DNA from: Methanocella paludicola SANAE | Lineage (GTDB): Archaea > Halobacteriota > Methanocellia > Methanocellales > Methanocellaceae | Assembly (NCBI RefSeq): GCF_000011005.1 | Contig: NC_013665.1 | Coordinates: forward strand, 1,054,001-1,118,000 | DNA length: 64,000 bases | Direction: 5' to 3' | Shown here: piece by piece, positions 1 to 64,000 of the stretch | How positions within the stretch are numbered: position 1 is the stretch's first letter | How the letters are laid out: each line of letters starts with the position of its first letter | Program-made: the position numbers and the translations under genes | Notes under the pieces: generated by a model | The model's database searches: none | What the model saw: only the letters and a program-made list of their open reading frames with translations | What the model was told of the DNA's origin: nothing

Positions 1-120
1 CGCGGCGAGCCCTATAAGGATCCAGGTTTCCGTAAGGTAAAGTGCGCGAAGTGCGGCCTTGAACTCCTTACCGACATTAAGGATAAGACTTGCTGCTTCG
101 AGTGCGAGAAGTCCGGTTAA
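1..120 (+). CDS. C-terminal end of a small zinc-ribbon protein (5' truncated)
   Basis: The frame is open from the first base of the window to a TAA stop at 118-120, giving 39 residues. It contains CAKCG followed about 16 residues later by a Cys-Cys pair and FECEKSG, a pattern of paired cysteines typical of a small zinc ribbon. The start lies outside the window, so family and length cannot be judged. It is followed by an 83-base spacer with a promoter-like element for the next gene. Confidence 0.6.
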   Translation, partial: RGEPYKDPGFRKVKCAKCGLELLTDIKDKTCCFECEKSG

Positions 121-160
121 AAGGGCTTACGACGCTTCGTATTTTTATTTCACCCTTTTG

Positions 161-181
161 AAGTTACACAATCGTTAAATA
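161..181 (+). promoter_or_regulatory. Promoter/operator-like element shared with 2352-2372
   Basis: A 21-base stretch containing GTTACAC followed by ATCGTTAAATA matches the one at 2352-2372 in 20 of 21 positions. Its TTAAATA end is TATA-like and centred about 26 bases before the ATG at 204, so transcription would begin at or near the start codon (leaderless mRNA). The conserved part upstream of the TATA-like end could be a regulator site; a TrmB-family regulator is encoded at 1544-2323. That assignment is an inference. Confidence 0.5.
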
Positions 182-203
182 CGGCTGAATTTTAGTTCCT
201 ATT

Positions 204-965
204 ATGGCATTACCTTTGATCGTCGGGCCGCTATACATGCTTCTTGCCACGGCGATCGTGCTCGTATTGCTCTGGAAGAAGAGGATGAATGAGCAAATAG
301 CCATGGTCGTCCTCGCCGCCTCGCTGCTTGTGGCCGGTTTCTTGCAGTGGGGATTTCTGGATACGACGATTTACCTGCATCAGGTGCTGTGGGGGATCAT
401 CAACGGGGGCATCAACCCGCAGCAGGCCGTTAAGGTCGTGCTTATCCTCGGGACGTCTCTCATCGCAGGACGGCTCTTTTGCGGCTACATCTGCCCGCTT
501 GGCGTCGCTCAGGAGCTCGCCTCGAAAGTGGTGAAAAACCAGGCGCATATCGACGTTAAGATCTCTGAAAAGATCAGGGCCGCCTTCTTCATTGCATTCA
601 TCGTCCTCGGCATAGGGCTGGCCACCGTCGTCTCCTTCAATCCGTTCAGCCTCGTCTCGCCCTGGCTGGACACGTTCAAGCTATTGGCGCTCGTGGTCGT
701 GGCGGCTGCGGGCATATTCGTTTACCGTCCCTACTGTACGCTGCTCTGCCCGTTCGGCTTCCTCATGAACCTGACGTCCCGGGTCAGCCTGCTGAAGCTC
801 AAGATCAACGAGAACTGTATCGACTGCGGGGCATGCTCGAGGAAGTGCCCCGCGGGCCAGGCACAAAAAGGCAGCGCCATGGCCGAGTGTTATTTGTGCG
901 GGCGGTGCCTGAAGGCGTGCAAGAAGGATGCGATCAGATACGGGATGCCAAAATTAATAAAATAA
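204..965 (+). CDS. NapH/YccM-like membrane ferredoxin (4Fe-4S binding)
   Basis: This 253-residue protein has about five hydrophobic segments (about 1-24, 32-51, 78-100, 122-145 and 158-175). It has the paired CGYICPLG and CTLLCPFG motifs of the NapH/CcoG membrane electron-carrier family. Two ferredoxin motifs follow at the C-terminus, CIDCGACSRKCP and CYLCGRCLKACK, enough for two [4Fe-4S] clusters. Such proteins pass electrons across or along the membrane to redox partners. No partner oxidoreductase is adjacent, so its substrate is unknown. The ATG at 204 sits about 26 bases after a TATA-like box, suggesting a leaderless message. It shares its upstream element with the heavy-metal ATPase at 2415-4517. 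Confidence 0.85.
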   Translation: MALPLIVGPLYMLLATAIVLVLLWKKRMNEQIAMVVLAASLLVAGFLQWGFLDTTIYLHQVLWGIINGGINPQQAVKVVLILGTSLIAGRLFCGYICPLGVAQELASKVVKNQAHIDVKISEKIRAAFFIAFIVLGIGLATVVSFNPFSLVSPWLDTFKLLALVVVAAAGIFVYRPYCTLLCPFGFLMNLTSRVSLLKLKINENCIDCGACSRKCPAGQAQKGSAMAECYLCGRCLKACKKDAIRYGMPKLIK

Positions 966-1023
966 ATACAACTGATTGGTATGTCGCTCTTCGGTTGTGC
1001 CGGTTACTTGTGGAGTGGGCGCC

Positions 1024-1331
1024 TCCGGTCGGTATCACGAAAACACGAATTTATTTTATATCCCACGTAAGGCTCGAAATGCACAAAGGTACATGCTTTG
1101 TGGTTTAAAACACGAAACAACCTCTCTAAAAGACGAACCTCTCGAAAGGATTGAAACACGAGAAAAAGCATAACCATTGGAGTTCATGCCGTCTCTTGTG
1201 TTTCTATCCTTTAGTGTTTTGGAGCCCTTAGGGAGGTTGTTTCGTGTTTTGAACGCCCGGCATGAGCTTGGTGATTTTGTGTCTTACGTGGGATATAAAA
1301 AGTCTTTTGTGGTTTCGTGATACCGACCGGA
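1024..1331. repeat. Long imperfect inverted repeat (CACGAA family, copy 1)
   Basis: The intergenic stretch 966-1543 holds no convincing gene. Within it, TCCGGTCGGTATCACGAAA at 1024-1042 is perfectly inverted at 1313-1331. Inner matching arms include TATATCCCACGTAAG against CTTACGTGGGATATA, and an 18-base arm beginning AAAACACGAAACAACC. The turn lies near 1170-1190. The outer GGTCGGTATCACGAA word recurs at 50.2 kb, so this is a repeat family rather than a terminator. No transposase or target duplication is evident. Confidence 0.85.
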
Positions 1332-1543
1332 GGGATGTACGTAAGTCGCTACGAGGGATATAGGTTTAATACGTGAATATGGATTGCCTAGCTCACATTT
1401 TACCCTGGCAAAGTGATGCAATATATATTACCGCTTATTCTAAACTCCTAACTATGAAAGTTACCGAAGCCAAGGGCGTCCCAATTCTTGGGGCTGGTCA
1501 TGAAGCTGCCCGGCCGACGGAGAGCACGAAAATTCTTTAATTA

Positions 1544-2323
1544 TTATTTTGCCGGCTCAGCCACATCCCACATCATGTTGAAATTACTCTGCATGAGTGA
1601 GGCGACTTCCTGGTTCGGCGTCCATATGGCGATGGCATTCTCCACGTCGGGCACGTCGTCGGTCACCTTCGAGAACATGATCAATATCTCCCGCCCATCG
1701 ATGACCACGAACTTGATGAACGGCGTCTTGTAGAGCCTGATCTCGGGCACCACGCCGGAAAGCGCTTCAACAAGGTCAATGTCTCTGTCTTTAAGCTCGA
1801 TGCTGGGCCGGGTAATGATACGGATGGTGACTCCCCTCTTGCGTGCCCGTTCCATCTGCTTCTTGATGCGGTCGATCTCGCCCTCGGAATACAATGCGCC
1901 CAGCAGCACGATATCGTGCTTTGCCCTGGCCATCATGTCCGAGATGCGCTCAGAAATGTTGTCCATGCCCCGGATGAGCCAGACCTTTGGGGACTCTTTA
2001 TCGATATGCCTCTCATAGATAGACGAAAGCTCGGCGGAGGCGTATTCCACGTCCGAAAAAAGTAGCGCCTTGCGCTCCTCGATGGACTCCTTCGGCCGCC
2101 GTGGCTTATACTTTAAGGGCCGCCCTCTTTCCACGCTCGCCCAGCCTTCCTCTTCCAGCCTCTTCAGCACCTCATAGATCTTCGACCTGGGTATGTCCGC
2201 CTCTTTCGCGATATCGCCTGGCGACGACGGGCCCATGGCGACGAGCGCGGCATAAGCCTTAGAGCCATAATATGTCAAACCCATACGCTGAAGAGTAGAG
2301 AGCACTTTCTCATCGAGAAGCAT
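1544..2323 (-). CDS. TrmB-family transcriptional regulator
   Basis: The 259-residue protein starts with a winged helix-turn-helix of the TrmB type (about residues 8-75). Recognisable words there are LTYYGSKAYAALV, GDIAKEADIPRSKIYEVLKR and GRPLKYKP. The C-terminal half (about 110-255) resembles the phospholipase D-like fold of TrmB-type effector domains. TrmB proteins sense sugars or other small molecules and act as archaeal repressors or activators. It is divergent from the metallochaperone/P-type ATPase pair, with 91 bases between start codons, and the shared 21-base element lies in that gap. Control of that operon and of the gene at 204 is plausible but unproven. Confidence 0.85.
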   Translation of the reverse strand: MLLDEKVLSTLQRMGLTYYGSKAYAALVAMGPSSPGDIAKEADIPRSKIYEVLKRLEEEGWASVERGRPLKYKPRRPKESIEERKALLFSDVEYASAELSSIYERHIDKESPKVWLIRGMDNISERISDMMARAKHDIVLLGALYSEGEIDRIKKQMERARKRGVTIRIITRPSIELKDRDIDLVEALSGVVPEIRLYKTPFIKFVVIDGREILIMFSKVTDDVPDVENAIAIWTPNQEVASLMQSNFNMMWDVAEPAK

Positions 2324-2351
2324 AATATGATTTCACCATATTACCTGATAA

Positions 2352-2372
2352 AAGTTACACTATCGTTAAATA
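2352..2372 (+). promoter_or_regulatory. Promoter/operator-like element upstream of the metal ATPase operon
   Basis: This is the second copy of the element at 161-181, differing at one base. Its TTAAATA end would act as the TATA box for the gene at 2415, placing the transcript start near 2395. That leaves a short leader with the ribosome-binding sequence AAGGTGA at 2405-2411. The element also lies 29 bases before the start codon of the divergent regulator. Confidence 0.5.
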
Positions 2373-2414
2373 GGTTCGTGGATATACGTAATTTAATCGG
2401 AACAAGGTGACACT

Positions 2415-2654
2415 ATGGAAGGGAAAGAGCAAAAGAAAGTCGTATTGCTGCTGGACGGCCTGAGCTGCCCGGACTGCGCCGCCAAGATCGGCGCCGTGCT
2501 CAAGAACAGTAAGGGGGTTTCAGGCGTTGAGGTCCTTTACATGGCGAGCAAGGTCAAGGTGGACTACGACCCGGCCGTCACGAACGTCGAGAACTTTGTC
2601 AGCCTGATCGAGAAACTTGGCTATGGAGTGAAAAGCACTAAGCCTCTGAACTGA
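2415..2654 (+). CDS. Heavy-metal-associated (HMA) domain metallochaperone
   Basis: This 79-residue protein is a single HMA fold. It has the metal-binding loop GLSCPDCAAKIG near residues 14-25, and ends with VENFVSLIEKLGYGV, as in CopZ and the N-terminal domains of ZntA/CadA. The two cysteines bind a soft metal ion for delivery. It lies 6 bases before the P1B-type ATPase gene, so it probably acts as the separated N-terminal metal-binding domain of that pump. An AAGGTGA ribosome-binding site precedes the ATG. The metal cannot be read from the sequence. Confidence 0.9.
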   Translation: MEGKEQKKVVLLLDGLSCPDCAAKIGAVLKNSKGVSGVEVLYMASKVKVDYDPAVTNVENFVSLIEKLGYGVKSTKPLN

Positions 2655-2660
2655 TAGCTT

Positions 2661-4517
2661 ATGGCTTTCAACCTTAAGAAGTTTTACCGGAAGAATTCAA
2701 AGCTCATCATCACGGTAGCCTCGGGTATCTTGCTTATCCTGGCTTTTATTGCTGGCGAGCTGAAGTACACGGACGTCAGTAATGCCCTGTGGATACTGGC
2801 CGCCATAGTGGGCGGCTACGAGATCGCTAAAAGCGCCATCACGCAGCTACGGTATAAAGTGCTGGGTATCCAGGCGCTCGTCACTATCGCTGCAATCGGG
2901 GCCATCCTCATCGGCGAATACTGGGAAGCTGCCGTCGTGGTGTTCTTGTTCACGTTCGGCGGTTACCTCGAAGCACTGACGATCGACCGGACCAGGAACG
3001 CCTTACGGGCCATTATGAGCCTAACGCCTGTAACGGCGTCCGTAAGAAGGGACGGCGACATCGTCGTTGTCCCGCCCGAAGAAGTGAAGCCTGGCGAAGT
3101 GGTCGTTATCAAGCCTGGCGAGAAAATACCTGTGGACGGCAGGGTAATTAAGGGCGAAGCCCAGGTCAATCAGGCCTCCATCACAGGCGAGTCTGTGCCT
3201 GTTGGAAAGAGCCCCGGCGACCACGTGTTCAGCGGCACAGTCAACGAGGTCGGGCTCATCGACGTTGAAACAGAGCGGAGCGGCGAGGATACCACCCTTG
3301 CCCGGATCATCGCTCTCGTCGAGGAGGCCCAGGAGCAGCGGGCGCCCACGCAGCAGCTCATCGAGCGCTTCGCCAAGTATTATACCCCTGCTATCATCGT
3401 TCTTTCGATCATCGTCTTTCTCTGGACAAGGGACCCGCTGGTCTCGCTGACCCTTCTGGTCATCTCGTGTCCGGGCGCCCTCGTGATCTCAACACCCATT
3501 GCGGTCGTATCGGGAATTGGCAACGCGGCCGGCCACGGTGTCCTCATCAAGGGCGGGGCCCACCTCGAAAAAGCCGGGCGTATGAGCATCGTGGCCCTGG
3601 ATAAGACAGGCACGCTTACGAAGGGCGAGCTCGAAGTAGTAAACGTAAAGGCATTCTTGGGCACCCCCGAGGAAGCCATCTTCAAGGCCGCAATCGCCGA
3701 GAAGATGTCCGAGCACCACCTGGGCAGGGCCATCCTGAAAAAAGTGCCTGCAGGAGTCGCCATCCCTGACCCGTCGGATTTCAAGGTACTGCCCGGCAAA
3801 GGAGTCATCGCGACGGACGGCGGCAGGAAGCTCGTCGTAGGTAACCGAAGGCTCCTAGCCGATAACCAGTTCAGCCTCTCGCCGGAAGAGGAGGCATATG
3901 TTAGAGCCGAAGAGGAAAAAGGCAGCACCGCCATATTTCTCATCGAGGACAGCCGCCTGATCGCGGTCATATCGCTGGCCGACATGGTCCGGGAAGAGGC
4001 TAAAGAGCTAGTTGCAGGCCTAAAAAAGGCCGGCATAAAGAAAGTCGTCATGCTCACGGGAGATAACGAGCGCACGGCAAAGGCCATCGCCACACGCCTC
4101 GGCATCGACGAGTACCGGGCCGAGCTACTACCCGAAAACAAGGTCGAAGCCATCAAAGAGCTAAAGAAGGAGGGCGTGGTGGCCATGGTGGGCGACGGCA
4201 TCAACGATGCCCCGGCCATGGCGGCCGCGGACATAGGCATAGCCATGGGAGCGGCAGGAACGGACGTCGCCATAGAAACGGCGGACATCGCGCTCATGTC
4301 CGACAGCCTGGACCGCATAGCCTACTCGGTAGGCCTCAGCCGCAAGACCCTGGGCGTCATCATGCAAAACACGGCGTTCTCCGTGCTGGTCGTCCTGCTC
4401 CTCGTCTTCGGCGTGCTGCTCAAGACGGTCGTACTGGCATCGGGCATGTTCATACACGAGGCCAGCATATTCATCGTAATACTCAACGGCATGCGGCTAC
4501 TCAGGTACAAGGGCTAA
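2661..4517 (+). CDS. P1B-type heavy-metal-translocating ATPase
   Basis: The 618-residue protein has the P-type ATPase hallmarks in order. TGES is near residue 174, DKTGTLTKG near 313 (phosphorylated Asp), MLTGDN near 465, and MVGDGINDAP near 510. It has hydrophobic segments before, between and after the catalytic domains. The transmembrane metal motif is SCPGALV near 269, CPG rather than the usual CPC of Cu, Zn or Cd pumps. The ATP-site signature reads SEHHLGRAI rather than the usual SEHPLARAI, replacing the proline of the HP dipeptide. The N-terminal HMA domain is encoded separately just upstream. It probably exports a divalent or soft metal; specificity is uncertain because of the CPG motif. 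Confidence 0.92.
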   Translation: MAFNLKKFYRKNSKLIITVASGILLILAFIAGELKYTDVSNALWILAAIVGGYEIAKSAITQLRYKVLGIQALVTIAAIGAILIGEYWEAAVVVFLFTFGGYLEALTIDRTRNALRAIMSLTPVTASVRRDGDIVVVPPEEVKPGEVVVIKPGEKIPVDGRVIKGEAQVNQASITGESVPVGKSPGDHVFSGTVNEVGLIDVETERSGEDTTLARIIALVEEAQEQRAPTQQLIERFAKYYTPAIIVLSIIVFLWTRDPLVSLTLLVISCPGALVISTPIAVVSGIGNAAGHGVLIKGGAHLEKAGRMSIVALDKTGTLTKGELEVVNVKAFLGTPEEAIFKAAIAEKMSEHHLGRAILKKVPAGVAIPDPSDFKVLPGKGVIATDGGRKLVVGNRRLLADNQFSLSPEEEAYVRAEEEKGSTAIFLIEDSRLIAVISLADMVREEAKELVAGLKKAGIKKVVMLTGDNERTAKAIATRLGIDEYRAELLPENKVEAIKELKKEGVVAMVGDGINDAPAMAAADIGIAMGAAGTDVAIETADIALMSDSLDRIAYSVGLSRKTLGVIMQNTAFSVLVVLLLVFGVLLKTVVLASGMFIHEASIFIVILNGMRLLRYKG

Positions 4518-4601
4518 AAAAATTAACAATGTTAACTCGAACATTCCCGCCTGCTAGACAGGTTTTATTAACCATGAAGTAATATTATTTTGTTCAGAGA
4601 A

Positions 4602-5438
4602 ATGAGGACTGCCATCGTATTTGACAGCGCCGGGACGCTGCTTAAGGTGTATCGCGTAGCCCGTGACGTGAGCTATGGGTGTATCATCGAGAACGTAGTC
4701 TCGACCAACATGATCAGCAAGGGCCGCGGCTGCGCGCTCATCGCCCTCCGGGCCGACTCGGTCGATTTCCTGGACGGTGCCGACCCGGGCATGAAGATCT
4801 CCGACTACATGGCCCATGCCGACATGGGCTTCGATATCATCTGCCGTGGGCTGAAGTGCACGCACGACCGGATAAGCGATGCGATCGCGAAGGACAGCGG
4901 GGCCACCATGGGCGACCTGAAACAAGCGATAGAGGCGGTTAAGCTTAAGTGTAAAGATATATATTATTTGAATATAGGGCTTGTCGTGGACGTGCCTAAC
5001 GGCACGATACCCTACGTGCTCGCCACTGGCGGCCGCTTATTCCCTGGCGTTAAGGGCATGGTCCGAAGGCTCATGGCATCGGGCGCTGACATTTATATCG
5101 CTTCCGGGGATAATCGCCGGTCCCTGTCGACGCTCGCCATGGACCTGGGCATTCCGGAGGGCAATGTCTTTGATGCCGTGTCGCCCGAAGGCAAGAAGGA
5201 AGTCGTCGAAAGCCTTAAAAAGCGGTACGGCCGGGTCATCATGGCCGGCGACGGCGTGAACGATTACCTGGCACTCCAGGCCGCAGATACGGGCATCCTT
5301 TCCCTGCAGCAGGAGGGAATGAGGCCCGACCTGCTATTCGAGGCAAGCGACGTCATCGTCGACGATATTCTCGAAGTCGAGAGCGTCGTTGCGGAAAGTT
5401 TACATACGAGCAACCAAAGAGAAGAACCGGAAAAATGA
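4602..5438 (+). CDS. HAD-superfamily phosphatase, P-type-ATPase-like soluble form
   Basis: The 278-residue protein has HAD motif I as VFDSAGTL near the N-terminus, motif II IYIASGDN, a Lys-rich motif III (GKKEVVESLKK) and motif IV VIMAGDGVNDYLAL. It is therefore a full-length soluble HAD enzyme. The second acidic residue of motif I (DxD) is Ala here, as in phosphonatase-type DxA motifs, so ordinary phosphatase chemistry is not guaranteed. An in-frame TTG lies at 4590, but the ATG at 4602 gives the usual N-terminus MRTAIVFDS. It lies 44 bases before atwA in the same direction and may be co-transcribed with it. A role in MCR activation is only a context guess. Confidence 0.8.
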   Translation: MRTAIVFDSAGTLLKVYRVARDVSYGCIIENVVSTNMISKGRGCALIALRADSVDFLDGADPGMKISDYMAHADMGFDIICRGLKCTHDRISDAIAKDSGATMGDLKQAIEAVKLKCKDIYYLNIGLVVDVPNGTIPYVLATGGRLFPGVKGMVRRLMASGADIYIASGDNRRSLSTLAMDLGIPEGNVFDAVSPEGKKEVVESLKKRYGRVIMAGDGVNDYLALQAADTGILSLQQEGMRPDLLFEASDVIVDDILEVESVVAESLHTSNQREEPEK

Positions 5439-5482
5439 GGACAGCGAATTTACATTCATCATTCAATGCGGAGGGACAGTAA

Positions 5483-7087
5483 TTGACGGTATTTATCGAA
5501 GTCAAGGACCTAAACGTGAAATACGGGGACAAGCACGTCCTTAAGAACGTGAACTTGACTATTGAAGAGGGAGAGACAGTCGGCATCATCGGAAGGAGCG
5601 GTGCCGGAAAGACGATCCTGTTACATGTGATCAGGGGCCTCGACGAGGACATCCCCGCCTCGGGCAAGGTCGTTTTCCATACCGCCCGGTGCGAATCCTG
5701 TAACTTTGTGACCCCTCCCTCCGGGACCGGCAAGCCCTGCCCCAAATGCGGCGGCGCTATGAACGCGTGGGCCGTGGACATTCTCGATGCCGACGACGAC
5801 GCAAAAAGGCTCATTTCCCGCAGGGTAGCCATCATGATCCAGCGTACTTTTGCACTGTACGGTGACGATTCCGTCATCGAGAACGTCATGAAGGCGCTGA
5901 ACGACATCAACTATCCTCAGGCTAATCTCATCAACAGGGCAGCCGACCTCCTGGACCAGGTCAAGCTGTCCCACCGCATGATGCACATCGCCCGGGACCT
6001 GTCGGGGGGCGAAAAGCAGCGCGCCGTGCTGGCAAGGCAGCTCGCGAAGGAGCCCATGATGCTCCTGGCCGACGAGCCTACGGGCACGCTCGACCCGAAG
6101 ACCGCCAAGATCGTGCACCAGGGCATCAAGCAGGCAGCACAGGATTACAACATGACCGTGCTTATCACGTCGCACTTCCACGACGTCATCGAGGACCTGG
6201 CGACCAGGGCCGTGCTCCTGGAGGACGGCGAGATCAAGATGGTCGGCAAGCCTGAAGCGGTCATCGCCGAGTTCATGAAGTCCCAGAAGGCCGTCGAGAA
6301 GAAGGAGTACAAGGTGGGCGAGCCCATCATCCGGATCGAGAACCTCCAGAAGATCTATTTCTCGGTCGACCGTGGCGTCATAAAAGCGGTTAATAACTTA
6401 TCGTTCGATGTAAAGGAAGGCGAGGTCTTCGGCATTGTGGGCGTAAGCGGCGCAGGAAAGACGTCGCTCGCCAACATCATCACGGGCAACCTCGAGGAGG
6501 CTAATGGCGTTGTCGAGGTACGCATCGGGGACGACTGGATCAACATGCTCGAGCCCGGGTACTACGCAAGAGGCAGGGCGAAGCAGTATATAGGCCTGCT
6601 CCACCAGGAGTACGACCTGTACCCGCACCGCACCGTCGTGGACAACCTGACCGACGCCATCGGCCTGGACTTTCCCGCTGAGCTGGCCGAGCGTAAGGCC
6701 GTCCACACGCTCCAGATCGCCGGGTTCAACGAGCAGACAAGCCATGAAGTGCTGCCCAAATATCCGCACGAGCTCTCCGAAGGCGAAAGGCACCGGGTCG
6801 CGCTGGCCCAGGTACTCATCAGGGAGCCCCGGGTGGTCGTCCTGGACGAGCCCACGGGCACCATGGACCCATTCACCAAGAGGGACGTCGCCAACTCCAT
6901 CCTCTCCTCGAGGGAGGAGATCAACGAGACCTTCATGATCGTCTCGCACGACATGGAGTTCGTGCGCATGGTGTGCGACCGGGTCATGCTCATGAGGGCG
7001 GGCAAGATCGTAGCTATCGGCGACGTGGATACCGTACTCGAAAAGGTTACGGAGCAGGAACGCGAGATCATGGCCAAGGGGCCATGA
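5483..7087 (+). CDS. atwA: MCR activation component A2 (ABC-type ATPase)
   Basis: The 534-residue protein has two ABC ATPase domains. Walker A motifs are GRSGAGKT (37-44) and GVSGAGKT (about 320), and signatures are LSGGEKQR (about 173) and LSEGERHR (about 430). A zinc-ribbon insertion in the first domain carries Cys70, Cys73, Cys86 and Cys89. This layout is characteristic of component A2. A2 supplies ATP hydrolysis for reductive activation of the Ni(I) cofactor F430 in MCR. Work in Methanococcus maripaludis found A2 in a complex with McrC, Mmp3, Mmp7 and Mmp17. The start is TTG, supported by a GGAGG about 10 bases upstream and by the immediate N-terminal ABC strand. The marker-gene cluster follows directly. 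Confidence 0.95.
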
Positions 7088-7189
7088 TAATTATTTTTTA
7101 ACGGCTTGCGCCGGCCAGTTTTCCTTTATATTAGGGCGCGGCATAGAAAGTATATCACATATAAGTGAAAAAAAGAGTTGAGAGGCAGA

Positions 7190-8740
7190 GTGAGCGTATT
7201 GGACAGGGCTAATGAACCGATCACGGTCCAGGTCAACGAGAAGAATGTATCGCTGCCCTATGGCTCGACGATAGCGGATGCGCTGTCAGCCGCCGGATAC
7301 CTCCATATGGAGAATACGGTCATCGGCATCGTGGCCGGCAGGGAAGAGACACGCAAGGAAGTGGCCACCGAGTTCCGCGTGTTCACCTCGAAGGGCGAGA
7401 TCAAGATCGAGCTCACCGGCGATTCCATGAAGAAGGCGTGGCTGGATAGCTACGGCCGCCTTGCAGGCCAAAAAGCCCGCTGGACGACGGGCCAGGCCAT
7501 CGCGTTCGGCCCCATATCCTCGAGCATCGAGGCCGCAAAAGGCGAAGCGGAGTACTCCCGCTGGGACGTTAGCTTCGGCACCGGGGGCTATGACGCGAAG
7601 AACACTTATTTCATCATCTCTAAAACTGACCATTCCTCGGACTACGGCGCGAGGGACGGCGGCGTGCTCGGGCGTGTGGTCTCGGGACGCAACATCCTGG
7701 CCAGCCTGGGCAACGACGACGTCATCAACAGCATCGAGCCGGTCATCAGGCTCGAATCGTTCGCCAATAAGATACTGACCGCCGAAACGGCGGTAAAGCT
7801 GGAGGATGGCATGGAGATCTACACGCAGGTGGAGATCGAGATGCTGCCGAAGGCCAAGGACGGCTCCGAGCACTTCTACGCGGCCGTAAAGAAGGGCTTT
7901 TTCAAGGTCGACTTCGCCGCCAGCTCGTTCATCTCTACGAACACCATGCTGGGCGAGCTCTGCCCGTACGAGAACTTTGCGGCCAGGAGCGAAGGCACCG
8001 TGAGCGTCCGGACGTCCGGAAAGGGCCGGGGACGCGTCTACATATCCAAGCAGGATATGACCTCTAACATTTATCATTCCATCGTGGGCCGCATCGTCCA
8101 CGGCCTCGAGCTGGTAAGGATGGCCGAGCCCGGCCAGAAAGTCGCCATAAAGACGGTACCCATGCGGATGAGCATGCTGGGCTATGACTTCGTGAAGGCG
8201 GGCCGGATACTTGACGGCGCCGGCATCAAGTACGAGAAGGCTGGCTACCTGGGCGAGGACGCGGTCATCGTCGACCAGTCTCCCAGGACGACCATGGAGA
8301 TCGTATCGACCGGCGCAGTGAAGCTTACTGCCATCCCGAGGAGCAACCTCATCGAGATCCAGCTATACGATGACGCGGCGCCCAACACGAGCGAGTACTT
8401 CCGGAAGGCGTCGGGCCTCAAGGAGAACCACGTGGGAGCGCTCCCCGTATACTTCAAGTATGAGGAGACAATGCTGTTCAAGGGCAAGCCCGTCGCCGTC
8501 GGCGACCTCATCCCGGAGAACAAGCCTGAGGGGGGCACGACGGTAAAGGCCGGAGAGATCGGCCTGACGAACACGGCCTCGAAGCATGAGGGCCTTATCG
8601 GCGTCCGGTTCAGCGATAACGACAAGTTCGGGCCCACCGGCGAAAAATACGACGCCACCAACATCGCCGGCCGTATCGTCAACCTGGAAAAGCTGAAGAA
8701 GATAAAAGAAAAAGATGTTGTCTATTTCATCGAGGTGTGA
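7190..8740 (+). CDS. mmp3: Methanogenesis marker protein 3 (Mmp3)
   Basis: This roughly 516-residue protein matches Mmp3 in length and in its place after A2 and before mmp6/5/15/17/7. The N-terminus (NVSLPYGSTIADALSAAGY) has a ubiquitin-like or ferredoxin-like beginning. The middle and C-terminus carry cyclophilin-like stretches such as LIEIQLYDDAAPNTSEYFRK. Mmp3 is part of the MCR activation complex characterised in M. maripaludis. The start is ambiguous: TTG at 7178 or GTG at 7190. I prefer GTG because GAGAGG lies just before it. The gene ends one base before mmp6 begins. Confidence 0.9.
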   Translation: MSVLDRANEPITVQVNEKNVSLPYGSTIADALSAAGYLHMENTVIGIVAGREETRKEVATEFRVFTSKGEIKIELTGDSMKKAWLDSYGRLAGQKARWTTGQAIAFGPISSSIEAAKGEAEYSRWDVSFGTGGYDAKNTYFIISKTDHSSDYGARDGGVLGRVVSGRNILASLGNDDVINSIEPVIRLESFANKILTAETAVKLEDGMEIYTQVEIEMLPKAKDGSEHFYAAVKKGFFKVDFAASSFISTNTMLGELCPYENFAARSEGTVSVRTSGKGRGRVYISKQDMTSNIYHSIVGRIVHGLELVRMAEPGQKVAIKTVPMRMSMLGYDFVKAGRILDGAGIKYEKAGYLGEDAVIVDQSPRTTMEIVSTGAVKLTAIPRSNLIEIQLYDDAAPNTSEYFRKASGLKENHVGALPVYFKYEETMLFKGKPVAVGDLIPENKPEGGTTVKAGEIGLTNTASKHEGLIGVRFSDNDKFGPTGEKYDATNIAGRIVNLEKLKKIKEKDVVYFIEV

Positions 8741-8741
8741 T

Positions 8742-9191
8742 ATGCCCGAAGATAAAATTACTAAGATGGTGGTCATTTCGGATACCGAGCTGCCCTCGGA
8801 TATGGCGATCAACGCTTACAAGGTCTCGAGCGATGTCACCATCAAGGAGACCTGCTACGGGCTGATGGTGACCGGAACGCGGGGCGAGGTCGATAAGGTC
8901 GTTAACGAGGTCAGGAAGCTGAACCCCACGAAGATCTTCGTCAAGGAGCGAGGGTTCCCTCCGGGCGATGAGCGGCGTTGCCGCGCGAACCGAGGCGGAG
9001 GCCCTAGGCCGGGGTTCCACCAGCTCAAGAACGAGATCGACATGCTTCCCGACATCGGAAAGGGCCTGATCCTTGTCGACAGGGGAAGCAAACCCCTGGA
9101 CCTGCCCGAGGCAAAGAACATTCCCGTTGACAAATTCAAGCAAATTATCGCTGAGGAAGCCGAAAAATTAGGAGGAAAGTCACAGTCATGA
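8742..9191 (+). CDS. mmp6: Methanogenesis marker protein 6 (Mmp6)
   Basis: The 149-residue protein begins [20 protein letters not shown] after a GAGGTG ribosome-binding site, overlapping the end of mmp3 closely. Its size, central Arg/Gly-rich [13 protein letters not shown] segment and place between mmp3 and mmp5 fit marker protein 6. The family is nearly universal in methanogens, and its biochemical role is unknown. Its last codons overlap the mmp5 start (ATGA), so translation is probably coupled. Confidence 0.88.
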
Positions 9192-9643
9192 AAATATTCA
9201 TCTACCCCGCGAACAGCCTGATCCTGTCGGACCTGGTGGAGAGGTTCGGCCACGAGCCGCTGGCCCTGATGAAGGAGATCCGCAAGAAGGTCACCGACCC
9301 TGGCCTGGACTCGCCGCCTATGAACATGACGCCCGACGACGCCAAGAAGGGGCTGAAGTACGCGGCCATCGAGATACCGTCCGGAGTGCGGGGCCGGATG
9401 TCGCTCATGGACCCGCTGATAGAGGAGGCGCAGGCGGCCATCATCGTCGAGGATGCCGACTACATGTTCGGGTGCATGGGCTGCGCCCGTACCAACGAGC
9501 TCATCAAGTATACGATAAGGAGCAAGGGCGTTCCGGTGCTCGAGCTTAAATACCCGAAGAACGAGAACGAGGCCAAGAATTTCGTGCTATTAGTGAAGGA
9601 GTTCCTGGATAAGCTTGTCATTAAGGTGGAGGCGCCGCAATGA
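9188..9643 (+). CDS. mmp5: Methanogenesis marker protein 5 (Mmp5)
   Basis: The 151-residue protein begins [20 protein letters not shown] and has the Cys pair [12 protein letters not shown] in its middle, followed by [10 protein letters not shown]. Length and position between mmp6 and mmp15 identify it as marker protein 5. The cysteine pair could bind a metal or an iron-sulfur cluster, but the function is not established. A strong GGAGGAAAG lies upstream within mmp6. The gene overlaps both neighbours by 4 bases (ATGA), marking a translationally coupled operon. Confidence 0.88.
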
Positions 9644-10881
9644 GGAAGATCCGTATCGCCCACCTTACCTGCGGCTCGGAATATAGTGGCGTGGAGCATG
9701 AGATCGAGGAGGCCGCCGAGCAGGTTAACGCACAGATCGTCTACCCCGAGGTGGACATCACTAACATCAAGGAGTCTGCCGATAAGTTCGGCCTCCAGGT
9801 GGCCAGCCCGGACCTGCGCCTGATGATCGCGAGGGCGCAGAGCATCGTGAAGGGCGATACCAAAGCCGACGCCGTGTTCATCACGTCGTGCTTCCGGTGC
9901 GCCGAAGGCGCCATCACACGTAATGCCGTCCGTAACTACATTCAGTCGAAGGCCCACTTACCAGTAATTAGCTATTCGTTCACAGAGCGTACCACTCACG
10001 AGACGCTACTGACCAGGATGGAAGCGCTGTCGACCACAGCGCTGCGGCGCAGCTTACTGGCCCGGGAAGAGCAGGTCGGCCTCACGGCCGGCATCGACTC
10101 CGGGTCGAGCACCACGAAGGCCGTCATCATGCGTGATAACAATATCATCGGCACGGGCTGGGTCAAGACCACGGACGTGCTCAAGAGCGCCGATGACGCT
10201 TACACGAAGGCTCTGGAAATGGCGGGCGTTAAGCGGGAAGAGATCGGCGGCCTGGGCACTACCGGCTATGGCAGGTTCCTCATCGGCAAGCACAATAGCG
10301 CGGACCTCATCCAGGAAGAATTAACGGTCAACTCGAAGGGCGCCGTATACCTGGCGAAGAAGCAGAAGGGCCCGGCCACCGTCATCGACATCGGTGGCAT
10401 GGACAACAAGGCCATCGCCGTCATGGACGGCATTCCCGGCAGCTTCACCATGGGCGGCATCTGTGCCGGAGCATCGGGCAGGTTCCTCGAGCAGTCGGCT
10501 AACCGTCTCGGCGTGGATATATCGGACCTCGGCGAGCTGGCCATTAAGGGCAATCACTACAATGTCAACATGAACAGCTACTGTATCGTTTTCGGCACGC
10601 AGAGCCTGGTCAACTCGCTCTCGATGGGCAAATTAAGGGAAGACGTCGCCGCTGCGGCCTGTTACAGCGTCGCCGAGCAGGTCTTCGAGCAGCAGCTCCA
10701 GGAGATCGAGGTAAAGAAGCCCGTCATCATGGTGGGCGGCTCTTCGCTGAACATCGGGCTGGTAAAAGCGATGAGCGACCTGCTGAAGGTGGACGTCGTC
10801 GTTCCCCCGTACTCGCAGTACATCGGCGCCGTAGGCGCCGCGCTGCTGGTGTCGGGGCTGCGGGAGGAAATTAAGAAATGA
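9640..10881 (+). CDS. mmp15: Methanogenesis marker protein 15, BadF/HgdC-type activase
   Basis: The 413-residue protein has a 140-residue N-terminal part containing CFRCAEG. An ASKHA ATPase of the BadF/BadG/BcrA/HgdC family follows, beginning [16 protein letters not shown] near residue 149. The two cysteines that hold the intersubunit [4Fe-4S] cluster in 2-hydroxyacyl-CoA dehydratase activators appear conserved, as [11 protein letters not shown] (about 274) and YCIVFGTQ (about 315). It is thus probably an ATP-driven electron injector. Its location in the MCR-activation cluster makes low-potential electron delivery an attractive but unproven role. It overlaps mmp5 and mmp17 by 4 bases each. 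Confidence 0.9.
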
Positions 10882-11477
10882 ACGACCTGGTTATGGAGCC
10901 TCTCGAGGTCTTCACGGTCGATTCCGAGGACCTGGAGGGCGCCGAGAAGTACAAGGAGGTCATCTCCGACATTCTTATGGACTTGAACCTCGTGCGGGCT
11001 ATCGGCCGGCTTAAGGTTTACGTCGACCCGAAGGCGCCAGTGTTTATCATCGTGGGCCTGTTCCGTCCCGGGCTGGCCAGGCTTACCCTGGGCGACGTGG
11101 CTGACATATCCAGCGTCAACGAGGGCCTGCTCGTCTCCGTTAGGGAAGAGCAGTACTCCTCCAAAGCCATCGGCAGGCTATGGTCGAAATACGGCAGGGA
11201 GAACATCATCCAGACCGACCGGGCGGCGGTCATCGTCCCCGTGAAGGGCGACTTCGCGAAGCAGATGGACGACGTATCCGCGATCACCGTGTACGACCCG
11301 CAGGAAGAGCTAAAGAAGAACGTCATTGACGCGCTGCTCCGCATCACGCCCGAGGGCTTCCGCGTCAGGAAACATTTCATCGACCAGCACATGCTCGCCT
11401 TCATCGCGTCCGAGGACCCCATCAAGCCCGAGTGGCTTGAGATCTGCAGGAAATTAAGGAGTAGCATAGGAGCCTGA
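10878..11477 (+). CDS. mmp17: Methanogenesis marker protein 17 (Mmp17)
   Basis: The 199-residue protein begins [21 protein letters not shown] and overlaps mmp15 by 4 bases. Its size and position fit marker protein 17, a subunit of the MCR activation complex that contains nitrogenase-like complex iron-sulfur clusters in M. maripaludis. I see few cysteines (EICRKLRSS near the C-terminus), so it is unlikely to hold a cluster alone. The next gene, mmp7, starts 2 bases after its stop. Confidence 0.88.
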
Positions 11478-11479
11478 AA

Positions 11480-12400
11480 ATGGAGCCATTTATCTGGACC
11501 GGCGGCTTGTACAAGCACGAGGAGTTCGAAGAGCTAGTCGAAGACATGGGCGGCTATATCCTTCAGAAGAACATCCTTCAGTCGGACGTCATCATGGTCA
11601 TCCTGGTCCCTAACGCCGATATTCCCGTTATCGAGGCCAAGAACCGCGAGCTGCTCGGCAAGCTCGTTAAGGCGCCTCTCGCGGGAGCGGAAGTGGCCGT
11701 CATTACGCCGACACTGGCCTACCAGCACCTGCCACACCTTGCATGCGATGTCGCAGAGTACCTCCGGCGCGCTGGCTCCAAGACCAACATGATCGGGCTG
11801 GCACGGGGAGTCGGCAAGCGCGTGGCGCAGCTCACCGCCAAGGAGATCGACCTCATCAACGAGCACGACGCCGCATTATTCTTATACGGCAACTTCAAGC
11901 ACTGCATCATCGAGAAGACCAAATTGTTCAGGGACATCGAGGTGCCCATCGTGGTCACCGGCGGCCCTGAGCTAAAGACGAGCGAAGTGCCGGGCTGCGA
12001 GGCCTACATCAGCGGCCTTGGCCGCATGATGCACCGCCTCAGGCAGAAGGAGGAGACGGAGAGCATGGACCGTATCGTGAACGCCATCGGCAAGGTGCTG
12101 GACGAGCGCCGCTCCGAGCTCGATAAGGACCAGCTTAGCGTCAGCCCGCCCCGCCTTAAGGCGGAGATCGAGAAGCAGGTCCCGGATATTCAGGACGTCA
12201 TATCCCCGACGCCCGTCACGCTGAACCTGAACGGTGCCCGCATCAAGCTGTCCTACAACGATTACCGGGACGTTATCGCCAATATCCGGTTCGATGAGGG
12301 CGTGTACCTGCGTGAGGTATGTGAAATTAAGCCTTCCCGGATGAAGGACTTCATACTTCTGCGTATTAAGCCAAAGTCCGAGACAGGCTTCGTCATTTAA
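11480..12400 (+). CDS. mmp7: Methanogenesis marker protein 7 (Mmp7)
   Basis: The 306-residue protein begins MEPFIWTGGLYKHEEFEELV and matches Mmp7 in length and position as the last gene of the cluster. Mmp7 is a core subunit of the MCR activation complex, contributing to the electron path toward F430. Cysteines visible include LACDVAEYLRR, KHCIIEKT, PGCEAYISG and REVCEIKPS. The message probably ends in the T-rich sequence just after the stop, which also serves the convergent gene at 12406. Confidence 0.9.
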   Translation: MEPFIWTGGLYKHEEFEELVEDMGGYILQKNILQSDVIMVILVPNADIPVIEAKNRELLGKLVKAPLAGAEVAVITPTLAYQHLPHLACDVAEYLRRAGSKTNMIGLARGVGKRVAQLTAKEIDLINEHDAALFLYGNFKHCIIEKTKLFRDIEVPIVVTGGPELKTSEVPGCEAYISGLGRMMHRLRQKEETESMDRIVNAIGKVLDERRSELDKDQLSVSPPRLKAEIEKQVPDIQDVISPTPVTLNLNGARIKLSYNDYRDVIANIRFDEGVYLREVCEIKPSRMKDFILLRIKPKSETGFVI

Positions 12401-12405
12401 AATTT

Positions 12406-13032
12406 TTACGCCTTTTTCCCTCTAGTGTATATTCCCACGATAGCGAGGCTGCCGATAATTATGAATGGCAACAGCGTCGAAAAGCACCCGAACCCTCTGG
12501 TCGCTGTCGCAGATGAGGCAGGCGTCACGGTCGGAGCGATCGTCCCCACGAGCTGCAGGTCGTAGGTCGCATTACCGAGCAACAAGTCCGGGTTCGTTCC
12601 CTGGAACACATGGACCTTAGCGAGCACAGCGTCCTTAGGTATGGGTATCTCATTCCACCTTATGTCAGACTTCGAGTGCGGCTGCACCTCGACGCCCGAG
12701 TACTCGTCCATGTTCGGGTTAAACTTATAGACGCGTCCCTGAGTGTCTATAAGCTCATACTGGATATTCCCGACCTGCATCTGGTCGCCGGTATTCTCGT
12801 ACTGGTAGACGAGGTGTGCCCATTTCGTATCCTGGGGAGCCTTCGACGGGTAGATGTTGCCCATGTACTTATCGGTGACGTTGACCTGGATCAGGTGTAT
12901 GACAATATTTGAATGATAACGCTGGAAGTCCTTATCAAGCAGGTATGTCTCGTCGGCGAGGGCCGGGGTCGCTACCGTTAGCATCGCCACAAGCAGCGCT
13001 AGTAAGAGTATGCACCATAAGCGTCCGGACAT
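12406..13032 (-). CDS. Exported, membrane-anchored protein of unknown function
   Basis: The 208-residue protein has a clear signal peptide (about 1-27, ending TPALADE). An extracellular domain of about 140 residues follows, with DMQMQ/EVQPHSKSDIRW-type beta-rich sequence reminiscent of DUF4352-like surface domains. Next come a Thr/Ser/Pro/Ala linker and a C-terminal hydrophobic anchor ending in GKKA. It is therefore tethered to the outside of the membrane. It is convergent with mmp7 and 5 bases from it, but nothing links it to methanogenesis. No enzymatic motif is seen. Confidence 0.75.
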   Translation of the reverse strand: MSGRLWCILLLALLVAMLTVATPALADETYLLDKDFQRYHSNIVIHLIQVNVTDKYMGNIYPSKAPQDTKWAHLVYQYENTGDQMQVGNIQYELIDTQGRVYKFNPNMDEYSGVEVQPHSKSDIRWNEIPIPKDAVLAKVHVFQGTNPDLLLGNATYDLQLVGTIAPTVTPASSATATRGFGCFSTLLPFIIIGSLAIVGIYTRGKKA

Positions 13033-13090
13033 GATTGAATAATTATGGTCTGAAAATTTATACTTTTTTCTATTATAACGTTTATATGGA

Positions 13091-13507
13091 TTATTTCATT
13101 GAGATGTAAGCGAAAGCTGCGGAGATGATGATGGTAATGATGCCGATGGCGATAAGTATCCAGCCGCCCGACGTGTCATCGTCCATCCGGGCCACCTCAC
13201 GGTCCTTATCCTGGAGCGCAAAGCGCCTCGACCACAGCTCATGCGGGAGCATCATGGTGCGCCCGATCGACGGGGAGCGGGCCTTAACGAAGAACTCGAG
13301 GAACGCGCCGAACGTCAGGACGATCATGCCCATGAAGAAAAGGATGTCACCCGTGGTGCGGAAGAATGACGAAGCCTGAAATATGCCAGTGCCGCCGGCC
13401 AGGCCAGTATAGACGCCGACGATAAACGCTAAGATCAGGCCCACGCCCAGTATCGCCGCAATATAAAATGCGATCAAAAAAAGCCAGGGACCATATTTTT
13501 GCTTCAT
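13091..13507 (-). CDS. Small integral membrane protein of unknown function
   Basis: The 138-residue protein has hydrophobic segments at about 9-35 and 50-72. A charged cytoplasmic-like stretch (RSPSIGRTMMLPHELW to KDREVARMDDDT) and a last hydrophobic helix at about 112-135 follow. No motif identifies a function. It lies in the same direction as the genes at 12406 and 13548, with short gaps, and may be part of an envelope gene group. Confidence 0.65.
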   Translation of the reverse strand: MKQKYGPWLFLIAFYIAAILGVGLILAFIVGVYTGLAGGTGIFQASSFFRTTGDILFFMGMIVLTFGAFLEFFVKARSPSIGRTMMLPHELWSRRFALQDKDREVARMDDDTSGGWILIAIGIITIIISAAFAYISMK

Positions 13508-13547
13508 ATATGAAAAAGTAACCTATGATATGGTAAAAGCTTTCCGA

Positions 13548-14960
13548 TTATATGATGTTGAGCACGAACGCCGCCGCGAGAAGGGCGAGGATCGCTCCGT
13601 TCAGGGCGTGGAGGAGAACCGCGTGTTGGGCCCTGAGCTTTTCCATCCGTTCCGTACCGAAGCCCAGTGCCAGCAGCAGCCCCAGCGCCAGTACGGGCAG
13701 GATAACCCCGATGTCAAAGACCAGCAGGTAGACCACGCCCTCCAGTATCTCTTTAGACAGAATGATCTTGCTCAGGATGGCGAGGTAAATGCCGCCGGCA
13801 CAGGGCATTTTGATCATGCCGAACAGGCCTCCCAGAAGGAAGCTTCCTGCAAGGCGATATTTCGTATACAGGGGCTTGACCGACGCTATCAGGCCCCTGG
13901 TGGCAGAACCCACCGCTTTTCCTGTATACCTCTGATAAGCATTATAGAACGCATAGGTAGCAAGCGCAAGAAGAATGCCAATAACGGCATATTCCAGGTA
14001 ACCGGCGATCGACGGGATGATGCTGACGGCCTCGAACAGGCCGGCACCGATGACCAAGTATACGGCCAGGATGCCCAGGCAAAATACGGCCACGTTCAGT
14101 ATTATGTCGAGCTTATTTCCGGTCGCCGAGGCCACTTCGGCCGCTATGAAGATCAGGATGGCTATGATACAGGGATTGAAGCCCGCCACCAGCCCCGCGA
14201 TTAAAAGCGTGAGGAGGTCAAAGCTGTATGATCCCGGGACCATGTCTTCGGGCAGGAGCACGACGTGGGCCCCGCCGGAGTCCATATACGATATCTTCGG
14301 GCTCTGTGTCCGGTCAAGGCCGCTTACCGTGGCGTTATACGCGAGGCTGACGCTGCCGCCGGCCGGTATCGTCCCTTCCCACTTCGCGTTCCCGGAGGTG
14401 ACGTTAATGCCGTTGTCCTCCCCGTCGGAAAAGCTCAAGAATACCGACTCGTTACCCTCATTTCTTATCATATTCGCCACGTTGATCAGGGTCGCGTTGG
14501 ACGGGTCTCTCACCATCGTACGGTCGATGATAACAGGCACCGTATAGTCAGAAGCGTCACGGATCTTCTGCAATATCAGGTTATAGGCGACGCCCGAGTC
14601 CCCGCCGAACTCGTCCGGCCCTACGACCGTATTTCCATTGATGATCATCGACGGCACGCCCTTCAGGTGATATCGCTCAAAGTATTCCAGCCCCTCCCGG
14701 GAATTATCGATGTATTCCACGTAATTGACCTTGATCGAAGAGCTGTTGTTGAGGTACGAGAGCGCCTGCGCTGTCACCGGCCTGGCCCGCTCGCAGGCGA
14801 CGCACCCGTGGCTGTATATCAATACGACATCTACCGTATCCGGGCCGGTAACACCCTGTGCGACACTCTGTGAACTCACCGGAAAAACGCTACAGAACGT
14901 CAGAGCGCTTAACAATAAAATAACTGGCAAAGCATTACTCAACGTTCCCCGCCGAAACAT
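13548..14960 (-). CDS. Thioredoxin-like domain fused to a CcdA/DsbD-type membrane domain
   Basis: The 470-residue protein starts with a signal segment. A thioredoxin-like domain follows with the active-site motif GCVACERARPVT near residue 54. After a beta-rich linker, a C-terminal block of about six membrane helices of the CcdA/DsbD type begins near GLVAGFNPCIIAILIF, with a second conserved cysteine at MIKMPCAGGIYLA. Such proteins move reducing power across the membrane through paired cysteines. Here the periplasmic thioredoxin is at the N-terminus of the transporter, so donor and carrier are in one chain. Likely roles are extracellular disulfide reduction or metal and haem protein assembly. 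Confidence 0.85.
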   Translation of the reverse strand: MFRRGTLSNALPVILLLSALTFCSVFPVSSQSVAQGVTGPDTVDVVLIYSHGCVACERARPVTAQALSYLNNSSSIKVNYVEYIDNSREGLEYFERYHLKGVPSMIINGNTVVGPDEFGGDSGVAYNLILQKIRDASDYTVPVIIDRTMVRDPSNATLINVANMIRNEGNESVFLSFSDGEDNGINVTSGNAKWEGTIPAGGSVSLAYNATVSGLDRTQSPKISYMDSGGAHVVLLPEDMVPGSYSFDLLTLLIAGLVAGFNPCIIAILIFIAAEVASATGNKLDIILNVAVFCLGILAVYLVIGAGLFEAVSIIPSIAGYLEYAVIGILLALATYAFYNAYQRYTGKAVGSATRGLIASVKPLYTKYRLAGSFLLGGLFGMIKMPCAGGIYLAILSKIILSKEILEGVVYLLVFDIGVILPVLALGLLLALGFGTERMEKLRAQHAVLLHALNGAILALLAAAFVLNII

Positions 14961-15058
14961 AGTTTTTACCCCGACAAAACAATAGACTAGAGCATTCTGA
15001 TAATCTATAAATACTGTGGGTACGCATACTACTTCAATCCTTAGCCCGGACGTGATCC

Positions 15059-15541
15059 ATGATGAAGTTCGAGAACACGATCAAGAGCTTGTTCGGCAAG
15101 GAGCCGGACGAGGCCGTCAAGGAGCTCCTGAAAAACATCGAGGAAGACTATGGCGAAGTGCCTTTCATCCTCCAGTCAATGAGCGACAAGCCTAACGTCC
15201 TGCTGCCCAAGATCATCTACGACGATGCCGTCCTCCGGAGCCCCGACCATCTGGACGAGAAGACCGTCGAGCTCATCACGATCGGCGTCGCCACCGCTCT
15301 GAAGTGCGACCACTGCCTGAACATGCACCTGCGTGTTGCGGACCGTAAGGGCATATCCGATGAGGAGGTTTTCGAGGCTATTTTGATCGGCAGCGCTCTC
15401 TCGAGCACGGCCGTCATGGCCCAGGCCATGCGTGTCTACGAGAAGCATAAAAAAGAGTTTAAGTCCAAAGACGATGCTGAGGTCGAGTGCGAGGGCTGTA
15501 TCGCCTACGAGAACCACAACGGCAAGCACAACTCCGACTAA
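15059..15541 (+). CDS. Carboxymuconolactone decarboxylase/AhpD-family protein
   Basis: The 160-residue protein has the AhpD-type motif KCDHCLNMHLRVADRKG near residue 83 (CxxC with a nearby His), followed by a helical segment LIGSALSSTAVMAQAMR. This family includes peroxidase-linked disulfide reductases and decarboxylases. The intact CxxC with His favours a redox role. A short C-terminal extension has another pair, ECEGCIAYENHNGKH, that could bind metal. Two ATG codons lie in tandem at the start; the first is used here. It is convergent with the CbiX-like gene and overlaps its end by 4 bases. Confidence 0.85.
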   Translation: MMKFENTIKSLFGKEPDEAVKELLKNIEEDYGEVPFILQSMSDKPNVLLPKIIYDDAVLRSPDHLDEKTVELITIGVATALKCDHCLNMHLRVADRKGISDEEVFEAILIGSALSSTAVMAQAMRVYEKHKKEFKSKDDAEVECEGCIAYENHNGKHNSD

Positions 15542-16566
15542 TTATTTGATATGGATAAGCCACCCTTTTCCAGCGCCTCGTACACCTTATCGGCTATTAT
15601 GGCGGCGAAGTCCGCCGATACGAGGGCCATGTTCGGGTATGCATAAGTCATCTTGATCCCGGGGTGTGACTCCTGGAGCTTAAATACTGCATCCGGTATG
15701 TCCACGAGCGTGTGGGAGCTGCGGTCGCAGAATCCCGTTCCGCCGATAAAGAGTATCTTCTTCGCCCCATCCTGCAGTGCCTTATCCACGGCCTCTTCCA
15801 GCGTGGGCGAGGCGAACTCCAGGTTACCGGCCCGGAAGTTATCGTAGCCGCCCTTTTCCCTGATGAGCTTTTCCAGCTTCATGGTATCGAATGACAGCGG
15901 GTCGTTCTCTTCAGTCCTGGGCCACCTCCGGACCATCTCCGACCACTCTTCGATGTGCTTCTCCGCTTTGCCCATCCCGAATTCGCCTGAGCTAAGATAT
16001 TCAATGGGTATGTCGCCGTGGGCGATCATGACTACGCCGAAGTCGTCCCTCATAGTGGCGGCCGCATGCGGCACGGAAGGATGAGCCTGCCTGCCGAGGG
16101 CCGAATCGATGCGTTTAACGAACAGCTCTGCCATTTTATCGAACGGTATGCCCGGGCGGGCATAAACGAGCTCAAGGCCGGGATGGCTATGGGCCACTTC
16201 TTTAAGTATGGCCGGTACATCCAGCAGGCTATGAGAGCTGCGCATCATGATGCCGGGCGAGTTGACGAGAACGACCTTCCTGACGCCCTGACCTTCCAGC
16301 CTTATGACGGCCTCCTCGATCGTGGGGCTGGAGAACTCCATATAGCCGACCTCGAAATGCTTAAAGCCGCCGGCATCACGGACGGCGTCGGCCAGCGTAT
16401 GCATGTCGCACGAATAAGGGTCGTCGGGCTTCCGCGGAAGGCCCCGCGTCCTATCGCTCAGCTTCTCCAGCATGCCCTCAATGAAGTCGAACATCAGCTT
16501 TTGTTTCTCTTTAAAATCGAAGGGAAAATCTCCGTGCTGGACTAGTATTATGCCCGTATCATCCAC
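15538..16566 (-). CDS. Two-domain CbiX/sirohydrochlorin chelatase-like protein
   Basis: The 342-residue protein is an internal duplication. Residues about 1-170 and 175-342 each begin with a hydrophobic strand and HGD (VQHGDFPFDF and IAHGDIPIEY). Each later has a matching loop, VNSPGIMMRSSHSLLDVP or GGTGFCDRSSHTLVDIP, in the place of the second metal-binding His of CbiX-type chelatases. Archaeal CfbA (nickel insertion for F430) and CbiX are single-domain homologues, so this is a fused relative. The neighbouring nickel genes fit a nickel or cobalt tetrapyrrole role, but the insertions differ enough that another substrate is possible. An inverted repeat lies immediately before its start codon. 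Confidence 0.72.
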   Translation of the reverse strand: MDDTGIILVQHGDFPFDFKEKQKLMFDFIEGMLEKLSDRTRGLPRKPDDPYSCDMHTLADAVRDAGGFKHFEVGYMEFSSPTIEEAVIRLEGQGVRKVVLVNSPGIMMRSSHSLLDVPAILKEVAHSHPGLELVYARPGIPFDKMAELFVKRIDSALGRQAHPSVPHAAATMRDDFGVVMIAHGDIPIEYLSSGEFGMGKAEKHIEEWSEMVRRWPRTEENDPLSFDTMKLEKLIREKGGYDNFRAGNLEFASPTLEEAVDKALQDGAKKILFIGGTGFCDRSSHTLVDIPDAVFKLQESHPGIKMTYAYPNMALVSADFAAIIADKVYEALEKGGLSISNN

Positions 16567-16567
16567 A

Positions 16568-16606
16568 GTAACACCAACATATGACTTAGCAACTAATTGG
16601 TGTTAT
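16568..16606. promoter_or_regulatory. Inverted repeat operator candidate before the CbiX-like gene
   Basis: TAACACCAA at 16569-16577 is perfectly inverted as TTGGTGTTA at 16597-16605 with 19 bases between. The arms extend outward to GTAACAC and GTGTTAT. It lies 2 bases upstream of the start codon of the minus-strand gene at 15538-16566, where bound protein would block transcription or its start. The GTGTTAC half-site resembles those before metal-transport genes in this window. Confidence 0.5.
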
Positions 16607-16659
16607 AATTTATTTAATAAGTAATAAAAGTTGGTAGAAAATGAAAATTTAAAAAAAGA

Positions 16660-16866
16660 TCATTTATGCACATGCTTATGCTTGTGCTTATGCTCATGCT
16701 CATGAGCATGCTCTTCCCCTGCATGCTCGTGCCCATGGGCATGTTGGTGAACGTGCTCATGCTCGTGTTCCCCGGCTTCAGACGGGACATGAGCGTGCTC
16801 ATGCTTTATTAACTCCTCTTCCTCTTTTTTACCGTGCTTATGCTCGTGACCTTTTTCATCATGCAT
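16660..16866 (-). CDS. Small histidine-rich metal-binding protein
   Basis: This 68-residue protein is about one-third histidine, arranged as repeated HEH, HKH and HAH pairs, with Glu and Lys making up most of the rest. It has no signal peptide and no fold-like hydrophobic core. Such peptides bind nickel, zinc or copper. Its position 55 bases after the nikR gene in the same direction suggests nickel buffering or storage. Because of the repetitive DNA, the length is likely to vary between strains. Regulation by the adjacent NikR is an inference. Confidence 0.7.
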   Translation of the reverse strand: MHDEKGHEHKHGKKEEEELIKHEHAHVPSEAGEHEHEHVHQHAHGHEHAGEEHAHEHEHKHKHKHVHK

Positions 16867-16921
16867 TTAGACCACGATTAATTATATAATAATATATTAT
16901 ATAATAAATCTTCGTACTGGC

Positions 16922-17353
16922 CTAGAGCTCGGCGCCCGGAGTGATGGTGGTGAGCTTGACGTGCTTCACGCCCTTCAGGGACATCATCTTTTCAGCAAAG
17001 GCCTTGATATCCTTTGCATCGCCCCGGAGCGTCAGGATCTCGAGGCAGTTGTGCTCATCGATATGGACGTGGACCGAGGACTGCGTGAGCTCGCTGTTAT
17101 CGTGCTGTATATCAATGATATTGTTAACCAGGCCGCGCTGGTCGTGGTCGTAGAGGAGCGAAACGATGCCTATCCGGTCGCCCTGGACTTCGCTCATCCA
17201 CTCGTAGTTCAGAATGTAGTTCCGGATCGCGTCCCGGATGCCTTCGGAGCGGGATGAGTAGCCTCTCTTGGTGATGATCTCGTCGAACCTTCCCAGGAGA
17301 TTTTCCGGTAACGATACGCCGATACGCATTAGTTCCTGTTCCATTTGATTCAC
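16922..17353 (-). CDS. nikR: Nickel-responsive regulator NikR
   Basis: The 143-residue protein has an N-terminal ribbon-helix-helix domain ([18 protein letters not shown], then [13 protein letters not shown]). Its C-terminal ACT-like metal domain has the nickel ligands in place: HDN near residue 84 and HVHIDEHNC near 95-103. These correspond to H76, H87, H89 and C95 of E. coli NikR. It should repress nickel uptake when nickel is plentiful. It is divergent from cooC with a 213-base AT-rich spacer holding both promoters, and the His-rich gene follows it. Confidence 0.93.
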
Positions 17354-17566
17354 GCTCTATATATAATATTTAACTTTAAGATAATATTACGTATGACATA
17401 AAATACCTTTTGATTTTTATACGACCTCTGCTATGAAGTATATGTATTCAAATTTCTATCTTTTTTAACTTTAATGTATTACAAATTTAATATATATGAA
17501 GATAAAGTATTAAAATTAGTAAAATATTTATGCTAAAGTAACATTTAAAAAATTTGGAGCTTTTAT

Positions 17567-18313
17567 ATGAAGATCGCAGTTTGTGGAAAGGGCGGATCCG
17601 GCAAGAGCACGATCTCGGCCCTGCTCGCCAGGGCTATGGCAGCCCGTGGTCACAATGTCCTCGTGGTCGACCTCGACGAGTCCAATTACGGGTTGCACAG
17701 GCAGCTTGGGATGGAGGCCCCGGCAGACTTTATCGGCTACTTTGGAGGCAAGGAAGCGGCAACGAAAAAGATCGTCGAGTATTACCAGGACCGGACGAAA
17801 GAGCCGTTCGATATGAAATGGTCCATCGCCACGCTCCCCTCCGGATACGTCGTCGTAAAGTGTGGGATCAGACTCCTGTCCATAGGCAAGATCCACGACT
17901 TCGGCGAAGGCTGTGCCTGCACGATGGGCTCGCTCTCCGAGCTGCTCTTCAAGAATCTGGTGCTAGATGAGAACGATGTCGTCATCGCGGACACCGAGGC
18001 CGGGGTTGAGCACCTGGGCCGCGGCATCGAGGCCGGCTTCGACCACATCATGGTCGTAGTGGACCCCTCCTACGAGTCGCTCCGGCTCTCGCGCAAGATC
18101 GAGGCCATGGTCGGAAATAACGGGGCGAAGGTGCACTTCGTGCTGAATAAGATGGACGAGGAAATACAAAAACTGGTGCTCGGCTGGTTCGAGGGCAAAA
18201 GCGTGGCCGCCGTGATCCCGGAAGATAGGGGATTGTTCCGGGCGACGCTCGAAGGGCGGGAGCTGGATATGGAAATTCCCGCGATCCGGTGTCTGGCCGA
18301 TTCATTATATTGA
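17567..18313 (+). CDS. cooC: CooC-type nickel-insertion ATPase for CO dehydrogenase
   Basis: The 248-residue protein is a MinD/CooC-type P-loop ATPase. It has GKGGSGKS at residues 7-14 and the CooC-specific segment FGEGCACTMGSLSELL near 113, whose CxC cysteines bind metal between the two subunits. IADTEAGVEHLGRG (about 142) is the Walker B/switch region. CooC loads nickel into the CO dehydrogenase C-cluster using ATP. Methanogens of this type use CO dehydrogenase/acetyl-CoA synthase for carbon fixation. The gene is flanked on both sides by NikR-family genes, which strengthens the nickel assignment. The 17354-17566 spacer is very AT-rich and carries its promoter. Confidence 0.9.
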   Translation: MKIAVCGKGGSGKSTISALLARAMAARGHNVLVVDLDESNYGLHRQLGMEAPADFIGYFGGKEAATKKIVEYYQDRTKEPFDMKWSIATLPSGYVVVKCGIRLLSIGKIHDFGEGCACTMGSLSELLFKNLVLDENDVVIADTEAGVEHLGRGIEAGFDHIMVVVDPSYESLRLSRKIEAMVGNNGAKVHFVLNKMDEEIQKLVLGWFEGKSVAAVIPEDRGLFRATLEGRELDMEIPAIRCLADSLY

Positions 18314-18319
18314 TTTTTT

Positions 18320-18739
18320 TTAAATTTCCGCTTCGGGCAGGATAGTCGTGAGCTTGACGTGCTTCACGCACTTGTTCGCCATCAGCTTTTCGGTGAAAGC
18401 CCTTATGCTTCCCCCTTCACCGCGCACGATGATAACGTCCATGCAATTATCTTTATCGAGATATTTGTGGATCGTCGTCAGTATCAGGCCGGAATTGTCA
18501 TGCCGCACCTGCATCAGACTGCTGACAAGCTTACGCTTATCCTGGTTATACAGGATCGAGATGATGCCGATGCGATCCCCCCGGACTTTGCTCATCCATT
18601 TCTCGTACTGTATATAATCCCTTATGGCATCACGAATGCCTTCGGACCTGGAGGAATACCCCCGCTGTGCGATGACTTCGTCGAAACGGCCCATGAGTCG
18701 GCCTGGTACCGATATGCCTATGCGCGCTAGATCCTGCAT
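18320..18739 (-). CDS. NikR paralogue with altered metal ligands
   Basis: The 139-residue protein aligns along its whole length with the NikR at 16922-17353, including the ribbon-helix-helix ([16 protein letters not shown]). In the metal site it reads RHDN and IHKYLDKDNC. The first His and the Cys are kept, but the position of E. coli H89 is Tyr and that of H93 is Asp. It may therefore bind nickel differently, or sense another metal such as cobalt or iron. It is convergent with cooC and 6 bases from it. The gene on its upstream side codes for a tiny peptide, then a metal-complex ABC transporter. Confidence 0.85.
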   Translation of the reverse strand: MQDLARIGISVPGRLMGRFDEVIAQRGYSSRSEGIRDAIRDYIQYEKWMSKVRGDRIGIISILYNQDKRKLVSSLMQVRHDNSGLILTTIHKYLDKDNCMDVIIVRGEGGSIRAFTEKLMANKCVKHVKLTTILPEAEI

Positions 18740-19180
18740 CGTCGGCCTTCCTTTTGTAAAATTTATATCTGCTTTTATCTTTTGGAATAGATTGTCATGC
18801 CGATAAAATATCGGCGCAAGTAGATCCGTCCGATACGAGGTGAATATATATGGGTAATTTTCTGATGCATTTTGATATTTAAGTGGTCATCATTGCTCGA
18901 TCACTTGCGCCGATATTACATTTATCTATTATAGTATTACTTAGTAATATATTTTACTATTTTTCTCATATAAAGCAAATATCTTTTTAAAATATCGGGC
19001 CTATTTTACGCTTAATATTAATTAGGTACTAGTTAAGGTACATTCGAAAAGTATAACAACTCTTGTGCCGAATTCATTTGAATAAGTGTCCTACGTATTA
19101 CGATTAAGATTTTTATTCACAACAGAAAATATATATCCCCTCTCCCTATATGTTTATTTTGAGAAAGGAGGTAACCGCTT
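18740..19180. other. AT-rich intergenic region with promoters and an inverted repeat
   Basis: No gene longer than the tiny one at 19181 is evident. The region carries the promoter for the NikR paralogue on the minus strand and a long AT-rich leader for the tiny reading frame on the plus strand. It also holds a 15-base inverted repeat at 18807-18821 and 18903-18917. An untranslated RNA over the repeat is possible but not shown. Confidence 0.5.
18807..18917. repeat. Separated 15-base perfect inverted repeat
   Basis: AATATCGGCGCAAGT at 18807-18821 is perfectly inverted as ACTTGCGCCGATATT at 18903-18917, with 81 bases between. The GGCGCAAG core is also part of a second separated inverted repeat at 22916-23024. 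The spacing is too wide for a simple terminator. The pair could be ends of a small mobile element, two operator halves, or the base stem of an RNA. Confidence 0.6.
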
Positions 19181-19231
19181 ATGTGCGCCACCTGCGCCAA
19201 GCACAACCCGAAGAAAACTCCCAAGAAGTAA
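19181..19231 (+). CDS. Tiny Cys/Lys-rich peptide with a strong ribosome-binding site
   Basis: An open frame of 16 codons plus stop, MCATCAKHNPKKTPKK, starts 8 bases after a perfect Shine-Dalgarno sequence (AAAGGAGGT at 19164-19172). The peptide has a CxxC with a nearby His, able to bind a metal ion, and a lysine tail. A T-rich run follows the stop. The strength and spacing of the ribosome-binding site argue for real translation. The size is far below usual annotation limits. Function unknown; the metal-transport surroundings hint at a metal-linked role. Confidence 0.45.
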   Translation: MCATCAKHNPKKTPKK

Positions 19232-19256
19232 ATGATTATTTATTAACTGTTCTTTT

Positions 19257-20051
19257 TTATTTTACGTACGGTAGGATAACCTTTTTATTATCGTGCTCGA
19301 TGATCTCGACGTCCACTCCATAGGCTGCCCGGATGTTCTCCGCCGTCATCACATCCCGCGACAGACCCGCGGCGATGACGTTACTTTTGTGCCCGTCCAG
19401 CTTTGCCATGAGGACGACCTCATCCGCGTACATGAGGGCATGGTTGGGGTCGTGCAGGGTCATGATGACGGTCATGCCTTTTTCCCGGGCCAGGCCCGTG
19501 ACCATGGAGAGGACCCCCATCTGGTTTTTCAGGTCCAGGAACGTCGTGGGCTCGTCGAGCAAGAGGAACTCCGGCCCCTGCGCCAGCGCCCGGGCGATCA
19601 TGACGAGCTGGCGCTCGCCGCCGCTGATCGTAGTATAGGACTTTTCGGCCAGGTGAGAAATTCCCAGCGTCTTCAGGATTCCCAGGGATATTTCCATGTC
19701 CTTTGCGGAAGGTGTCGAGAAAGCCCCGATATACGGCGCGCGGCCGGTCATGACCACGTCGAGCACCGAGAACGGGAAGGAGGACCGGTGCGCCTGGGGG
19801 ACGCTGCCCATTTTCTTTGACAGATCCACCGGCCGCATCTCGACGATATTTTTTCCGTCAAGAAATACAATGCCGCTGTCCGGGTCGAGGTTGCGGCTGA
19901 TGATCTTCAGGAGCGTGGTCTTGCCGCACCCGTTCGGCCCCAAAAAAGCCACGACTGATCCCTTTTTTATCGAGACGCCGATACCTTCCAGGACCCGGAG
20001 GTCGTCGTAGGACTTGCCGACGCCTTCGATGCGAATGCCTTCTCCGGTCAT
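19257..20051 (-). CDS. ABC transporter ATPase, FecE/BtuD type
   Basis: The protein of about 264 residues has Walker A GPNGCGKT, the signature TISGGERQLV and Walker B EFLLLDEPTTFLDL, with the H-loop in MTLHDPNHAL. The family powers uptake of iron-siderophore, haem or corrinoid complexes. It overlaps the permease stop by 4 bases (ATGA at 20051-20048), which decides the start; a second ATG 6 bases earlier is possible. It is the last gene of a binding protein-permease-ATPase operon. The substrate cannot be told from the ATPase. Confidence 0.9.
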   Translation of the reverse strand: MTGEGIRIEGVGKSYDDLRVLEGIGVSIKKGSVVAFLGPNGCGKTTLLKIISRNLDPDSGIVFLDGKNIVEMRPVDLSKKMGSVPQAHRSSFPFSVLDVVMTGRAPYIGAFSTPSAKDMEISLGILKTLGISHLAEKSYTTISGGERQLVMIARALAQGPEFLLLDEPTTFLDLKNQMGVLSMVTGLAREKGMTVIMTLHDPNHALMYADEVVLMAKLDGHKSNVIAAGLSRDVMTAENIRAAYGVDVEIIEHDNKKVILPYVK

Positions 20052-21109
20052 TCCCATCCGCCTACCTTCGCCCGGCGCAGGATAAATATAAAGAATGGCG
20101 CGCCGATGAGCGTCGTGAAGATGCTGACCGGGATCTCGAAGCCGAAAGCCGCCCGGGCGGCGTCGTCCACGATGACGAGGAAGGCCGCCCCGAAGGTGAA
20201 CGACAGCGGAATGAGGAGCCGGTGGTCCGGCCCGATCACCATGCGGACCATGTGCGGCACGATAAGGCCGACCAGGGATATGATCCCTGCGATGGCGACA
20301 GAGGCCGACGCCACGAGCGAGGCCGCGACGATGAAGGCCACCTTGTACAATTCCGTATTCATGCCCACGGACCGGGCCTCTTCGTCCCCCAGGGCTAGCA
20401 CATTCAGCCTCCAGCGCAGCAGGATAATCACGGCACACCCGGCCACGATGAGGTACCAGGCCTCGCCGAGCTTCGACCAGGTGGAGGCGTTGAAGCTGCC
20501 CATGATCCAGAGCACGATGCTCTGCAGCGCCTTCTCGTTGGTCTGGATCTGGATGATGCCCAGGAGCGCCGTGAAGACGGCCGAGGTGATGACGCCCGAG
20601 AGCACGAGCGATATCACGGGAGTCTCGCCCTTCGTGCGGGCCATTAGATAAGCCAGCCCGATGGCGATCAGGCTAAAGACGAAGGCGGCGGGCTCCAGCG
20701 GCAGCGCCGGCAAAACAGCGATGGACAGCGCCGCCCCGAACGCCGCTCCGGACGACAGGCCCAGGATGTAAGGATCGACGAGCGGGTTCTTGAAAATGCC
20801 CTGGAACGCGGCGCCCGAGATCGCGAGCGCCCCGCCGACCAGCATGGCCGTCAATATCCGGGGCAGACGCACGTCGAAGATCACGCTATAGTACATGCCC
20901 GGGTAGTCGCCGCCCCCGAAGAGCCGGGAAGCGATGACGCCCAGCGTATCGTTGAAGGAAAGGCCGAAATTGCCGATAAAAAGGGATACGACGAAAGCCG
21001 GCAGCGGCGAAATGAAAAATAAAAAAGCGGCGATGGATTTCCATGCCCAGGGGGTATTAACGGGCAGCTTCGCTGCCGTTAACGCCTCCGCGACACTGTT
21101 TTTTGCCAT
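20048..21109 (-). CDS. ABC transporter permease, FecCD/BtuC type
   Basis: The 353-residue protein has about 9-10 hydrophobic helices and FecCD family words including VRLPRILTAMLVGGALAISGAAFQ split around GIFKNPLVDPYILG. A later GLIVPHMVRMVIGPDHR marks the ATPase-coupling region. It forms the membrane channel of the operon with the lipoprotein at 21122 and the ATPase at 19257. Iron-chelate or corrinoid uptake is the likely role. Confidence 0.92.
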   Translation of the reverse strand: MAKNSVAEALTAAKLPVNTPWAWKSIAAFLFFISPLPAFVVSLFIGNFGLSFNDTLGVIASRLFGGGDYPGMYYSVIFDVRLPRILTAMLVGGALAISGAAFQGIFKNPLVDPYILGLSSGAAFGAALSIAVLPALPLEPAAFVFSLIAIGLAYLMARTKGETPVISLVLSGVITSAVFTALLGIIQIQTNEKALQSIVLWIMGSFNASTWSKLGEAWYLIVAGCAVIILLRWRLNVLALGDEEARSVGMNTELYKVAFIVAASLVASASVAIAGIISLVGLIVPHMVRMVIGPDHRLLIPLSFTFGAAFLVIVDDAARAAFGFEIPVSIFTTLIGAPFFIFILRRAKVGGWE

Positions 21110-21121
21110 CGCCCGTTCACC

Positions 21122-22204
21122 CTAAGCCTTCGCGTAGCCGGGATAATGCACGCCGTAGACCGAGACGAAGAAGGCGTCGTATTCCTTATTCAGGTCCAGC
21201 GAGGCGAATTTGTCCGGGTTGATGTTCTTAGCGATCTTCATCACAACGAGGGGCAGCCTCGAGGTCATGGAGTCGTCCAGGAACGGGTTGTCCAGCTCGT
21301 AGACGCGGCCGTTCTTGACGGCGTTGATGTTCCTCCACGCCTTGTAGTCCTCGCCGGTCATGATGTCCTTCGGGTCGAGGTTCGGGTTGTACCACATGTA
21401 GATGACGTCCGGGTTCAGCGCCTGGATGGCCTCCATGGTCAGCACCGGGTGCTCGTCGTACTTCGTGTCGTTGTTCCACTTGCTGACGACGTTCACGCCG
21501 CCCGCCGCATTGATCATGTCGTTAGTGGAGCTGTGCAGGCCGGCCGTACCGTAGACGTCGCCCCACATCCAGTACACCGTGGGCTTCTCGTTCTCGGGTA
21601 TCGCCGAGGTGACGTCCGTGACCTTCTTCATGGTCGCGTTCATCGTGTCCAGGACCTCCTGGCCGCGCTTCTCGTTGCCGACGATCTTCGCAAAGTCGCG
21701 GTGCTGTTCGTAGATGTCGCTGAAGTTCCTCAGGAAGACGCCGTAGACGGGCACGTGCAGGGTCTCCTCGATGGCCTTCGTGTCCTTGTCGTCCCAGTCC
21801 GCGGACCAGAGCACGACCAGGTCCGGATTCGCCTTCGCCAGCGCCTCCAGGTCTACCGCCCCGTTGACGTAGCCGACCTTCTGGGTCGCATTATAGTTCG
21901 AGTCAACGGCGCGGAAGAAGTCCTCCTTATACTGGGGCATCCAGATGTCGCCGATACCCGAGATATCGTCGGCCCCGCCGACCGCGTACATCGTGTTCAT
22001 CGCGTTCTCGACCAGGAAGACCACACGCTTGGCTGGGTAGGGCACCGTGAGAGTCTTACCCCGGTCGTCGATGACCGTGATGGTCTTCTGGGCCTGCGTC
22101 GTCGGCGTGGCCGTCGCGCCAGTGTTCGTGGTCGTACAGCCCGCCGCAATGATAGAAATGACGACGATGGCAAGTATCGCTACTATCATTAATTTTGATT
22201 TCAT
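21122..22204 (-). CDS. ABC transporter substrate-binding lipoprotein, FecB/BtuF type
   Basis: The 360-residue protein has a lipoprotein signal with the lipobox IIAAGC near residue 23 and a Thr-rich spacer. The TroA/FecB fold follows with typical stretches TVPYPAKRVVFL, VDLEALAKANPDLVV and EAIQALNPDVIYMWY. It captures a metal complex outside the cell for the permease and ATPase that follow it. A GGGAGGTTAAC ribosome-binding site precedes the ATG. The ligand is unknown: iron chelates and corrinoids are usual, and the nickel/cobalt surroundings keep those metals possible. A GTGTTACTTTA sequence lies 69 bases upstream. Confidence 0.92.
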   Translation of the reverse strand: MKSKLMIVAILAIVVISIIAAGCTTTNTGATATPTTQAQKTITVIDDRGKTLTVPYPAKRVVFLVENAMNTMYAVGGADDISGIGDIWMPQYKEDFFRAVDSNYNATQKVGYVNGAVDLEALAKANPDLVVLWSADWDDKDTKAIEETLHVPVYGVFLRNFSDIYEQHRDFAKIVGNEKRGQEVLDTMNATMKKVTDVTSAIPENEKPTVYWMWGDVYGTAGLHSSTNDMINAAGGVNVVSKWNNDTKYDEHPVLTMEAIQALNPDVIYMWYNPNLDPKDIMTGEDYKAWRNINAVKNGRVYELDNPFLDDSMTSRLPLVVMKIAKNINPDKFASLDLNKEYDAFFVSVYGVHYPGYAKA

Positions 22205-22272
22205 GTTAACCTCCCTATTCTTATTAACAATTTTAAATTATGACGATTTTTTTAATATTTTTTTATTGATTT

Positions 22273-22283
22273 GTGTTACTTTA
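22273..22283 (+). promoter_or_regulatory. GTGTTAC-type site upstream of the FecB-like gene
   Basis: GTGTTACTTTA lies 69-79 bases before the start codon at 22204. It resembles the GTGTTACTAAT sequences before other metal genes here, and GTTCACAC at 22300-22307 is a rough inverse partner. The similarity is short, so this is a weak candidate. Confidence 0.25.
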
Positions 22284-22524
22284 GAATATATTTATAGATT
22301 TTGTTCACACAAATTAATCTCATAATAAAATTTATTATTAATAAATATAGGTATTTTTTACACTTACACCCTGAAAAATTAGCATATGTCCCTTTTAATT
22401 GGCACAGAGAATATTTACAGGCTGCTTAAAATTATGATTTAAAAAGTCAAAATTAAAGTAATACTTTTAAGAAACAATGCGGCTGGTAACGACGTGTAAA
22501 AGCCAGGGAACGTTTAGATAAATC

Positions 22525-22755
22525 ATCTCTCATATGAGGGCTTTCTGCGAGCTGCCATATCATTCAGTTAGTGGTCGTGACGTCGTGGCCGAGCCGGGAC
22601 AGCAGGCGCGCCAAGTACACGGTCCCAGATTCCACGTCCAGGATACGTATTTAATCCTCAACTAACCAGGGCTTCAGCTCGTCCGCATACCCGACGGGTC
22701 GGTGATCCGGCGGTCATTGTATTTACTGTCAATATCCTCGTAATGCTTGACCACG
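22525..22755 (-). pseudogene. Decayed SAM-dependent methyltransferase gene
   Basis: On the minus strand one frame reads VVKHYEDIDSKYNDRRITD, a stop, then ELKPWLVED, a stop, then IRILDVESGTVYLARLL continuing SRLGHDVTTTN. This is closely like motif I of class I methyltransferases (ILDVGTGTGxLAxLLAxLGHDV), preceded by the usual N-terminal helix. The motif glycines are partly lost and stops interrupt the frame. The sequence is GC-rich like coding DNA but sits in an AT-rich spacer. It is best read as a remnant; no intact copy is adjacent. The rest of 22205-23149 shows no other gene. Confidence 0.55.
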
Positions 22756-22915
22756 CTTGACCCTCATCTTGCCAGCTTTTTTAATCTCCGTCGATCTCGG
22801 GTACCGAGATGAGCTTCATCTAATACTCGGATAAATGGTAATATTTATTACAATTATAGTAAATTATATTAACTAGTAACAACATTATAAAATTTTGTAA
22901 TACCATTGGGGCGGG

Positions 22916-23024
22916 GCGCAAGATTGATAACGATCAATACCCTCCTCCGGGTACAGGGACAGATCCGAAAAATGCGATGTATGACTTAAATAAAATACTA
23001 GCCTCCAAAAATTGAATCTTGCGC
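22916..23024. repeat. Separated inverted repeat with GCGCAAG ends
   Basis: GCGCAAGATT at 22916-22925 is inverted as AATCTTGCGC at 23015-23024, with 89 bases between. Arm core and spacing are similar to the inverted repeat at 18807-18917. The enclosed DNA has no open frame of note. Confidence 0.5.
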
Positions 23025-23149
23025 TCCCACAATATTCCGCTTCCATGGTTCCTCTTATCATTTCATTTTTTTCGTTTCCGGTGGCCTGATCGTGCTCCTT
23101 ACGGTAAAAAATTATCGAAAAAAATAATAATTAAGGTGATCAATTGCCG

Positions 23150-23239
23150 CTATGCGGCTTTCTTCACGGGCTGCGCCGCTTTCGCTTCGGGCGCCTTCTT
23201 CTCCTCGACTTTCTTTACAGCGGCTTTCTTCTTGTTCAG
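23150..23239 (-). CDS. Tiny Lys/Ala-rich peptide, possibly CTG-initiated
   Basis: A perfect GGAGGTG lies 7 bases before CTG at 23239-23237. The CTG opens a 29-codon frame reading (M)NKKKAAVKKVEEKK, then APEAKAAQPVKKAA and a TAG stop. The composition resembles histone H1-like tails. No ATG, GTG or TTG is available at the right distance in this frame, because the overlapping GTG frame stops after one more codon. If translated, it would be a rare CTG start in an archaeon. A GTGTTACTAAT motif lies further upstream. Confidence 0.35.
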   Translation of the reverse strand: MNKKKAAVKKVEEKKAPEAKAAQPVKKAA

Positions 23240-23380
23240 CTATTTCACCTCCCTGCACCGGCTACTTTCGTGAGTATGATACGCAGGAATTAAAATAAGA
23301 GGCTGCAGCGCAATGCCTGCAGAATCGGATAGTCTTCATGGTCAAGCACAAGCCCTGCTTAATCATACGATAATTAATTT

Positions 23381-23398
23381 TCGTGTTACTAATTGATA
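23381..23398. promoter_or_regulatory. GTGTTACTAAT metal-locus motif (near the tiny peptide gene)
   Basis: TCGTGTTACTAATTGATA matches the sequence before cbiM at 29269-29286 in 17 of 18 bases. The T-rich TATA-containing sequence that follows is also similar. It is in the spacer between the znuA-like gene and the tiny minus-strand gene. Confidence 0.45.
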
Positions 23399-23452
23399 TA
23401 ATTTTCTATAAACGTAATAAATATGGGGCTTCGTTAGAAGCCCCATGATATT

Positions 23453-24466
23453 CTATTTCTTCCTGGCGAATACCGCCAGCGCAATGCCGATGAGCACTCC
23501 TGCGGCAATGACCTCTACTCCGAGGGGCGACGCCGCGGGAGTCGCCGTCGCGGCCGTGGTGGCAGTCGGCGCAGGCTTGGCCTGGAGGACGAGCTGCTTA
23601 TTATACTCGAGCACATCCGCCATCGTGGCCGTATTCGGGACTGAGCCCGGGAAGTTCGTGAAGATCACGCGCTTTACGTTGATGCCCTTGTCGTGCATCG
23701 CTTCCTCGACGCCTTTGGCCAGCTCCGTCGACTGCATGTTCTCGATGATGTACTCGACGCCCTTGTACTTGTCCGGGTTGGCGTTGATGTCGTCGACGAG
23801 CTTGGCGGGCGTCTTCGTGCCATTCATTGCGAACTCGGGCGCAAAGAAGTTCACGACGTCCATGCCGAGCCAGTTCTTGGCGGGGTCTTGCTGCCACAGC
23901 ATGACGATGACTTTCGTCCTGTTGAGCTGGGCCTTCTCTGCCGCCGTGGGCTCGACCGCGTCGAAGAGCTTCACGTAATCGTTATAGCGCTGCTCATAAT
24001 ATGACGTGTTGGCCGGGTCCTTCTCCACGAGCCAGCCCTTCACTTCTGCGGCCAGAAGCTTAGCGTTTGTCGGCGTGTTCCAGCCCCTCGACGGGTTCGA
24101 AATCGTCTTCCACGTTACGTTGCCGTAGCCGTTAGCGTTCATAAAATTGTTGACCGCGGGCATGTTATACTGCTTATCGTTGCTGTCGTTATACGCGACG
24201 AACATGTCCGCCTTCGCGATGAAATCCTTGTTGAGCTGAATCCTGTTCGGGATGATGTCGGTCTGTAGATGGGGGCACATCGCCGGGTCGGCGATCGATA
24301 TGGCTTCGACCCGGTCACCCCCGATGTACGTCACCGGGTCCATGAGGACGCTCGTCGTACAGACGACTTTAATCTTCCCCGTATCCTGCGCTGCGCACGA
24401 GGGCGCCAATAAAAAGATCGCAAGAATGGCTATCAATATTATGTAGTATGACCGATTGGTAAGCAT
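23453..24466 (-). CDS. Metal ABC transporter substrate-binding protein, TroA/ZnuA-like
   Basis: The 337-residue protein has an N-terminal signal peptide ending near APSCAAQ. The TroA-type fold follows (KIKVVCTTSVLMDPVTYIGG, ADPAMCPHLQTDIIPNRIQL). After a Thr/Ala/Pro linker there is a C-terminal membrane anchor ending in FARKK, so it is tethered at both or either end. The ligand region CPHLQTD replaces the His-rich loop of classical ZnuA, so zinc is not certain; manganese, iron or nickel are possible. The permease and ATPase genes lie upstream in the same direction. A TATTACTAAT sequence lies 35-44 bases before its start. Confidence 0.85.
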   Translation of the reverse strand: MLTNRSYYIILIAILAIFLLAPSCAAQDTGKIKVVCTTSVLMDPVTYIGGDRVEAISIADPAMCPHLQTDIIPNRIQLNKDFIAKADMFVAYNDSNDKQYNMPAVNNFMNANGYGNVTWKTISNPSRGWNTPTNAKLLAAEVKGWLVEKDPANTSYYEQRYNDYVKLFDAVEPTAAEKAQLNRTKVIVMLWQQDPAKNWLGMDVVNFFAPEFAMNGTKTPAKLVDDINANPDKYKGVEYIIENMQSTELAKGVEEAMHDKGINVKRVIFTNFPGSVPNTATMADVLEYNKQLVLQAKPAPTATTAATATPAASPLGVEVIAAGVLIGIALAVFARKK

Positions 24467-24500
24467 ATAAGATACTAAGTGTTAAGAACTATTTAAGTCT

Positions 24501-24510
24501 TATTACTAAT
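24501..24510. promoter_or_regulatory. TATTACTAAT motif before the znuA-like gene
   Basis: TATTACTAAT is identical to the inverse of ATTAGTAATA at 29070-29079 before cbiQ and shares TTACTAAT with the site before cbiM. Its place 35-44 bases before the start codon is the promoter region, where a repressor would act. Confidence 0.35.
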
Positions 24511-24673
24511 TATTATAAAATTTATATTTGTAATACCGCAGAGTATCGGTCCGATCGAGCTCTTGCTGGGTTGAATATATCTTAGGTTTCATGCGTCTCC
24601 ACGGACTTACGCCTCTTCGCGGGCTTTGACCGGGCGGGCGACCGGATGGACTGATTCAACACAGCAGCCCCCG

Positions 24674-25504
24674 CTAATGCATGCGAGTTGACACCCTTCT
24701 TTTGAAGGACAGCACGACCGATATCGCAAAGACGCCCGTCAGCAGCAGGGCGACGAGGGGGGCGATCGGCAGCGTGAACTCGAAGCCGGCCCAGACGCCG
24801 GCAATGCTGACGATGAGCGATACCAGCGGCGCCACCACGAACATGCTCTTTACGTTAAAGCAGAACTGGCTGGCGATGGCCGCGGGCGTCACGAGCCAGA
24901 CGAATATGAGCAGCCCGCCCACGATGTTCAGGCTCAGCGCTACGGAGAGGGCGATGATGAAGAGCAGGATGTAATAGACGACCTTCACGCGAATGCCCGA
25001 GGCCTCCGCGATCTTCATGTTAAACATGATGGCCGCGATCTCTTTATAAAAGACCAGGACGAAGATGACCGTGAGCGCCGAGATCGCCGCGAGGGCATAG
25101 ATCTCCTCCCTGAAGAGCGAGATGACGTCCCCGAAAAGCAGGGCGCTGGCGGACAGCCCCTTGCCCATATACTGCATGTACGATATCAGGAAGATGGCGA
25201 CCGCCATGGACATGGCGAAGAGCACGCCGAGCGTCGCATCGGCGGCCATCTTCGCCTTATCGCTCACGGGGCCGATGAGGGCGGCCACGATGACGCTGAC
25301 CACGATGGCCGCGAGCTGTGAGCTCACCTCGATGAACATGCCCAGCGCCGCCCCCGCGAACGCCGCGTGGGACATGGTAAAGCCCATGGACGACAGGTTC
25401 ATGCGGGATATGATGACGCCGAGGATGCTGCAGGCCACGGACGCGAAGACCATTGCCTCGACCGCATGGCAGACCACGTTGTTGGGTATGAGCGGCTCCA
25501 GCAT
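24674..25504 (-). CDS. znuB: Metal ABC transporter permease, ZnuB/ABC-3 family
   Basis: The 276-residue protein has about eight hydrophobic helices and ABC-3 family features such as SCSILGVIISRMNLSSMGFTMSHAAFAG in two parts and NIVGGLLIFVWLVTPAAIA. It forms the channel for a divalent metal together with the ATPase whose stop codon immediately precedes its ATG. The binding protein gene follows after a 207-base gap with its own promoter motif. The metal is not determined. Confidence 0.88.
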   Translation of the reverse strand: MLEPLIPNNVVCHAVEAMVFASVACSILGVIISRMNLSSMGFTMSHAAFAGAALGMFIEVSSQLAAIVVSVIVAALIGPVSDKAKMAADATLGVLFAMSMAVAIFLISYMQYMGKGLSASALLFGDVISLFREEIYALAAISALTVIFVLVFYKEIAAIMFNMKIAEASGIRVKVVYYILLFIIALSVALSLNIVGGLLIFVWLVTPAAIASQFCFNVKSMFVVAPLVSLIVSIAGVWAGFEFTLPIAPLVALLLTGVFAISVVLSFKRRVSTRMH

Positions 25505-26233
25505 TCAGCCCACCACGCACGCCCTGCGCACGGCGCCTTCCACGTCGCCGGAATTGCACACCATGTCGGCCGATATCCTGCCCTCGCTCATGATCACCAG
25601 GCGCACCTTCACGTCCGGGAGCCCGTCGAACGCGTGCGATACCATGACGACCGGCGTGCCCTTCTTCACGATGTCCTTCAGGACGCCCTGGAAATACTCG
25701 CGGGCCCGGAAGTCCAGGTTGCTGAAAGGCTCGTCCAGCAGCATGATATCCGGTTCCTTGGCGATGTTGTGGGCGATCATCGCTTTCTGCTGCTGGCCAC
25801 CGCTCAGTGTGCCGATCGGCTTGCTAACGAGGTCTTCAATGCCGGCCATCCGGATCGCCTTATCCGCGGCACGATGGTCGGCTTCAGACGGCCTGTTAAA
25901 AAAGCCCAGGCGTCCGTAGCGGCCCATCATCACGACCTGCCCGACTGTGAAGGGCGTGAACGGGTCGAAGTAGAAGTTCTGGATCACGTAGCCTACCTTT
26001 TTTCTCACGTCATTGCCAGAGCGACGCACGTCCAGCCCGCACACCATGGCATAGCCGTGCGTGATCCGGACCAGCCCGTTGATGGACTCGAGGAGCGTCG
26101 TCTTGCCGGCGCCGTTGGGGCCGCCGATGACGACGAACTCGCCCTGCCCGACGCTCAGCGAAAGGTCCTTGATGACGGGCTTATCGCCGCCCTCATAGGC
26201 CGTGTAGATGCCCTTCAGCTCGATGACGCTCAA
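25505..26233 (-). CDS. znuC: Metal ABC transporter ATPase, ZnuC-like
   Basis: The 242-residue protein has Walker A GPNGAGKT, signature LSGGQQQKAM and Walker B DIMLLDEPFSNLDF. It supplies ATP energy for the permease at 24674. The start is TTG at 26233, supported by GAGGGACGGGG just upstream and by the N-terminus SVIELKGIYTAYEGG. Longer readings run through the preceding gene and are not needed. It follows the FmdE-domain gene by 11 bases. Confidence 0.88.
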   Translation of the reverse strand: MSVIELKGIYTAYEGGDKPVIKDLSLSVGQGEFVVIGGPNGAGKTTLLESINGLVRITHGYAMVCGLDVRRSGNDVRKKVGYVIQNFYFDPFTPFTVGQVVMMGRYGRLGFFNRPSEADHRAADKAIRMAGIEDLVSKPIGTLSGGQQQKAMIAHNIAKEPDIMLLDEPFSNLDFRAREYFQGVLKDIVKKGTPVVMVSHAFDGLPDVKVRLVIMSEGRISADMVCNSGDVEGAVRRACVVG

Positions 26234-26244
26234 ATCCCCGTCCC

Positions 26245-26685
26245 TCAATTCGAGCTTACCGTAAAGAGCTCCGTATCGTCCATGCGGTACATGTCCGCGG
26301 CCAGGTCCTCGATCAGTTCGTTGTAATGGTGATCGTCCCGGGGCGGGAACTTGATGGACTTCAGCCTCATGACAAGCTTTTTCCCGTCGCTCTTGAACTC
26401 GCACCTGATCTCGTCGCTCACGACGATCTCGATGTTCCTCTTGCCCAGCGTGCAGCCGCTGCCGATCTGGACGCCGTCCGCCAGGCACGACTGCGGGGGC
26501 TTGCCCGCGCAGTAGACGACGGCGCTCATCTTGAACGGGTCGTTGCAGAAATAGCGCCTTACGTATTTGCCCATCCGGTAGCCGAGAACGATGTAGGGGC
26601 CCAGGTGGCCGTGGAACGCCGCCAGGTCCTCGATCGAATAGTCCTTTTCCAGGCCTGTATATACACATCCTCCGGTATCATGCAT
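26245..26685 (-). CDS. FmdE-domain protein in the metal transport operon
   Basis: The 146-residue protein has the FmdE hallmark HGHLGPYIVLGYRMG near residue 25 and a cysteine-rich centre, AGKPPQSCLADGV followed by SGCTLGKRNIEI. FmdE-type domains were first noted beside formylmethanofuran dehydrogenase and bind metal through His and Cys residues. No other fmd/fwd gene is near. It heads an operon with ZnuC and ZnuB, so a metal-handling or sensing role is more likely than a dehydrogenase role. A GTGTTATTAAT motif lies 35-45 bases upstream. Confidence 0.8.
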   Translation of the reverse strand: MHDTGGCVYTGLEKDYSIEDLAAFHGHLGPYIVLGYRMGKYVRRYFCNDPFKMSAVVYCAGKPPQSCLADGVQIGSGCTLGKRNIEIVVSDEIRCEFKSDGKKLVMRLKSIKFPPRDDHHYNELIEDLAADMYRMDDTELFTVSSN

Positions 26686-26719
26686 GCAGGAAAATTCATA
26701 TTATTAGCGCTTAAAACTT

Positions 26720-26730
26720 GTGTTATTAAT
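26720..26730. promoter_or_regulatory. GTGTTATTAAT motif before the fmdE-znuCB operon
   Basis: GTGTTATTAAT differs by one base from the GTGTTACTAAT core seen before cbiM. It sits 35-45 bases before the start at 26685 and 46-56 bases before the divergent gene at 26776, so it could affect either. Confidence 0.35.
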
Positions 26731-26775
26731 ATGAAATAATAACTTTTTTATCTTTGATGCTACTAACTCCATATC

Positions 26776-27210
26776 ATGAGGATATTTTTATCCGGACCTT
26801 TCTTTAATGACGAGGAGGTCCGGCGCATCGGCCGCGTTAAGGACTCCCTCGAAGGGCTTGGATTCGAAGTATACAGCACGTCCCATCGCAACCCGCCCAT
26901 CGACCTGGGCAGTAAAGTCCAAAAGAACAGGCGGTTCAGGCTCCTTTGCCAGGAGATCGAGAAGAGCGACGGCGTGTTCGCGGTGCTCGATGGTAAGGAT
27001 GCCGGGACGATATGGGAAATGGGCTATGCGTTCGCCCTGGGGAAGCCGGTGGCCGCATTTGTAGAGCAGGATCGGTACTATTCATTAATGATCGATAGTT
27101 CTGCACACGTTGTCTACGGATCCGGCGAACTCGATAACAGGCTTGAAGAGTTTTACCGGACGGGTAAACCGAAAAAGGGGCTGGGCCCCGCCGCGTCTCT
27201 GCACGAGTAG
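26776..27210 (+). CDS. Nucleoside 2-deoxyribosyltransferase-like protein
   Basis: The 144-residue protein begins MRIFLSGPFFNDEE, the substrate-binding start of the family. It has the signature DGKDAGTIWEMGYAFALGKP near residues 72-91, where Asp and Glu form the catalytic pair. Enzymes of this family exchange or hydrolyse the base of (deoxy)nucleosides or nucleotides. The catalytic Glu of WEMG is present. It is divergent from the FmdE-domain gene and convergent with the cbiO-like gene; nothing links it to metal transport. Confidence 0.85.
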   Translation: MRIFLSGPFFNDEEVRRIGRVKDSLEGLGFEVYSTSHRNPPIDLGSKVQKNRRFRLLCQEIEKSDGVFAVLDGKDAGTIWEMGYAFALGKPVAAFVEQDRYYSLMIDSSAHVVYGSGELDNRLEEFYRTGKPKKGLGPAASLHE

Positions 27211-27246
27211 ACCCCGGGAACGACATCTGGGACGGTATTCGCCGGG

Positions 27247-28077
27247 TCAGCGGATATGCTCGTGCGTATGCTCCTTATCATGTGAGTGCAGGTGCTGGTG
27301 TTCCAGGTTCCCGTGGCGGTGCATGTGCCGGTGGATCAGGTTATGCTGCTTGAGTAATTCGAGGTCGGCCATCACCTTGTGAGAGTCGGTATCCACCTTG
27401 AGCATGTGGTCCTCGCCGAACACGACTGCCCGGGTGCTGATCTGCTCGATGATATCGAGATCGTGGGTGGCGGTGACGATGGTCTTGCCCGCATGGGCCA
27501 GCTCCTGTAGGAGCTCGATGAGCCAGAGCTGGCTCCTCGGGTCCAGGCCCGCCGTGGGCTCGTCTAGGAGAAGCACATCCGGATTAACGGAAAGCACAGA
27601 CGCCAGGCACACTTTCTTCTTCTCGCCGCCGCTGATAGTGTGCGGCGAGCGGTCCCGGAGGCCCGTAATGCCGACCATGGCCAGGACGTCCTCCGTGCGC
27701 TTCTTGACTTCCTCCTTCGACAGGTCCAGCTGCAGGGGGCCGAAGGCCACTTCGTCGTAGACGGTCGAGCAGAACAGCTGTACGTCGGGGTTCTGGAACA
27801 CGAAGCCCACCTTTTTCCGGAAATAGCGGCACTGCTCGTTGTCCTCCAGGGAGTCGAAGACCTCCTCCGTGACGGGGCTGCCGAAAGCGTAGAACTCGCC
27901 CTCCGTCGGATAGGCGAGGGCATTCAGGATCGAGAGCAGCGTGGACTTGCCACTCCCGTTGGCGCCCATGATGGCCACGTGCTCGCCCGCGTCAATCCTC
28001 AGGGTGACGTCCTTGAGCGCCGGGAACTTCCCGAGATAGGTGTACGATACGTTGCGTAAGTCGAATACCGTTTGCAT
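27247..28077 (-). CDS. cbiO: Nickel/cobalt ECF transporter ATPase, CbiO/NikO, with His-rich tail
   Basis: The 276-residue protein has Walker A GANGSGKS, signature ISGGEKKKV and Walker B DVLLLDEPTAGLD, typical of CbiO. The last 30 residues are His-rich (HRHMHRHGN, then EHQHLHSHDKEHTHEH), a tail likely to bind Ni or Co at the cytoplasmic side. The ATG at 28077 is chosen because the fold starts at VFDLRNVSYTY. It follows cbiQ by 8 bases. The partners cbiM and its small subunit are divergent at 29329. Nickel is the likely substrate given the NikR and CooC neighbours. Confidence 0.92.
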   Translation of the reverse strand: MQTVFDLRNVSYTYLGKFPALKDVTLRIDAGEHVAIMGANGSGKSTLLSILNALAYPTEGEFYAFGSPVTEEVFDSLEDNEQCRYFRKKVGFVFQNPDVQLFCSTVYDEVAFGPLQLDLSKEEVKKRTEDVLAMVGITGLRDRSPHTISGGEKKKVCLASVLSVNPDVLLLDEPTAGLDPRSQLWLIELLQELAHAGKTIVTATHDLDIIEQISTRAVVFGEDHMLKVDTDSHKVMADLELLKQHNLIHRHMHRHGNLEHQHLHSHDKEHTHEHIR

Positions 28078-28085
28078 GATAAGAC

Positions 28086-29024
28086 CTAAATCCTTATGAT
28101 CTGGTGGGAGTAGAGGATCAGCAATACGCTGAAACCGACGACGGTGACGATCGCCACGTAGTCCCGGGGCTTCATGGCAAAGTCCTCCAGGAGCTTCACG
28201 TCGCCATTGAAGCCTCGCGACACCATGGCGCCGTGGACCTTTTCCGCCATGTCGAGCGACTTGACCAGCGTATAGCCGATGCGGCCGCCCACCCACTTTT
28301 GCTCTTCCAGTAGCGGCAGGTTCTTTATCGTCCGGCTCTTCTTCGCCGTGTAAAAGGACTTGACTATGTCCGTCAGCAGGAAGATGTACCGGTAGCACAT
28401 GTCGAGCGTCAGCACGTAGACCCTGGGCGTGCCGACCGACCTCAGCGACTTGAAGAGCTTATCCCGGGGCGTCGTCAGGAAGAGCAGGACGGCGGCCGAC
28501 ACGCAGGTGGCCACCCGCAGCGTGAACGAGATGGCGCCCATCGTCCCCTGCCTCGTGATCGCGATGGTCTCGGGCAGCGCAAAAGGCCCGAGCCTGGCTC
28601 CCGGCCCCAGCGTGACGAGGGTGAACAGGCTGTCTCCCGGGAAGAAGACGTTGAAGATCATGGGCAGGGCGATGATACCCGTGAAGATCGGTATGAACAG
28701 CCAGACGCGCTTGATAAAGAACCAGACCCCGATCCGGCTCGCGGCGGCGAACACGAGCGTCAGCGCGTAGACGAGAAGCATCAGCCGCCAGTCCGTGACC
28801 ATGGTCACCGCCACGATCAGGGTGACGATCGAGATCAGCTTGACCCGCGGGTCCAGGCTCTGCAAAAGCCCGCTCTTCCGGGCATAGCCCTCGGAGGCGA
28901 TGGTCTCCTCGAGGAAATTAAAGATACCGCTCAGCGTCTTGCCGACGAAATTTTTTTTACCTGCCGAGACCGAGCAACAGGGGCTGGGACCGACGTTGAC
29001 CTCTTTCATCCATTCGGGTATCAT
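28086..29024 (-). CDS. cbiQ: Nickel/cobalt ECF transporter membrane protein, CbiQ/NikQ
   Basis: The 312-residue protein has a longer-than-usual hydrophilic N-terminus of about 60 residues, including SPCCSVS. About five membrane helices follow and the family motif MAEKVHGAMVSRGFNG, which couples to the ATPase. It is the transmembrane T-component for CbiO and CbiM. The first residues vary in this family, so the start may lie later. TTAGTAATAT lies about 50 bases upstream. Confidence 0.9.
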   Translation of the reverse strand: MIPEWMKEVNVGPSPCCSVSAGKKNFVGKTLSGIFNFLEETIASEGYARKSGLLQSLDPRVKLISIVTLIVAVTMVTDWRLMLLVYALTLVFAAASRIGVWFFIKRVWLFIPIFTGIIALPMIFNVFFPGDSLFTLVTLGPGARLGPFALPETIAITRQGTMGAISFTLRVATCVSAAVLLFLTTPRDKLFKSLRSVGTPRVYVLTLDMCYRYIFLLTDIVKSFYTAKKSRTIKNLPLLEEQKWVGGRIGYTLVKSLDMAEKVHGAMVSRGFNGDVKLLEDFAMKPRDYVAIVTVVGFSVLLILYSHQIIRI

Positions 29025-29069
29025 GACAAAACCTGGGGGTATGGCGTAACCAGTAATAATTATCTTCTC

Positions 29070-29079
29070 ATTAGTAATA
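29070..29079. promoter_or_regulatory. ATTAGTAATA motif before cbiQ
   Basis: ATTAGTAATA is the inverse of TATTACTAAT found before the znuA-like gene. It is 46-55 bases before the cbiQ start at 29024, in the promoter region. It forms one side of the AT-rich 304-base divergent spacer 29025-29328, which contains no gene. Confidence 0.35.
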
Positions 29080-29268
29080 TGAAGATGTTAAAAAATCTTT
29101 TGATATTATCTCCGGGTCTTTAGATCTTATTGAACATTAAATATATGACCATTTCATACTATCGATATTTAAAAAATGATTACTAAGGTTAAATTTTTAA
29201 TTTTCCGTATCTTGGTAAGTTAAAATTACGTGAGAAATATTCATATATATTTTAATTTTTGATACGTA

Positions 29269-29286
29269 TCGTGTTACTAATCGATA
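29269..29286. promoter_or_regulatory. GTGTTACTAAT motif before cbiM
   Basis: TCGTGTTACTAATCGATA lies 43-60 bases before the cbiM ATG. It is followed by TTTTTTATAA, a TATA-like box, placing the transcript start close to the ATG. It matches 23381-23398 in 17 of 18 bases. It is the best candidate in this window for a metal-responsive operator; NikR is the obvious candidate protein. Confidence 0.5.
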
Positions 29287-29328
29287 GTTTTTTATAACTA
29301 CAAGCCCTTCTGCATATCTGGTGATATT

Positions 29329-30039
29329 ATGCATATCCCTGATGGATATCTAGGTCCAATAACATATATAGCACTGTTCATAATAATGGTCCCGATCTGG
29401 CTATATGCGGGATACAGGGTAAGGAAAGACCTGAGGTCTAAGCAGGTACCGCTGCTGGCATTATCGGCGGCTTTTACGTTCGTTATCATGATGTTCAACG
29501 TCCCGATCCCGGGCGGCAGCACCGGGCACGCCGTCGGCGGCGCCATCATCGGCATCATCCTGGGCCCCTGGGCCGCCATCGTGTCGATCTCGGTCGCGCT
29601 CATCATCCAGGCCTTCGTCTTCGGCGACGGCGGCATCACGGCCATCGGGGCGAACTGCTTCAACATGGGTGTCGTCATGCCCATCGTGGGCTACTATACC
29701 TATAAGCTGATAAGCGGTAACTCGGATATTAAGTCCGTCCGCAGGATCGCAGCGGCGGTCATCGCGGGCTACCTATCGCTCGTGATCGCCTCCGGCTTCG
29801 CGGGCTTCGAGTTCGGCATACAGCCTTACTTATATCCGGCAGTGAACGGCCAGTTCCCGTACATGCCGTACGACCTGAGCGTGACCCTGCCGGCGATGCT
29901 CGGCGAGCACATCCTGTTCTTCGGCGTGCTCGAAGCGCTCATAACCGGCCTCGTCTTCGTTTACTTCCAGCGTAACACGCCCGAGCTGCTCGAAAATAAA
30001 AAATCAAAAAAAGCTATGCTGGATAAAGTTCCTGTGTGA
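29329..30039 (+). CDS. cbiM: Nickel/cobalt ECF transporter substrate-specificity protein, CbiM/NikM
   Basis: The 236-residue protein begins MHIPDGYLGP, the conserved N-terminus whose amino group and His2 bind the metal ion in CbiM/NikM. About seven hydrophobic helices follow, with the loop GGSTGHAVGGAIIG holding a further His. It selects Ni or Co for the CbiQO engine encoded on the other strand. It precedes the small subunit gene by 9 bases. Confidence 0.93.
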   Translation: MHIPDGYLGPITYIALFIIMVPIWLYAGYRVRKDLRSKQVPLLALSAAFTFVIMMFNVPIPGGSTGHAVGGAIIGIILGPWAAIVSISVALIIQAFVFGDGGITAIGANCFNMGVVMPIVGYYTYKLISGNSDIKSVRRIAAAVIAGYLSLVIASGFAGFEFGIQPYLYPAVNGQFPYMPYDLSVTLPAMLGEHILFFGVLEALITGLVFVYFQRNTPELLENKKSKKAMLDKVPV

Positions 30040-30048
30040 GGTGGCAAA

Positions 30049-30372
30049 ATGGACAATTCGACTAAAATTATCATCGCCGCGCTCATCGTGCTCGTGATCT
30101 TCACCCCTCTCGGGCTGCTGGCGGTAGGCGAGACGTTCGGAGAATGGGGCTTAGAATACTTTGAAGAAAAGCTTGGCTATGTACCGCCGGGCCTCGAAAG
30201 CCTGTCCTCGATTTGGGGCGCGCCATTGCCCGACTATGGGATCCCGGGCCTTGGCGATACGACGGTGGGAGCAGCGGCAGGATACATCGCGTCGGCCATC
30301 ATCGGAAGTGTCGTCAGCGTGGGACTGATCTACGGGCTGGGCAAGATCCTGGTTAAAGATAACTCCAGTTAG
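30049..30372 (+). CDS. Small PDGLE/CbiN-like subunit of the nickel/cobalt transporter
   Basis: The 107-residue protein has two membrane helices (about 5-26 and 76-100). They flank an external loop GETFGEWGLEYFEEKLGYVP continuing to DYGIPGLGDTT, as in PDGLE/CbiN-type accessory subunits. In the family this subunit supports metal capture by CbiM. A GAGGTGGC ribosome-binding site precedes the ATG. A close paralogue is encoded on the opposite strand at 30431-30757. Confidence 0.85.
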   Translation: MDNSTKIIIAALIVLVIFTPLGLLAVGETFGEWGLEYFEEKLGYVPPGLESLSSIWGAPLPDYGIPGLGDTTVGAAAGYIASAIIGSVVSVGLIYGLGKILVKDNSS

Positions 30373-30397
30373 CTTTTTTTTATTTTTTCACTTTTTT
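30372..30397 (+). terminator. T-rich terminator after the cbiM operon
   Basis: Just past the stop codon are runs of eight, six and six T residues (GCTTTTTTTTATTTTTTCAC and onward), the typical archaeal transcription stop. No hairpin is needed. Confidence 0.6.
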
Positions 30398-30408
30398 ATG
30401 ATAACGAG

Positions 30409-30438
30409 TTGATCATCATTCTTTTGATCATCATTCTT
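30409..30438. repeat. 15-base tandem duplication at a gene end
   Basis: TTGATCATCATTCTT occurs twice in tandem at 30409-30423 and 30424-30438. It overlaps the last codons of the minus-strand gene at 30431, so the end of that gene has been duplicated once outside the frame. Confidence 0.7.
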
Positions 30439-30757
30439 TATCGTCGTTCTTAGCTACCAGCTTACCCAGCAAATAGACGGCGCCGATGCAGACCAGCACT
30501 CCCACGACGGCCGAAACAACGTAGCCGATAGTACCGCCGATAGTCGTATCGCCCAGGCCGGGTATGCCATAATCGGGCATCGGGGCGTTCCATAATTGGG
30601 ATAGGCCGCTCATCCCCGGAGGCACGTAACCGATCCTTTCCTTCAGCCCCTCCAGGCTCCATTCGCCGAACGTCTCGCCGGCGGCGAGCAGCCCGAGCGG
30701 CGTTAAAAGGATCAGCAAGGCCAGGACGATGAGGATATTGCGCGTCAACTTATCCAT
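30431..30757 (-). CDS. Second PDGLE/CbiN-like small membrane protein
   Basis: The 108-residue protein is a clear paralogue of the one at 30049-30372. Shared words are TPLGLLA, GETFGEWxLE, GYVPPG, DYGIPGLGDTT and GKLVAK. It has the same two helices and external loop. It is convergent with its paralogue and has no transporter genes beside it in its own direction. It may be an alternative subunit for the same transporter expressed under other conditions. Confidence 0.82.
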   Translation of the reverse strand: MDKLTRNILIVLALLILLTPLGLLAAGETFGEWSLEGLKERIGYVPPGMSGLSQLWNAPMPDYGIPGLGDTTIGGTIGYVVSAVVGVLVCIGAVYLLGKLVAKNDDKE

Positions 30758-31059
30758 TTCATGTAATCATAGGACATCCGGCGATTTATCTTTTCCCCAC
30801 ATAATCGCAACGGTCCGGCCCTTATCCTGTATAACGGCGAAATAACTCTCCATTATGGCTTATACTCGGAAACAGGCCTTGTTATGGTAAAAGGTCGTCC
30901 AGGAGGACCGGGCGATAAGTACCGGCTCATATATCGAATCATCTTCCCCCATATACGCATTAATCCTCCCAATTGGCTATTATAAACGCACTTTAACAGG
31001 GCAACATTAAAAAAGAATAAAAAATTAGGGATAGTATGGCATTAGAGTGGGGTGTTTTG

Positions 31060-31311
31060 ATGGCAGAGAAAAAAGCAGAAATGACGGTTAGAGAGGCTGG
31101 ACACAAGGGCGGGTCCACCACGAAAGAACGCTACGGCGAAGGGTTTTACGAGGAGATCGGCAAGAAGGGCGGCAAGATCGGCGGTAAGAAGGGCGGGACT
31201 ACCACCAAGCAGCGCTATGGTGAAGGGTTCTACGAGGAGATCGGCCGAAAAGGCGGCCAGAAGGTACGTGAGCTGATCGCGCGCGGCAAGGCCGCGATGG
31301 AGAAGAAATAG
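31060..31311 (+). CDS. KGG-repeat small hydrophilic protein (stress-type)
   Basis: The 83-residue protein begins MAEKKAEMTVREAGHKGG. It has two near-identical modules of the form T(K)xRYGEGFYEEIGxKGG, ending KVRELIARGKAAMEKK. This is the KGG motif found in stress-induced small proteins of bacteria and archaea, related to plant Em-type hydrophilins. An ATG 24 bases earlier is in frame, but the MAEKK start matches the paralogues at 34483. GGGGTG lies 5 bases before the ATG. The role is probably protection in desiccation or salt stress; this rests on the family, not on data here. Confidence 0.82.
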   Translation: MAEKKAEMTVREAGHKGGSTTKERYGEGFYEEIGKKGGKIGGKKGGTTTKQRYGEGFYEEIGRKGGQKVRELIARGKAAMEKK

Positions 31312-31451
31312 GAAACCCGGTATCGTATCGCCCTACATTCGCGTATCGCGACATATCGCCTGTCAGAAAAACATTTCCCAACCTTGATATTTATTGCATG
31401 AGCCTGAGCTTTAATGGCCTGGCCTCATTTTTTTTAAATTCATACACGGCC

Positions 31452-31979
31452 TCAGTATAACGGGTATCTTTCATCAACGTTACCATTTACGCCGAAACTG
31501 TCCGTTATTCTCGCGCTTCGGTCGCTGGTGGTATTATTGGAATAATACACGGTATACTGGATCTCTACGACGAGGTCATAATAGCCTGCCGATACGTGGG
31601 AGAACTCGTATGCGTCGCCGTTGATGCCGCCGGATATGACGTTTCCGGTGTTAGTGTTCGTGATATGGCCGCTTATATCAGTGATCACCGTGTTCGTGCT
31701 GTTAAGTATCAGGCCGGTAAATGTCGTGGTCACTGTATAGATGGGCCCCGATGATGGCAGCGGGACCGGCGTCGTTTCCGCAGTTGGCACTGGCGTGGCT
31801 GTCGGGGTCGGGACCACAGAAGGGGTCGGGGTCGGCGTAGGGGTCGGCGTGGCCGTCGGAGTAGGCGTGCTGGTGAGCTCAGGGGTCGTGGTCTTTGTCG
31901 CCGAAGGCTGATCAATGAAAGTGGTGCACCCGCTGACAAAGACAGCGCAAACTAAAACTAACCCTAAAATGAACGAAAT
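31452..31979 (-). CDS. Lipoprotein with Thr/Pro linker and no canonical start codon
   Basis: The frame is open from the stop at 31452 back to 32010. It encodes an N-terminus like a lipoprotein signal (ARYTISFILGLVLVCAVFV, then SGCTTF with the lipobox Cys). A TPTPTATPTPTP linker of about 35 residues and a beta-rich domain (GPIYTVTTTFTGLILN to DERYPLY) follow. No ATG, GTG or TTG occurs in frame before the linker; the first is a GTG inside it at 31817. An ATT at 31977-31979 or another codon would have to start it, or the start has been lost by mutation. GGAGG is present at 31999-32003. Function unknown. Confidence 0.55.
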   Translation of the reverse strand: MSFILGLVLVCAVFVSGCTTFIDQPSATKTTTPELTSTPTPTATPTPTPTPTPSVVPTPTATPVPTAETTPVPLPSSGPIYTVTTTFTGLILNSTNTVITDISGHITNTNTGNVISGGINGDAYEFSHVSAGYYDLVVEIQYTVYYSNNTTSDRSARITDSFGVNGNVDERYPLY

Positions 31980-32009
31980 CGTATATCTCGCGTTACAGCC
32001 TCCACATGA

Positions 32010-33218
32010 TCAATTCTCATAGGCCTTCTTCAGCATTACCGGCGCGATGATCGACGTGAAGAGCACGATCAAGGCCAGCACCGAGTAGACCGATTCGATG
32101 CCGGGCAGCACGCTCCCCAGCGTGGTCACTCCCATGAGGCCGATGACAAGCGTATACTCGCCCATGGGCGTCATGGCCAGTCCCATCTTATGCATCTCAT
32201 CCAGACGGTAGCCGCCAGATATGAGCGCCGCGCCGTAGGTGCCGATGTACTTGCCGGCCATCACCACCATGAGGAGGCCGAGGAAGAGGAACAAGTCGAT
32301 GGGCACCTTCACGAAGTACAGGTCGAGGGGCGTGGAGCCGACCATCTTGGCGATGTCGATGCGGGCGCCGGTATATACGAAGAACAGGGGTATGAAGAAT
32401 CCTTCGCTGATCGCCTCGATCTTGGGCGTGATGATCTTATAGGAAAAGGGGGACCGTGCCAGGATAGTTCCGGCCAGGAAGGCGCCGGTGACCGCCGCCA
32501 CCTCCATGTTCTGGCTCAGGTAGGCCACGAAGAACATGATAATGAGGGCCACCGTTATAACGGAGACTTCATTCGACATTTTTACCGTCCAGCTGACGAG
32601 CTTCTCCGAGATCGACCGGCCGAACTTGAGGATGAATATGATGAAGCCCAGCACCAGCAGGAAGAGCATGAACGCGTCCCGGATATCGAGCCCTCCGCTG
32701 GCCAGGTATGAGTTGTAAAGCGCGAATGCCAGCATGGCGAAGATATCATCTGTAGTGCCTACGGCCATGATGGTCTTGAACACGTTGCTATAGTTATCGC
32801 CGATCTCGTTCAGCACCATGAAGCCGATGGCTGTGGACGTGGAGATGAACGCAATGCCCACGATCAGGGCGGTGTTCAGGTCGAAGCCGAGCAGGGCCGT
32901 GATGGCCGTGGCAGCGATGAATACGAGCAGGCCGCCGCATATGGAGATGAACGAGGCCCTATACACGTTCTCCTGCATGAGCTTCTCGAAGTCCACCGAG
33001 AGGCCCATCAGGAACATCATGAATAAAATGCCCAGGTTGGACAGCTCGTCGAGCTCCCAGGAGAGCCCTACGGCGTTCAGGATCATGGGGCCCAGGATGA
33101 TGCCGGCGACGATCTGGCCGATAAGGGGCGAGAAGCCTAGCCGGCCGACGAGATCTCCCAGTATTTTACCCAGAAGCAGCATTAGCAGTAGCTCGAATAG
33201 TATGCTGACTTCGATCAA
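32010..33218 (-). CDS. Cation/proton antiporter, CPA2 family
   Basis: The 402-residue protein has about 12 hydrophobic helices. It has CPA2 features: LGKILGDLVGRLGFSPLIGQ at the N-terminus, GLSVDFEKL, and the core TDDIFAMLAFALYN with the ion-binding acidic pair region. It exchanges Na+ or K+ for protons across the membrane. It lacks the TrkA-type RCK domain often attached to KefB. The lipoprotein frame at 31452 begins right after its stop and may be co-transcribed. Confidence 0.88.
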   Translation of the reverse strand: MIEVSILFELLLMLLLGKILGDLVGRLGFSPLIGQIVAGIILGPMILNAVGLSWELDELSNLGILFMMFLMGLSVDFEKLMQENVYRASFISICGGLLVFIAATAITALLGFDLNTALIVGIAFISTSTAIGFMVLNEIGDNYSNVFKTIMAVGTTDDIFAMLAFALYNSYLASGGLDIRDAFMLFLLVLGFIIFILKFGRSISEKLVSWTVKMSNEVSVITVALIIMFFVAYLSQNMEVAAVTGAFLAGTILARSPFSYKIITPKIEAISEGFFIPLFFVYTGARIDIAKMVGSTPLDLYFVKVPIDLFLFLGLLMVVMAGKYIGTYGAALISGGYRLDEMHKMGLAMTPMGEYTLVIGLMGVTTLGSVLPGIESVYSVLALIVLFTSIIAPVMLKKAYEN

Positions 33219-33270
33219 TCCAACGGTCCCCTGTATAGCTTTTAAAAGAGCATGTTCCTATTTAAATTTA

Positions 33271-34077
33271 TCAGTGGGCTCCCGCGATGGTTGCCTCTAT
33301 TATCGCCTTCATCTTCAGGGCGTCGTCCTCTTGAAGCGGCGTCTCGCAAATGATCGTGGCATCGATCTTCCTCTCTTTCAGGATTTGTGCCAGCGGCTCG
33401 AACGGCGGCTGGCTGCCCAGGGGCAGGTGCCTGACTTCCCGGCCGTTCTTGTACTCCACGTTCGAGAAGTGCATGTGGAAGTTGTTCTTCTTCACGGGCT
33501 TCAGCTTATCGAAGATGTCCTCGTAGTCGTCTCTGGTTCGGAGCCCTCCGTTAGTTCGGGCGTGTACGTGGGACCAGTCGATCACGATGTCGGTGCCGGG
33601 CACTTCTCTCAGGATATCCAGGTAGTCGTCGACGCTGCCCAGCTCAGGCTCGTCGCCCGTCACCTCGAGGCCGATGAGAGCCTTGATCTTCTCATTTTTC
33701 CTGCTCTCGCTCAGCTCTACCAGGTGCCGCTTGAGAACTTCGGGCTCCTTTTCCCGGGCCGGATGGAATACGACGATCCTCGCGCCCAGCGGATCAGCAA
33801 TACGCAATGACCTCAGTATCCAGTCCTTGCTCTTCTCCTGCGTGGCCTCTTTCTTGCTCGTCAGGTTAATGTAATAGGGCGCATGAACGGACAGCGCCAG
33901 CCCGCATTCCTTAGCTACGGATCCGCTCGCTGGAGCACTGCCAGGTGTCATATAGACGTTCCTGACGAACTGGACTTCCATGGCATCCAGCCCGACGCTG
34001 CACAAATATCGAATGCCCGCCTCGGTCCCCTCGCCCTTCGCATGGTACGGTATCCCGGCAATGCCTATCCTGATCAT
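33271..34077 (-). CDS. Endonuclease IV-like TIM-barrel protein
   Basis: The protein of about 268 residues begins MIRIGIAGIPYHAKGEGT, and its family motifs fit an AP endonuclease/xylose isomerase-like barrel. SVHAPYYINLTSKK is the conserved first His loop, IVVFHPAREK the second, IGLEVTGDEP has the Glu ligand, and VIDWSHVHARTNG, NFHMHFSNVEY and ICETPL hold the later ligands. These His, Glu and Asp residues would bind three Zn ions. The likely role is cutting DNA at abasic sites in repair. The ATG at 34077 is preferred over an upstream GTG because of the matching N-terminus. Confidence 0.85.
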   Translation of the reverse strand: MIRIGIAGIPYHAKGEGTEAGIRYLCSVGLDAMEVQFVRNVYMTPGSAPASGSVAKECGLALSVHAPYYINLTSKKEATQEKSKDWILRSLRIADPLGARIVVFHPAREKEPEVLKRHLVELSESRKNEKIKALIGLEVTGDEPELGSVDDYLDILREVPGTDIVIDWSHVHARTNGGLRTRDDYEDIFDKLKPVKKNNFHMHFSNVEYKNGREVRHLPLGSQPPFEPLAQILKERKIDATIICETPLQEDDALKMKAIIEATIAGAH

Positions 34078-34274
34078 GAAGACTCCGATATAAGGGGGCC
34101 CTACGGCGTTATAAATCCTCTTATTTCCACGTGCGGGCCCGGCCATAAAAGGGGATTATCAGGTATATGCACTACGCTTTCAGCCTAACCGCAGCGCACG
34201 CCCGCGGCTCGCCGTTCATTACGGTCATCACGATTATCACTACGTTCGAGAACTCCTTACCGAGGGTGATAAAA

Positions 34275-34460
34275 ATGGCGGAAGAGAGAAAAGGCGAAAT
34301 GACCGTCGAGGAGGCCGGCCGGAAGGGCGGGCACAAGGGCGGCGAGAAGGTCAAGGAAAAATACGGGCCCGAGTTCTACTCCAAGATTGGCCACAAGGGC
34401 GGCCAGCGTGTAAAGGAGCTCATCAAGGAAGGCGAGAAGGTCGAACGTGAAAAGAAGTAG
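34275..34460 (+). CDS. KGG-repeat small hydrophilic protein
   Basis: The 61-residue protein begins MAEERKGEMTVEEAGRKGG and has the modules KEKYGPEFYSKIGHKGG and a Lys/Glu-rich end. GAGGGTG precedes the ATG. It lies 22 bases before another KGG gene in the same direction and is clearly homologous to it and to 31060-31311. Confidence 0.8.
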   Translation: MAEERKGEMTVEEAGRKGGHKGGEKVKEKYGPEFYSKIGHKGGQRVKELIKEGEKVEREKK

Positions 34461-34482
34461 GCGGGCTTGAGGAGGTAAGGAT

Positions 34483-34683
34483 ATGGCGGAGAAAAAGGAA
34501 AGCAAGGGCGAGATGACCGTCGAGGAGGCGGGCCGGAAGGGCGGCGAAAAGACCGCAAAGACCCACGGGCACGAGTTCTACGAGGAGATCGGGCATAAGG
34601 GCGGCGAGATCGGCGGTAAGAAGGGCGGCCAGCGCGTCAAGGAGCTTATCGAGGAGGGCAAGGAAGCCGAAGAGAAGAAGTAA
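34483..34683 (+). CDS. KGG-repeat small hydrophilic protein
   Basis: The 66-residue protein begins MAEKKESKGEMTVEEAGRKG, with KTHGHEFYEEIGHKGG and IGGKKGGQRVKELIEEGKE. A strong GGAGGTAAGG precedes the ATG. With the gene at 34275 it forms a tandem pair. A T-rich terminator and a long palindrome follow. Confidence 0.82.
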   Translation: MAEKKESKGEMTVEEAGRKGGEKTAKTHGHEFYEEIGHKGGEIGGKKGGQRVKELIEEGKEAEEKK

Positions 34684-34693
34684 ATGCGCCGTA

Positions 34694-34710
34694 TTCTTTT
34701 TTTTATTTTG
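34694..34710 (+). terminator. T-rich terminator after the KGG gene pair
   Basis: TTCTTTTTTTTATTTTG lies 11 bases after the stop of the 34483 gene. It is conserved together with the following palindrome at the 42.8 kb copy, so it may also be part of that repeat. Confidence 0.5.
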
Positions 34711-34720
34711 GATCTTGTGC

Positions 34721-35139
34721 GTTTTGGGATGATAAATTGCTTTTGCCAATGCACATACTCGTTTTTCCGCTATGCCGTCTCGGAGTGGTCCAACCACAGG
34801 GGCACGGAGCGCACAGGAGTTACACAGAGTTATTTATAGGTGGAGGCTCAGAGCGCACGGAGGACGGGTTTATACTTACCTGAGGCACTGAGTTTAACGA
34901 GGCACTGCCGAGGATAAACCGGATAGTTGTTTATTGGTCAACCGTGTCTCAATAAACTCTGTGCCCTGGGTAAGCCAATAAACCGGGCTCTGAGTCCTCT
35001 GAGTCTCAAATTATTAAAAAATAACTCTGTGAAACTCCCGTGCGCTCCGCGCCACTGTGGTTGCTCGAATTCGCATCAGCGAAAAGGACACTCAACGAAG
35101 GCATAACATTAAATGGTTAGAAAATGTTTATCCCAAAAC
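34721..35139. repeat. Long imperfect palindrome (CTCTGTG family, copy A)
   Basis: GTTTTGGGAT at 34721-34730 is inverted at 35130-35139. Inside are matching words such as AACCACAGGGGCACGGAGCG against the inverse CGCTCCGCGCCACTGTGGTT. Other words are GAGGCACTG, GTTTATTGGTCAACCG and CTCTGTGCC. The centre around 34900-34960 includes GAGGATAAACCGG. It fills the gap between the KGG gene and the ABC ATPase, and no gene is present. Copy B at 42834-43230 matches it over its whole length, including the flanking T-run. Confidence 0.88.
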
Positions 35140-35152
35140 CACGGATGAGTCT

Positions 35153-36388
35153 TTATTTTATCATTTTGAGTTTTTCAAGCATCTGCTCTCCGGTATTTAC
35201 TGTGGCGGCACCTGAGGCCTTGATCCTGTCCAGGAGGGCCGTCGCAACACCATTCGTAAAATCCCTCGGCACATCCTTTTCGACCATGATGACGGGCGTT
35301 CCCGCCTCAAGGACGGCCTCAAGGTTCTTGAGATTGCCACTTCCGAACGGGACGTCAGAGATCACGATAATGTCGGCCTTTTTCATCAGGCCGACCACTT
35401 CGGAGTATGCCTCGGGTGTGATGGGCGAGAACGGGGCCTCGCTCACCGCATGGATATTAAGCTGCGAGGCGGTCTCATAGTCCGAGTCGAGCACGTTGAG
35501 GGCGCCCGTGGTCACGCTATAGCCGCCCGACCTGAGCAGGTACATGAGCTGTGTGCCGGTGCCGGCTCCGCAGACGAGGTGTACGGTGCGGCCGTTAGAG
35601 GTCCCCGCGGACTCCAGCGCGTTGAGTAATGTAACATAAAGGTAGCCGGTCAGGGGGTGCTTTTTCACCATGACGTTCGCCCTGAACGCCATGCGGATAT
35701 TCTCCCGGGTGATAACGTCGTCAGGGCCGCCCGTGGCCAGTATCTTATTATTGAAGAGCAGGATGAGCCGGTCGCAGTAACGGGCCGCCAGGTTGAGGTC
35801 GTGCAGTATGATGATGACGACGAGGCCGCGCTCGTTCTTCAGCCTTTCCACGAGGTCAAGGATCTCTATCTGGTGGTTGATGTCCAGGTGGGATACGGGC
35901 TCGTCCAGCAGGAGCACGGACGGCTGCTGGGCAAGCGCCCTGGCGATGATGACCCGCTGCCGCTCGCCGCCGCTTAGCTCCACGAACGGCCTCTCCCGGA
36001 GGTGCCACGTGTTCGTGAGCATCATCGCTTCCCTCGCGATGCCGGCGTCCTTCAGGCCTTCGATCTCGAACCGGCTCATGTGGGGATTACGGCCCATAAG
36101 GACGACCTCGAGGCAGGTGAAGTCGAAATCGATGTTCGTGTCCTGGGGAACGACCGCCATGTGCCGTGCCAGCTCCTTAGGCGAATATCGCTCCAGCTCC
36201 TTTCCGCATAGGACGACCTTGCCCGATGAGGGCTTCAGGATCTTGCTGAGCGTCTTCAGCATCGTGGACTTGCCGCTCCCGTTGGGGCCGAGGATGCCGA
36301 TGCACTCGCCCTTTTCGGCGCTGAAGGTGACGTTGTCGAGCACTTTGGCCGTGCCGTAGTTAAAGGAAAGGCTCTCGATGTCCAGCAT
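35153..36388 (-). CDS. FecE/BtuD-type ABC ATPase with extra C-terminal domain
   Basis: The 411-residue protein has an N-terminal ATPase of about 255 residues (Walker A GPNGSGKS, signature LSGGERQRVI, Walker B SVLLLDEPVSHLDI). A further domain of about 150 residues follows. It begins RTVHLVCGAGTGTQLMYLLR, has a Rossmann-like look, and contains IVISDVPFGSGNLKNLEAVL. Some archaeal corrinoid transport ATPases carry such an extension, possibly for ligand or corrinoid-salvage linkage. It starts 2 bases after the end of the permease gene. No binding protein gene is adjacent, so the SBP at 21122 or one elsewhere must serve. Confidence 0.85.
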   Translation of the reverse strand: MLDIESLSFNYGTAKVLDNVTFSAEKGECIGILGPNGSGKSTMLKTLSKILKPSSGKVVLCGKELERYSPKELARHMAVVPQDTNIDFDFTCLEVVLMGRNPHMSRFEIEGLKDAGIAREAMMLTNTWHLRERPFVELSGGERQRVIIARALAQQPSVLLLDEPVSHLDINHQIEILDLVERLKNERGLVVIIILHDLNLAARYCDRLILLFNNKILATGGPDDVITRENIRMAFRANVMVKKHPLTGYLYVTLLNALESAGTSNGRTVHLVCGAGTGTQLMYLLRSGGYSVTTGALNVLDSDYETASQLNIHAVSEAPFSPITPEAYSEVVGLMKKADIIVISDVPFGSGNLKNLEAVLEAGTPVIMVEKDVPRDFTNGVATALLDRIKASGAATVNTGEQMLEKLKMIK

Positions 36389-36390
36389 GC

Positions 36391-37473
36391 CTATGTCACG
36401 CTCTTTTTCTTTCTGGTCAAAAGGTAGACGAAGAACGGCGCCCCGATGAGCGCCGTGATGATGCCGACGGGTACCTCGGTCGGCTGGATGATAATGCGCG
36501 AGAACGTGTCAGCCAGCGTTAAAAACATTGCGCCCGCCATGATGGAGGACGGGATCAGGATGCGGTGGTCCGGCCCCACGATGAGACGCATGATATGGGG
36601 AATGACGAGGCCGACGAAGCCTATGATCCCGCTCACCGAGACCGCCGCGGCCGTTATGAGCGACATGAGGGCCATGATGCCGGCCTTGATCACCTGGACG
36701 TTCGTCCCTAAATGCGCGGCCGCTTCGTCGCCCAGCAGCAGCGTGTTGAGGTCCCTCGAAAAGGCGAAGATGATGAAGCTGCCGAGGAGCGCCATGGGGA
36801 GCATGAGCCAGATATCGTTCCAGCTTCCATTCCACAGGGCCCCCATCACCCAGTAGACGATCTGGCTGAGCGAGTGGCCGCCGATGTACATCAAGAACGA
36901 GGTGACCGCCGAAAAGAACGCAGATACGGCGATACCTGAGAGGAGCAGCGTCTCGACGGGCAGCTTCCCTCCCGACCGGGCGATGTTGAACACGAGGAAA
37001 GCAGCGAGCAGGCCGCCTATGAACGAGCCAAGCTGCATGGCCCCGAATTCGAGCGGTATTAATGGCAGCGTAACGGCCATGCCCGCAAAGCCGAAGACGA
37101 TAATGGCCGTCGCCCCGAATGCGGCGCCGGACGATACGCCCAGTATGTACGGGTCGGCCATCGGGTTCTTGAAGATGGCCTGGGCGGCCGTGCCGGCGAC
37201 GGCGAGCGTCGCCCCGACCAGCAGGCCCAGGATGACCCTGGGCAGCCTTACGACCATTATGATGCCCGCCTCGCCGTCTGTCCAGGTCTTCTGGATGTGA
37301 ATGTGATCGGATAGATACGGTATCTTAGATACGGCGTCGGAAATGATGATGAGCGCCACCTTGTCGACGCCGATGCTGGCGGGCCCGACGGCAGTGGCGA
37401 TGACCACGACGCACAATAATAGCACGAATAGCACAATGAGGATGACCGCCCACCTGAACAGCTTTTTATCCAT
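36391..37473 (-). CDS. FecCD/BtuC-type ABC permease
   Basis: The 360-residue protein has about ten helices with the family words VVRLPRVILGLLVGATLAVA, IFKNPMADPYILGVSSG and GLVIPHIMRLIVGPDHR. It pairs with the ATPase at 35153. Uptake of corrinoid or iron chelate is likely. It is a paralogue of the permease at 20048-21109, sharing the overall helix plan. Confidence 0.9.
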   Translation of the reverse strand: MDKKLFRWAVILIVLFVLLLCVVVIATAVGPASIGVDKVALIIISDAVSKIPYLSDHIHIQKTWTDGEAGIIMVVRLPRVILGLLVGATLAVAGTAAQAIFKNPMADPYILGVSSGAAFGATAIIVFGFAGMAVTLPLIPLEFGAMQLGSFIGGLLAAFLVFNIARSGGKLPVETLLLSGIAVSAFFSAVTSFLMYIGGHSLSQIVYWVMGALWNGSWNDIWLMLPMALLGSFIIFAFSRDLNTLLLGDEAAAHLGTNVQVIKAGIMALMSLITAAAVSVSGIIGFVGLVIPHIMRLIVGPDHRILIPSSIMAGAMFLTLADTFSRIIIQPTEVPVGIITALIGAPFFVYLLTRKKKSVT

Positions 37474-37630
37474 GGACCCACCGTTAGTTAAATAAAATTG
37501 ATTATTCTCAACTTTACTTTATAATGTTGCCTGACCGATAAATAATTATTGCCTGCATAAGCATATGCCTGGCCCATAGTTGGACGTTCCGGCGAGAAAT
37601 GATTTATACGCTCATGCCAAACATTTGCTC

Positions 37631-38242
37631 ATGCCTTTAAAAGAGAAGCCGGCCGATGCCACGCCCGACGTGCTTGTCATAGATGATCCTCAGGACATCC
37701 GGCTGATCTTCAGCGAGAAGCACAACATGGTCCTGAAGCTGGTCGTGGAAAAAGAGATGTCCATCTCCGACATCGCCCGGTCTCTCGGGATAAATCCCGG
37801 CTCCGCCCATTATTATCTCAAGGAGCTGGAAAAGCACGGCCTGGTAAAGCAGGTGAGGTCAGAGGTCAAGGGCGGCGTCGTTAAAAAGTATTACCGCGCT
37901 GCCGCCCGGCGTATTCTCATGGATACGCCCGATTTTAACCGGCCCCAGTCGTCTATCCCGTCGGCGGACTTGACCGAGCATCTTCTCAGGTCGGTCGAAT
38001 ACCTGGGCTATTACGTCCGGCCCGAGGACGTCGAAGACGCGAAGGACCTGCTTTTACGGTATGATAACCGCGTGAAGGAAATGGTGTTCGACCTGGAGAA
38101 GTTGGGCCTGGGAAACGTGGAGGATAACGCCATCACGCTCCAGAACGCGTATTACCTGTTATTGAGCATTCGCTCGAAAAACGACCCCGAGATGGCCCGG
38201 ATCTATAGCGAGTTCGATAAGCTGTTCCTTCGATGCGAATGA
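37631..38242 (+). CDS. Winged-helix (ArsR-like) transcriptional regulator
   Basis: The protein of about 203 residues has a winged helix near residues 30-105, with SISDIARSLGINPGSAHYYL as the recognition unit and KGGVVKKYYRAAAR as the wing. The remainder is helical and acidic, with no cysteine metal site. A TATA-like TTTATA lies about 30 bases before the ATG at 37631, so the message may be leaderless; a TTG at 37580 is an alternative. It is divergent from the permease-ATPase pair and may control it. Confidence 0.75.
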   Translation: MPLKEKPADATPDVLVIDDPQDIRLIFSEKHNMVLKLVVEKEMSISDIARSLGINPGSAHYYLKELEKHGLVKQVRSEVKGGVVKKYYRAAARRILMDTPDFNRPQSSIPSADLTEHLLRSVEYLGYYVRPEDVEDAKDLLLRYDNRVKEMVFDLEKLGLGNVEDNAITLQNAYYLLLSIRSKNDPEMARIYSEFDKLFLRCE

Positions 38243-38367
38243 CCGGCCTTTAACTTTCTTAAATGTTTGCCCGGCAATAAAAAGCGCATAACATGTGTCT
38301 TTATTTGCTTATTTTGTGCCTAATGTTTTAGTAAGGGCCGATAGTACCTTTTGTCTGGAGGGGTAAT

Positions 38368-38835
38368 ATGGTGAGGATAAGGGCGCTGCCCATCGCAGCC
38401 TGCCTTATTATAAGTCTGTCTTTAGTTTCAGTCCCTTGCGGTGCCATTTCTTTGGGTGCCGGGATCTTGTTCGATAAACACATCGGTGATACGATCAACT
38501 TCAACTTCGGGAAGACTATCGGCGTCGGTAATTCCGCTTTCGGCATTGCCGGCCTGAACGTGGCGGTTTCCTGGGGCGCGGACTATGACCTTGCGGCCAT
38601 GGCCGGGTACCCGTATGGTTACGGCGGCGTCGGCTCCGTTACTCAGGGCGACATGGGCTATAACCTGGGCGTTACGGTGGATGCCGTGCAGGGTGCCGGC
38701 TTTAACGGCGCCGCGTGGGGCGTGCCCGTCGTTGAGCAGGATATTACCACTACGCACTTCGGCCAGGCTATCGCCGAGAGCGCTCAGATCAGCGATACGC
38801 AGGTGGCTTTCCCGTTCTCTGCCGGATATATTTGA
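38368..38835 (+). CDS. Small secreted Gly-rich protein of unknown function
   Basis: The 155-residue protein has a signal peptide ending near VPCGAIS. A Gly/Ala-rich, beta-like body follows (GDTINFNFGKTIGVGN, YPYGYGGVGSVTQG) with an aromatic end FSAGYI. A GGAGGGG lies before the ATG. It resembles the secreted proteins at 40059 and 40658 in size, signal, low charge and aromatic C-terminus, though alignment is weak. No enzyme motif is seen. Confidence 0.7.
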   Translation: MVRIRALPIAACLIISLSLVSVPCGAISLGAGILFDKHIGDTINFNFGKTIGVGNSAFGIAGLNVAVSWGADYDLAAMAGYPYGYGGVGSVTQGDMGYNLGVTVDAVQGAGFNGAAWGVPVVEQDITTTHFGQAIAESAQISDTQVAFPFSAGYI

Positions 38836-38929
38836 TATTTTGTATCTGGGGCTTTTGCCCCTTTTTTAAATTTTATGCCGGGTTTAATTTCCATTATCTC
38901 ACTCGCACATCAAAGACCGCGAAGCTGGT

Positions 38930-39918
38930 TAAGTTCGCGAAGACTGTTTCGAGCCCTAAGACCGCCAAGCTTACGCGAAGACCGCGAAGATAATTTAAAA
39001 TTTGAATTATGCAAAATTTTGGATAACTAATGTTGTCAGTTATCTCACTACCCTGTACTATGGTTTATTTTCCTTTTACTGTTCATAGTTTGCGACAGAC
39101 TTACAGCGTCATGGTTTTGAACCACAAAGGCACGACCAGTAGTTACGTATTTGTTTTGCAATAGTATATCCTTGTTAGCGTCTTTCGCTGGGATGGTTCG
39201 GTTTTACAACACGAAGACACAAATTTCTTTTTTAGAGTTTTAACACTAAATCGTGAAGACACTGTAAACACAATTAAGCCATGAAAACTCAAAGCCTCTA
39301 TTAAGCGAATTAAGCCGCTAAAACACGGCTATCAAGACACGAACGAATGACGTAAATCACGAAGTGCCACCAAACTAAGACAAAAAGTAAACGCCATACC
39401 AGCTTCCATTCGCCTGCTTACCAGATCATTACCGGTTAAGATTTTTAACCTTAACAACGCCCGCTATAACAATAGTTAATCTATTTGTCTTATTTTTGTG
39501 GCACTTCGTGGCTTAAGTCGTTCGTTCGTGTCTTGATAGCCGTGGCCTTGGTGTTCTAATTCGCTTAATAGGGGTTTCATGGTTTCATGACTTAATTGTG
39601 TTTACAGTGCCTTCATGATTTAGTGTTCGTAAAATCTAAAAAGAATTTTGTGTCTTCGTGTCTGAAACCGAAGGGCCGTACGTGAGACGCATCGAATCAG
39701 ATCGATTAAAAAAGCGAACACGGAACTAGTGGCGACATCACAGAGATTCAGTAAGATTTTTTTAAATGTAAGATACCAGGCTCACAAAGGTAGCGCCTAA
39801 ATTTAAATTAATAAGGTAAAAATCCTATATTTATCTTTTTTATAGTTAGTCTTCGCGGTCTTTGCGCAAGCTTCGCGATCTTCGGGCTCGAAATAGTCTT
39901 CGGGGACTTGCTCTTCTT
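38930..39918. repeat. Nested large palindrome, outer arms about 65 bases
   Basis: The left outer arm at about 38930-38992 contains TTTCGAGCCC, AAGCTTACGCG and AAGACCGCGAAGA. The right arm at about 39847-39918 is its inverse (CTTCGCGGTCTTTGCGCAAG, then GGGCTCGAAATAG). The arms are about 850 bases apart and enclose a second inverted repeat at 39197-39672. The whole 38836-40058 gap shows no convincing gene. Confidence 0.8.
39197..39672. repeat. Inner imperfect palindrome (CACGAAGACAC words)
   Basis: The arm starting TTCGGTTTTACAACACGAAG at 39197 is inverted, with small gaps, as the arm ending CTTCGTGTCTGAAACCGAA at 39672. Inner arms are AAGCGAATTAAG, CTATCAAGACACGAACGAA and AAGTGCCACCA, each with an inverse in the right half. 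The style is like the CACGAA family at 1.0 and 50.2 kb but without the GGTCGGTATCACGAA ends. Confidence 0.8.
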
Positions 39919-40058
39919 AGCGGGCTTAAAACCCGGGCGATTCTAAAAGCTTATAGGCAGATAATCAACGATAACCTCTAATAAAATAAGGTATGGCGAG
40001 GGTAGGCCCCCAAGAAGCCCGCCCCGACCACCGAAGCACATTCCGGGCGTAGCGCCGC

Positions 40059-40427
40059 TTACATGAAGCCCATCGAAGGCACCGGCGAGCCGCCGATACT
40101 CAGCCACGGGTAGGCGAACTGGGCGAACTGCTCCTGGTTCTGGAAAGCGATCTGGCTCAGCGTGCTCGTCGCGTCGGCGTTCTGCAGGATCGTGGGGAAC
40201 GAGAACCCGAGACTACTCGTACAGCTACTCAGGGTCGACGGGAACGAGATCTCGGCCGATTCCACGTCGGTAGCCTCCTGGAACATCGACTGGAAGCTCG
40301 TCAGCGAATTTTTCTCGACCATGGACGGGAAACCCCAGGACATGGGCACGAGGGACGCATGGGACGGCATCGCCAGGAACGCGATGAGCCCGATAGTAAG
40401 TGCAGTCAATACTAGTCTTTTTAACAT
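40059..40427 (-). CDS. Small secreted protein of unknown function
   Basis: The 122-residue protein begins MLKRLVLTALTIGLIAF with a signal peptide ending MPSHAS. The mature part starts LVPMSWGFPSMVEKNSLTSF and ends SPVPSMGFM; it has two cysteines and almost no charge. GGAGGGT lies before this ATG, so it is preferred over an upstream one. It shares the signal, the S(W/F)GFP word after cleavage and the aromatic end with the next gene at 40658, so they are likely paralogues. Function unknown. Confidence 0.72.
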   Translation of the reverse strand: MLKRLVLTALTIGLIAFLAMPSHASLVPMSWGFPSMVEKNSLTSFQSMFQEATDVESAEISFPSTLSSCTSSLGFSFPTILQNADATSTLSQIAFQNQEQFAQFAYPWLSIGGSPVPSMGFM

Positions 40428-40657
40428 AATATTACCCTCCTCAGATAGAAGAGTACGGTAGACATTTACTAATAAATTAGTGACTTTATACACATCTTTA
40501 AGGTCAATTTATTGATTTTTAACTAGCCCTTAAAGGTTTAAAACAATTTATTGGACGTATCCTGTTTCATTCTTGGTCAAGCGATTAAAAAATAAAAAAA
40601 GCGTTTTTACTGAGTGGGTTGTTTAAAAGGGGAGAGTAGTTGAGTAAGGGCTTTTAT

Positions 40658-41104
40658 CTACCACCCGAAGCCGAAGCCCGGCAGCGATACATCGCCGACG
40701 CCAACGAACGGGTACGAGAACTCAGCGAACTCGTTGGTCTGCGCGAAGTCGGTGTGCGTGACTTCCTGGGTCTGCTCGACCGTCTGGCTAATGGACGGGA
40801 ATGCCAGGTTCACCGGGCCAAAAGGCAGCACGTTGGATGAACCGCTTACGCTGACTCCATCCAGGGCGACGTCACCGACAGTGGAGCCGAGCGTGGTGCC
40901 GTCGCTAAAGATCGGGAAGTCTATGTTAACCGTCTCGAAGTCCGTAGCGAACGCAGTGTCCTGGTTGAAAGCAGAAGTATTGCCACTCTGCACGATCACC
41001 GGGAACCCGAACGAGGTCGATACCAGGTTTGCGCTGGACATGCCGGCGAAGGCCAGGCAGACCAGGGCCAGGGTTGCCATTATTCCTAAAAAGTTTGTTC
41101 TCAT
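40658..41104 (-). CDS. Small secreted protein, paralogue of 40059
   Basis: The 148-residue protein has a signal peptide (to about residue 26) and begins its mature part with NLVSTSFGFPVIVQSGNTSAFN, here split for length as NLVSTSFGFP and VIVQSGNTSAFN. It has FAEFSYPFVGVGD near the end and stops with GFGFGW. The corresponding words in 40059 are SWGFPSMVEK, QFAQFAYPWLSIGG and SMGFM. A GGAGGG site precedes the ATG. Such low-charge, aromatic-ended secreted proteins might assemble on the surface, but this is a guess. Confidence 0.72.
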   Translation of the reverse strand: MRTNFLGIMATLALVCLAFAGMSSANLVSTSFGFPVIVQSGNTSAFNQDTAFATDFETVNIDFPIFSDGTTLGSTVGDVALDGVSVSGSSNVLPFGPVNLAFPSISQTVEQTQEVTHTDFAQTNEFAEFSYPFVGVGDVSLPGFGFGW

Positions 41105-41253
41105 TGTATTACCCTCCTCTAAACGTGGGATACTATTGGCTCAACCTAATAGGTTCGTGTGCAAAAGTGCAGTTAGAACGTGAAAATTAAGGATTCAAAA
41201 TATCGATTAAAAGTTTGAATTAATTTAAGCGTTCTGCGATACGATTTTTGGGT

Positions 41254-41448
41254 TTACCTTCCTCTGAGGCTCTCGTCGATATCCATATGCGTGCCGCAGT
41301 CCGGGCACCTGTCGTCGTACGTTACCGTGGGCAGTTCACCGTCGAGGCGGCTCCTGAGGGACGTGTTCTGGCCCATGCCCAGCGCTACCCTGGTAACGCC
41401 GCACTGCGAGCATTTTAGTGGTACGTCGAGTAGCTTGATGTATGCCAT
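41254..41448 (-). CDS. Small double zinc-ribbon-type protein
   Basis: The 64-residue protein begins MAYIKLLDVPLKCSQCGVTR and has a second pair CPDCGTHMDI near the end. The four cysteines would hold one zinc ion in a rubredoxin-like ribbon. The ATG at 41448 is used because earlier sequence is AT-rich and non-coding in character. Function unknown; small zinc ribbons are common nucleic-acid binders in archaea. Confidence 0.65.
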   Translation of the reverse strand: MAYIKLLDVPLKCSQCGVTRVALGMGQNTSLRSRLDGELPTVTYDDRCPDCGTHMDIDESLRGR

Positions 41449-41558
41449 AATAAAGAATTTGTCCGCCGCTTTAAAAAGCATTATCAAATAAAATAACGCC
41501 GGACTGCTTGCCTTAACTGCGCATATTACCGGTTTTGCCCATGCGGGACAAGACCATA

Positions 41559-41568
41559 AATTTAAATA
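41559..41568 (+). promoter_or_regulatory. TATA box of tRNA-Leu
   Basis: AATTTAAATA is a good archaeal TATA box. The transcript start would lie near 41590, about 30 bases before the mature tRNA 5' end, leaving a short leader to be removed by RNase P. Confidence 0.6.
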
Positions 41569-41619
41569 CACGAAAGCCCAAATTGGGGAAAGCCGGAAGG
41601 CGAAAATGGTTTTTGTAAT

Positions 41620-41704
41620 GCTGGGATAGCCAAGTCAGGTCAACGGCGACAGACTCAAGATCTGTTCCTGTAGAGGTTCTCCGGTTCGAATCCGGATCCC
41701 AGCA
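41620..41704 (+). tRNA. tRNA-Leu (anticodon CAA)
   Basis: The 85-base sequence folds as a class II tRNA. The acceptor stem GCTGGGA pairs with TCCCAGC and A is the discriminator base. The anticodon stem CAGA/TCTG carries the loop CTCAAGA with anticodon CAA. A long variable arm TCCTGTAGAGGT, and the T arm CCGGTTCGAATCCGG, complete it. The 3' CCA is not encoded. No intron is seen. It reads the leucine codon UUG. Confidence 0.95.
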
Positions 41705-41837
41705 CTTTTGTTATATTATCGGGGTACCTCTTAAGCATCAGGCCTGTATTTTTACCATAATTCCGAAATCAACGGAATATATCATACGTTTACCGGATGG
41801 TTGTATTTATATCCCTTGAGAAATAAATTAAGGAATT

Positions 41838-42101
41838 ATGAAACGCTCTCTGGAAAACTCTCTCGAGCTATCCCGGAAAATTTCAAATAACCTGCCCGAC
41901 CTGGAAGTAAGCTTCGACCTGATAAGGAAAGATGACAAACTATATTCTAAAGCCAAAGAGATGGAGCGCCATCTGGCCGACGCTCACGACCTGCTGTGGG
42001 ACATGAAGCTCGGGCTGATCGGCATCCAGGGTAAAAGATCAAAGCCGGCGGGCGAAAAAAAGAGGCGGGGCAGGCCCCCAAAGAAAAAAACTATCGAATA
42101 A
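41838..42101 (+). CDS. Small protein with a C-terminal AT-hook-like motif
   Basis: The 87-residue protein is helical and charged for about 60 residues (RHLADAHDLLWDMKLG) and ends in KKRRGRPPKKK. RGRPP with flanking lysines is the AT-hook, which binds the minor groove of AT-rich DNA. A nucleoid or regulatory role is possible. It is convergent with the winged-helix gene at 42114. Confidence 0.68.
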   Translation: MKRSLENSLELSRKISNNLPDLEVSFDLIRKDDKLYSKAKEMERHLADAHDLLWDMKLGLIGIQGKRSKPAGEKKRRGRPPKKKTIE

Positions 42102-42113
42102 AATTTTTAAAGG

Positions 42114-42422
42114 TCATATCTCCCGGCGAATATTCGCATCGAACCTCGAGCTACCAGACCTGGTGGACTGCTTCGGCAAAACGTTCGCCGCTTTCTTGCC
42201 ATTCTCCGTCAGAGTGAAGGTGTCACCATCCCGTACGATGACGTCCTTCTCCTCCATGTCCTTAAGCACTTTCTCCAGCATCAACTTTGGCGTTCTCGTA
42301 AGCTTCCTCAGGCTATCGAAAGTCTCGCTGCCGTTTTTGTGGAGCACGTCGAGTATCTGCTTTCGCTTTACGTTACCGCTTATATAGCTGGCGATCTTTT
42401 CTTCGACTGTTGCTTCCGCCAT
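42114..42422 (-). CDS. Small winged-helix DNA-binding protein
   Basis: The 102-residue protein begins MAEATVEEKIASYISGNVKR. Its body (RKQILDVLHKNGSETFDSLR, MLEKVLKDMEEKDVIVRDGD, FTLTENGKKA) is a typical winged helix with the recognition helix in KLTRTPKLML and the wing before FTLTENG. It has no added ligand domain. The ATG at 42422 is preferred to an earlier one 36 bases upstream. The target is unknown. Confidence 0.72.
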   Translation of the reverse strand: MAEATVEEKIASYISGNVKRKQILDVLHKNGSETFDSLRKLTRTPKLMLEKVLKDMEEKDVIVRDGDTFTLTENGKKAANVLPKQSTRSGSSRFDANIRREI

Positions 42423-42549
42423 TGTATCACTGAACAATAATATTGCCTTGCGCTGCATAAAGGCTTTTGCTCGATATAGACCATGATGAAAAATATATTA
42501 GAGATAATGACTTACTGTCTTATTATTAGCTATACAAGGGGCATATCTT

Positions 42550-42798
42550 GTGAGGAAAGCTATACTGACTATTTTAATAGCAGCGCTAGGCGTCTTGGCG
42601 CTGATGCTCCAGAAGGACCCGTCGCTCGACCAGGCACAGGTCGAGAGCATATTAAAGTCTACGGCATTGTCCATTAAGCCCGGCTCCGCCATCGTATGGG
42701 ACATATCCCCGGCCCAGGGCTGGTACACGTACTCCTGGGGCAAGGATGCCACGGGCTCGGGCCTGGTGCAGGCTGACAAGGCCGTGAAAGCTGCATAA
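42550..42798 (+). CDS. Signal-anchored fragment matching the end of subtilisin-like proteases
   Basis: The 82-residue frame, starting with GTG, begins with a hydrophobic helix (MRKAILTILIAALGVLALML). The tail QAQVESILKSTALSIKPGSA, TYSWGKDATGSGLVQADKAV then matches the last part of S8 subtilases, where the final helix and the G(S/A)GLVxADKAV word are conserved. None of the catalytic Asp, His or Ser residues is present. It is probably a remnant of a larger protease or a truncated descendant. Long palindrome copy B follows it. Confidence 0.5.
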   Translation: MRKAILTILIAALGVLALMLQKDPSLDQAQVESILKSTALSIKPGSAIVWDISPAQGWYTYSWGKDATGSGLVQADKAVKAA

Positions 42799-42833
42799 AA
42801 ACCATTTTTTCTTTTATTTTGGTTCTTGTGCGT

Positions 42834-43230
42834 TTTTGGGATGATATATTGCTTTGGCTGATGCCTTCGCTCGTTTTTATGTTATGCCGTCGTTGAGTGG
42901 CCCAACCACAGGGGCACGGAGAGCGCTGAGTTTCACGGAGTTTTCTTATAAATGGAGACCCAGAGGGCACAGGGGACGGGTTTATAACTTTCCCGGGGCA
43001 CGGAGTTGAAAGAGGCACTGCCGAGGATAAACCCGCATTATTGTTTATTGGTCAACCGAGCCTCAATAAACTCTGTGCCCCAGGCAAACTAATAAACCGG
43101 CCTCTGAGCTCTCTGAGTCTCAAATTATTAAAATAAAACTCTGTGTAACTCCTGTGCGCTCCGTGCCCCTGTGGTTGGACCACTCAACGACGGCATAACT
43201 AGAAAAGAATAAAAAATATTCATCCCAAAA
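42834..43230. repeat. Long imperfect palindrome (CTCTGTG family, copy B)
   Basis: TTTTGGGATGA at 42834-42844 is inverted as TCATCCCAAAA at 43220-43230. Between are CCCAACCACAGGGGCACGGA and its inverse TCCGTGCCCCTGTGGTTGGA, plus GGCACTGCCGAGGATAAAC and GTTTATTGGTCAACCGAGCC near the centre. It aligns in the same direction with copy A (34721-35139) over about 400 bases. The gap 42799-43287 has no gene. Confidence 0.88.
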
Positions 43231-43287
43231 CCGCGGAAGAGTCTTTATTTTTTACCTGATGTAAAGAATTTAAAAAATAGCTGACCA

Positions 43288-43869
43288 TCAGGTTTTATCG
43301 TAAACCGCGATCATAGCCTGGCCCATATTGACCACGCTCTTCGGCCCGAAGCTGTTATAGAACTCGAGCAGCGACTCCTTATCCATCCAGTCCTCGGGCG
43401 TATTGGTGCCGTCGGCATCGATGATCCTCACGAGGCTTTTCGCGATCGGGTTCCTGTCCGGCACTTCGAACGGCTCGCAGATGATAACGCGCTTCCTGAC
43501 ATCGCTCAGGACCCGCTCGACGAATTCCTTATGCCTTGGATTGATGTGGTGCAGCAGGTCCATAATGACGCACGCATCGTATTCCGAATAGTGGTCGAAC
43601 GTGAGAGCGTCCTGGAGCATTACGTTCCTGCCCTTCTTTTGCGCGTACCGGAGAAATCTCTCGTTCAGGTCGATGCCGAGATATTTTCTTCCCGGGGGAA
43701 TATAGTCCGCAAGAATGCCTGTACCGCAGCCGACGTCCACGACGCTTTCGCCCAGCATGCCGGCGATATACCGGCAGCGCCTGTCGATGCCTTTGCCGTG
43801 CATCAGCCATAGGCCGGCGTGGTAAACGCTTCCGGACCAGTACAATGGTGACCTCATCATGCCTTTCAC
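43288..43869 (-). CDS. Class I SAM-dependent methyltransferase
   Basis: The 193-residue protein has methyltransferase motif I VVDVGCGTGILADYI near residue 40, acidic loop LGIDLNERFLRYA near 70, DACVIMDLLHHI (motif IV-like) near 110, and RKRVIICEPFEVPD. These show an intact cofactor site. The acceptor cannot be predicted. It stands alone between the palindrome and the divergent ABC exporter genes. Confidence 0.85.
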   Translation of the reverse strand: MKGMMRSPLYWSGSVYHAGLWLMHGKGIDRRCRYIAGMLGESVVDVGCGTGILADYIPPGRKYLGIDLNERFLRYAQKKGRNVMLQDALTFDHYSEYDACVIMDLLHHINPRHKEFVERVLSDVRKRVIICEPFEVPDRNPIAKSLVRIIDADGTNTPEDWMDKESLLEFYNSFGPKSVVNMGQAMIAVYDKT

Positions 43870-44020
43870 TGCGATAACGGCATTATCTCATATAACTCTT
43901 TTCGTGTTGGGATGGGGGCCCCGGCGTAAAAGCCTTTTATTATACTTTACCGGCTAATCCGTTGAGTAATAAGCGGCATTGGTTTATATATAATAAAAAT
44001 TTATAATTTACCTGTACACT

Positions 44021-44980
44021 ATGTCCGATCTGATGATCGAGGCACGCAGCCTTTGCCGCCGTTTTAATGGTTTTACTGCCGTAGACTCTATCGACCTCCA
44101 GGTCGGCGAGGGCGAGGTATTCGGCCTGCTCGGGCCGAACGGCGCCGGCAAGACGACCACGGTGCGCATGCTGGCCTGCCTGATCCGGCCGACCGGCGGG
44201 ACGGCTTACGTCTGCGGGAGAGACGTCTACGACCCTGTGATGGCCCGGGAGATCCGGGGCATGGTAGGCATACTCACCGAGACGTCGGGCTTTTACGATG
44301 AGCTGAGCGTGTATAAGAATTTACGTTTTTACGCGGACCTCTACCATATGGAGCGGAAGACGGCACAGCGAAATATCGACTATTACCTGCGCCTGTTCGA
44401 CCTGTGGGACGTACGGAACTCACGCGTGGCCGGCTTTTCCAGGGGAATGCGCCAGAAACTGGCCCTCACCCGCTGCCTGGTCCACGAGCCCCGGATCCTG
44501 TTCATGGACGAGCCCACGTCCGGCCTCGACCCGGAATCCGCCCGGATCGTGAGGGATTCCATTAGATCCCTTAAAGCCGGCGGCAGGACCATCTTCCTCT
44601 GCACCCATAACCTGGACGAGGCCGAGCGGCTTTGCGACCGCATCGCCATCATCGATAAGCGCATCCTGAAGGCGGATACGCCCCAGAAGATCAAGTATTC
44701 GGCATACGGGCGGCGCGTGGTCATCCGCCTAGAGCGCCTCAGCGACCGCATGGCCTCCATCATCCACGGGATGGACAGCGTCCGCCGCGTAGAAAGCGAG
44801 GGAAACGAGCTCGTCATCGACGTCAATGACCCGGAGACCGATAACGCCGACATCGCCGATGTTGCCGACATCGTCAGCACTATCGTGGGCGCCGGCGGCC
44901 GTATCCAGTACGTGGGAGAGCAGAGGCACACGCTGGAGGAAGCGTATATCAAGCTCGTGGGTGACCGGGTTGGGCATTGA
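44021..44980 (+). CDS. ABC-2 exporter ATPase
   Basis: The 319-residue protein has Walker A GPNGAGKT, signature FSRGMRQKLAL and Walker B RILFMDEPTSGLDP, with the His loop FLCTHNLDEAE. A C-terminal regulatory tail of about 90 residues is typical of the DrrA/NatA class. It drives efflux through the permease encoded next to it, overlapping by 20 bases. The substrate is unknown: drugs, lipids or Na+ are usual for the family. Confidence 0.9.
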   Translation: MSDLMIEARSLCRRFNGFTAVDSIDLQVGEGEVFGLLGPNGAGKTTTVRMLACLIRPTGGTAYVCGRDVYDPVMAREIRGMVGILTETSGFYDELSVYKNLRFYADLYHMERKTAQRNIDYYLRLFDLWDVRNSRVAGFSRGMRQKLALTRCLVHEPRILFMDEPTSGLDPESARIVRDSIRSLKAGGRTIFLCTHNLDEAERLCDRIAIIDKRILKADTPQKIKYSAYGRRVVIRLERLSDRMASIIHGMDSVRRVESEGNELVIDVNDPETDNADIADVADIVSTIVGAGGRIQYVGEQRHTLEEAYIKLVGDRVGH

Positions 44981-45758
44981 CATCGTCACGATCATTAAAA
45001 AAGAGCTGGAAGAAGTCTTCAGGAACAAGTATATACTGACCACCATGGCCAGCTTCCCGTTGGTGTTTTCCATCGTCATACCGCTCATTTATCTTTTCGC
45101 CCTCCCGCCGAACGTCACTGCGGCCGATGTCGCCACGTTTAAAGGGCTTGTCGCGGGGTCCGAAGGCATGGAGCCCCGGCAGATCCTTGTCGCGTTCATC
45201 ATCCAGAGCAACCTCTCATTTTACCTCATGATGCCCGCCGTTATCCCCACGGTCATTTCCTCCTATAGCATCGTCGGCGAAAAAAAGTGCGGCACCCTGG
45301 AGCCTCTGCTCGCCACCCCCGTGTCGACCCGGGATATCCTGATGGGCAAGACGCTGGCCGCCGTCATCCCCTCGATGGCCATCACCTGGCTCTCGTTCAT
45401 CATATATGCGCTGCTGGTGGATACGGTGACCTTTTCGATATTCGGATATCCTGTCGTCCCCGACGTGCTATGGCTTATCGCCTTAACGGTGACGGCGCCG
45501 CTGCTCGCCGTCATGTCCGTGTACATGTCCATCGTCGTCTCGTCCCGGATGAGCGACATACGGGCTGCCCAGCAGATCAGCGCCGTGTTCATCATCCCCC
45601 TCATGAGCGTCTTCATACTGGAATTGTTCGGCTACATGTCCCTGACGATCGACCTGCTGCTGCTCATCAGCATCGCCATAGGCGTCGCTGACCTGTTCTT
45701 GATAAAGGCGAGCGTCGGCGTTTTCCGGCGTGAGGAAATACTCACTGGATCAGCCTGA
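44961..45758 (+). CDS. ABC-2 exporter permease
   Basis: The protein of about 265 residues has about six hydrophobic helices and the family stretch SIVGEKKCGTLEPLLATPVS, typical of ABC-2/NatB-type permeases, with DILMGKTLAAVIPSMAITWL next. The start is GTG at 44961 or TTG at 44970 inside the ATPase gene. A longer frame beginning at 44826 would lie wholly within that gene and is rejected. Its stop is 9 bases before the convergent redox gene at 45768. Confidence 0.85.
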   Translation: MTGLGIDIVTIIKKELEEVFRNKYILTTMASFPLVFSIVIPLIYLFALPPNVTAADVATFKGLVAGSEGMEPRQILVAFIIQSNLSFYLMMPAVIPTVISSYSIVGEKKCGTLEPLLATPVSTRDILMGKTLAAVIPSMAITWLSFIIYALLVDTVTFSIFGYPVVPDVLWLIALTVTAPLLAVMSVYMSIVVSSRMSDIRAAQQISAVFIIPLMSVFILELFGYMSLTIDLLLLISIAIGVADLFLIKASVGVFRREEILTGSA

Positions 45759-45767
45759 GGTCGCTCC

Positions 45768-46754
45768 TCACGCTATAAGCCTGAGGTTGCGCGCCACTAA
45801 AATAGAAAGGTCTTCTGCGCGGGCATCCTCTGAAAGCTGTATGCTGCACTGGGGACAGGCGACTGCCACGACGTCCGGAGCTAATCGCCTTATATCGTCC
45901 GCTTTTCTCTTTTTGAGCATTCTGGCCAGCCCGATATCGTTCCTTCTCACTCCACCGCCCGCGCCGCAGCAGCGCTCCGCCTCTTCGAGGGGCACGTATT
46001 CGCACATCTTTTTCAGGATATTTTCCGCGACTTTCATCGTGTAGGGGGAAACGTTCCTGTACAGGTGGCAGGGGTACTGGAGCGTGGCACGGTAAGGCTC
46101 CTTATGTAAAGCCCCATAAATATCATACGAATCGTACAGGTCAAGGTAATGGCAGACGTCGAACTCTTCCTGGTACTCCAGCAGTGTGGACGTGCATCCC
46201 GGGCATGACGTGACGATCGTCTCCACTCCCAGCTCCCTGAACTGCCGAAGGTTCTTCTCGAGCATCTCCCGGGCCAGGTCGAATCGCCCGATCCTGTTTA
46301 AAGGAGAGCCGCAGCAGCGCTCATCGATACGGGTGAATTCGATGCCCATGTGGTCGAGCGTTTTTGTCACCGCGTCCGAGATATGCTGCAGGCGGTAACC
46401 TGTGAGACATCCGGCAAAGTAGGCGGTCTTGCATGGCCGTGGGTTCGGTTTCGGCCGGCCCTCGGGCACGATTGAAGCTCCATACGTGGAAATGTTATAC
46501 AGCGTCTCGCCGTACCCTGGCGTCTTGAAGTAGTCCCTCATCTTTTCAATGGACTTGGTGATGTGGACCCCCATGGGGCAGGCTGCGACGCACGCGTTAC
46601 ACGTCGTGCAGTCGAGCGCCTCGGGTAGTGGCTGGTTCCTCGAGCGCTTGTTGTCGATAAGCCGCAGAGGGCTCAGCGTCGAGGGGCAGACCATCTCGCA
46701 GACGCCGCACTTGATGCACTTCCTACTCAAGGCCGTCACCCGCGTGGTATCCAC
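45768..46754 (-). CDS. GlpC/HdrD-like iron-sulfur oxidoreductase subunit
   Basis: The 328-residue protein has two [4Fe-4S] ferredoxin motifs at the N-terminus (CIKCGVCEMVCP and CTTCNACVAACPMG). Two CCG-type domains follow, with ERCCGSPLNRIGRFD and ERCCGAGGGVRRND, which bind a further cluster as in HdrD/HdrB and GlpC. It is the electron-transfer partner of the flavoprotein at 46723, whose end it overlaps by 32 bases. It may link a substrate dehydrogenase to menaquinone, methanophenazine or another carrier. Heterodisulfide reduction itself would need HdrA/E partners, which are absent. Confidence 0.88.
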   Translation of the reverse strand: MDTTRVTALSRKCIKCGVCEMVCPSTLSPLRLIDNKRSRNQPLPEALDCTTCNACVAACPMGVHITKSIEKMRDYFKTPGYGETLYNISTYGASIVPEGRPKPNPRPCKTAYFAGCLTGYRLQHISDAVTKTLDHMGIEFTRIDERCCGSPLNRIGRFDLAREMLEKNLRQFRELGVETIVTSCPGCTSTLLEYQEEFDVCHYLDLYDSYDIYGALHKEPYRATLQYPCHLYRNVSPYTMKVAENILKKMCEYVPLEEAERCCGAGGGVRRNDIGLARMLKKRKADDIRRLAPDVVAVACPQCSIQLSEDARAEDLSILVARNLRLIA

Positions 46755-47700
46755 TTTTCAGTGCCTCATAGAGGCCGTAGCCGCAGGATGCGGCGCCGAT
46801 CACGCGCACGTTGTCGAACCCGTGGACGTATAGCTCGTGCTCGATGCCCTTGAACATGAGCGGGTGCTCCGAAAAGAACTGATCGTTGAGGTCCCCCTCG
46901 AAATCCCTGGTCACTGTGGCACCGGTCAGCGGCTCGAACATCCTGTCGCCATCCGTTATAAAACCGGTCATCGGGCCTCCTGTCGCGATGAACAGGTTAT
47001 CGCCGTGAACGCTGATAGTGCGCCTGCCCTTCGTGCCCATTACGCCCTCTACGCGCCCGTCGACGATGCGCTCTGCCTTCACGGTGTCCAGTATCTGCGA
47101 TCTCTCATTACATGCCGCCTTTTTTCTCAAGGCCTGTATCAGCCGGAGGCCCAGTACGGAGGGGGCCGTCACATACTCGTTTACTTTGACTCCCAGAGAC
47201 CGGCTGACCTTGTCGCGCACATAGGCCGCCCTATCGATGCCTAACACTGGCGGCACGAGCAGATCGCCTGCCTTAACGGCAGACAGCGTATCGATCAACA
47301 AGTCGGCAGCCTCGTCATCGTTATCCAGTACTCGTGCCATCTCCTGGAACGAACGCCCCTCCATAAAATTGATCCGCCTGAAGCCGGGCCTGTCCTCGTT
47401 AATGGAAATTCGGGCGGGGGAGCCTTCGCAGGCTGCGGACGCCGGAACGAGGCCGCTGCGGGTCGCGCCCGTTATGGTCAGGCACCCGCCCTTCACGTAG
47501 CTGCCGGCCATCATACGTAAAAACCAGTCCTCCGCGCCCGGATCGCTCCCTGCAGGATGAAAGACGCCGCTGGAGACGGCGGTGGCGCCAAGGCCGCCCG
47601 ACAGCAATATGGTGCTGCCCCGGAGGCGCATCGCCGCGATGAGGCCGGCCAGGCCCCCGCCAATAATAAGGTTATCACTATCCAGTTCCAGCGCACGCAT
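46723..47700 (-). CDS. GlpB-like FAD-dependent oxidoreductase
   Basis: The 325-residue protein begins with a dinucleotide site LIIGGGLAGLIAAMRL. The GlpB-like stretch STILLSGGLGATAVSSGVFH and the C-terminal FAD site VRVIGAASCGYGLYEALKSG follow. E. coli GlpB is part of the anaerobic glycerol-3-phosphate dehydrogenase GlpABC. Here the GlpC-like subunit follows but no GlpA is present nearby, so the substrate may differ. The two genes overlap by 32 bases in different frames and are surely co-expressed. Confidence 0.82.
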   Translation of the reverse strand: MRALELDSDNLIIGGGLAGLIAAMRLRGSTILLSGGLGATAVSSGVFHPAGSDPGAEDWFLRMMAGSYVKGGCLTITGATRSGLVPASAACEGSPARISINEDRPGFRRINFMEGRSFQEMARVLDNDDEAADLLIDTLSAVKAGDLLVPPVLGIDRAAYVRDKVSRSLGVKVNEYVTAPSVLGLRLIQALRKKAACNERSQILDTVKAERIVDGRVEGVMGTKGRRTISVHGDNLFIATGGPMTGFITDGDRMFEPLTGATVTRDFEGDLNDQFFSEHPLMFKGIEHELYVHGFDNVRVIGAASCGYGLYEALKSGYHAGDGLE

Positions 47701-47848
47701 AGATTACTAACCCTATACGGCTGAACTATTTTCAAGTTTTTGGTTATGCCGGGTGCGTGAAATCTTCCATATTAACGCTTATTTTAACCGTTCAATCCAT
47801 AGGTAAAGGTTATCCTGTCATGCCCGAGAATATTAGCCGGGTGAGTAT

Positions 47849-48028
47849 ATGGCAGGTTTAAAGGACCCAGGTAGAGTAGAAGGAGGGAAAAAGGCCGCCA
47901 GGACAGCCAAACAGCGCTATGGCGACGACTTCCACCGCGAGATCGGCGCCAAAGGCGGGCGCAGCACGGCGGTACGCCACGGCGAACATTTCTACGAGGA
48001 GATCGGGCGTAAAGGGGGACGGAGCTAA
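47849..48028 (+). CDS. KGG-repeat small protein (59 residues)
   Basis: The frame reads MAGLKDPGRVEGGKKAARTA, KQRYGDDFHREIGAKGGRST, AVRHGEHFYEEIGRKGGRS. It has two FxxEIGxKGG modules as in the genes at 31060, 34275 and 34483, with Arg in place of some Lys. There is a GTGAGT but no strong ribosome-binding site before the ATG at 47849; a TATA-like stretch lies further upstream. It is the fourth member of the family in this window. Confidence 0.7.
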   Translation: MAGLKDPGRVEGGKKAARTAKQRYGDDFHREIGAKGGRSTAVRHGEHFYEEIGRKGGRS

Positions 48029-48265
48029 GCCCGTCATTTTCCCTATTGACCATGCTGTTTCCCGCTGGATATTTGGCGCATTTCTAAGCATGTCGCCGTA
48101 AATGATGCTTTAAAACAAAGGAGGCATGCGATATATACACAAGAACTAGCTTACCGGCGATTACCATCCATCCGCCAGCTTCGAATACGATCAGCCCGGT
48201 ATGCCTCGACTGTCTGTTCTGGTACCGTTGTAGGGGCGTCAAGATAGACTGTGAGCTAAACGGCC

Positions 48266-49114
48266 ATGAGGATCGGGTTCGCCGCCATCCCGTACGATAA
48301 AAAGCTGTTACCTGTCACCAGTAAGACGAGCGCAGGCCAGTCTATGGACCGCCTCGTCACTGTGGCACGGTATGTGAATAGCCTTGGAATTGACTTCTAT
48401 CGTATTCCCGCCAACATCAGCCCCCATGAAAGCGTCGAGTCGCTGGAGGCTGCCCGGGATAAGGCGGCCATGCTGGGCCGGCTATTTAAGGAACTGGATA
48501 TCCGGACCTGCTTTCACGTGACCTATTATTGTATACTTAATACCCCAAAGCCCGAAGTGCTGGATAACGCTATTAAAGAGCTGCACTGCCTGCAGCTTTA
48601 CGACGACTATGCCGGAGGCGGGAACCATATCGAGATACATGCCGGCGGCGTTTATGGGGACCGGACAAGCTCCATGGAGCGTTTCATCCGGAATGTGCTT
48701 GAACTGGAGGAGCCTGTTTTCAAGATGCTCCGCCTCGAGAACGAGGAGCACGCCGGCAAGCTGGGCACCGTAGATGAGCTGTTGCATATCAACAGGGAAA
48801 CGGGTATACCATTGCTTTTCGACGTTGCGCACTATCGTGTCAACCCGATGGAGCGGGGCCTGCCGCCCCGTGAGATAGTATCCTCTTTTCTCGATACCTG
48901 GAATGGCGCCTCGACATCCCCTGTGCTGCATTATTCTACGATCCGGGGCCGAGATGGCACGCACCTGCCGGTCGACCCGGCCGATTTCTGGGACTACGTC
49001 GATCAGCTTAGCGGCCTGGATTTCGATGTGATGCTCGAGACTAAGGAAAAAGAGCGTGACGTCCTTAAGGTTAAGGCCTGCAGGGATGAAAAATACCGGC
49101 AGGGCGTCCTCTGA
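48266..49114 (+). CDS. uvsE: UV damage endonuclease UvsE-like protein
   Basis: The 282-residue protein begins MRIGFAAIPYDKK. It has UvdE/UvsE features: SLGIDFYRIPANISPHES near residue 46, HIEIHAGGVYGD (His ligand), MLRLENEEH (Glu ligand), PLLFDVAHYRVNP, and HYSTIRGRDGTHLP. These form the metal site in a TIM barrel. UvdE enzymes cut DNA next to UV photoproducts. It is a relative of the endonuclease IV-like protein at 33271 and shares its RIGxAxIPY start. It stands as a single gene. Confidence 0.85.
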   Translation: MRIGFAAIPYDKKLLPVTSKTSAGQSMDRLVTVARYVNSLGIDFYRIPANISPHESVESLEAARDKAAMLGRLFKELDIRTCFHVTYYCILNTPKPEVLDNAIKELHCLQLYDDYAGGGNHIEIHAGGVYGDRTSSMERFIRNVLELEEPVFKMLRLENEEHAGKLGTVDELLHINRETGIPLLFDVAHYRVNPMERGLPPREIVSSFLDTWNGASTSPVLHYSTIRGRDGTHLPVDPADFWDYVDQLSGLDFDVMLETKEKERDVLKVKACRDEKYRQGVL

Positions 49115-49175
49115 GGCTAATTGTAGTCGCCAACGGTTTTAAACATACGCTGCATTGTATTAAGGGGGACGGGCG

Positions 49176-49388
49176 ATGAAAAGAAAGCTTTTAGTTATAC
49201 TACTTGCGTTAACTGTCATTATAGGGCTCTTATTCTTAGCGGCCTATTCGGGCTCAATGGAGAAGGCGAAGGATAAGAAGAAGCCGACAGCGATCCCTTC
49301 TATCTCGATCGACCCGTACCGTATACCGCTACCCATCATGGAACACTACACGCCGGCCCTCGTCAAGGTTCCCTTTAAGGCTAAATGA
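49176..49388 (+). CDS. Short membrane-anchored protein of unknown function
   Basis: The 70-residue protein has an N-terminal helix (LLVILLALTVIIGLLFLAAY) and a short Lys/Pro-rich outer part ending in VKVPFKAK. Its stop overlaps the start of the metallopeptidase-like gene by 4 bases, so the two are translated together. It may anchor or assist that protein. No family is recognised. Confidence 0.65.
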   Translation: MKRKLLVILLALTVIIGLLFLAAYSGSMEKAKDKKKPTAIPSISIDPYRIPLPIMEHYTPALVKVPFKAK

Positions 49389-50134
49389 TCATGTTCCGGT
49401 CCGATCTTATTGAGGCTGTTAGAAAGTGGCCCGCTTCGCCCTCCCGATGGCGCATCCTGTGCATGGTCTACGATCGTATCGACGTGCGATTTAAAGGCTC
49501 CTTTGGAAGGACAATTTGTTTTGAATATAAAATGGCGCCTGCCGAGGTCCAAAAAGCCGAATGGTCCTTGAGCCATCTCCCTGCGCTGGCCAGGGAGTGC
49601 TCCTGCGGCCTCGTGGACATTTCATATGACGTCAGGCCCGTGTCTCGCCCGTTGACGAGCCTCACGCACATGGGCGGGCCCAACTACTGGCCGTCGCCCG
49701 GAGATGTAGCTCCCGAGCTATCCCGGTATGCCCGTGATTACGACTCTGTCTTCGTCTTCTGGCCCCAGAACGCAAATGGATGCCATATCCCCTCGGGAGG
49801 CTGGGGGCTAGCTATAGGCCCCGGGCACATCCCTGGCGGCGGCACGTATTGCAGCATTGCAAATGCTGACCCGTCTTCCTGGGATGTGCCTCGTGTTGGT
49901 GAGGTATGGCTGCACGAATGGCTCCACGGCGTCTGCGATTTTTACGAGAGCAGGGGTTTCCCGATGCCTCAATTTAACGCTGACGGCGGCGGGTCTCATG
50001 GCTACGTGCAGTCGCCGGTGACCGGATGGTGTCGCTATTATCGTGACCTCATGATGGGCCGGGTTCTGGATAACGGGCGCTTCACGGGCATCACGCCGGA
50101 GGCGTGGCTAAGCGGTACGATAAAAAATGTTTAG
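49385..50134 (+). CDS. Zincin-type metallopeptidase-like protein
   Basis: The 249-residue protein has a zinc-protease motif HEWLHGVCDFYESRGFP near residue 177: HExxH with a catalytic Glu, and a further Tyr/Glu that could serve as third ligand. Around it are conserved-looking PGHIPGGGTYCSIANADPSS and NADGGGSHGYVQSP. No signal peptide is visible (MIMFRSDLIEA), so it may act inside the cell or leave by association with the preceding membrane protein. The family is not one I can name. Confidence 0.65.
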   Translation: MIMFRSDLIEAVRKWPASPSRWRILCMVYDRIDVRFKGSFGRTICFEYKMAPAEVQKAEWSLSHLPALARECSCGLVDISYDVRPVSRPLTSLTHMGGPNYWPSPGDVAPELSRYARDYDSVFVFWPQNANGCHIPSGGWGLAIGPGHIPGGGTYCSIANADPSSWDVPRVGEVWLHEWLHGVCDFYESRGFPMPQFNADGGGSHGYVQSPVTGWCRYYRDLMMGRVLDNGRFTGITPEAWLSGTIKNV

Positions 50135-50200
50135 AAGTATTCGAGATTTGCATATAATACTCTCTAATTGCTTACAAGGTATGCTTTTAAAAAACAGTTT

Positions 50201-50698
50201 GGTCGGTATCACGAACCTCTCCAAAGGAATTAACGCACGAATTTTCTTTTTTAATTTTTTCTCACGAAACCTCTAAGCCTCGAACTCACCGTCAATGCCC
50301 GAGCTCTCTAATACACAGGGCAGTGCCCGAACGCCCGAAGCCTCAAACCCGAAAAGAAAGCTCGAAAACTCGAATGCACGTTCGAAACGCTAAACGACAT
50401 AGCACTAACCCTCTAAGGCTCGGCTAAAACGCCAACGACACCAATCTATTACATATTAACTTAATGGGGAACGACCGGGCTTTTAGAGTGTTCGTGCTCC
50501 ACTGTTTAGCGTTTCAAACGTGATTTAGAGCCTTAGAGCCTTCGTTTCGGGTTAGCGCGTTAGAGACTTAGAGCACTGCCCTGTGTATTAGAGAGTTCGG
50601 GCATTGACGGTGAGTTCGAGGCTTAGAGGCTTCGTGAGAAAAATCTAAAAAGAAAAATTCGTGGCTTATTTCCTTTGGTGATGTTCGTGATACCGACC
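50201..50698. repeat. Long imperfect palindrome (CACGAA family, copy 2)
   Basis: GGTCGGTATCACGAAC at 50201-50216 is perfectly inverted at 50683-50698. Inner arms include CTCACGAAACCTCTAAGCCT against the inverse AGGCTTAGAGGCTTCGTGAG, and GAACTCACCGTCAATGCCCG against the inverse CGGGCATTGACGGTGAGTTC, with very few mismatches. The turn lies near 50450. The ends match copy 1 at 1024-1331. The gap 50135-50759 has no gene. Confidence 0.9.
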
Positions 50699-50759
50699 GA
50701 ACAAATCAGCGCCGACAGGAAACATAGTATAGTCTAAGCAAAAAGATTAAAAAAGGTAA

Positions 50760-51869
50760 TTATAGCACGGTCTTCATGATGCCGACAGCCTTCTGCAGGT
50801 TAGGCATCGACGTCGCATAGCACATCCGGATGAAGCCCTTACCATGCTCGCCGAATGAGCTCCCCGGCGTGGTGATGACGCCCTTCTTCAACAGCTCCAT
50901 GACCTTAGCCTGCTCGTCGCCCACATAGGGGAAGGCATAGAAGGCACCCTGGGGCATGACACACTCAACGCCCATAGCGTGTAACTCACCAATAAGATAG
51001 TCGCGGCGGCGCCGGAACTCGTCCCGCATGATGGTCACGCAGTTCTGGGGCCCCGTAAGGGCAGCCCATGCGGCACGCTGCGAGATGGAGCAGGCGCACG
51101 CCTGCACGTACTGGTGGACCTTAAGCATCTGGTCGACATAATCCGGGCCGGCGGCAAGGTACCCCAGCCTCCAGCCGGTCATCGCGTAGGTCTTCGACGC
51201 GGCGTTGATGGTGATGACGTTATCCCCGTACCTCGCCGGGCTCTCGTGGACCCCCCCGTAGATGAAGTGCTCGTAGACCTCGTCCGAAATGACAGTCACT
51301 CCCTTATCGAGAGCGATCTCCACGATGGCCTTTATTTCGGCGGGCGTCTGGACGGCGCCGGTCGGGTTCGACGGCGAATTAAGCACGATCGCCCTGGTAT
51401 TTTTAGTGATATATTTCTTGACCATTTCAGGGTCATAGCGCAATGTCTCGCCCAGGGGGACCGGCACCGGCGTCGCATCCGCCATGGTCGCGAGCGCCGA
51501 ATACGAGAGGAACCCGGGGTCGGGGACAAGGATCTCGTCGCCCTTGCCGCATAAGGCCTCGATGGCGATGTGGAGCGCCTCGCTGGCGCCCGAAGTGACC
51601 AGGATCTGGGCAGGCGAGTAGCTCAGCCCGTTCTCGTTCTTGAACTTGGCTACCAGGGCTTCCCTCAGCTCGGGTATGCCCATGTTGCCGGTATAGCCGG
51701 TAAAGCCCTCCTCGATGGCCTTGATGGCTTCCGCCTTGATGTGCTCCGGCGTATCGAAGTCCGGCTGTCCAAGGCCGAGATTGATAGCTCCGGGCCCGGC
51801 GCCCTCGAACATCTTGCGGATGCCCGAGATGTTGATCCCCGTGACCCTCTTGTCGAATTTTACGGTCAT
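50760..51869 (-). CDS. Pyridoxal-phosphate aminotransferase, class I
   Basis: The 369-residue protein has the aminotransferase core: INLGLGQPDFDTPEHIK near the start, SGASEALHIAIEAL, NSPSNPTGAV (substrate loop), VISDEVYEHFIYGG and the lysine site NAASKTYAMTGWRLGY. It transfers amino groups between amino acids and 2-oxo acids, such as aspartate or aromatic substrates. The ATG at 51869 gives MTVKFDKRVTGINIS; an earlier start 30 bases up lacks support. It is divergent from the DUF362 gene with 121 bases between. Confidence 0.9.
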   Translation of the reverse strand: MTVKFDKRVTGINISGIRKMFEGAGPGAINLGLGQPDFDTPEHIKAEAIKAIEEGFTGYTGNMGIPELREALVAKFKNENGLSYSPAQILVTSGASEALHIAIEALCGKGDEILVPDPGFLSYSALATMADATPVPVPLGETLRYDPEMVKKYITKNTRAIVLNSPSNPTGAVQTPAEIKAIVEIALDKGVTVISDEVYEHFIYGGVHESPARYGDNVITINAASKTYAMTGWRLGYLAAGPDYVDQMLKVHQYVQACACSISQRAAWAALTGPQNCVTIMRDEFRRRRDYLIGELHAMGVECVMPQGAFYAFPYVGDEQAKVMELLKKGVITTPGSSFGEHGKGFIRMCYATSMPNLQKAVGIMKTVL

Positions 51870-51990
51870 TAGTAGTGCCTCATTGCTACACGTTAGCATG
51901 CTTATGTTTCGCTCATCGTCAAATATAACTTTCGCCGTTTCACGGAAAAAGAATTTAAACTTACCGCACTTATCCGGACAAGCGTTACCT

Positions 51991-53136
51991 ATGGCTTATG
52001 AAGTTACTATCGCCAGATGCGACTCATATGATGATACGCTGGTCAAAAAATCTATCGAAGAGAGCCTCGCTCCTCTGGGTGGCTTAGGCAGCGTCGTGAA
52101 GAAAGGCGACCGGGTGCTCATCAAGCTAAACCTGCTGGCCGCAAAGCCGCCGGAGGCGGCCGTTACCACGCACCCGTCCGTCGTGAAGGCGGTCGTGCGT
52201 ATGGTGCAGGAGCTCGGCGCCGTGCCCATCGTAGGTGATTCTCCCGGAGGCCGGAGCACAGGCACCTCGTATAAGTCGCTGCTGAAGACCACCGGCATAC
52301 AGCAGGTCATCGATGAGACGGGCTGCGAGGCGGCGCGCTTCGATGATGAGACCGTCGAGGTCATTACGGAGAGCGCGAGGTCCTTTAAAAAGCTGAAGCT
52401 GGCGAAAGCCGTCGTGGACGCCGACGTCATCATCAGCCTCCCTAAGCTGAAGACGCATACGCTGGCCTATTTTACGGGCGCTATCAAGATGCTCTATGGC
52501 TATTTGCCGGGGATCACAAAGACCGAGTATCACCTCCATACTGCCAGGGACGTGAACATGTTCGCCGGGCTGCTCCTGGACATTCACGAGGCCAGGAAAC
52601 CGGATATAACGATCATGGACGCCATAGTCGGCATGGAGGGCGCGGGCCCGCAGCACGGCTCTCCCCGGAGCATTGGCCTCATACTGGCCAGTAAAAGCTG
52701 CACGGCGCTCGACTTTGTCGCTACGACGATTGCCGGGTTCGAGCCATTGAAGGTGCCTACGGTGAAACTAGCGCATGAGCGAGGCATCGGCCCGGGCGCG
52801 CTCAAGGAAATTACGGTATACGGCTGCCCGGTAGAGCCGCTTATCATCAAGGACTTCAAGAAGCCGCCGACCATGTCCATGGAGCGCATCCCGCCGGTGC
52901 TGCTCAATGCCGCCAGGCGCCTGGTCTCAAATCGCCCCAGGATCGATGTATCGAGATGCGTGAAGTGCGGCATCTGCGCCCGGGACTGTCCGCCGAAAGC
53001 CATGAAGTTCACAAAGGGCGCCGCCCCGGTCATCGACCAGGGCAAATGCATCCGGTGCTACTGCTGCCAGGAGCTATGCCCCGAGGGCGCCGTCTATGTG
53101 GCGAAGCCGTTCGTTCGTAAGATCATCGGGCGATAA
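51991..53136 (+). CDS. DUF362 protein fused to a 2x[4Fe-4S] ferredoxin
   Basis: The 381-residue protein has a DUF362 domain (KGDRVLIKLNLLAAKPPEAA, VPIVGDSPGGRSTGTSYKSL, DVIISLPKLKTHTLAYFTGA). A C-terminal ferredoxin follows with CVKCGICARDCPP and CIRCYCCQELCPEGA. DUF362 proteins are common in methanogens and anaerobes and function is not settled; the ferredoxin implies electron transfer. The TATA-less start ATG at 51991 gives MAYEVTIARCDSYDD. It is convergent with the flavodoxin gene, 7 bases away, a possible redox partner. Confidence 0.88.
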   Translation: MAYEVTIARCDSYDDTLVKKSIEESLAPLGGLGSVVKKGDRVLIKLNLLAAKPPEAAVTTHPSVVKAVVRMVQELGAVPIVGDSPGGRSTGTSYKSLLKTTGIQQVIDETGCEAARFDDETVEVITESARSFKKLKLAKAVVDADVIISLPKLKTHTLAYFTGAIKMLYGYLPGITKTEYHLHTARDVNMFAGLLLDIHEARKPDITIMDAIVGMEGAGPQHGSPRSIGLILASKSCTALDFVATTIAGFEPLKVPTVKLAHERGIGPGALKEITVYGCPVEPLIIKDFKKPPTMSMERIPPVLLNAARRLVSNRPRIDVSRCVKCGICARDCPPKAMKFTKGAAPVIDQGKCIRCYCCQELCPEGAVYVAKPFVRKIIGR

Positions 53137-53143
53137 AAAAAAG

Positions 53144-53608
53144 TCAGGCCGTCTCCGCGGCCGCGGCCCTGCCCGGCGGCAGCGAAGCCAGCTCCTTGCC
53201 GAAATCGATGCACACGTCCCTGTTAATTTTCCTCCAGGGCCCCATTGCGCTGTCGAACGAGGTCGTCTTTATCACGACGCCGTCGCAGTCCTCCTGCAGG
53301 TCGTCCAGGTATTTCCTCACCATGAAATTCCTCATGCCGAAGATGCCTGCGAAACAGACGACGAATATGGCCACCTTCTTATTATGCAGGCCCTTACCTT
53401 CGAGAAAATTCCGTATGCTTCTCATGGGCCGGTCATTATAGATAGGGCTTCCCACGACAATGAGGTCATAATCGAGGGACGTGACAGCATTCGGGCTCTT
53501 CACGTCGACGCGTGCGCCCTTAGCTGCGGCGCCTTCCCTTATCCACTGGACGATCTCCCAGGTAGTGCCGCCTTTCGTATCGTAAACTATTAAGATACGT
53601 CCCATCAT
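53144..53608 (-). CDS. Flavodoxin-like protein
   Basis: The 154-residue protein begins MMGRILIVYDTKGGTTWEIV, with the FMN phosphate-binding loop TKGGTT in place of the usual T-x-T-G-x-T. VVGSPIYNDRPMRSIRNFL is the second FMN loop. Its length matches flavodoxin and HemG-type proteins. It carries one or two electrons between redox enzymes. The ferredoxin-DUF362 gene is convergent next to it. Confidence 0.85.
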   Translation of the reverse strand: MMGRILIVYDTKGGTTWEIVQWIREGAAAKGARVDVKSPNAVTSLDYDLIVVGSPIYNDRPMRSIRNFLEGKGLHNKKVAIFVVCFAGIFGMRNFMVRKYLDDLQEDCDGVVIKTTSFDSAMGPWRKINRDVCIDFGKELASLPPGRAAAAETA

Positions 53609-53749
53609 ACCCCATTCAACTCCAAATCATTTCTAATTACGACTATCCTTATGAATTTTATAGTCGGTTTCATTTAATATGACGATAAAATACGTAAATT
53701 TATTGGTAAGGGGTACTTTTCGGGATAAAATAGTAAAGGATAAAAAAAG

Positions 53750-54928
53750 TTACTGAGAGGGGCCCCACTTTTTCAGGGCTACCGCGAGCTCATGGTGAGT
53801 TTTAGCGTACTGCTCCAGCGGGACGTTCTCCTTCCACGCCTCCACGGCCTGGAACATGGCCTTCGCGCCGGCGACGGTCCCCTCGGGATGGCCGTGAATG
53901 CCGCCGCCTGCCTGCAGGATGCAGTCGATGCCATAGCAGTCCAGGTTCGGCTTTAATAGCTGCGGGTAAATGCCGCCCGATACTGCCGGGAACATGGGCT
54001 TGAAATTGTCCCAGGGCTGCCGCAAAATATCCCTCGAGCGGTCGATGTCGCAGACGTTATGCTCCATCTTGCCGCTGTAGGTGCCGATGTGCAGGTTCGT
54101 GCCGCCTACCATGCGCGTCAGTTTCGAGATGACCGGCATGGAAATGCCGAACGGGCCTCGCGTAAGGGCACCGTGCATCGTCCGGTGGACGTGGATGGGC
54201 AGGTCGATGTTCGCCTCGTTGATGGCCTGTATGGCGGAAAAGCCCGCCGTCAGGATGTCGACCATGATCATGTTGGCGCCCAGCTCTTTTGCGCGTTCGG
54301 CCCTTTCGACGATCTTGTCTGCGCCCGTAGTCACGTTTACCGCATACAGGCACGGCTTGCCTACGACTTTCTTCACCTTATCGAGCTTGTCCATGACAGC
54401 CGTCAGGCGTTCCTCCAGCGGGCAAAATGCCTGGTCCGTCAGTGTCTCGTCATCCTTGATCAGGTCCAGCCCGCCCAGCGCCGCCTGCTCGGCGACCTCC
54501 GCCGTGCGCTTCGGGCTCAGCCCCACTTTAGGTTTTATGATCGTGCCTACCAGGGGCCTGTCATATACGCCCAGGTACTTCCTGACCTCCTTTATTCCAA
54601 AGACAGGGCCCTTATAGTATTTTACCAGTGGATCAAAGTCCACGTCCTCCAGCCGTAGCGCCTTGAGGCCGCCCAGGCCGTACAGGTTACCTGCCACGAC
54701 GGATAGGATCTGCGGAATGTTGGTGGGCTCGAAGATCTCCTCGGGGAAGTCGATGACGACTGTATTGTTCTCCGCGCTGACGACCCGCGCTCCGACCTTC
54801 TCATGCACTTCCCTCTCTGCCGGTACGTTCGTCCAGGTGCCTGTAGACTGCTCGGCCGCGATCTCTTTTGCGACAACATCAAGAGGCTTCGTCTCCGCCT
54901 CAACGTGATACGTGGTCCTGACCATCAT
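53750..54928 (-). CDS. rbcL: RuBisCO large subunit, form III
   Basis: The protein of about 392 residues carries active-site residues of true RuBisCO. These are AEQSTGTW (the E60/T65 region), IIKPKVGLSP (K175), GLDLIKDDE (the K201, D203, E204 metal site), VHRTMHGAL (H294), LHIGTYSGKME (H327, K334), AVSGGIYP (S379-G381) and GGGIHGHPEG. It is therefore a carboxylase, not a form IV protein. Its methanogen context and length fit form III, which in archaea works with AMP phosphorylase and ribose-1,5-bisphosphate isomerase. Neither partner is in the window. Two tandem ATG codons begin it. Confidence 0.93.
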   Translation of the reverse strand: MMVRTTYHVEAETKPLDVVAKEIAAEQSTGTWTNVPAEREVHEKVGARVVSAENNTVVIDFPEEIFEPTNIPQILSVVAGNLYGLGGLKALRLEDVDFDPLVKYYKGPVFGIKEVRKYLGVYDRPLVGTIIKPKVGLSPKRTAEVAEQAALGGLDLIKDDETLTDQAFCPLEERLTAVMDKLDKVKKVVGKPCLYAVNVTTGADKIVERAERAKELGANMIMVDILTAGFSAIQAINEANIDLPIHVHRTMHGALTRGPFGISMPVISKLTRMVGGTNLHIGTYSGKMEHNVCDIDRSRDILRQPWDNFKPMFPAVSGGIYPQLLKPNLDCYGIDCILQAGGGIHGHPEGTVAGAKAMFQAVEAWKENVPLEQYAKTHHELAVALKKWGPSQ

Positions 54929-55120
54929 AATGAACACGCCTGAAAATATGTTTGTGAAAAAAATGCTCCAAAGGCATAAATGCTTAATGGTTATTACATA
55001 GTATACAAAACGGCAAGAATTATATGTAAAGAATTATCATATTTAATCATTAGGTAATTTTAAGTTAGATAAGAGCCACATACATACAGACTATCACATG
55101 TCTACTATAGGGGAAGACGA

Positions 55121-56185
55121 ATGCGTTCGATAATGATAAGCTCCCCGGAGCTATACTCCGGTAAAAGCGCCGTGACCATGGCGCTGGCAATGAAACTCAA
55201 GGACAACGACTACAAGATCAGCTACATGAAGCCCGTGGGCAACATCATCGTCGACTCCAACGGCGTACTCACCGACGACGATGCGCTGACCATGAAGCGT
55301 GTCCTGGGGCTGGACGAGAGCCTGCAAGACCTGGCGCCCATACTATTCACCTATCGCCTGCTCGATGATACGCTGGAGGGGAAGGAAAAGCCGCTGGCCG
55401 GGAAGCTTGAGTCGACCTTCGAGAAGATCAGCAAGGATAAGGACATCGTGGTGCTGGAAGGCGCCGGAGACATGAGCGGCGGCTCGGTGCTCGGCCTGTC
55501 CGACTTCGAGGTGGCCCGCATGACGGGAAGCAAGATCCTGCTGGTCGCCCGCTATTGCGATGATTTCGCTGTTAATCGCATCGTGACCTACATGAAGCTC
55601 ATGCCCAAAGACGTCGAGCTCGTGGGCATTGTGTTCAACAACATCGGCCCGCATTTCATCAATTTCGTAAAGGAGAAGGTCGTACCCTACTTCGAGAAGC
55701 GGAACGTCAAGGTGCTGGGCGTCATCCCCCAGAACAAGACGCTCATGAGCGTCACAGCGGGCGAGATCGCCGAAGACCTGCATGGCCAGGTGCTTGCAGG
55801 GAAGGGTAACCTGGACGTGTCCGTGAACGGCATCGTCGTGGGCGCCATGTCCCTGGATAACGCCATCAAGGTATTCCGGAGAAAGCCTCATAGGGCCATC
55901 ATCACCGCGGGTGACCGTGCCGACACGCAGATGGCAGCGCTCGAGGCCAGATCGCCATGCCTGCTCCTGTCGGGCAACCTGTACCCGACCGCGCCCATCC
56001 TGGGCCGTGCCGAAGAGCTGGGCATCCCGGTGATACTGTTCCCGGACGACACCATGACTCTCGTGGATAAGATGGAGGCGCTGATGCGGAGTGTCCGTAT
56101 CAAGAACCCGCAGAAGATCGAGGTCATGAAAAAGATGTTTTCCGAGCATGTCGACACGGACAGCATCCTGGAAGCCCTTAAATAA
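55121..56185 (+). CDS. DRTGG-domain protein with a P-loop-like N-terminal domain
   Basis: The 354-residue protein starts with an ATPase-like domain similar to BioD/CobB amidoligases (ISSPELYSGKSAVTMALAMK, with SGKS in place of the full P-loop; VVLEGAGDMSGGSVLGLSD later). A middle DRTGG domain is GIVVGAMSLDNAIKVFRRK with IITAGDRADTQMAALE. Such proteins resemble the N-terminal part of phosphotransacetylase (Pta). A regulatory or acetate-linked role is possible. No catalytic Pta domain follows. A long AT-rich spacer precedes it. Confidence 0.82.
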   Translation: MRSIMISSPELYSGKSAVTMALAMKLKDNDYKISYMKPVGNIIVDSNGVLTDDDALTMKRVLGLDESLQDLAPILFTYRLLDDTLEGKEKPLAGKLESTFEKISKDKDIVVLEGAGDMSGGSVLGLSDFEVARMTGSKILLVARYCDDFAVNRIVTYMKLMPKDVELVGIVFNNIGPHFINFVKEKVVPYFEKRNVKVLGVIPQNKTLMSVTAGEIAEDLHGQVLAGKGNLDVSVNGIVVGAMSLDNAIKVFRRKPHRAIITAGDRADTQMAALEARSPCLLLSGNLYPTAPILGRAEELGIPVILFPDDTMTLVDKMEALMRSVRIKNPQKIEVMKKMFSEHVDTDSILEALK

Positions 56186-56261
56186 TATTTATTTTCTCTT
56201 TTTCGTTAATTTTTTGCATTATTGTTTTATTGCTTTAAGCTGCCCGTTCTCTTGGGGAATT

Positions 56262-56750
56262 ATGAGGATCAGAGAGGCGACGGAAAGCGATCTTCCGGCT
56301 ATTGTCGATATCTATAACGGGTCGATCAATGACGGTAAGTCGTCGACTAATATGCAGCCCACGACCGTGAGGCGGAGCACGGGCTGGTTCCGGCAACATA
56401 AGGCGACGGGTAAGCCTATACTGGTGGCCGAGGACGCGGGCCGTATCGTGGGCTGGCTCAGCGTGCGCCCGTTCTACGGCCGGGAGGCCTACGACCGTAC
56501 AGGCAAAGTGAAGATCTACGTGGAGCCCCAGTCCCGGGGCAAGGGCATCGGCAAGGAGTTGCTCGATAAGGCGATGTCCTGCGGGAAGTCGTCGGGGCTG
56601 AATACTTTAGTCTGTTACATGCTCGCGGACAATGACCTGGCCCGCAGGCTGTTCGAGGATTCAGGTTTCGAACGGTGGGGCCAGCTGCCGGGCGTCGCCC
56701 GCATGGGCGGCACGGATAAGGACCTCTTAGTAATGGGACGCCGGCTATAG
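56262..56750 (+). CDS. GNAT N-acetyltransferase (phosphinothricin acetyltransferase-like)
   Basis: The 162-residue protein begins MRIREATESDLPAIVDIYNG, the usual start of the bar/pat-like group. It has GKVKIYVEPQSRGKGIGKEL, the acetyl-CoA-binding RGxGIG loop, and LARRLFEDSGFERWG near the end. It acetylates an amine, possibly a toxic amino acid analogue or a metabolite. It is followed 45 bases later by a paralogue of the same length. The ATG at 56262 is chosen because the sequence before it is AT-rich. Confidence 0.87.
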   Translation: MRIREATESDLPAIVDIYNGSINDGKSSTNMQPTTVRRSTGWFRQHKATGKPILVAEDAGRIVGWLSVRPFYGREAYDRTGKVKIYVEPQSRGKGIGKELLDKAMSCGKSSGLNTLVCYMLADNDLARRLFEDSGFERWGQLPGVARMGGTDKDLLVMGRRL

Positions 56751-56795
56751 CCGCAAGAATAGCTTCATTATGATTGCAGCCCTAGCTGTAGCCAT

Positions 56796-57284
56796 ATGCT
56801 TGTCAGGGACGCGGTGGAGGGCGACCTTCCGGCCATCATAGCTATCTATAACTCGACCGTGCCGGGCAGGATGGTGACGGCCGATATCGAGCCAGTTACC
56901 GTCGAAAGCCGGCTGCCGTGGTTCAGGGAGCATAGCCCCGGGTTTCGGCCTCTGTGGGTCGTCGAGGATGACGGCCGGATACTGGCCTGGCTTAGCTTTC
57001 AGTCTTTTTATGGGCGCCCCGCCTATCGTGCGACTGCCGAAGTGAGTGTTTACGTATCTGAAGCTTATCGCTGTAAGGGCATCGGGAGCATGCTGCTGGA
57101 GCGGGCTATCGCTCAGGGTCCAGGGCTTGGGCTGAAGACGTTGATGGGCTTCATCTTCGCCCATAATGTGCCGAGCCTCCGGCTCTTCGAAAAGTTCGGT
57201 TTCGAAAGATGGGGATATTATCCTGGAATTGCCGAGGTTGATGGTATTGAAAGAGACCTGGTTATTGTTGGACGTAAGTTGTAA
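56796..57284 (+). CDS. GNAT N-acetyltransferase, tandem paralogue
   Basis: The 162-residue protein follows the gene at 56262 and shares its plan: [37 protein letters not shown] (acetyl-CoA loop CKGIGS, Arg replaced by Cys-Lys), [19 protein letters not shown]. It is a local duplication that has diverged. Specificity may differ. Palindrome copy D follows it. Confidence 0.87.
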
Positions 57285-57308
57285 TTTTTCTTGCTCTTAT
57301 TATGCTTT

Positions 57309-57748
57309 GCAGTCTTGGCGTGTCCTCAACCACAGAGACGCAGAGCGCACGGAGTTTCACAGAGTTTTTATTTAATAATTTGAGACTCAGAGGGCACGAA
57401 GCCCGGTTTATTGGCTTACCTGAGGCACAGAGCTTATCGAGGCACGGTTGACCAATAAACAATTTAACCGGTTTATCCTCGCCAGTGCCTCTAACTACTC
57501 CGTGCCTCAGGACAGTTATAAACCCGTACTCCGTGCCCTCTGAGCCTCAATTTTTAAAAAAACGCCGATGAGTCGTAGGCTCGTGCATAATTGATGAAAA
57601 TTGTATGGACTTTTGGATTCAAACGACTATTTTGTACTATTATGGAAATACCTTCTATGTCAGCCCTTTAACATGACATTTTCATAGGAAATCTCTGTGT
57701 GTCTCTGCGCTCTCCGTGCCCCTGTGGTTGAGGACACGCCGAGACTGC
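57309..57748. repeat. Long imperfect palindrome (CTCTGTG family, copy D, reversed)
   Basis: The outer 27-base arms at 57309-57335 and 57722-57748 match in 26 positions (GCAGTCT, GGCGTGTCCTCAACCACAG). The centre has TCGAGGCACGGTTGACCAAT and GGTTTATCCTCGCCAGTGCC, the inverse of the centres of copies A-C, so this copy lies in the opposite direction. About 130 bases near 57565-57695 interrupt the right arm. No gene lies in 57285-57818. Confidence 0.88.
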
Positions 57749-57818
57749 ATCGTTAAAAATGAAAATTTCATTATCAAAATGATGGGCATACGACTGCATA
57801 GCTGTAAGCGATAATCAG

Positions 57819-58631
57819 CTATAGCTGAATGTCCATGCTGAAGTCAAGCCACCGGGCATCCCGCGTCAGGGCACCCAGCGATATGACATCCACGCCAGTC
57901 TTCGCATACTCGGAAATATTCGAGAGCGTGATGCCGCCCGAAGCTTCAAGCAGGATGCGCTCATCCACGGACTTCACAATCTTAACACCCTTTTTTATCA
58001 TCGCAGGCTTCATGTTATCGAACATGATGATGTCGGCCCCGGCCCGTGCGGCCTTCTCCGCATCCTCGAGCGACTCGACCTCGACCTCGATCTTCTTGGT
58101 AAAGCTGGCGACCTTCTTCGCTTCCCTGATGGCGTTTTCAAGGCCCATGATGCGGATCTGGTTATCCTTTATCATCACGGCCGACGACAGGTCATAGCGG
58201 TGCGTGTCCCCTCCGCCAAGCTTGACGGCCTTCTTTTCAAATTTACGGAAACCCGGCGTGGTCTTACGTGTCGCGGCGACCCGCACACCAGGCGCAAGCC
58301 CGACACACTTCGCCGTAAGAGTGGCTATGCCGCTCATGCGGCCCAAAAAATTCAGGGCAAGCCGCTCTCCCCGCATAAGGTCCCTGGCGCTGCCCCGGGC
58401 CTCAAGGATAATGTCACCCTTACGGACAGGCTGCCCATCAACAAGATCCGACCCCACGGAAAGCCCCAGGTGCCTGAACACAGCGCAAGCCTCCTCAAGC
58501 CCTGCAAGCACGCCCTCCTCCTTACAAATGATCTGGCCCAGAGCCTCAACAGCCGGCACAATACCATTAGAGTCATCATCGTCGCCCAGGTCTTCCTCGA
58601 AGAAAGCGTCCAGTTCACCAGCCGTGAGCAT
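57819..58631 (-). CDS. nadC: Quinolinate phosphoribosyltransferase
   Basis: The 270-residue protein has the NadC core: RGERLALNFLGRMSGIATLT, RVAATRKTTPGFRKFEKKAV, VKLGGGDTHRYDLSSAVMIK with DNQI next, and EVEVESLEDAEKAARAGADI. It forms nicotinate mononucleotide from quinolinate and PRPP in NAD synthesis. Divergent 53 bases away is nadX, which supplies the first step. The quinolinate synthase NadA gene is not in the window. Residues MLTAGELDAFFEEDLGDDD start at the ATG at 58631. Confidence 0.93.
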   Translation of the reverse strand: MLTAGELDAFFEEDLGDDDDSNGIVPAVEALGQIICKEEGVLAGLEEACAVFRHLGLSVGSDLVDGQPVRKGDIILEARGSARDLMRGERLALNFLGRMSGIATLTAKCVGLAPGVRVAATRKTTPGFRKFEKKAVKLGGGDTHRYDLSSAVMIKDNQIRIMGLENAIREAKKVASFTKKIEVEVESLEDAEKAARAGADIIMFDNMKPAMIKKGVKIVKSVDERILLEASGGITLSNISEYAKTGVDVISLGALTRDARWLDFSMDIQL

Positions 58632-58684
58632 CAACAGCACCGTAAATCATTTGAGCAATCAAGATTTAAGAGACTTGCGATAAC

Positions 58685-59497
58685 ATGTTCAAGATCGGTA
58701 TTGTCGGCGCAGGGGCCATCGGCAAGGAGATAGCCCGCGCCATTGACGACGGCACGGTGCCGGCGAAGCTCGTGGCCATATGGGACCGCCAGGTAGACGA
58801 GGCCAGGGAGTTCGCCGCCTCGCTCAAGCAGAACCCGAAGGTCCTGCCGCTGGAAAGGCTCGTCAGGCAGTGCGATATCGTCGTCGAGGCGGCCTCGCAG
58901 GCGGCCGTACGCGAAGTGGCCGTTGCGGCCCTGTCAAATTCCCGGAGCGTCATGATCATGAGCGTCGGCGCGCTCTCCGATAAGCAGCTTCTCGAGGAGC
59001 TCAGGACGCTCGCGAGAGAGAACCACTGCCACATTCACGTGCCGTCTGGCGCCATCGGCGGGCTGGACGCGGTGAAGTCGGCCTCCATCAAGCGCATCGA
59101 CTGCGTCACCATCACGACCCGCAAGCCCGCTAAAGGCCTGAAGGGCGCCCCGTTCGTCATAAAGAACGACCTCGATCTCGATAAGTTCACCGTTCCCACC
59201 GAGATATTCTCGGGGCCGGCGGCGGTCGCCATCAAGGAGTTCCCGGCCAACGTGAACGTGGCGGCATCGCTTAGCCTGGTAGGGGTAGGATTCGAGAAAA
59301 CCATGGTGAAGGTCGTGGTCGACCCCACCATATCGCGCAACGTGCACGAGATCCATGTAAAGGGCGAGTTCGGCGACTTCCACGCGAAGATCGAGAACGT
59401 ACCCTCGGACACTAACCCCAAGACGAGCTTTTTAGCGGCGCTGTCCGCCATAGCGACGCTCAAGCAGGTTTGCGAGCCGCTAAAGATCGGAACTTAA
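58685..59497 (+). CDS. nadX: L-aspartate dehydrogenase
   Basis: The 270-residue protein starts with the NAD(P)-binding motif IGIVGAGAIGKEIARAI. It has family stretches VPSGAIGGLDAVKSASI, TTRKPAKGLKGAPF and KEFPANVNVAASLSLVG. It oxidises aspartate to iminoaspartate, the precursor joined to DHAP by NadA. Its place opposite nadC supports the NAD biosynthesis role. The two genes share a very short promoter region. Confidence 0.92.
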   Translation: MFKIGIVGAGAIGKEIARAIDDGTVPAKLVAIWDRQVDEAREFAASLKQNPKVLPLERLVRQCDIVVEAASQAAVREVAVAALSNSRSVMIMSVGALSDKQLLEELRTLARENHCHIHVPSGAIGGLDAVKSASIKRIDCVTITTRKPAKGLKGAPFVIKNDLDLDKFTVPTEIFSGPAAVAIKEFPANVNVAASLSLVGVGFEKTMVKVVVDPTISRNVHEIHVKGEFGDFHAKIENVPSDTNPKTSFLAALSAIATLKQVCEPLKIGT

Positions 59498-59529
59498 TCG
59501 ACATAAAATTATATATATACAACGTATAA

Positions 59530-59883
59530 ATGTGTCCAATGTCCCTGGACACGTATCTTCCCGAAGGCGACGGCAAATATATCGTGGGCTCGACCCGCGA
59601 TACCCGGAGCTTTTACTATTTTATCCCGAAGAGGCGGGGCCAGGTCAAGATCGGTTTTCTTGTTACCAATACCGGGGAGTACATCGACTCCGAGTACAAG
59701 GACGTTATCATCTTTAACCCGGAGACCGAGTTCAATACCGTGGAGTCCGGCGATTACCATATCTCCAGGAAGGGCCGCTACACGCATACCGTGGAGCTGA
59801 GCTGCAACGACAGTACACAGCGCTTCGAAGTCTACGCCCAGCCCCGCCTGGGCCGGTTCAGGCTGCTCGCTGAATCGCAGTAA
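59530..59883 (+). CDS. Small conserved-looking protein of unknown function
   Basis: The 117-residue protein has no recognised domain. It looks beta-rich: YIVGSTRDTRSFYYFIPKRR, VKIGFLVTNTGEYIDSEYKD, VELSCNDSTQRFEVYAQPRL. It lacks membrane segments and has one internal cysteine. A TATA-like TTATATATAT is centred about 25 bases before the ATG at 59530, suggesting a leaderless message starting there; an ATG 9 bases on is an alternative. It might be co-transcribed with nothing else. Confidence 0.65.
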   Translation: MCPMSLDTYLPEGDGKYIVGSTRDTRSFYYFIPKRRGQVKIGFLVTNTGEYIDSEYKDVIIFNPETEFNTVESGDYHISRKGRYTHTVELSCNDSTQRFEVYAQPRLGRFRLLAESQ

Positions 59884-59924
59884 CGAAACTGTTTTATCGA
59901 CGGAGCCCGATTATTCTACATCCC

Positions 59925-60602
59925 ATGATAATACCTGAAAACGAGCGCTCCACGGAGCCCATGAAGGGCGAGCGTGTCCTGAACCACCCGGACATGTTGC
60001 GGGCAAACGAGTGGATATTATCGGAAGCGTACGAGGCGCCGAAGAAGGACTTTTGCGTATTCGTCCCGTGTGCCAAGGTAAAGCCTTACCACCTGAGCCC
60101 CTCGCATAAGATGTACGACCGCATCATCTTCAGCATCCTTACGCCAGAAGAGACGCATATCGTCACGTTCGGCACGTGCGGCATCACGCCCCGGGAGCTT
60201 GATGAGGAGTACCCGTTCATGAACTACGAGTTCATGCTGGGGCGGTGTAACGTGGTCTCGGTGAAGGACGAGTTCGTGAGGAATGAGAGTAAGAAGCTGG
60301 CCCGGTACCTGGAGAAGACTCGGGACTGCTACAGGCACAGGGTAGCCTATTGTATTGGCGATTTCCGCAAGGCCATGGAAAAGGCGCTGACCATGACGGA
60401 TGTCAAAGTCGAGATCGTGCCCCTCCAGGAGACGCTGGACGCGAGCGTACAGCCGAACAAGCCTTTCAAGTTCGGGAGCCTGTCGAGGCGGCCCTATTTA
60501 CAGGACCTGAGCAACGCGCTGACCTCGCTAAAAGGCGTAGAGCCGCGCACCGTCGGCGTGACAGAACAGTCGCTCAACGATACGGACTGGTACTTAATAT
60601 AA
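59925..60602 (+). CDS. DUF5591-type protein related to archaeosine synthase
   Basis: The 225-residue protein has FVPCAKVKPYHLSPSHKMYD near residue 45 and VTFGTCGITPRELDEEYPF near 85. These resemble the core domain of archaeosine synthase (ArcS/TgtA2). That core carries a Cys and a PxE(L)-type loop, and attaches lysine or ammonia to preQ0 in tRNA. The TGT-like and PUA domains are absent, so it may work with a separate partner or have another role. The assignment rests on motif likeness only. Confidence 0.65.
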   Translation: MIIPENERSTEPMKGERVLNHPDMLRANEWILSEAYEAPKKDFCVFVPCAKVKPYHLSPSHKMYDRIIFSILTPEETHIVTFGTCGITPRELDEEYPFMNYEFMLGRCNVVSVKDEFVRNESKKLARYLEKTRDCYRHRVAYCIGDFRKAMEKALTMTDVKVEIVPLQETLDASVQPNKPFKFGSLSRRPYLQDLSNALTSLKGVEPRTVGVTEQSLNDTDWYLI

Positions 60603-60668
60603 AGGGTCCTTGTATGTTTTTAAAACATGATGTATTGCTTTAGCTAATGAAATTTCTCACCATTCCCT

Positions 60669-60983
60669 GTTATGCCGTCTCGGAGTGGTCCAACCACAGG
60701 GACATGGAGAGCGCCGAGTTTCACAGAGTTTTCTTATAGATGGAGGCTCAGAGGGCACGGAGACGGGTTTATACTTTCCTGAGGCACGGAGTGCTTAGAG
60801 GCACTGGCGAGGATAAACCTGCTAAATTGTTTATTGGTCAACCGTGCCTCGATAAACTCTGTGTCCCGGGTAAGCCAATAAACCGGGCTCTGTGTACTCC
60901 GTGTCTCAAATTATTAAAAAAACTCTGTGAAACTCCGTGCGCTCTGCGCCTCTGTGGTTAAGGACACTCCACGAAGGCATAAC
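60669..60983. repeat. Long imperfect palindrome (CTCTGTG family, copy C)
   Basis: GTTATGCCGTCTCGGAGTGG at 60669-60688 is inverted imperfectly at 60962-60983 (GGACACTCCACGAAGGCATA). Inner words include CAACCACAGGGACATGGAGA, GAGGCACTGGCGAGGATAAA and GTTTATTGGTCAACCGTGCC. It matches copies A and B in the same direction. The gap 60603-61025 has no gene. Confidence 0.88.
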
Positions 60984-61025
60984 GAGAAAAGGATAGAATT
61001 TTTCCATAAAATCTCGGAATCTCAA

Positions 61026-61502
61026 TTAAATATCCTTTGCCCAGACGACCCGGTGCTTGCCAGGGCCGTTATAGTCTTTTACGCAGGGCATGCCGTTTAC
61101 ATCGACCGTGTTCTCGCCCGCTACGGCCTCGAAGCCCATAGCCTTGAAATAGCGGTTACAGCTATTGTTCTCGGGCCGGGTGTGCGTCATGATCTTCTTG
61201 CAGCCCATCTTAATGGCCGAAGCCTGGAACTGTTTGAACATCCTCCGGCCGATGCCATTGCCCCTGAGGCGGGGCGCGACCTGGACGAGGTGTATCAGCG
61301 CTATGTCGGGGCTGGACTGGGACCTGAACCCGAGCATGTACCCGATCATCTCTCCCCTGTCTTCTGCGATAAAGCAGGTGCTCCGGAAGTGTTCCGTGAA
61401 TATGTGATATATGGACTCCCGCTCGATGACGATGTCCGCCCATTCCTTTGACTTTTCGGCGACCTTTGTGAAGTCGGCGGGAAATGCGTTCCTTACCAGC
61501 AT
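61026..61502 (-). CDS. GNAT N-acetyltransferase
   Basis: The 158-residue protein begins MLVRNAFPADFTKVAEKSKE. It has IHLVQVAPRLRGNGIGRRMF as the acetyl-CoA loop (RGNGIG) and NSCNRYFKAMGFEAVAGENT near the end. It is a complete single-domain acetyltransferase of unknown substrate. Longer readings that start upstream pass through a non-coding stretch. It is divergent from the alkyltransferase gene. Confidence 0.85.
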   Translation of the reverse strand: MLVRNAFPADFTKVAEKSKEWADIVIERESIYHIFTEHFRSTCFIAEDRGEMIGYMLGFRSQSSPDIALIHLVQVAPRLRGNGIGRRMFKQFQASAIKMGCKKIMTHTRPENNSCNRYFKAMGFEAVAGENTVDVNGMPCVKDYNGPGKHRVVWAKDI

Positions 61503-61574
61503 TCTTGACCCTTTCTCCACAATATTGGCATGATAGAAGATATATGTAATCATGCTATTATACTCATAATTATT

Positions 61575-62024
61575 ATGCTGGATTATCTTTACTCTGATTA
61601 CCTGGGCCTCTACGTGACCGTCGAGTATGATAAAAACGTTATTAAAAGCCTGTCTATGACTTCTAATAAGCCGGCTAAAAAGCCTGTGGGCTCGAAAGTC
61701 ATACGCTCCATTGAGACGTATTTTAAAAATGGTCAGGGGGACTTTTCCGGATACAAGTTCGACCTCGAAGGCATGACGCCCTTCCAGCGCTCGGTACTCG
61801 AGGCAATATCGAGGATCCCTGCGGGAGAGACAATGACCTATGGCGAGGTCGCGGCCGCGGCAGGGAAGCCCGGGGCGGCACGCGCGGTCGGCAACGTCAT
61901 GGCACACAACCCGATACCTCTCATGCTGCCCTGCCACAGGGTCGTCGCCTCGAACGGCCTGGGCGGGTTTACCGGCGGCCTGGAAGTCAAGCGGAAGCTG
62001 CTGAAGCTCGAAGGTGCCCTGTGA
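61575..62024 (+). CDS. ogt: Methylated-DNA-protein cysteine methyltransferase
   Basis: The protein of about 149 residues has the Ogt/AGT core: MTPFQRSVLEAISRIPAGET, MTYGEVAAAAGKPGAARAVG, the acceptor site LPCHRVVASNGLGGFTGG, and KRKLLKLEGAL. The PCHRV cysteine takes the alkyl group from O6-alkylguanine, and the protein is used once. The ATG at 61575 is chosen because the residues before it are hydrophobic and unlike the family. Confidence 0.92.
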   Translation: MLDYLYSDYLGLYVTVEYDKNVIKSLSMTSNKPAKKPVGSKVIRSIETYFKNGQGDFSGYKFDLEGMTPFQRSVLEAISRIPAGETMTYGEVAAAAGKPGAARAVGNVMAHNPIPLMLPCHRVVASNGLGGFTGGLEVKRKLLKLEGAL

Positions 62025-62118
62025 CCGGCAGCCTTCTAATTTAATGTCCTGATACCGTTAAAAATGCCTGTCTATATTTTTATATTTGTATATTTATACT
62101 GGTATTGGGTGTCGTGAT

Positions 62119-62733
62119 TTGAATCGTGCCTGTGCCGCCGTACTTCTGCTAATCGCCTGCGCTGTCGCCGTATCCGGCTGCTCGTCCCAGGCCCAGGACC
62201 TGAGGAACACCACGCTAGGCGGCAATTTTTACAACTACGATAAAGTTCATCACTGGATGTATAACGTCACCATGATCGCCGGCGGAGCGACCTCCGCCTG
62301 GAACATGACCGTCTACGTCAGGAACGACACCTTCGGAGGCGCCCCCGCGAGGTACATGCAGATACTCACCGAGGGGAATGGCATGAATATCACCTATGAC
62401 GTCTGGAGCGACCCGAAGAACTACGGCGTACTGAAAATGCACGCAAAGGGCACCACGGGCGACTTCTTCCAGGACCGGGACGTCTCCAATCTGCAGATCG
62501 GCACGCTCCCCGATGTGGGCCTGAGCTACTATTTCGTGCCCTTCTGGGCCATTAAGAACGGTACTGCTACTACGGCGAGCGGCAGTAAGATACCCGTGAC
62601 CGTGTACTCCGCATCGGATAACAAAGGGCTGACGGTCACCTACTGGGTATGCCCGTATGTGCCAGTGCCCCTGCAGGTCGAGGTCTCTGACCCGAATGTC
62701 CGGATAGTCGAGACGCTCGTGGGATATGAATAA
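62119..62733 (+). CDS. Secreted lipoprotein of unknown function
   Basis: The protein of about 204 residues starts (TTG) with LNRACAAVLLLIACAVAVSG followed by the lipobox Cys in SGCSSQ. The mature part is beta-rich with NMTVYVRNDTFGGAPARYMQ and VGLSYYFVPFWAIKNGTATT. A TTG at 62086 is an alternative, but adds residues before the signal. It is convergent with the WD40 gene. No motif shows its role. Confidence 0.7.
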   Translation: MNRACAAVLLLIACAVAVSGCSSQAQDLRNTTLGGNFYNYDKVHHWMYNVTMIAGGATSAWNMTVYVRNDTFGGAPARYMQILTEGNGMNITYDVWSDPKNYGVLKMHAKGTTGDFFQDRDVSNLQIGTLPDVGLSYYFVPFWAIKNGTATTASGSKIPVTVYSASDNKGLTVTYWVCPYVPVPLQVEVSDPNVRIVETLVGYE

Positions 62734-62738
62734 AATAT

Positions 62739-63728
62739 TTATAGGAACTCCCAGCGCTTAATGGACCTATCCCGGCTGCCCGTAAGTACGAAGCGCCCGT
62801 CCGGGGACACGGCCACAGTATTGATCGTATCATCGTGGGCCCGTATGGTCTGGAGGCACTGCCCCGACTCGACGTCCCATATTTTCAGGAACTTATCGGC
62901 GCCCGCAGAGACGGCGTATTTTCCATCGGGCGTAAAGGCTACGGCTTTCACATGGTCCATGTGGCCCTTTAATGTTTTTAAGCACTGGCCGGTCCCGATG
63001 TCCCAGTACTTTACCGTCATGTCGCCGCTTCCCGACAGCAGGCGGTCTCCATGGACGGCGATCGAATAAACGTAGCCCTCGTGGCCGTCGAAAGAGCGAA
63101 TGTACTTGCCGGTCCTGGCCTCGTTGAGAGCGATCGACTTATCCCAGCTTCCGGATACGGCCAGGTCACCGGCGAAGGCAACGCAGCTCACGACGTTATT
63201 ATGGCCGGTTATCTTCTGAATGGTATCGCCCGTCTCGAGGTCTATATACCTTACCGTCTTATCGCCGCAGCCCGCCAGCGCATAACGCCCGTCGGCCGAC
63301 ACTGCGACCGAGCGCACGTAAAAGTCGAAGCCGCGGATGATGTGCTTCCTGACGCCAGCCTTCAGGTCCCAGATCCGAAGCGTGTTATCCCAGCCGCCCG
63401 AGACCGCCGTTTCGCCTCCGGCAAAAGCCACGGCGCTGACCTCGTTGACGTGGCCCTCGAACGCATGAAGCTGAGCGCCCTTTTCCAGGTCCCAGAGGCG
63501 CACGACCATGTCGGTACCGCCTGACAAGGCCGCCTTACCGTCCGGCGAGACGGCGAGCGATAGTACCGGCCCCTCCTGGCCATGATAAGTCCGATAAAGG
63601 GCGACGACCTCTTTTTCGGGAGAAGTCCCGGCCTCTTTGCCGGTGAGAGGGCAATTCGTATCGTCAGTACAGTCACCAATGAAGCCGCATTCTTCGGGGG
63701 AGCATTTTTCATCCGGGTTGCCGTGCAT
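62739..63728 (-). CDS. WD40 repeat beta-propeller protein
   Basis: The 329-residue protein has a short Cys-rich start (KCSPEECGFIGDCTDD, CPLTGKEAG) with five cysteines. About seven WD40 units follow. Each has a form like VNEVSAVAFAGGETAVSGGW with a closing WDL/WDV/WDI word, for example VVRLWDLEKG, TLRIWDLKAG, TVKYWDIGTG, FLKIWDVESG and SIKRWEFL at the end. WD40 propellers are scaffolds for protein complexes. They are uncommon in archaea. The cysteine-rich start could bind zinc or a metal cluster. No enzyme domain is attached. Confidence 0.9.
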   Translation of the reverse strand: MHGNPDEKCSPEECGFIGDCTDDTNCPLTGKEAGTSPEKEVVALYRTYHGQEGPVLSLAVSPDGKAALSGGTDMVVRLWDLEKGAQLHAFEGHVNEVSAVAFAGGETAVSGGWDNTLRIWDLKAGVRKHIIRGFDFYVRSVAVSADGRYALAGCGDKTVRYIDLETGDTIQKITGHNNVVSCVAFAGDLAVSGSWDKSIALNEARTGKYIRSFDGHEGYVYSIAVHGDRLLSGSGDMTVKYWDIGTGQCLKTLKGHMDHVKAVAFTPDGKYAVSAGADKFLKIWDVESGQCLQTIRAHDDTINTVAVSPDGRFVLTGSRDRSIKRWEFL

Positions 63729-63820
63729 AAGTATCAATTCATTTTTATTTTACAACCTTAAATACTTCAGCATGGGTAAGCAGCATAGCCTTTTATAGGG
63801 TAAAGCCGATTTTTCCTATT

Positions 63821-64000
63821 ATGCCAGTGATCGACGTATACATGTGGGCCGGCCGAACGCCGGAGCAGAAGAAAAATATCATAAAGGGCATCACCGACGT
63901 CTTCGTCAAGGACGGCGTGCCCGCCGGCGCTGTCACCGTCATACTCCACGATATTCCGAAGGAGGACTGGGGTACGGCCGGAAAGTCTGCCGACGAGGCT
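63821..64000 (+). CDS. 4-oxalocrotonate tautomerase-family protein (3' truncated)
   Basis: The 60 residues in view begin MPVIDVYMWAGRTPEQKKNI, with the amino-terminal Pro after Met removal that acts as catalytic base. VPAGAVTVILHDIPKEDWGT follows, typical of the family. The frame is open at the window end. TTATAG about 25 bases upstream could be the TATA box. The family isomerises keto-enol compounds. Confidence 0.87.
   Translation, partial: MPVIDVYMWAGRTPEQKKNIIKGITDVFVKDGVPAGAVTVILHDIPKEDWGTAGKSADEA

Follow-up and report, generated by a model that had tools for sequence, protein, structure and literature searches.

A NikR-family paralogue that has lost a nickel ligand, beside a canonical NikR in the nickel locus of Methanocella paludicola

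Methanogens need much nickel, and one end of a nickel locus in Methanocella paludicola SANAE (genome of 2,957,635 bp in a single contig) carries two genes of the nickel regulator family NikR. What does the second do beside the first? We analysed a window of 64,000 nucleotides (NC_013665.1, positions 1,054,001 to 1,118,000; coordinates below are those of the window), in which the locus spans 16.6-30 kb. The gene we call NikR-B (16922-17353, minus strand, likely start the ATG at 17344) is canonical, with all four nickel ligands (H/H/H/C), and a CooC-type ATPase gene (17567-18313, plus strand) separates it from a paralogue of 139 residues (18320-18739, minus strand). An earlier note on this DNA had described paralogous NikR genes on either side of cooC whose metal sites differ, a description that holds, and had suggested that the pair senses two metals or two nickel ranges.

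The paralogue is an intact open reading frame in which Pfam RHH_1 and NikR_C both score above cut-off (E=1.7e-25), and it aligns end to end with NikR-B, as the earlier note had it, at an identity of 57% overall and 51% in the metal domain. It shares the ribbon-helix-helix and NikR_C architecture of the canonical NikRs of E. coli (1q5v/2hzv), P. horikoshii (2bj1-2bj9) and H. pylori (2ca9/6mrj). The DNA-reading residues R6, G8 and S10 are those of NikR-B and of canonical archaeal NikRs, the low-affinity-site pair E33 and D37 (equivalent to Glu30/Asp34) is unchanged, and among residues invariant in canonical NikRs the paralogue keeps 26/30 in the DNA-binding domain and 11/14 in the metal domain. 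Structure prediction gives a NikR fold (mean pLDDT 72, with a weak N-terminus): as a whole chain the model matches P. horikoshii NikR (structure match, E about 1e-14), and its C-terminal domain superposes on the Ni-bound E. coli domain 1q5y at 1.1 Å over 83 columns (TM 0.95 by target). Relative to NikR-B dN is 0.32 and dS a saturated 2.4, giving a dN/dS of about 0.13. The fold, the DNA-reading residues and this low ratio argue against a pseudogene.

About half of the metal domain is changed from canonical NikR. The planar Ni(II) site of NikR is formed by His87, His89 and Cys95 of one subunit together with His76 of the adjacent subunit (PMC7055735), and we mapped these positions onto the paralogue by alignment to solved NikRs. 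The equivalents of E. coli H76, H87 and C95 are kept, as H80, H91 and C99, while that of H89 is Tyr93 (codon TAT, 18461-18463, minus strand). The metal-site segment does read IHKYLDKDNC, and the H89Y change reported from it is a real loss of a first-shell ligand. The second change in the same report, of the H93D type, does not stand as a metal-site change, since Asp is the common residue there, both in E. coli NikR (Asp93, in HVHINHDDC) and in the canonical NikRs of other Methanocella (HVHLDHDNC); it is the His of the neighbouring NikR-B that is the odd one. A better candidate for a telling second change had been overlooked: the near-invariant His equivalent to E. coli H62 and H. pylori H74 is Gln66 in the paralogue. 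The H. pylori H74A mutant (3pht) lacks the same His, but is an engineered protein with its high-affinity ligands intact. As three of the four ligands remain in the paralogue, its site may still take up some nickel or a different metal, with Tyr or water as fourth ligand.

By domains, predicted fold and DNA-binding features the protein is a NikR-family paralogue: it has the RHH and NikR_C (ACT-like) domains, the DNA-reading strand, the low-affinity Glu/Asp pair and a place in a nickel regulon, and lacks the complete four-ligand high-affinity set. Judged from its sequence, we file it as a NikR paralogue and not as a nickel-responsive NikR, because nickel-dependent DNA binding by the homotetramer is a protein-level property. 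The NCBIfam models for nickel-responsive regulators match it all the same, a warning that such annotation labels proteins 'nickel-responsive' despite missing ligands.

The surrounding genes suggest which DNA the pair would act on. From the regions upstream of NikRs near nikMNQO-type genes in three related genomes, which have AGTAATA-N16-TATTACT in common, we derived an operator pattern AGTAAYA-N16-TRTTACT (14-letter consensus). Its layout resembles the reversed-orientation NikR signal of a delta-proteobacterium, GTAACAC-N13/14-GTGTTAC (PMC545781), although the spacer there is N13/14; a forward-orientation operator, GTATTAC-N-GTAATAC, was dropped, as no spacing stood out for it. With up to 2 mismatches allowed, the pattern has 5 intergenic matches in the locus against 0.13 expected from dinucleotide shuffles (0/300 shuffles reach 5), and other spacers from 4 to 29 give at most 2 matches in the intergenic DNA of the locus. 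Only this clustering and the spacing stand out: across the genome the 33 matches, 5 of them in one 4.5-kb part of the locus, do not exceed the 54 of a reversed control.

Candidate operators matching the pattern (coordinates without strand) lie at 22251-22280, upstream of a FecB-type binding protein gene; at 22875-22904 and 23361-23390; at 24478-24507, just upstream of a ZnuA-like gene; and at 26735-26764, upstream of an open reading frame (26245-26685) and an ABC ATPase gene (25505-26668). A further candidate ahead of NikR-B (17362-17391; core GTAATA-N16-TATTAT on the minus strand) has 3 mismatches to the consensus. At the promoter of the paralogue itself no strong operator is found directly; a weak candidate about 175-200 bp upstream (18912-18941, 3 mismatches) is unconvincing alone. 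Among the genes that the cluster would serve are those of two importers, one of FecB/FecCD type and one of ZnuABC type, and the nikMNQO-type genes, transporters whose metals we infer. The first, comprising an ATPase, a FecCD permease and a Peripla_BP_2 binding protein (19257-22204, minus strand), is a candidate for nickel uptake by its neighbourhood and operator. The NikMNQO-type genes (27247-30372) are an ATPase (27247-28398, minus), CbiQ (28086-29024, minus), CbiM (29329-30039, plus) and a small NikN-like open reading frame (30049-30372, plus); the idea that nikMNQO is absent from the genome was thus wrong, as nikM is in the window. Having the same DNA-reading residues and the same operator neighbourhood, the two NikRs would probably bind identical or similar operators.

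Several smaller features accompany these genes. A perfect 15-bp inverted repeat (AATATCGGCGCAAGT / ACTTGCGCCGATATT; arms 18807-18821 and 18903-18917, 81 bp between them) lies in the 5' region of the paralogue, and its exact arm has no other copy in the genome. At 19181-19231 (plus strand) a 16-residue open reading frame, MCATCAKHNPKKTPKK, with a strong Shine-Dalgarno sequence, is possibly a conserved CxxC microprotein; near-copies, each with its own Shine-Dalgarno, occur in Methanocella sp. PtaU1.Bin125 at C61:43916 (MCATCAKHNPKKPK) and C76:36834 (MCDTCAKHNPKKRPKA), and the other 293 Halobacteriota genomes scanned gave no match. The CooC-type ATPase has the P-loop GKGGSGKS and a CxC at residues 116-118, and its best PDB match is CooC, 3kje (E=1e-19). 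It sits in a genome with no CO dehydrogenase, which it is unlikely to serve here: the sole Prismane-family gene is a hydroxylamine reductase, and CODH/ACS is absent according to the M. paludicola genome paper (PMC3146512). In the same orientation as NikR-B, a His-rich, nickel-storage-like peptide of 68 residues is encoded at 16660-16866 (minus strand), and a similar gene lies beside the NikR-B of Bin125. Elsewhere in the genome, at C1:1441121 (C1:1441066-1441264), a dead third NikR retains only its first 48 residues, with stops, and is still preceded by the genome's only exact GTAAYA-N16-TRTTAC site.

The earlier note had proposed looking for the same pair in related genomes, and among three other genomes of the order we found a comparable one. 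Two of the three have a single canonical NikR adjoining nikMNQO-type genes. In the third, Methanocella sp. PtaU1.Bin125, a canonical NikR likewise adjoins such genes, and there is in addition a pair in which a canonical NikR is accompanied by a converging copy (L035:6755-7180) with K, Q, N and I in place of the four ligands. The neighbours of this pair are a NikABC-like transporter and genes for a CooC-type protein and a His-rich peptide; in scans of genome contigs this contig was the only match. Like the paralogue, the degenerate copy of Bin125 has a conserved DNA-binding domain and stands beside a canonical NikR and beside genes of the CooC and His-rich types, but it is only 50% identical to the paralogue and, with none of the four ligands, is unable to sense nickel at the high-affinity site. 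Bin125 therefore has a pair of the same kind, while the sequences do not establish its common descent with the window pair: the two degenerate copies group in trees with support of 70/15 or 97/36, long branches being involved, the two CooC proteins share 31% identity, and duplication within the genome, with NikR-B, is not rejected (p-AU 0.20). Strict orthology of the two copies is accordingly no more than a possibility.

Loss of ligands proves to be widespread when 89 full-length NikRs from Halobacteriota genomes are compared. All ligands are present in 68, and 1-4 are lost in 21, from 20 genomes; 21/89 is not a frequency in nature, because the sample was deliberately enriched for multi-copy genomes. 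An intact NikR coexists with every one of the 21 (20/20 genomes). The R/G/S reading residues are kept in 20/21 of the degenerate copies, and the H62-equivalent His is absent from 18/21, as from the paralogue. Of the residues invariant in canonical NikRs, the degenerate copies retain 90% within the DNA-binding domain, 72% within the metal domain and 49% among the ligands, the last figure being partly so by construction because the group is defined by ligand loss. Our reading of these sequences is that the degenerate copies would maintain DNA binding while nickel binding is relaxed. In most copies the losses are scattered and yield no consistent new set. H89Y as the sole ligand loss has at least two origins, the paralogue and a family-level group: the HHYC copies of G119, G162 and G226 (L065, L048, L064) likewise keep the remaining three ligands, and their genomes carry a canonical NikR at another place, but unlike the paralogue they nest, at 100/99 support, with a canonical NikR from the family to which they belong. 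In one genus a canonical NikR has a fully ligand-less NikR nearby, within about 0.5 kb in two genomes (L042, L043; G261, G290) and about 3 kb away in a third (L041; G182). In G005/G221 the degenerate copies adjoin 2-oxoacid:ferredoxin oxidoreductase-like genes, not nickel genes.

These patterns bear on how the pair may work. The main rival to the role we propose below is a genuine second sensor: with His80', His91 and Cys99 and with Tyr93 or water, the paralogue would bind nickel more weakly, or another metal in non-planar geometry, and would respond over a different range. ZnuA-type as well as FecB-type transporters in the neighbourhood would suit such a protein, as would the separate origin of the HHYC set in another family, where each copy again keeps the other three ligands; so too would the survival of three ligands in the paralogue, which at 51% identity of the metal domain is however not significant alone. 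The H62-equivalent is lost as well, most degenerate copies elsewhere show no consistent new set, and the copy that stands beside its NikR in Bin125 has no ligand left, so that we think a second sensor unlikely. The sensing of two metals or two nickel ranges, possible in itself, is accordingly unsupported for the pair: a single ligand differs here, the Bin125 copy is without all four, and ligand-losing copies recur beside intact NikR.

Fainter still is the prospect of an independent regulator, no longer tied to nickel control and with an operator of its own such as the 15-bp inverted repeat. The uniqueness of that perfect repeat upstream of the paralogue and the non-nickel neighbours of the G005/G221 copies would agree with it, but DNA-reading residues identical to those of NikR-B, and a position inside the nickel locus, with cooC on one side and a candidate nickel importer on the other, make it improbable. 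That the gene is a duplicate in decay, an early pseudogene, or does just what NikR-B does, is the poorest of the explanations: a GC3 a little below that of its neighbours (0.66 against 0.71-0.89) and a clearly dead third NikR in the same genome hint at decay, and are outweighed by the intact, constrained reading frame, the canonical invariants that it keeps and the persistence of a comparable copy in another Methanocella.

Loss or weakening of the nickel response with DNA binding retained fits the pattern better than a second sensor does. We propose, with confidence that stands about evenly balanced, that the paralogue is a DNA-binding subunit of the NikR family whose ability to sense nickel is impaired, and that it tunes the canonical NikR by assembling or competing with it. 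The high-affinity square-planar site would be broken by H89Y and the loss of the H62-equivalent, while fold and DNA-reading strand are kept; the protein would act on the same N16-spaced operators as NikR-B, either mixing into NikR-B tetramers or competing for operators with little response to nickel. Joining NikR-B tetramers is a plausible route because each nickel site needs residues from two subunits. The outcome would be a tuned repression of the nickel locus, and no second metal would be sensed.

The NikR family itself is well known, and ligand-losing copies beside an intact NikR appear to be undescribed: we found no account of them in the literature on NikR His89, H74, heterotetramers and methanogen NikR, most subscription papers lying outside that search. 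Their occurrence beside intact NikR in many methanogens suggests a recurrent tuning of nickel genes. We advance only tentatively, as a conjecture more likely wrong than right, that methanogens repeatedly evolve 'nickel-blind' NikR subunits which co-assemble with intact NikR and reset the number of nickel ions needed per tetramer to repress. As two subunits contribute to each NikR site, a ligand-less subunit could change both site number and cooperativity in a mixed tetramer. If this were true, ligand-dead paralogues acting as dominant modulators would represent a general mode of metalloregulation, and if ligand-losing copies do recur, methanogens would be a natural test bed for the tuning of metalloregulators.

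Follow-up and report, generated by a model that had tools for sequence, protein, structure and literature searches.

The window analyzed here, 64,000 nucleotides of the single-contig genome of Methanocella paludicola SANAE (2,957,635 bases; 2.96 Mb), carries a conspicuous repeat, copy A, between two oppositely oriented genes. Its left neighbor, at a distance of 26 bp, is a small KGG-repeat stress-type gene (34286 to 34687 region), and several such genes (con-10-like; 31036 to 31311 and 34286 to 34687) are found in near-tandem order upstream of copy A. On its other side is an ABC-transporter gene on the reverse strand (35153 to 36388). The first-pass annotation had placed a long imperfect palindrome at 34721 to 35139. 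The palindrome itself stands, but its limits do not. When 21 young copies are aligned, they match over their whole length and end sharply at GGTTCTTGTGCGTTTTTGGGATGATAT on the left and ATTCATCCCAAAACCGCGGAAGARTC on the right, with unrelated sequence beyond; thus, copy A extends from 34710 to 35151 (442 bp, forward strand), and the earlier concern that the copies might fail to align in full was not borne out. The ends consist of 24-bp terminal inverted repeats at 34710 to 34733 (forward strand; family consensus GGTTCTTGTGCGTTTTTGGGATGA) and 35128 to 35151 (reverse strand; family consensus read inward, GACTCTTCCGCGGTTTTGGGATGA). These repeats are imperfect, with 19 of 24 positions identical between left and right, and they coincide with the points at which the flanks diverge. 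Directly outside them is a perfect 8-bp direct repeat, TTTATTTT, at 34702 to 34709 and 35152 to 35159, the right member of which includes the stop codon of the opposing transporter gene.

The interior of copy A is a palindrome with a left arm at 34771 to 34919, a hairpin loop at about 34920 to 34928, and a right arm at 34929 to 35105 (both arms on the forward strand). Its outer arms (34791 to 34835 and 35019 to 35063) are 91% complementary, and it folds far better than shuffled sequence both as DNA (z = -11.2) and as RNA (z = -12.6), with 0 of 100 shuffles as good in either case. Just 3' of the loop lies the conserved center, GTTTATTGGTCAACCG (34929 to 34944, forward strand). The word AACCACAGGGGCACGGAG (34792 to 34809, forward strand) is the core common to free palindromes of other phyla, and its CACAGAG-word counterpart occupies 35045 to 35062 on the reverse strand (CTCCGCGCCACTGTGGTT on the forward strand). 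The described build from CACAGAG/CTCTGTG-like words was confirmed. The window contains 20 occurrences of CTCTGTG, versus 4.8 expected. No open reading frame of at least 80 amino acids is contained in the element, and the statement that copy A has neither coding capacity nor a transposase was correct.

BLAST searches within the window retrieved three further copies, at approximately 42.8, 57.3, and 60.6 kb. Copy B (42821 to 43243, forward strand; 423 bp) belongs to the young subfamily, whose mean identity is 95%. Copy C (57304 to 57750, reverse strand) is degraded and interrupted by the insertion of a short repeat, and copy D (60605 to 61023, forward strand) is diverged, with decayed ends. The center noted in the first-pass annotation is indeed conserved, being present without mismatch in all four copies (the other three at 43043 to 43058, at 57445 to 57460 on the minus strand, and at 60829 to 60844). 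A T-run shared by copies A and B had also been reported; the shared sequence is real, as TTTATTTT also flanks copy B (42813 to 42820 and 43244 to 43251), but it represents an 8-bp target-site duplication (TSD) rather than a plain T-run, and the two copies share this 8-mer by coincidence. The proposed genome-wide search was carried out and found about 40 places that match copy A, many of them on both strands, as expected of a palindrome. Approximately 13 copies no longer have recognizable ends, and diverged subfamilies add further places. Being short (423 to 442 bp), multicopy, and devoid of a transposase, the element is a miniature inverted-repeat transposable element (MITE). The palindrome is thus the inside of a nonautonomous transposon, not an uncharacterized free repeat. 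We note two kinds of disruption of individual copies: another small repeat (ATGAGYCGTRGGCTCGTGCATAATWGATGAAAATT...TTTTCATAGGAAAT) sits inside L011 and L039 (in L039, at about 57490 to 57620 of the window), and a different copy (L051:2839-4683) is broken by approximately 1.39 kb with a 5-bp overlap, which suggests that a subsequent insertion duplicated 5 bp.

Target duplication is general in the family. Among the 31 copies with both ends recognizable, 21 are flanked by an exact 8-bp TSD, and 27 match at no fewer than seven of the eight positions; 1,000 shuffles of the right flanks gave means of 0.8 and 1.7, respectively (maxima, 4 and 7). Four of the 31 lack a good TSD. The duplicated 8-mers are 95% A+T, with a bias to A in the leading half and to T in the trailing half. 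A paralogous empty site was also found, in that L219 contains a single ATTATTCA while at L003 the element lies between two. Another palindromic repeat, which contains GCGAAGAC words, hosts the copies at L003, L013, and L049 in its AT-rich middle, and intact copies of this repeat serve as paralogous empty sites. Together, the TSDs and the empty site are the signature of DDE-type transposition. The host repeat is itself a second palindromic family, with GCGAAGAC and CTTCGCGGTCTTCGC arms and an AT-rich center; it is present in the window (38917 to 39920) and in at least 20 places of the genome (L217 to L233), with at least eight intact copies and many split by inserts of 0.16 to 0.9 kb. Because several of these inserts are MITEs with ISL3-type ends, this family acts as a landing pad. 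At L010, L012, and L019, the flanking 8-mers are mismatched, with the left 8-mer of L012 equal to the right one of L019 and the right 8-mers of L010 and L012 identical; this pattern could be due to recombination among copies or to coincidence, as the 8-mers contain A and T only.

The strong hairpin invites a different reading, namely, a REP-like extragenic palindrome or a structural RNA or terminator that is kept by selection and spread by hairpin copying alone. Gene context lends it some weight. A crude gene caller, applied to 30 copies, put 19 of them in convergent intergenic regions, 10 in tandem ones, and 1 in a divergent one; the sole hints of insertion into a gene were three reading frames formed by joining the flanks, whose coding quality is doubtful. 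In simple counts the surplus of convergent sites is strong, but it is weak (P = 0.04) when the intergenic length of the window is weighed in, and a preference for AT-rich 3' ends together with removal of harmful insertions explains the context without a special function. No Rfam covariance model matched the window at gathering score. In a consensus fold of 21 copies, the covariation term contributed -1.43 of -135.9 kcal/mol; a gain so close to nil does not indicate selection on RNA. With precise 8-bp TSDs and inverted ends standing against it as well, we consider this reading very improbable. A structured RNA and a dedicated dual-terminator function were rejected on these grounds, although use of the element as a double terminator is possible, and a small-RNA or cruciform function of the palindrome found no specific support. 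A REP/RAYT element, a short hairpin of 20 to 40 nucleotides lacking target duplications, was likewise rejected for a 442-bp element with 8-bp TSDs.

The ends of the family point to a particular transposase type. Two close relatives carry ISL3 genes as judged by Pfam (five complete in genome G002 and one in G003), and the two sister proteins tested are ISL3 transposases by NCBIfam NF033550 (E value of about 1e-99). All five ISL3 elements of G002 have resolvable ends and exact 8-bp, mostly AT-rich TSDs; the ends are GGCTCTTCTCCATTTTTAGGATGA and GGCTCTTCTCCGATTGTCGGGTGA in three and GGTTCTTCTCCCTGTTTGGGATCG and GGCTCTTCTCCAAGGTTGGGATTG in two. The MITE ends are identical to these at 15 to 19 of 24 positions, and only 3 of 63,976 window positions, copies included, reach at least 16 matches to ISL3 ends. 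Additional diverged subfamilies of the M. paludicola genome (L228 to L232) also have ISL3-type ends, along with CACAGGGTCACGAAG words; one of their members, L229 (TSD, TTATCTTT), has an end identical to a sister ISL3 end at 21 of 24 positions. The G002 elements resemble the MITE in end type (GGYTCTTC..TTTTNGGATGA) and in their 8-bp, mostly AT-rich duplications. They differ from it in length (1.31 to 1.32 kb), in encoding a transposase of 402 to 407 amino acids, and in interiors that cannot be aligned with that of the MITE. Compared with two sister ISL3 elements, the MITE interior gave no match, only the ends being similar, and the MITE is not an internal deletion of either.

The ISL3 transposase profile PF01610 had no match in the M. 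paludicola genome and matched 4 of 14 control genomes. A sister ISL3 protein likewise retrieved nothing from this genome (a search run without a positive control of its own), and scans with end patterns for an autonomous partner returned only copies of the element and close subfamilies, with no transposase. The family is therefore an orphan, with a partner deduced from sister genomes. Because a MITE can outlive its partner, we apply the ISL3 label to the ends only and do not file the element as an ISL3 insertion sequence. Duplications of 8 bp are also made by other transposase families, such as those of the IS1595, ISH6, and IS66 types. Mobilization of the same MITE by one of these DDE families would fit a genome devoid of an ISL3 gene, but the end matches to sister ISL3 elements of up to 19 of 24 positions, and the 21 of 24 at L229, make this unlikely. 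We therefore regard it as highly probable that copy A is one member of a MITE family of about 40 copies that was mobilized in trans by an ISL3-family DDE transposase. Such an enzyme would have recognized the 24-bp ends of the element and, before being lost from this genome, placed it at A+T-rich targets with an 8-bp duplication at every insertion. The insertions that survive are found for the most part in AT-rich 3' portions of genes, frequently where two genes converge.

Similar words had been said to occur in other environmental genomes, and this proved correct. At least 119 stretches, drawn from public genomes of many phyla, contain the core word AACCACAGRGGCACRGAG, with hosts that include Planctomycetes, Verrucomicrobia, Spirochaetes, Cyanobacteria, Bacteroidetes, Chloroflexi, Proteobacteria, Sorangium, and Methanothrix, among others. 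Its two free positions are far from random among the matches listed (AA, 128; AG, 17; GA, 1; GG, 0), which marks a real word family rather than chance; the M. paludicola genome mainly has the GG variant. Free palindromes of the type AACCACAGAGG..CCTCTGTGGTT are found in many phyla and in G002. Across many phyla (L081 to L199), free AACCACAGAGGCACAGAG...CTCTGTGCCTCTGTGGTT palindromes span 55 to 280 bp. Their wide distribution could be taken to mean that the palindrome itself is the mobile unit and that the ISL3-like ends of copy A are chance flank. Against this, the boundaries and TSDs of the family fall at the ISL3-type ends, some 80 to 90 bp outside the CACAGAG words, and none of the 46 usable free palindromes (those with both halves found) has an 8-bp direct duplication. 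We assign this reading almost no probability.

The free palindromes thus share with the copy A family the word AACCACAGRGGCACRGAG and its reverse complement in a palindromic arrangement. Unlike that family, they have no ISL3 ends and no 8-bp direct duplications, and the palindrome often continues into their flanks, in the 46 cases more frequently than it does with shuffled flanks. Among the matches listed, no CACAGAG words in other phyla were surrounded by ISL3-type ends with a TSD. Because these words recur as free palindromes devoid of target duplications, the core of the MITE looks captured. The internal palindrome would then be passenger DNA, a free palindrome probably enclosed between ISL3 ends within the M. 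paludicola lineage. The phage and plasmid sequences searched contained no match to the element.

Sister genome G003 has a MITE family of its own, whose ends are similar (GGTTCTTCTGCGTTTTTCGGATC and GACTCTTCTGCATTGTTGGGATC) and several copies of which are bounded by exact 8-bp duplications. This family resembles the copy A family in these features, in having a palindromic core, and in numbering tens of copies, but its core is built of CGCGACG words rather than CACAGAG words. Thus, in two related species, ends of a similar kind enclose palindromic cores that have no relation to each other. A search for the same ends across the phylum gave many matches in G003 only, the other eight genomes yielding single matches with three mismatches. 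We tentatively suggest a broader scenario, which we think possible but rather doubtful as a whole: ISL3 transposition captured a preexisting CTCTGTG palindrome that spreads across bacteria and archaea without target duplication, and in the sister species it captured an unrelated palindrome, so that the presence of a long palindromic core may in itself favor the amplification of ISL3 MITEs, perhaps by drawing the two ends toward each other. If ISL3 ends repeatedly capture palindromic cores, the shape of the core, not its sequence, may matter for the success of a MITE. The analysis accounts for a prominent family of repeats in a methanogen-like genome, giving its exact borders, its targets, and the type of transposase that probably moved it. 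Two matters previously treated as one are now distinguished, namely, the family's ISL3-type mobility and the cross-domain CTCTGTG palindrome carried inside it.

Viewed against known systems, the repeat essentially belongs to a known transposon family, as judged by its inverted ends, 8-bp target duplications, and ISL3-type end sequences; the first-pass annotation had named such membership as an outcome that would refute its reading. The ISL3 element ISPpu12a has 24-bp inverted repeats and 8-bp direct repeats (PMC4133298), and IS31831 prefers A/T-rich targets (PMC1590026). The copy A family agrees with the ISL3 family in end-sequence type and in 8-bp AT-rich duplications; an ISL3 transposase in the same genome and an interior derived by deletion from the two sister ISL3 elements compared were not found. 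Our literature search found no paper on MITEs in Methanocella, and searches with sequence words returned only unrelated primers. A close parallel is an ISMac21-derived MITE of Methanosarcina acetivorans, which is 179 bp long and present in 6 copies, with inverted repeats of 22 and direct repeats of 7 (PMC3852290). The copy A family differs from it in size (about 423 to 442 bp), in copy number (about 40), in its long palindromic core, and in having no autonomous partner in the genome. Both are gene-less, multicopy elements of methanogen hosts that have ISL3-type inverted ends and a target duplication. Thus, copy A belongs to an orphan family of MITEs that combines ISL3-type ends with a long palindromic core and that joins the ISL3-type MITEs already known in methanogens.
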